From: an uncultured Clostridia bacterium
GTDB taxonomy: Bacteria > Bacillota > Clostridia > Oscillospirales > Ruminococcaceae
Direction: 5' to 3'
Length of the DNA: 8,006 bases
Assembly (NCBI GenBank): GCA_945931735.1
Contig: CAMEPN010000070.1
Coordinates: forward strand, 1 to 8,006
Of the stretch, positions 1-8,006 are shown in pieces (position 1 is the stretch's first letter; each line of letters begins with the position of its first letter). The position numbers and the translations under genes were made by a program. A model generated the notes under the pieces. That model did not search any database and was not told the DNA's origin. It was given only the letters and a program-made list of their open reading frames with translations.

Positions 1-2
1 AA

Positions 3-30
3 ATGAATTTTTAAAAATCTGAAAATTCAT
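3..30. repeat. AT-rich inverted repeat upstream of the operon promoter
   Basis: ATGAATTTT (3-11) is matched by its exact reverse complement AAAATTCAT (22-30) across a 10-nt loop, followed by a T-rich stretch. It could be the weak terminator of an unseen upstream gene or an operator. Such short AT palindromes also arise easily by chance in AT-rich DNA, so no function is claimed. A second weak pair, AACAAC (53-58) and GTTGTT (76-81), lies between it and the promoter. Nothing else is recognisable in 1-90. Confidence 0.3.
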
Positions 31-91
31 ATTTTTGTATGAATATTATGAAAACAACAATATTTTCTGCTTATGGTTGTTAAATCTGATA

Positions 92-120
92 TTGACAAAA
101 TCGGATTATTCATTTATAAT
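92..120 (+). promoter_or_regulatory. Consensus sigma-A promoter of the ATP-grasp operon
   Basis: TTGACA at 92-97 and TATAAT at 115-120 are both perfect matches to the housekeeping hexamers, separated by the optimal 17 nt. Transcription is expected to start near 127, giving a leader of about 80 nt before the ATG at 207. The strength of the match suggests high basal initiation, with any control exerted after initiation, possibly through the leader hairpin. Confidence 0.88.
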
Positions 121-145
121 ATAAATATAAAGCAGGAGATCAAAG

Positions 146-186
146 CAAAGGCGCTCGAAAAAAATCGGGTGCCTTTGTCTTTTCTC
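146..186 (+). promoter_or_regulatory. Terminator-like hairpin in the operon leader (possible attenuator)
   Basis: Positions 146-158 pair with 165-177 to give 13 pairs, including two G-T wobbles, closed by a loop of six A. The T-rich run TCTTTTCTC follows at 178-186. It lies about 20 nt downstream of the predicted transcription start and 20 nt before the ribosome binding site of the first gene. It could attenuate transcription, yield a short terminated RNA, or stabilise the 5' end of the mRNA. No alternative antiterminator pairing or leader peptide was found: the AGGAG at 134-138 has no start codon at the right distance. Confidence 0.6.
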
Positions 187-206
187 AAAAAAAGGGAGTG
201 ACAGCT

Positions 207-1556
207 ATGGAGCAGGTTCGGCAGATTGACGAGCTGAAAAACTGGGACGTGCCTATCGCGAACGTCGACGAGATCAACGAGCTTCTAAGACGGTACGGCG
301 TAAAGTTCGGCATCTATAAAAACGGGGTGTTCAAGGAACAGCTTTTCCCGTTTGACCCGATACCGAGGATAATCACCGCGCAGGATTTCGCGGGAATAGA
401 AAAGGGACTTATCCAGCGTGTGGACGCGCTGAATATGTTCATCTACGATATCTACCACGACAAAAAAATAATCGCCGACAAGGTCGTACCCGAGGATTTC
501 GTATATATCTCAAGCGGCTATCTGCCGCAGTGCGAGGGACTGACCCCGCCGAAGAATATTTACAGCCATATTTCGGGAATAGACCTTGTTCTCGGAAAGG
601 ACGGCGAGTGGTATATTCTCGAGGACAATCTCCGCATACCGTCGGGCGCATCATATCCGCTTATCGCGCGCGAGCTGACGAGAGTCGCCTCTCCGAAAGC
701 GTTCACCGATAACCCCATTGTTGACAACCGCAACTATGCGCAGCTTCTGCGCGACACGATGGACAACGTGAACTGCGGAGGAATAAACGCGATACTGACC
801 CCGGGGCGCTACAATGCCGCATATTTTGAGCACAGCTACCTTGCGGAGCTTTCGGGCGCGGCGCTTGTTTCCAACGACGAGCTGTTCGTTGAGAACAATA
901 TTCTCTATCACAAGACCTATTCGGGTGGAAGGACGAAAATAGGCGCGCTTTACCGCAGAATTTCCGACGAGTATCTTGACCCGCTGACGTTTGAAGCGAA
1001 GTCGCTTATCGGCATTCCTAACCTTATGGAGGCGTACCGCTCGGGCAATGTCGCGATAATCAACGCGCCCGGCAACGGCGTTGCGGACGACAAGGGCATC
1101 TACTATTTCGTCCCGAAGATGATAAAATATTACCTCGGCGAAGAACCGATACTTAAAAACGCCCCGACATACCTGCCTTTTTACGAGGAGGACAGGAAAT
1201 ATGTTCTCGACAACATCGGCAAGCTTGTCATCAAGGACGTTGCCGAGGCTGGCGGTTACGGCGTCGTTTTCGGAAGCGACCTTTCCGCAGAGAAGCTGGA
1301 GGAGTTCAAACAGACGATAATCCGCGAACCCCGCAGATTTATCGCGCAGGAGGTAATTGATTTCTGCGACCTGCCGATATTCGAGGGCGGGGAAAAGGTA
1401 ATGAGGAAAGCCGACCTGCGTGCGTTCGTGCTTTCGGGAGAAAAGACGAGGGTATGGGCTTCGGGGCTTACGAGATTTTCCAGAAATCCCGACAGCTTTG
1501 TTGTAAACTCGTCACAGGGAGGAGGATTTAAGGACACATGGGTACTATCTCGATAG
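207..1556 (+). CDS. Circularly permuted ATP-grasp amidoligase (COG2308 family)
   Basis: Predicted cytoplasmic ATP-dependent ligase of the circularly permuted ATP-grasp type; such enzymes activate a carboxylate as acylphosphate and join it to an amine. Counting from ATG 207 (449 aa), the family signature DGEWYILEDNLRIPSGASY spans residues 132-150. A nucleotide-binding segment with K343 and the glycines 349-352 follows, then the acidic/basic pair D403-x-R405. The C-terminus ends in the family motif SSQGGGFKDTWVL. The ATG at 207 is preferred because AGGGAG (193-198) sits 8 nt before it; an in-frame GTG at 198 overlaps that site. Length is normal for the family. It is the first gene of the operon and overlaps the alpha-E gene by 19 bp. 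In many bacteria ATP-grasp, alpha-E and transglutaminase genes travel together, and comparative genomics proposed a peptide-synthesis or peptide-tagging role. The substrate is unknown. Confidence 0.9.
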   Translation: MEQVRQIDELKNWDVPIANVDEINELLRRYGVKFGIYKNGVFKEQLFPFDPIPRIITAQDFAGIEKGLIQRVDALNMFIYDIYHDKKIIADKVVPEDFVYISSGYLPQCEGLTPPKNIYSHISGIDLVLGKDGEWYILEDNLRIPSGASYPLIARELTRVASPKAFTDNPIVDNRNYAQLLRDTMDNVNCGGINAILTPGRYNAAYFEHSYLAELSGAALVSNDELFVENNILYHKTYSGGRTKIGALYRRISDEYLDPLTFEAKSLIGIPNLMEAYRSGNVAIINAPGNGVADDKGIYYFVPKMIKYYLGEEPILKNAPTYLPFYEEDRKYVLDNIGKLVIKDVAEAGGYGVVFGSDLSAEKLEEFKQTIIREPRRFIAQEVIDFCDLPIFEGGEKVMRKADLRAFVLSGEKTRVWASGLTRFSRNPDSFVVNSSQGGGFKDTWVLSR

Positions 1557-2254
1557 AACACGGCGACCGCCTTTTCTGGCTGGGACGCTATACCGAAAGG
1601 GCATACACCACCTTAAAGGCGCTGGAGAAGCTTTACGACAGAGCAATCGACAGCAGCCCCGATGAATATAAGAAGTATCTCGCCGCATTCGGGCTTAGCG
1701 ACAGCTACGGCGGCAAGGAGGAGTTCTTCCGCAGCTTCATTTTTGACAAGGACAACCCAAGCTCCGTTGCGGCGAGCCTTGTCAGAGCATACGACAACGG
1801 TATCGTGCTGCGCGAGGAGATCTCCACAGAAGCGCTGTCTTTCCTGCAAATGGCAATGGACAGGCTGGAAAGCACCAAGCATTCCTCTCAGGCGCTTTGC
1901 CTTTCGCTGCTGCCGCTGGAGGATATCATGTTCGGCTTCTGGGGCTGCGTAGGCGAGTATGTTTACGACGAGGAGATAAGAACGATAATCGAATGCGGGA
2001 AATACGTCGAGCGGCTCGACCTCTATTTCCGCCTGAAATATCCGTTCTCCGCGATCGAGAGGGAGTTCGGGCGGCTTTGCGCGAGCCTGCGTAATGTCCC
2101 GAAGAACACGCCTTACCGCTATAACACAAAGCAGCTATGCACCCTTGTCGAGGTCGTCGGCTTGGGCGAGGGCTATACCTCGGGCAGCGGGGAAGCAATA
2201 TCCGCCCTCGGAAGGCTTTTCGAGCCTGTCAGAAGAAGCGTAATGGCGGGCTGA
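1538..2254 (+). CDS. Alpha-E domain protein (COG2307/DUF403), short form
   Basis: An all-helical alpha-E protein of 238 aa, the usual partner of the upstream ATP-grasp enzyme. The N-terminal motif DRLFWLGRYTERA at residues 10-22 is the family hallmark. A central segment (about 90-125) and later charged helices (about 145-175) also fit. No membrane segment or signal peptide is visible, so it should act in the cytoplasm, probably in a complex with the ligase. Its biochemical role is not established. The start at 1538 lies inside the end of the ligase gene, with GGGAGGAGG (1518-1526) as ribosome binding site, which suggests translational coupling. Typical members are roughly 300 aa or longer, so this copy is noticeably short. 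The reading frame is intact and the gene ends cleanly 38 bp before the next one, so this looks like a compact variant rather than a broken gene. Confidence 0.85.
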   Translation: MGTISIEHGDRLFWLGRYTERAYTTLKALEKLYDRAIDSSPDEYKKYLAAFGLSDSYGGKEEFFRSFIFDKDNPSSVAASLVRAYDNGIVLREEISTEALSFLQMAMDRLESTKHSSQALCLSLLPLEDIMFGFWGCVGEYVYDEEIRTIIECGKYVERLDLYFRLKYPFSAIEREFGRLCASLRNVPKNTPYRYNTKQLCTLVEVVGLGEGYTSGSGEAISALGRLFEPVRRSVMAG

Positions 2255-2292
2255 GCGCAATATAAAGGTATACAGAAAGAAGTGAACAGAAC

Positions 2293-3078
2293 GTGAAAAA
2301 GCTGAATTTCACCTTTTCCACTAAGCTTACATTTGATAACTATGTCCACGACCACTCGATAGCGCTGCGGTGTATTCCGCCGCAGACAGAAACGCAGCGG
2401 ATACTGTCCTGCGAGCTTGACATCTCTCCGCTGGTTTCAACCGAGCGAACTGTCGACGCATTCGGAAACTGCGTTACTTCGGGCTATCTTAAGAAGGAGC
2501 ACCGTTTCCTTGATTTTGAGGTCAGGGGTCAGGCGGAGATTGACAGCACGAAGCTGCGGAGTGATTTCATGCCGTGCTATCGGTATCAGTCCCCGCTGAC
2601 CAAGCCGGGCGACGGTATCAAGGCGTTTTATGAGAGCATTAAGGGCGAATGCAGCGGAAGCACGCCCGACGAGCGCGCTGCGTTCTTTTCGGACAGGTTG
2701 TACAGCGAGATGAGCTATGTTAGGGACAGCACGACGATAGACACCACCGCCGAGGAAGCTTTCGCGCAGAAAAAGGGCGTCTGTCAGGATTACACGCATA
2801 TCCTGCTGTCGCTGCTGCGCGCGGACGGAATACCCTGCCGATATATCGCGGGGCTGTCGAATTGCGACGGCGAAACGCATAGCTGGGCGGAATACTGGAC
2901 GGAGGACGGCTGGCGCGGGATAGACCCGACGAACAACTGCCTTACCAATGATTATTACCTCGTTTTGGCGCAGGGCAGAGATTACAGCGACTGCGCGATA
3001 GACCGCGGGGTAATGCTGGGAGCATACACAAGACAAATGCAGCTCATCGCTTCAAATCTGTCCGAGGAAGCGTATTGA
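2293..3078 (+). CDS. Transglutaminase-like cysteine enzyme (COG1305 family)
   Basis: A 261-aa protein with the bacterial transglutaminase-like N-terminal beta domain (about residues 5-100) and a papain-fold core. The catalytic triad is visible: C164 in GVCQDYTHI, H196 in THSWAEYW, and D211 in GIDPTNN. Members act as peptidases, amidases or acyl transferases on amide bonds. There is no signal peptide or membrane segment, so it shares the cytoplasm with the ligase it accompanies. The GTG start at 2293 is chosen because the N-terminal beta domain begins right after it and no ATG lies near. The upstream purine run AAAGAAGTG (2275-2284 region) is only a moderate ribosome binding site. It lies 38 bp after the alpha-E gene and 29 bp before the first M14 gene. 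It probably cleaves or transfers the product of the ligase, but the actual reaction is unknown. Confidence 0.88.
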   Translation: MKKLNFTFSTKLTFDNYVHDHSIALRCIPPQTETQRILSCELDISPLVSTERTVDAFGNCVTSGYLKKEHRFLDFEVRGQAEIDSTKLRSDFMPCYRYQSPLTKPGDGIKAFYESIKGECSGSTPDERAAFFSDRLYSEMSYVRDSTTIDTTAEEAFAQKKGVCQDYTHILLSLLRADGIPCRYIAGLSNCDGETHSWAEYWTEDGWRGIDPTNNCLTNDYYLVLAQGRDYSDCAIDRGVMLGAYTRQMQLIASNLSEEAY

Positions 3079-3107
3079 TAAAAAAGGGAAAAGCGGGAGG
3101 AAAAATA

Positions 3108-4058
3108 ATGGTCAAAACAGTAACGCAGGCTGCGCTTGCGGTAAATGAAAAGCTGACTATCCGTAAAAATCGGATAAAGAACGGAACAGGAAAAAAGAGG
3201 CTCTGCCTTGTTACGGGAATACACGGCGACGAGCTTGAGGGGCAGTATCTTGCATATCTCGTCGGGAAACGTCTGAACGACGAGATAGGCTGCCTTAACG
3301 GAACGGTCGACATTTATCCTGCGATGAACCCGCTCGGGATAGATTCCATTACGCGCGGGATACCCAAGTTCGACCTTGATATGAACAGGATATTCCCCGG
3401 CAGCCGCGACGGCACGCTTATGGAATCGGTCTGCGCGGCGGTCGTTGACGACATCAACGGCGCGGATATCTGCGTGGATGTTCATTCGAGCAATATATAT
3501 CTAAAGGAGCTTCCGCAGATAAGGATAAGCGTCCCGACTGCGCATACTCTTATTCCTTACGCAAAAATGATGAACGTGGACTTTATCTGGGTCCACGACG
3601 CTGCGACTGTCCTTGAGTCAACTCTGGCACATACGCTTAACAGCCGCGGCACAAAGACCCTTGTCGTTGAGATGGGCGTCGGTATGCGTATCACCGAGGA
3701 ATACTGCCACCAGCTCTGCGAGGGCGTGTTTAATCTTTTAAAGGAGCTTGATATGTGGAGCGGCGCGGTGCAGCCCGTCAGAGAGCCTATCGTATCGCTC
3801 AACCGCTCGGTCGGATTTGTAAACTCCGACGCGGCGGGGATATTTGTGCCGTGCCGGAGGTTCGGCGACCATGTTAAGAAAGGCGAGCATATCGGCGACG
3901 TGCTCGACCCGCTAACAAGCACCGTTTCCGCGCAGATAAACGCCGTATGCGACGGCATGATATTCACGCTTCGGGAATACCCGATAGTGTTCGGCGGATC
4001 GCTGCTCGCGCGCATACTCCAGCCCGAGGATAACGGAAAGGAGGGCGGTGCGCTGTGA
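3108..4058 (+). CDS. M14-type zinc deacylase, AstE/AspA (aspartoacylase-like) family, intact active site
   Basis: A 316-aa metallo-hydrolase of the succinylglutamate desuccinylase/aspartoacylase family, which hydrolyses amide bonds of N-acyl amino acids or related compounds. Zinc ligands are H39 and E42 in GIHGDE and H126 in DVHSS. The substrate-binding pair N93-R94 lies in DLDMNRIFPG, and the catalytic glutamate is E188 in LVVEMG. The C-terminal part (about 240-310) is the small beta domain usual for the family. All key residues are present, so it should be active. ATG 3108 is preferred because GGGAGG (3095-3100) sits 7 nt upstream. An in-frame TTG at 3075, overlapping the transglutaminase stop, would add 11 residues that look like untranslated spacer. 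The stop overlaps the start of its paralogue in GTGA. The position in a ligase operon suggests it trims or reverses an amide product; the specific substrate cannot be read from sequence. Confidence 0.88.
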   Translation: MVKTVTQAALAVNEKLTIRKNRIKNGTGKKRLCLVTGIHGDELEGQYLAYLVGKRLNDEIGCLNGTVDIYPAMNPLGIDSITRGIPKFDLDMNRIFPGSRDGTLMESVCAAVVDDINGADICVDVHSSNIYLKELPQIRISVPTAHTLIPYAKMMNVDFIWVHDAATVLESTLAHTLNSRGTKTLVVEMGVGMRITEEYCHQLCEGVFNLLKELDMWSGAVQPVREPIVSLNRSVGFVNSDAAGIFVPCRRFGDHVKKGEHIGDVLDPLTSTVSAQINAVCDGMIFTLREYPIVFGGSLLARILQPEDNGKEGGAL

Positions 4059-4987
4059 AAAGAGAGATACTTTATACGATAAAATCCCCGTACAGAGAGC
4101 CGATGGACATTGTGGGCTTCTGCTTCGGAGGCGGCAGCAGGTCGATCGCGGTGGTCGGGGCGATGCGCGGCAACGAGGTGCAGCAGATGTACGTCTGCGC
4201 GCGGCTCGTAAAGGAGCTTGAAAAGCTCGAGAAGCGGCACGCAATAGCCGACGGAAAGGAAATACTTGTCATTCCGTGCGTGAATTACTATTCCATGAAT
4301 ATCGGCAAGCGCTTCTGGACAATGGACAACACGGATATCAACCGAATGTTCCCGGGCTACGACCTCGGCGAAACCACCCAGCGCATTGCGGACGGGGTTT
4401 TCTCGAATGTCAAGGACTACGAATACGGCATACAAATGGCGAGCTTTTATCAGCAGGGTGATTTCCTGCCCCATGTAAAGATGATGAAAACCGACTTTGC
4501 CGAGCCTGAGCTGATGTGTAAATTCGGCATGAGATACGGAATACTGCGCACTCCGCGCCCGTATGACACGACAACGCTGAACTTCAACTGGCAGATATGG
4601 GAAACAAAGGCGTTTTCGCTTTACACCAACGCGACGGACTTTATCGACGACTCCTCCGCGGAGGACGCGGTGACAGCTATTCTGCGCTTTATGAGCAGCG
4701 TCGGGATAATAAAAGGAAAGATACGTCCCGGCTACTGCACTGAGATAATCCACGAAAACGGGACGGAGCAGATACGCAGCGATGCCGCAGGAATTTTCCG
4801 CAGCATGACTCACGTCGGCGCGCACGTTGAGGAAAACGATATTCTCGGCAGGATAATAGACCCGCTTGACTGCTCCGAAAAATCAATTATCCGCGCGGAG
4901 CATTCGGGAGAGGTGTTCTTTGAGTACAACAAGCCGCTAATCGACGAAAGCACTATCTGCTTTAAGATAATCAAGGATACAAAATGA
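4055..4987 (+). CDS. M14/AstE-AspA paralogue with a degenerate active site (probable pseudoenzyme)
   Basis: A 310-aa relative of the preceding protein with the same fold order. AMRGNE (36-41) stands where GIHGDE should be, so the first zinc histidine is R38; E41 remains. The substrate-binding NR is kept (N96-R97 in NTDINRMFPG). The segment aligned with DVHSS reads IQMAS (126-130), without histidine. The segment aligned with the catalytic LVVEMG reads FSLYTN (187-192), with Y190 in place of glutamate. The C-terminal beta domain (about 235-308) is preserved and again begins with SDAAGIF, as in the partner. The reading frame is clean and translation is coupled to the partner (GTGA overlap, AGGAGG at 4039-4044), so it is kept for a function. 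Likely roles are non-catalytic partner, regulator or substrate-binding subunit; a different chemistry or metal site cannot be excluded. It is the last gene before the terminator. Confidence 0.82.
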   Translation: MKREILYTIKSPYREPMDIVGFCFGGGSRSIAVVGAMRGNEVQQMYVCARLVKELEKLEKRHAIADGKEILVIPCVNYYSMNIGKRFWTMDNTDINRMFPGYDLGETTQRIADGVFSNVKDYEYGIQMASFYQQGDFLPHVKMMKTDFAEPELMCKFGMRYGILRTPRPYDTTTLNFNWQIWETKAFSLYTNATDFIDDSSAEDAVTAILRFMSSVGIIKGKIRPGYCTEIIHENGTEQIRSDAAGIFRSMTHVGAHVEENDILGRIIDPLDCSEKSIIRAEHSGEVFFEYNKPLIDESTICFKIIKDTK

Positions 4988-4999
4988 TATTAATATATT

Positions 5000-5034
5000 G
5001 GGCGGCACTGCTGAATGACGGCGCCGCCCTTTTT
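5000..5034 (+). terminator. Rho-independent terminator of the five-gene operon
   Basis: GGGCGGC (5000-5006) pairs perfectly with GCCGCCC (5023-5029), followed directly by TTTTT (5030-5034). It begins 13 nt after the stop codon of the second M14 gene. The T-run abuts the first TTTGTTGTCC repeat of the next promoter, so the two transcription units are packed tightly. Confidence 0.9.
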
Positions 5035-5067
5035 GTTGTCCATTTGTTGTCCTTTGTGTGGTATTAT
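5032..5067 (+). promoter_or_regulatory. Activator-type promoter of the CNB gene: tandem TTTGTTGTCC repeats plus -10
   Basis: Two perfect copies of TTTGTTGTCC lie at 5032-5041 and 5043-5052 (11-bp pitch). A -10-like TATTAT follows at 5062-5067, exactly 9 nt after the second copy. A looser third copy (TTTGTGTGG, 5053-5061) fills the gap. The place where a -35 box should be (5039-5044) reads TCCATT, so the promoter probably needs an activator. The same element with identical spacing precedes the kinase gene at 6640-6675. Transcription would start near 5074, about 60 nt before the ATG. Confidence 0.75.
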
Positions 5068-5134
5068 TTACATAGACAGCTTTTGGAAAATTGGCAGAAG
5101 TCTAAGCTCTGCCCGAGATTTTGAGGTGCCAACA

Positions 5135-5632
5135 ATGGAAAACAAGCCTTTGATGAGAGTGTACGAGGAAGACGAAATAATAATGCGTGAGGGCGAAAGC
5201 TACGGCGAGATGTATAAAATCATCTCGGGAAGCGCGGCGCTGTATCTTGACTACGGCGGCGCGGACGAGTACCTTATCGGCGTTATTTCCGCGGGGAAAT
5301 GCTTCGGAGAGGTATCTCTCCTTGCGGGCAGACCCGAGCAGTATACGGTCGTTGCCGTTGACCGCGTTATGGTCATGGCAATAAGGGAAGAGCAGTTCGA
5401 GGGCTTTATAAAGGACAATCTGCACAATACGATCGACATCATGAAAAACATGGCTGACAGGATAGTTATGCTTAACAAGAACCTCGGACTTATTGCGGAC
5501 GAGCTGTACGAAAGCTATAAAGACGGGGAGAACAAAAACAGCGTTACCGGTCATTCAGATATTTCCGAGAAAATCAAGATGTATCGTATAATGTGTCTGA
5601 CCGGGCAGAATGATTTTTTAGGCAAGGTATGA
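5135..5632 (+). CDS. Small cyclic-nucleotide-binding-fold protein without a DNA-binding domain
   Basis: A 165-aa protein whose residues about 8-115 form a cNMP-binding beta-roll. Recognisable parts are IIMREGESYGEMYKIISG, the glycine-rich turn, and FGEVSLLAGRPEQYTVVA, which corresponds to the phosphate-binding cassette. The cassette keeps FGE, but the position normally held by the phosphate-binding arginine (PRxA) reads PEQY, so classical cAMP binding is doubtful. After the C-helix (about 115-150) there is only a short polar tail and no helix-turn-helix, so it is not a CRP-type regulator by itself. ATG 5135 is chosen because GAGG (5123-5126) sits 8 nt upstream; an in-frame ATG at 5015 lies inside the previous terminator. 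It may be a signalling adaptor under the same control as the histidine kinase. Its ligand and partner are unknown. Confidence 0.8.
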   Translation: MENKPLMRVYEEDEIIMREGESYGEMYKIISGSAALYLDYGGADEYLIGVISAGKCFGEVSLLAGRPEQYTVVAVDRVMVMAIREEQFEGFIKDNLHNTIDIMKNMADRIVMLNKNLGLIADELYESYKDGENKNSVTGHSDISEKIKMYRIMCLTGQNDFLGKV

Positions 5633-5680
5633 CGTTTTCGTAAGACAATAATGAGCAGGCTTTAATGTTGACATACGAAA

Positions 5681-5711
5681 AAATGGGACGAATTGAACAT
5701 TCGTCCCATTT
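5681..5711 (-). terminator. Terminator hairpin between convergent CNB and response regulator genes
   Basis: AAATGGGACGAAT (5681-5693) pairs perfectly with ATTCGTCCCATTT (5699-5711) over a 5-nt loop. On the - strand the hairpin is followed by a run of T (the A-run 5678-5683 on the + strand), an ideal terminator for the response regulator. On the + strand the tail is only TTTGATAT, so it may also stop CNB transcription, less strongly. An outer inverted pair TTTTCGTA (5635-5642) and TACGAAAA (5674-5681) flanks it on the CNB side. Confidence 0.85.
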
Positions 5712-5727
5712 GATATGTATTTAGGGT

Positions 5728-6543
5728 TTAACCTATACCCGCATATTTTCCTGTCGTAAACTCTGCCCATGAGTAGTTTGCCATATATTCCCCGTGGAAG
5801 GAGTTTATCGCAGGAACATTCATGTTTTCATAGTCGTAGGCGTCGCATTTTATTTTCGACACGTCTATCGCAATGTGGTTCCAGCTTTTTATCAGAATAT
5901 CGCCTATCCCCGCCGAATTGAGCGTTTTTCTGAGAGAAGCGACGATGGTCGTTGTCATGTTTTTGACATTCACGTCGTAGAGAACGTCCTCCCACAAAAT
6001 CGCCGCGATCTGTTTTGTTGTAACGGAAGCGCCGTGCCTGTCCACAAGAAATGCGAGCAGCTCCTTGGATTTTTCGCGCTCAAATGTGAGCATCTTCCCG
6101 TTTACGAAAACCTCGAAGTTACCGAATGTCTGCACTCTGACTTCATTTGCGGAGGGGGACGGCTCGGCGCGCCATCCCGTTTCTATTTCATTTACGACGC
6201 GGCGAATGTCCTCGGCGCGCACCGGTTTCAGAAGATATCCCTTTGCAAACACTCCGAAAGCGTCAAAGGCATATTCGCTGTAAGCCGTGCAGAAAATAAT
6301 GGTCAATTTCGGGAATTGCTCCTTAAGCTGTCTTGCAAGCTCAAGACCGCTCATTCCGCTCATCTGTATATCAAGGAATGCATACGAAAGCTGCTCTCCG
6401 CTGATGTTAAGGGCTTTAACCCATTCCATCGCCGCGGAAGGCTTTCTTTCGCTGTGGATAGTGTCGTCGGGGAATACCGTCTTTAGTTCGTTTGCAAGCG
6501 ACTCCAGCGCAGGTCGCTCGTCGTCTACCGCCAATATGTACAT
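5728..6543 (-). CDS. Response regulator: receiver domain plus SARP-like winged helix
   Basis: A 271-aa two-component regulator. The receiver domain (1-120) has the acidic pocket D7/D8, phosphoacceptor D58 in FLDIQMSG, T86 and K106 (KP), all intact. After a short linker, residues about 135-232 form an OmpR/SARP-type winged helix (VRVQTFGNFEVFVNG, then LLAFLVDRHGASVTTKQIAAILWED). The tail HGEYMANYSWAEF resembles the first helix of the bacterial transcriptional activator (BTAD) domain, the rest of which is absent. This is the architecture of SARP-family response regulators (COG3947-like), which bind direct heptamer repeats at 11-bp pitch just upstream of -10 boxes. The start at 6543 is fixed by an in-frame stop two codons upstream; the ribosome binding site (GGAA) is weak. 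It is divergent from the kinase gene at 6718, its likely partner. Confidence 0.88.
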   Translation of the reverse strand: MYILAVDDERPALESLANELKTVFPDDTIHSERKPSAAMEWVKALNISGEQLSYAFLDIQMSGMSGLELARQLKEQFPKLTIIFCTAYSEYAFDAFGVFAKGYLLKPVRAEDIRRVVNEIETGWRAEPSPSANEVRVQTFGNFEVFVNGKMLTFEREKSKELLAFLVDRHGASVTTKQIAAILWEDVLYDVNVKNMTTTIVASLRKTLNSAGIGDILIKSWNHIAIDVSKIKCDAYDYENMNVPAINSFHGEYMANYSWAEFTTGKYAGIG

Positions 6544-6579
6544 TGTTCATCATTCCGTTTCGTTTATATAATTAATAAT

Positions 6580-6608
6580 ATTATAGCAGAAAAGAGCAGC
6601 ATTGTCAA
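6580..6608 (-). promoter_or_regulatory. Consensus promoter of the response regulator gene (extended -10)
   Basis: On the - strand, TTGACA (6608-6603) is followed after exactly 17 nt by TATAAT (6585-6580), preceded by TGC, giving the extended -10 form TGCTATAAT. Transcription should start near 6573, about 30 nt before the ATG at 6543. The TTTGTTGTCC repeats that serve the kinase gene lie more than 30 bp upstream of this -35 box, so the regulator is probably made constitutively. Confidence 0.87.
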
Positions 6609-6639
6609 TTTTTTATCGAAAAAATGTAGAAAATGCTCA

Positions 6640-6675
6640 TTTGTTGTCCTTTTGTTGTCCGTATTGTTGTATAAT
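6640..6675 (+). promoter_or_regulatory. Activator-type promoter of the kinase gene: tandem TTTGTTGTCC repeats plus -10
   Basis: Perfect copies of TTTGTTGTCC lie at 6640-6649 and 6651-6660 (11-bp pitch). A perfect -10 TATAAT follows at 6670-6675, 9 nt after the second copy. A partial third copy (ATTGTTGT, 6663-6670) runs into the -10. No -35 hexamer exists at the right distance (6647-6652 reads TCCTTT). Transcription would start near 6682, giving a leader of about 36 nt. Confidence 0.8.
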
Positions 6676-6717
6676 TAAAGCATAATTTCAATATTATGCT
6701 CTGTCGGAGATGATGTT

Positions 6718-8006
6718 TTGAAAAATAAAAGGATAATCGAGAAAATATATATTTTGATTCCGGCTGTTTTGATGCTTCTTGCGGCTGCGTCGGTGCTTTT
6801 CGCTTGTCTTGGAAACAATCAGTCGTTTCCTGCTATTATTTTTCCGTATATTTTTAAGGGAGAATACAGCGTCGACGGAGGCAAAACGTGGGACGATCTT
6901 AACGAGGACGCTAGCTTTTCCGCTCTGGACGGCGGGCTGATACTTCGCGGGAACTTTGATGTTCCGATCTCAAGCGGTTCATCGCTCAATTTTTACCTTG
7001 ACCACATTACCGCGGAAATATATGTAAACGGGGAATTGTCTTTTGTTGACAGCAGAACGCTGTTCGGACCGACTGCTTCGGGCTGCTGCCGTGATTGGAT
7101 GGAGTGGATCACTCCGGAAATCGGCGAGGATGACATCGTTGAAATTCATCTCGACAATTATCATAACTTCGGAAATAAAAACGCGTACAACGAATTTTTA
7201 GGTTCTTTGTATTTCGGCTCGGAAGAACGCTTCAGCAGCTTTATGCTAAAGACAGGACAGGTCGAAAGGTACATAGGCGTTCCCGTGACGGTCATTGCGG
7301 TGATGCTCCTGTCGGTTTCGGCGGCATTCTGGCTCCTGCGAATTGACGGGGGCAAGCCCATATGCCTGCTTGGACTGCTCGCGCTGTCATTCGGCGTTTG
7401 GATAACGCTCGATACAGTCGATCTCCCCCTGTGGAGCGGCAATCATATTTTCAACACCTACGGAATATCCCTGAGCATGATGCTTGCGGCGATTTTCGCA
7501 GTGTTCAGCGCGGCGGATATACTCAAGACCCCGGCTTCGCGCGTCGCAAAGGCTGCCGCTGCGGTGTTGGCGGCGGTGGACGCTGTTTTGCTCGTGCTTT
7601 CCATCACGGGTGCAATGCTGATTTATGACACATGGATATATCGCCTTGTCGTAAGCTTGGCTGTGTTTGCTGTGGTATTGGGCTGCTGTGTTTACGAGTT
7701 TGTCCGCAGCCCCTCAGGCAGGACCGTTTCGCTGATATCCTATACGGTGCTGATCGCCTCGCTGCTGGCGGACGCTGTGCTTTATCTTGTTGAATACGAC
7801 CATGCGGGCGTATGCTCAAAGGTAGTTTTTCTGGCGCTGTTTTTAATGAACCTTGTGATAATCATAAAGGTTATCCCTGCGGATTATCGTTCCGCGCGAA
7901 AGACAGAAAAGCTTGAGGCAGAGCTTGCAGACAGCCGCATTTCCATTATGCTCAGCCAGATACAGCCGCATTTCCTGTACAATGCGCTCAACTCTATATA
8001 TTACCT
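6718..8006 (+). CDS. Sensor histidine kinase, 7TM-type with LytS-like HisKA (partial at the window end)
   Basis: The 429 residues visible here belong to a membrane sensor kinase that continues beyond the window. An N-terminal hydrophobic segment (about 10-31) precedes an extracellular domain (about 32-184) that looks beta-rich. Seven predicted membrane helices follow (about 186-207, 213-231, 248-269, 279-301, 307-327, 337-358, 367-386). This resembles the 7TMR-DISM sensor architecture. A short coiled coil (about 390-412) leads into SQIQPHFLYNALNSIYY, the LytS/YehU-type HisKA motif with phosphoacceptor H418. The ATP-binding domain lies outside the window. TTG 6718 is chosen as start because GGAG (6706-6709) is 8 nt upstream and the nearby ATGs (6710, 6713) are out of frame and reach a stop at once. 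It is divergent from the response regulator and is its probable partner. The signal sensed is unknown. Confidence 0.88.
   Translation, partial: MKNKRIIEKIYILIPAVLMLLAAASVLFACLGNNQSFPAIIFPYIFKGEYSVDGGKTWDDLNEDASFSALDGGLILRGNFDVPISSGSSLNFYLDHITAEIYVNGELSFVDSRTLFGPTASGCCRDWMEWITPEIGEDDIVEIHLDNYHNFGNKNAYNEFLGSLYFGSEERFSSFMLKTGQVERYIGVPVTVIAVMLLSVSAAFWLLRIDGGKPICLLGLLALSFGVWITLDTVDLPLWSGNHIFNTYGISLSMMLAAIFAVFSAADILKTPASRVAKAAAAVLAAVDAVLLVLSITGAMLIYDTWIYRLVVSLAVFAVVLGCCVYEFVRSPSGRTVSLISYTVLIASLLADAVLYLVEYDHAGVCSKVVFLALFLMNLVIIIKVIPADYRSARKTEKLEAELADSRISIMLSQIQPHFLYNALNSIYY

Follow-up and report, generated by a model that had tools for sequence, protein, structure and literature searches.

Tandem 11-bp repeats beside a clostridial response regulator gene: predicted operators for a regulator with a SARP-type winged helix

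What reads the word TTTGTTGTCC, which stands four times in front of two genes of an uncultured Clostridia bacterium? The window analysed here, 8,006 nt in length, is the whole of contig C70 of the host genome (G000; 2.15 Mb in 377 contigs, 70% complete) and encodes a response regulator between the two places at which the word occurs. The original prediction held that the copies are operators of this regulator, that the regulator is SARP-like, and that it co-activates the two genes behind the repeats, one for a cyclic-nucleotide-binding (CNB) protein and one for a sensor histidine kinase. The comparisons below lead to a closely related reading: the four copies are probably two tandem operators bound by a SARP-type regulator, which would activate the CNB and kinase genes in place of a -35 contact.

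The copies of TTTGTTGTCC lie at 5032–5041, 5043–5052, 6640–6649 and 6651–6660, with a pitch of 11 bp within both pairs. Operator 1 (TTTGTTGTCC-A-TTTGTTGTCC, 5032–5052, + strand) is followed by a 9-nt spacer (5053–5061, + strand) and the -10 box TATTAT of the CNB-gene promoter (5062–5067, + strand); operator 2 (TTTGTTGTCC-T-TTTGTTGTCC, 6640–6660, + strand) is followed by a 9-nt spacer (6661–6669, + strand) and the -10 box TATAAT of the kinase-gene promoter (6670–6675, + strand). TG stands one base before the -10 box at the first site (TGG-TATTAT; TG at 5059–5060, an extended -10) and is missing at the second. Both promoters are without a -35 element, as indicated by a scan for sigma-70-type -35/-10 pairs (4/6 in each hexamer), which found none at either. 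No further exact copy is present on either strand of the window, the next best being one single-mismatch copy. The arrangement originally described, namely four copies in two pairs of 11-bp pitch, a 9-nt gap from each pair to its -10 box, no -35 box and no further copy, is thus borne out to the exact position. Allowing up to two mismatches, 21 matches occur in the window against 6.2 ± 2.6 in 200 shuffled versions (largest 14). The spacers and flanks of the two sites are unlike each other.

Immediately upstream of operator 1 lies a hairpin (5000–5029, + strand) whose T-tract runs into the operator. Folding of the RNA at 4996–5041 gave −20.2 kcal/mol (z −3.44); the hairpin is missing from the list of a simple terminator scan. 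It likely serves as the intrinsic terminator of the upstream genes, so that the CNB gene is likely its own transcription unit. Those upstream genes form a run of five (198–4987), encoding a circularly permuted ATP-grasp, an Alpha-E, a transglutaminase-like and two AstE/AspA-type proteins, which may constitute a single operon for the synthesis or modification of a small peptide or amide; the hairpin at its 3' end is the one that carries operator 1. The CNB gene itself, predicted target 1 (5135–5632, + strand), encodes a single-domain protein of 165 aa (PF00027, E 2.4e-17) in which Pfam detected no DNA-binding domain. It converges with the regulator gene (271 aa; 5728–6543, − strand) upon a bidirectional, terminator-like hairpin of 13 pairs (5681–5711). 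The regulator gene has its own promoter, TTGACA-N17-TATAAT (6580–6608, − strand), matching the consensus at 12/12 positions, with TG before the -10 box and no repeat within it, and is therefore likely constitutive; TTGACA-N17-TATAAT also lies ahead of the homologous regulator gene in locus L008 (3910–3938). The kinase gene, predicted target 2 (6718–8006, + strand; PF06580), has a TTG start, is cut by the contig end and likely encodes the partner of the regulator.

Residues 3–117 of the regulator form a receiver domain (PF00072, E 4e-16), and the recognition helix of the DNA-binding domain lies at about residues 191–210 in a structure model. The Pfam family Trans_reg_C matched the regulator weakly, at 21.8 bits, which is below its curated cut-off of 26.2, and gave some match at E up to 10 in 10 of 15 homologues. 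A profile of 14 homologous DNA-binding domains, searched against PDB sequences, ranked EmbR (3e-5) and AfsR (0.002) ahead of any OmpR-type regulator (the next at 0.1), which argues that the winged helix belongs to the SARP branch. The BTAD family was found in none of the 15 homologues at E up to 10 and not in the window regulator at E up to 1, and the approximately 40 residues C-terminal to the winged helix form no helical domain in the model. Since no BTA domain was found, SARP membership was rejected for the regulator as a whole; the term SARP-like thus holds for the winged helix, by its EmbR/AfsR profile, and not for the entire protein. Structure does not decide between the SARP and PhoB branches, given that the model is only fair (pLDDT 77, pTM 0.54), that Foldseek with the full model placed OmpR/PhoB types on top (PrrA, DrrB and PhoP first), and that the VIA list offered little coverage outside the receiver domain (residues 1–126). 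With the regulator as query, a search at E ≤ 1e-10 retrieved 2,980 homologous proteins, and for 5 of the 120 homologues listed one source gives the name 'two-component SAPR family response regulator', a JGI name corresponding to COG3947. Proteins of COG3947 combine a receiver domain, a winged helix and a BTAD; of this architecture the window regulator has receiver and winged helix, and the BTAD was not found.

Searches with the literal letters of the operator recover little. In the host genome, the pair with up to three mismatches was found at the two window places and at one three-mismatch place only, and the reversed pair pattern (up to three mismatches) had no match in the 2.15 Mb of this 70%-complete assembly. 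The literal 21-mer with up to two mismatches was present in 5 of 150 genomes, the host included. The reason is that the repeat letters change between regulators, and taken alone this scarcity would resemble a refutation. Sites are compared below at two levels, the letters shared by close relatives and the layout shared by the wider family.

For close relatives a strict pattern, TGTCC-N6-TGTCC-N9-TANNNT with zero mismatches, was used. Among five genomes with chosen regulators it occurred five times in the host, three times each in G011 and G887, once in G740 and not at all in G787; its reversal occurred in none of the five. Two host sites besides those of the window fit the pattern, one in C62 before a GGDEF-domain gene region and one in C54 before a LacI-family gene, which would extend the predicted regulon, and the nine spacer letters of operator 1 recur at the former (G000:C62:5101–5132). 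Host matches in C239, C190 and C228, the last of them a strict one, were judged doubtful because of a poor -10 box or repeats outside the family pattern. In G011 all three sites share a contig with the regulator gene and are no more than 10 kb away from it. Across 150 relatives, eight strict sites fell in the two genomes with a full-length regulator of at least 67% identity (G000 and G011), and 11 of the 148 others held one each; the reversed strict pattern occurred 12 times in the 150. G003, with a 57-residue regulator fragment (64%), had none. The proposed co-occurrence of site and regulator is seen in G000 and G011 above the background of the remaining genomes.

Placement beside the gene is consistent among near homologues. 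All five placeable full-length regulators at 65–100% identity have TGTCC-N6-TGTC[C/G]-N9-TATAAT beside their gene. In G887 the first site starts 72 bp past the regulator stop, ahead of a kinase 34% identical to that of the window. G740 belongs to another family and its regulator is 48% identical, and still its site, TTTGTTGTCC-T-TTTGTTGTCC-N9-TATAAT, reproduces window operator 2 letter for letter, with the -10 box about 60 bp past the regulator gene; the 21 letters of operator 2 stand beside a homologous regulator in locus L164. In locus L009 a strict site lies just past the regulator, and G787, which has no strict site genome-wide, carries the one-letter variant TGTCC-N6-TGTCG-N9-TATAAT past its own. 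The repeat letters are different in G782 (TGATGTGC), where the regulator is likewise 48% identical, and more distant homologues keep the layout with letters of their own.

Some further observations were made at these loci. A strict G887 site (L194, 2103) lies just ahead of a gene whose 152-aa product yielded a receiver domain as its only domain match. Genes of NHLP-type bacteriocin export lie near the regulator in G011 and G887 (L193 14351–18001, L059 38–2209, L192 4494–7653); two G011 proteins pass the curated NHLP cut-offs (TIGR03796, TIGR03797) and the G887 ones score below them. Pairs with three mismatches in L003 (G000) and two in L005 (G011) precede a like gene (MNAIYQLLNPDN.. and MNSIYQLLNPDN..) by about 300 nt but are on the other strand; they were not counted as operators.

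The layout was examined by scanning the surroundings of regulator homologues for tandem repeats of any letters at different pitches. In a first set of 33 loci (355 kb; repeats identical at 9/10 positions or better, gap to the -10 box 7–13), pitch 11 yielded 17 sites in 14 loci and every other pitch from 8 to 22 yielded 0–4. The larger set comprised the 93 loci fetched (749 kb), some of them near-duplicates from sister genomes, with partial and lower-ranked homologue matches left out. Here, with repeats of 9/10 or better placed 6–13 nt before a -10 box, 52 sites (49 distinct) were found at pitch 11 in 38 of the 93 loci, with a few places entered twice because two -10 candidates or both strands qualified, against 0–12 sites at every one of the 17 other pitches tried (7 to 24). 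The control pitches were not empty, with 12 sites at pitch 12 and 10 at pitch 24, and 55 of the 93 loci gave no site in this 9-of-10 scan. Of the pitch-11 sites, 34 lie within 600 bp of the regulator match, compared with 0–5 for each other pitch. When the best site within 450 bp on either side of the gene was taken, pitch 11 came out best in 36 of the 93 loci (ties shared) and other pitches in at most 6.6, and a score of at least 24 was reached in 18 loci at pitch 11 and in 0–2 at other pitches. Locus L062 resembles the window in having two similar tandem operators (4469 and 6527; TTTGTCATAG repeats). A single TGTTGCAC unit precedes TATAAT in G031 and two do so in G015 (L049 versus L051), apparently through loss of one 11-bp unit.

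The sites themselves were also compared with the protein. Thirty-three sites aligned at the -10 box fall into one register, which was not imposed by the scan: T-T-T-T-G-N-N-[GA]-[CT]-N-[CG], twice, followed by 9 nt and TATAAT, with T in 25/33 at the seventh place and G in 23/33 at the eighth. The 33 are a manual selection from earlier lists; duplicates (L052, L057) were left out, as were sites such as L054, L060, L061, L067, L150, L174 and L177 that were unlike or ambiguous, L161 was added from a separate look at its site, and L056, L128, L134 and L162 were kept despite scores below 22. Regulators with alike helices have alike last letters, as GKSYFRTILHEM with TTGTTGCGC; the helix GK-x-x-YFKSVRRDL goes with TTTTGGCGC and QKIISSMMK with TTGTCATTG. 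Over the 33 sites, helix similarity correlated with the last six repeat letters (Mantel r 0.446, p 0.0002) and not with the spacer (r 0.03, p 0.26), and receiver-domain similarity correlated with the same letters less than the helix did (r 0.19, p 0.01).

Mechanical choice of sites gave the same helix-letter relation at lower values (n = 30, r 0.386, p 0.0003; n = 42, r 0.285, p 0.0003). In the set of 30, the spacer was also weakly correlated (r 0.118, p 0.006), and among distant pairs the helix-letter value was 0.306 against −0.048 for the receiver domain. At six other pitches (n = 6 to 18) the helix-letter correlation never reached p < 0.05; two other correlations did, helix-spacer at pitch 12 (0.03) and receiver-letters at pitch 20 (0.008). 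Within the second repeat, 23 of the 30 mechanical sites keep the T of the third and the G of the fifth position, and TG precedes the -10 box in 17. That the conserved TTTT might be merely the T-tract of an upstream terminator was considered and rejected: a hairpin of this kind accompanies 7 of the 33 sites, but TTTTG stands in the second repeat too. A separate branch (L050, L053, L056, L062) has TTGTCA half-sites 12 nt before the -10 box and resembles the pho box.

Ownership of the repeats by the regulator between them, as originally claimed, is therefore well supported by comparison, through the pitch test, the close relatives and the covariation of helix and letters. The target genes are a different matter, and the original prediction as a whole is supported in part. 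G011 has a CNB orthologue, 55% identical and on the regulator's contig, with a TATAAT and no clear tandem pair. Its kinase homologue (32%) starts 12 nt after the preceding gene, in a gene run behind the regulator gene, and so lacks a site that would be its own; sites do lie at three other genes in the neighbourhood of the G011 regulator. Without a strict site at either homologue, the targets are not conserved there. Kinases in L139, L143, L144 and L149 are 42–46% identical to that of the window, and the sites near the regulator gene in L139, L143 and L149 lie past it, about 75–120 bp beyond the match, with other letters. Of the two proposed targets, the kinase gene gains from the site kept in G887, and neither homologue has one in G011; absence of sites before orthologues in relatives that keep the regulator, which was set as refuting the proposal, is thus found in G011 and not in G887. 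It appears that repeat ownership is conserved and the set of target genes is not, and the predicted control of the CNB gene is drawn from the perfect site in the window together with the closeness of the genes in two genomes.

Could the same sites be read otherwise? That the repeats are chance or a mobile repeat family is hardly credible. The 11 strict matches among 148 relatives lacking a close regulator, and the one spacer found at two host places (C70 and C62), would fit such an origin, but none of the 200 window shuffles reached the observed count, the 11-bp pitch stands far above other pitches, and neither spacer nor flanks are shared between the two sites of the window; the larger pitch test and the strict scan of 150 relatives largely refute it. 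Ownership by another transcription factor that happens to control genes adjoining the regulator deserves somewhat more weight and is still improbable. The G011 kinase and CNB homologues are without a strict site and the two further host sites precede unlike genes (GGDEF-domain and LacI-family), as such a factor would allow; against this, the repeat letters covary with the recognition helix of this very regulator family, sites are found at the regulator gene in different families, and strict sites are at background where a close regulator is missing.

A slightly stronger competitor, though one we consider unlikely, leaves the repeats to the regulator and reverses the sign, two molecules over the -35 region blocking RNA polymerase. 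Overlap with the expected -35 position is compatible with either sign, but neither promoter has a -35 element to block and the repeats keep one register to the -10 box across the family. Activator-dependent promoters often have TG before the -10 box, as do 17 of the 30 sites here. SARPs with this geometry activate, according to PMC10936776.

Activation is thus the preferred reading, and from sequence comparison we infer binding, phosphorylation, activation and sigma contact as its steps. The kinase would phosphorylate the regulator; two regulator molecules would then line up in head-to-tail order, each on its own 11-bp repeat and both on one DNA face just upstream of the -10 box, and there present sigma region 4 of RNA polymerase with a docking surface in the manner of the AfsR SARP domain. 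With the regulator constitutive and only the kinase and output genes induced, positive feedback on the sensor would result. The AfsR contact model may not apply to this regulator, given that a BTA domain was not found.

Among known systems, PhoB/OmpR regulators share the receiver and winged helix, and the pho box consists of head-to-tail 11-bp repeats replacing the -35 element; TGTCA half-sites of the pho-box kind occur at some homologue sites. The window regulator differs from this group in its sub-cut-off Trans_reg_C match and in a profile nearer EmbR/AfsR, while the Foldseek order points the other way. The 'SAPR family' (COG3947) shares its name with 5 of the 120 listed homologues, and the BTAD that belongs to it was not found here. 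SARP sites, according to PMC10936776, are direct repeats 11 or 22 bp apart with the 3' repeat 8 bp from the -10 box, and the -35 region is covered by the AfsR SARP dimer, which gives sigma region 4 another docking point; repeat number and letters vary between SARPs (PMC3367932). The SARP geometry invoked in the original prediction is accordingly present here, at 11 bp and 9 nt. Activators of the AfsR and ActII-ORF4/DnrI type from actinomycetes are alike, as far as these texts describe them, in winged helix, 11-bp direct repeats and placement at the -35 position, whereas in the present case a receiver domain has the DNA-binding domain as its output, a BTA domain was not found, the repeat letters are TTTTG-N6, the -10 box is near consensus and the hosts are Clostridia. 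Among the literature matches listed, mostly outside subscription journals, none gave an operator for SARP- or SAPR-type regulators of Clostridia or Firmicutes.

A more general proposal, to which we give about even chances, is that a clostridial response-regulator family reads an operator code of (TTTTG-N6) twice, 9 nt and a -10 box, in which TTTTG anchors the protein, the recognition helix reads the six variable letters, and the receiver domain does the dimerising that falls to the BTA domain in SARPs, so as to activate a promoter without a -35 box in SARP style. Under such a code, because the helix reads the six variable letters, the operator would be predictable from the helix and findable beside the gene.

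The finding is real, well supported by comparison and mechanistically familiar; what appears new is the operator of this regulator family, the missing detectable BTA domain and the family-wide operator rule. It provides a testable operator for this regulator and a rule predicting the operators of its relatives, including two with NHLP-type bacteriocin-export genes adjoining. The family would also offer a natural series of helix-operator pairs for the study of DNA reading by winged helices, and a simple inducible-promoter design for Clostridia.
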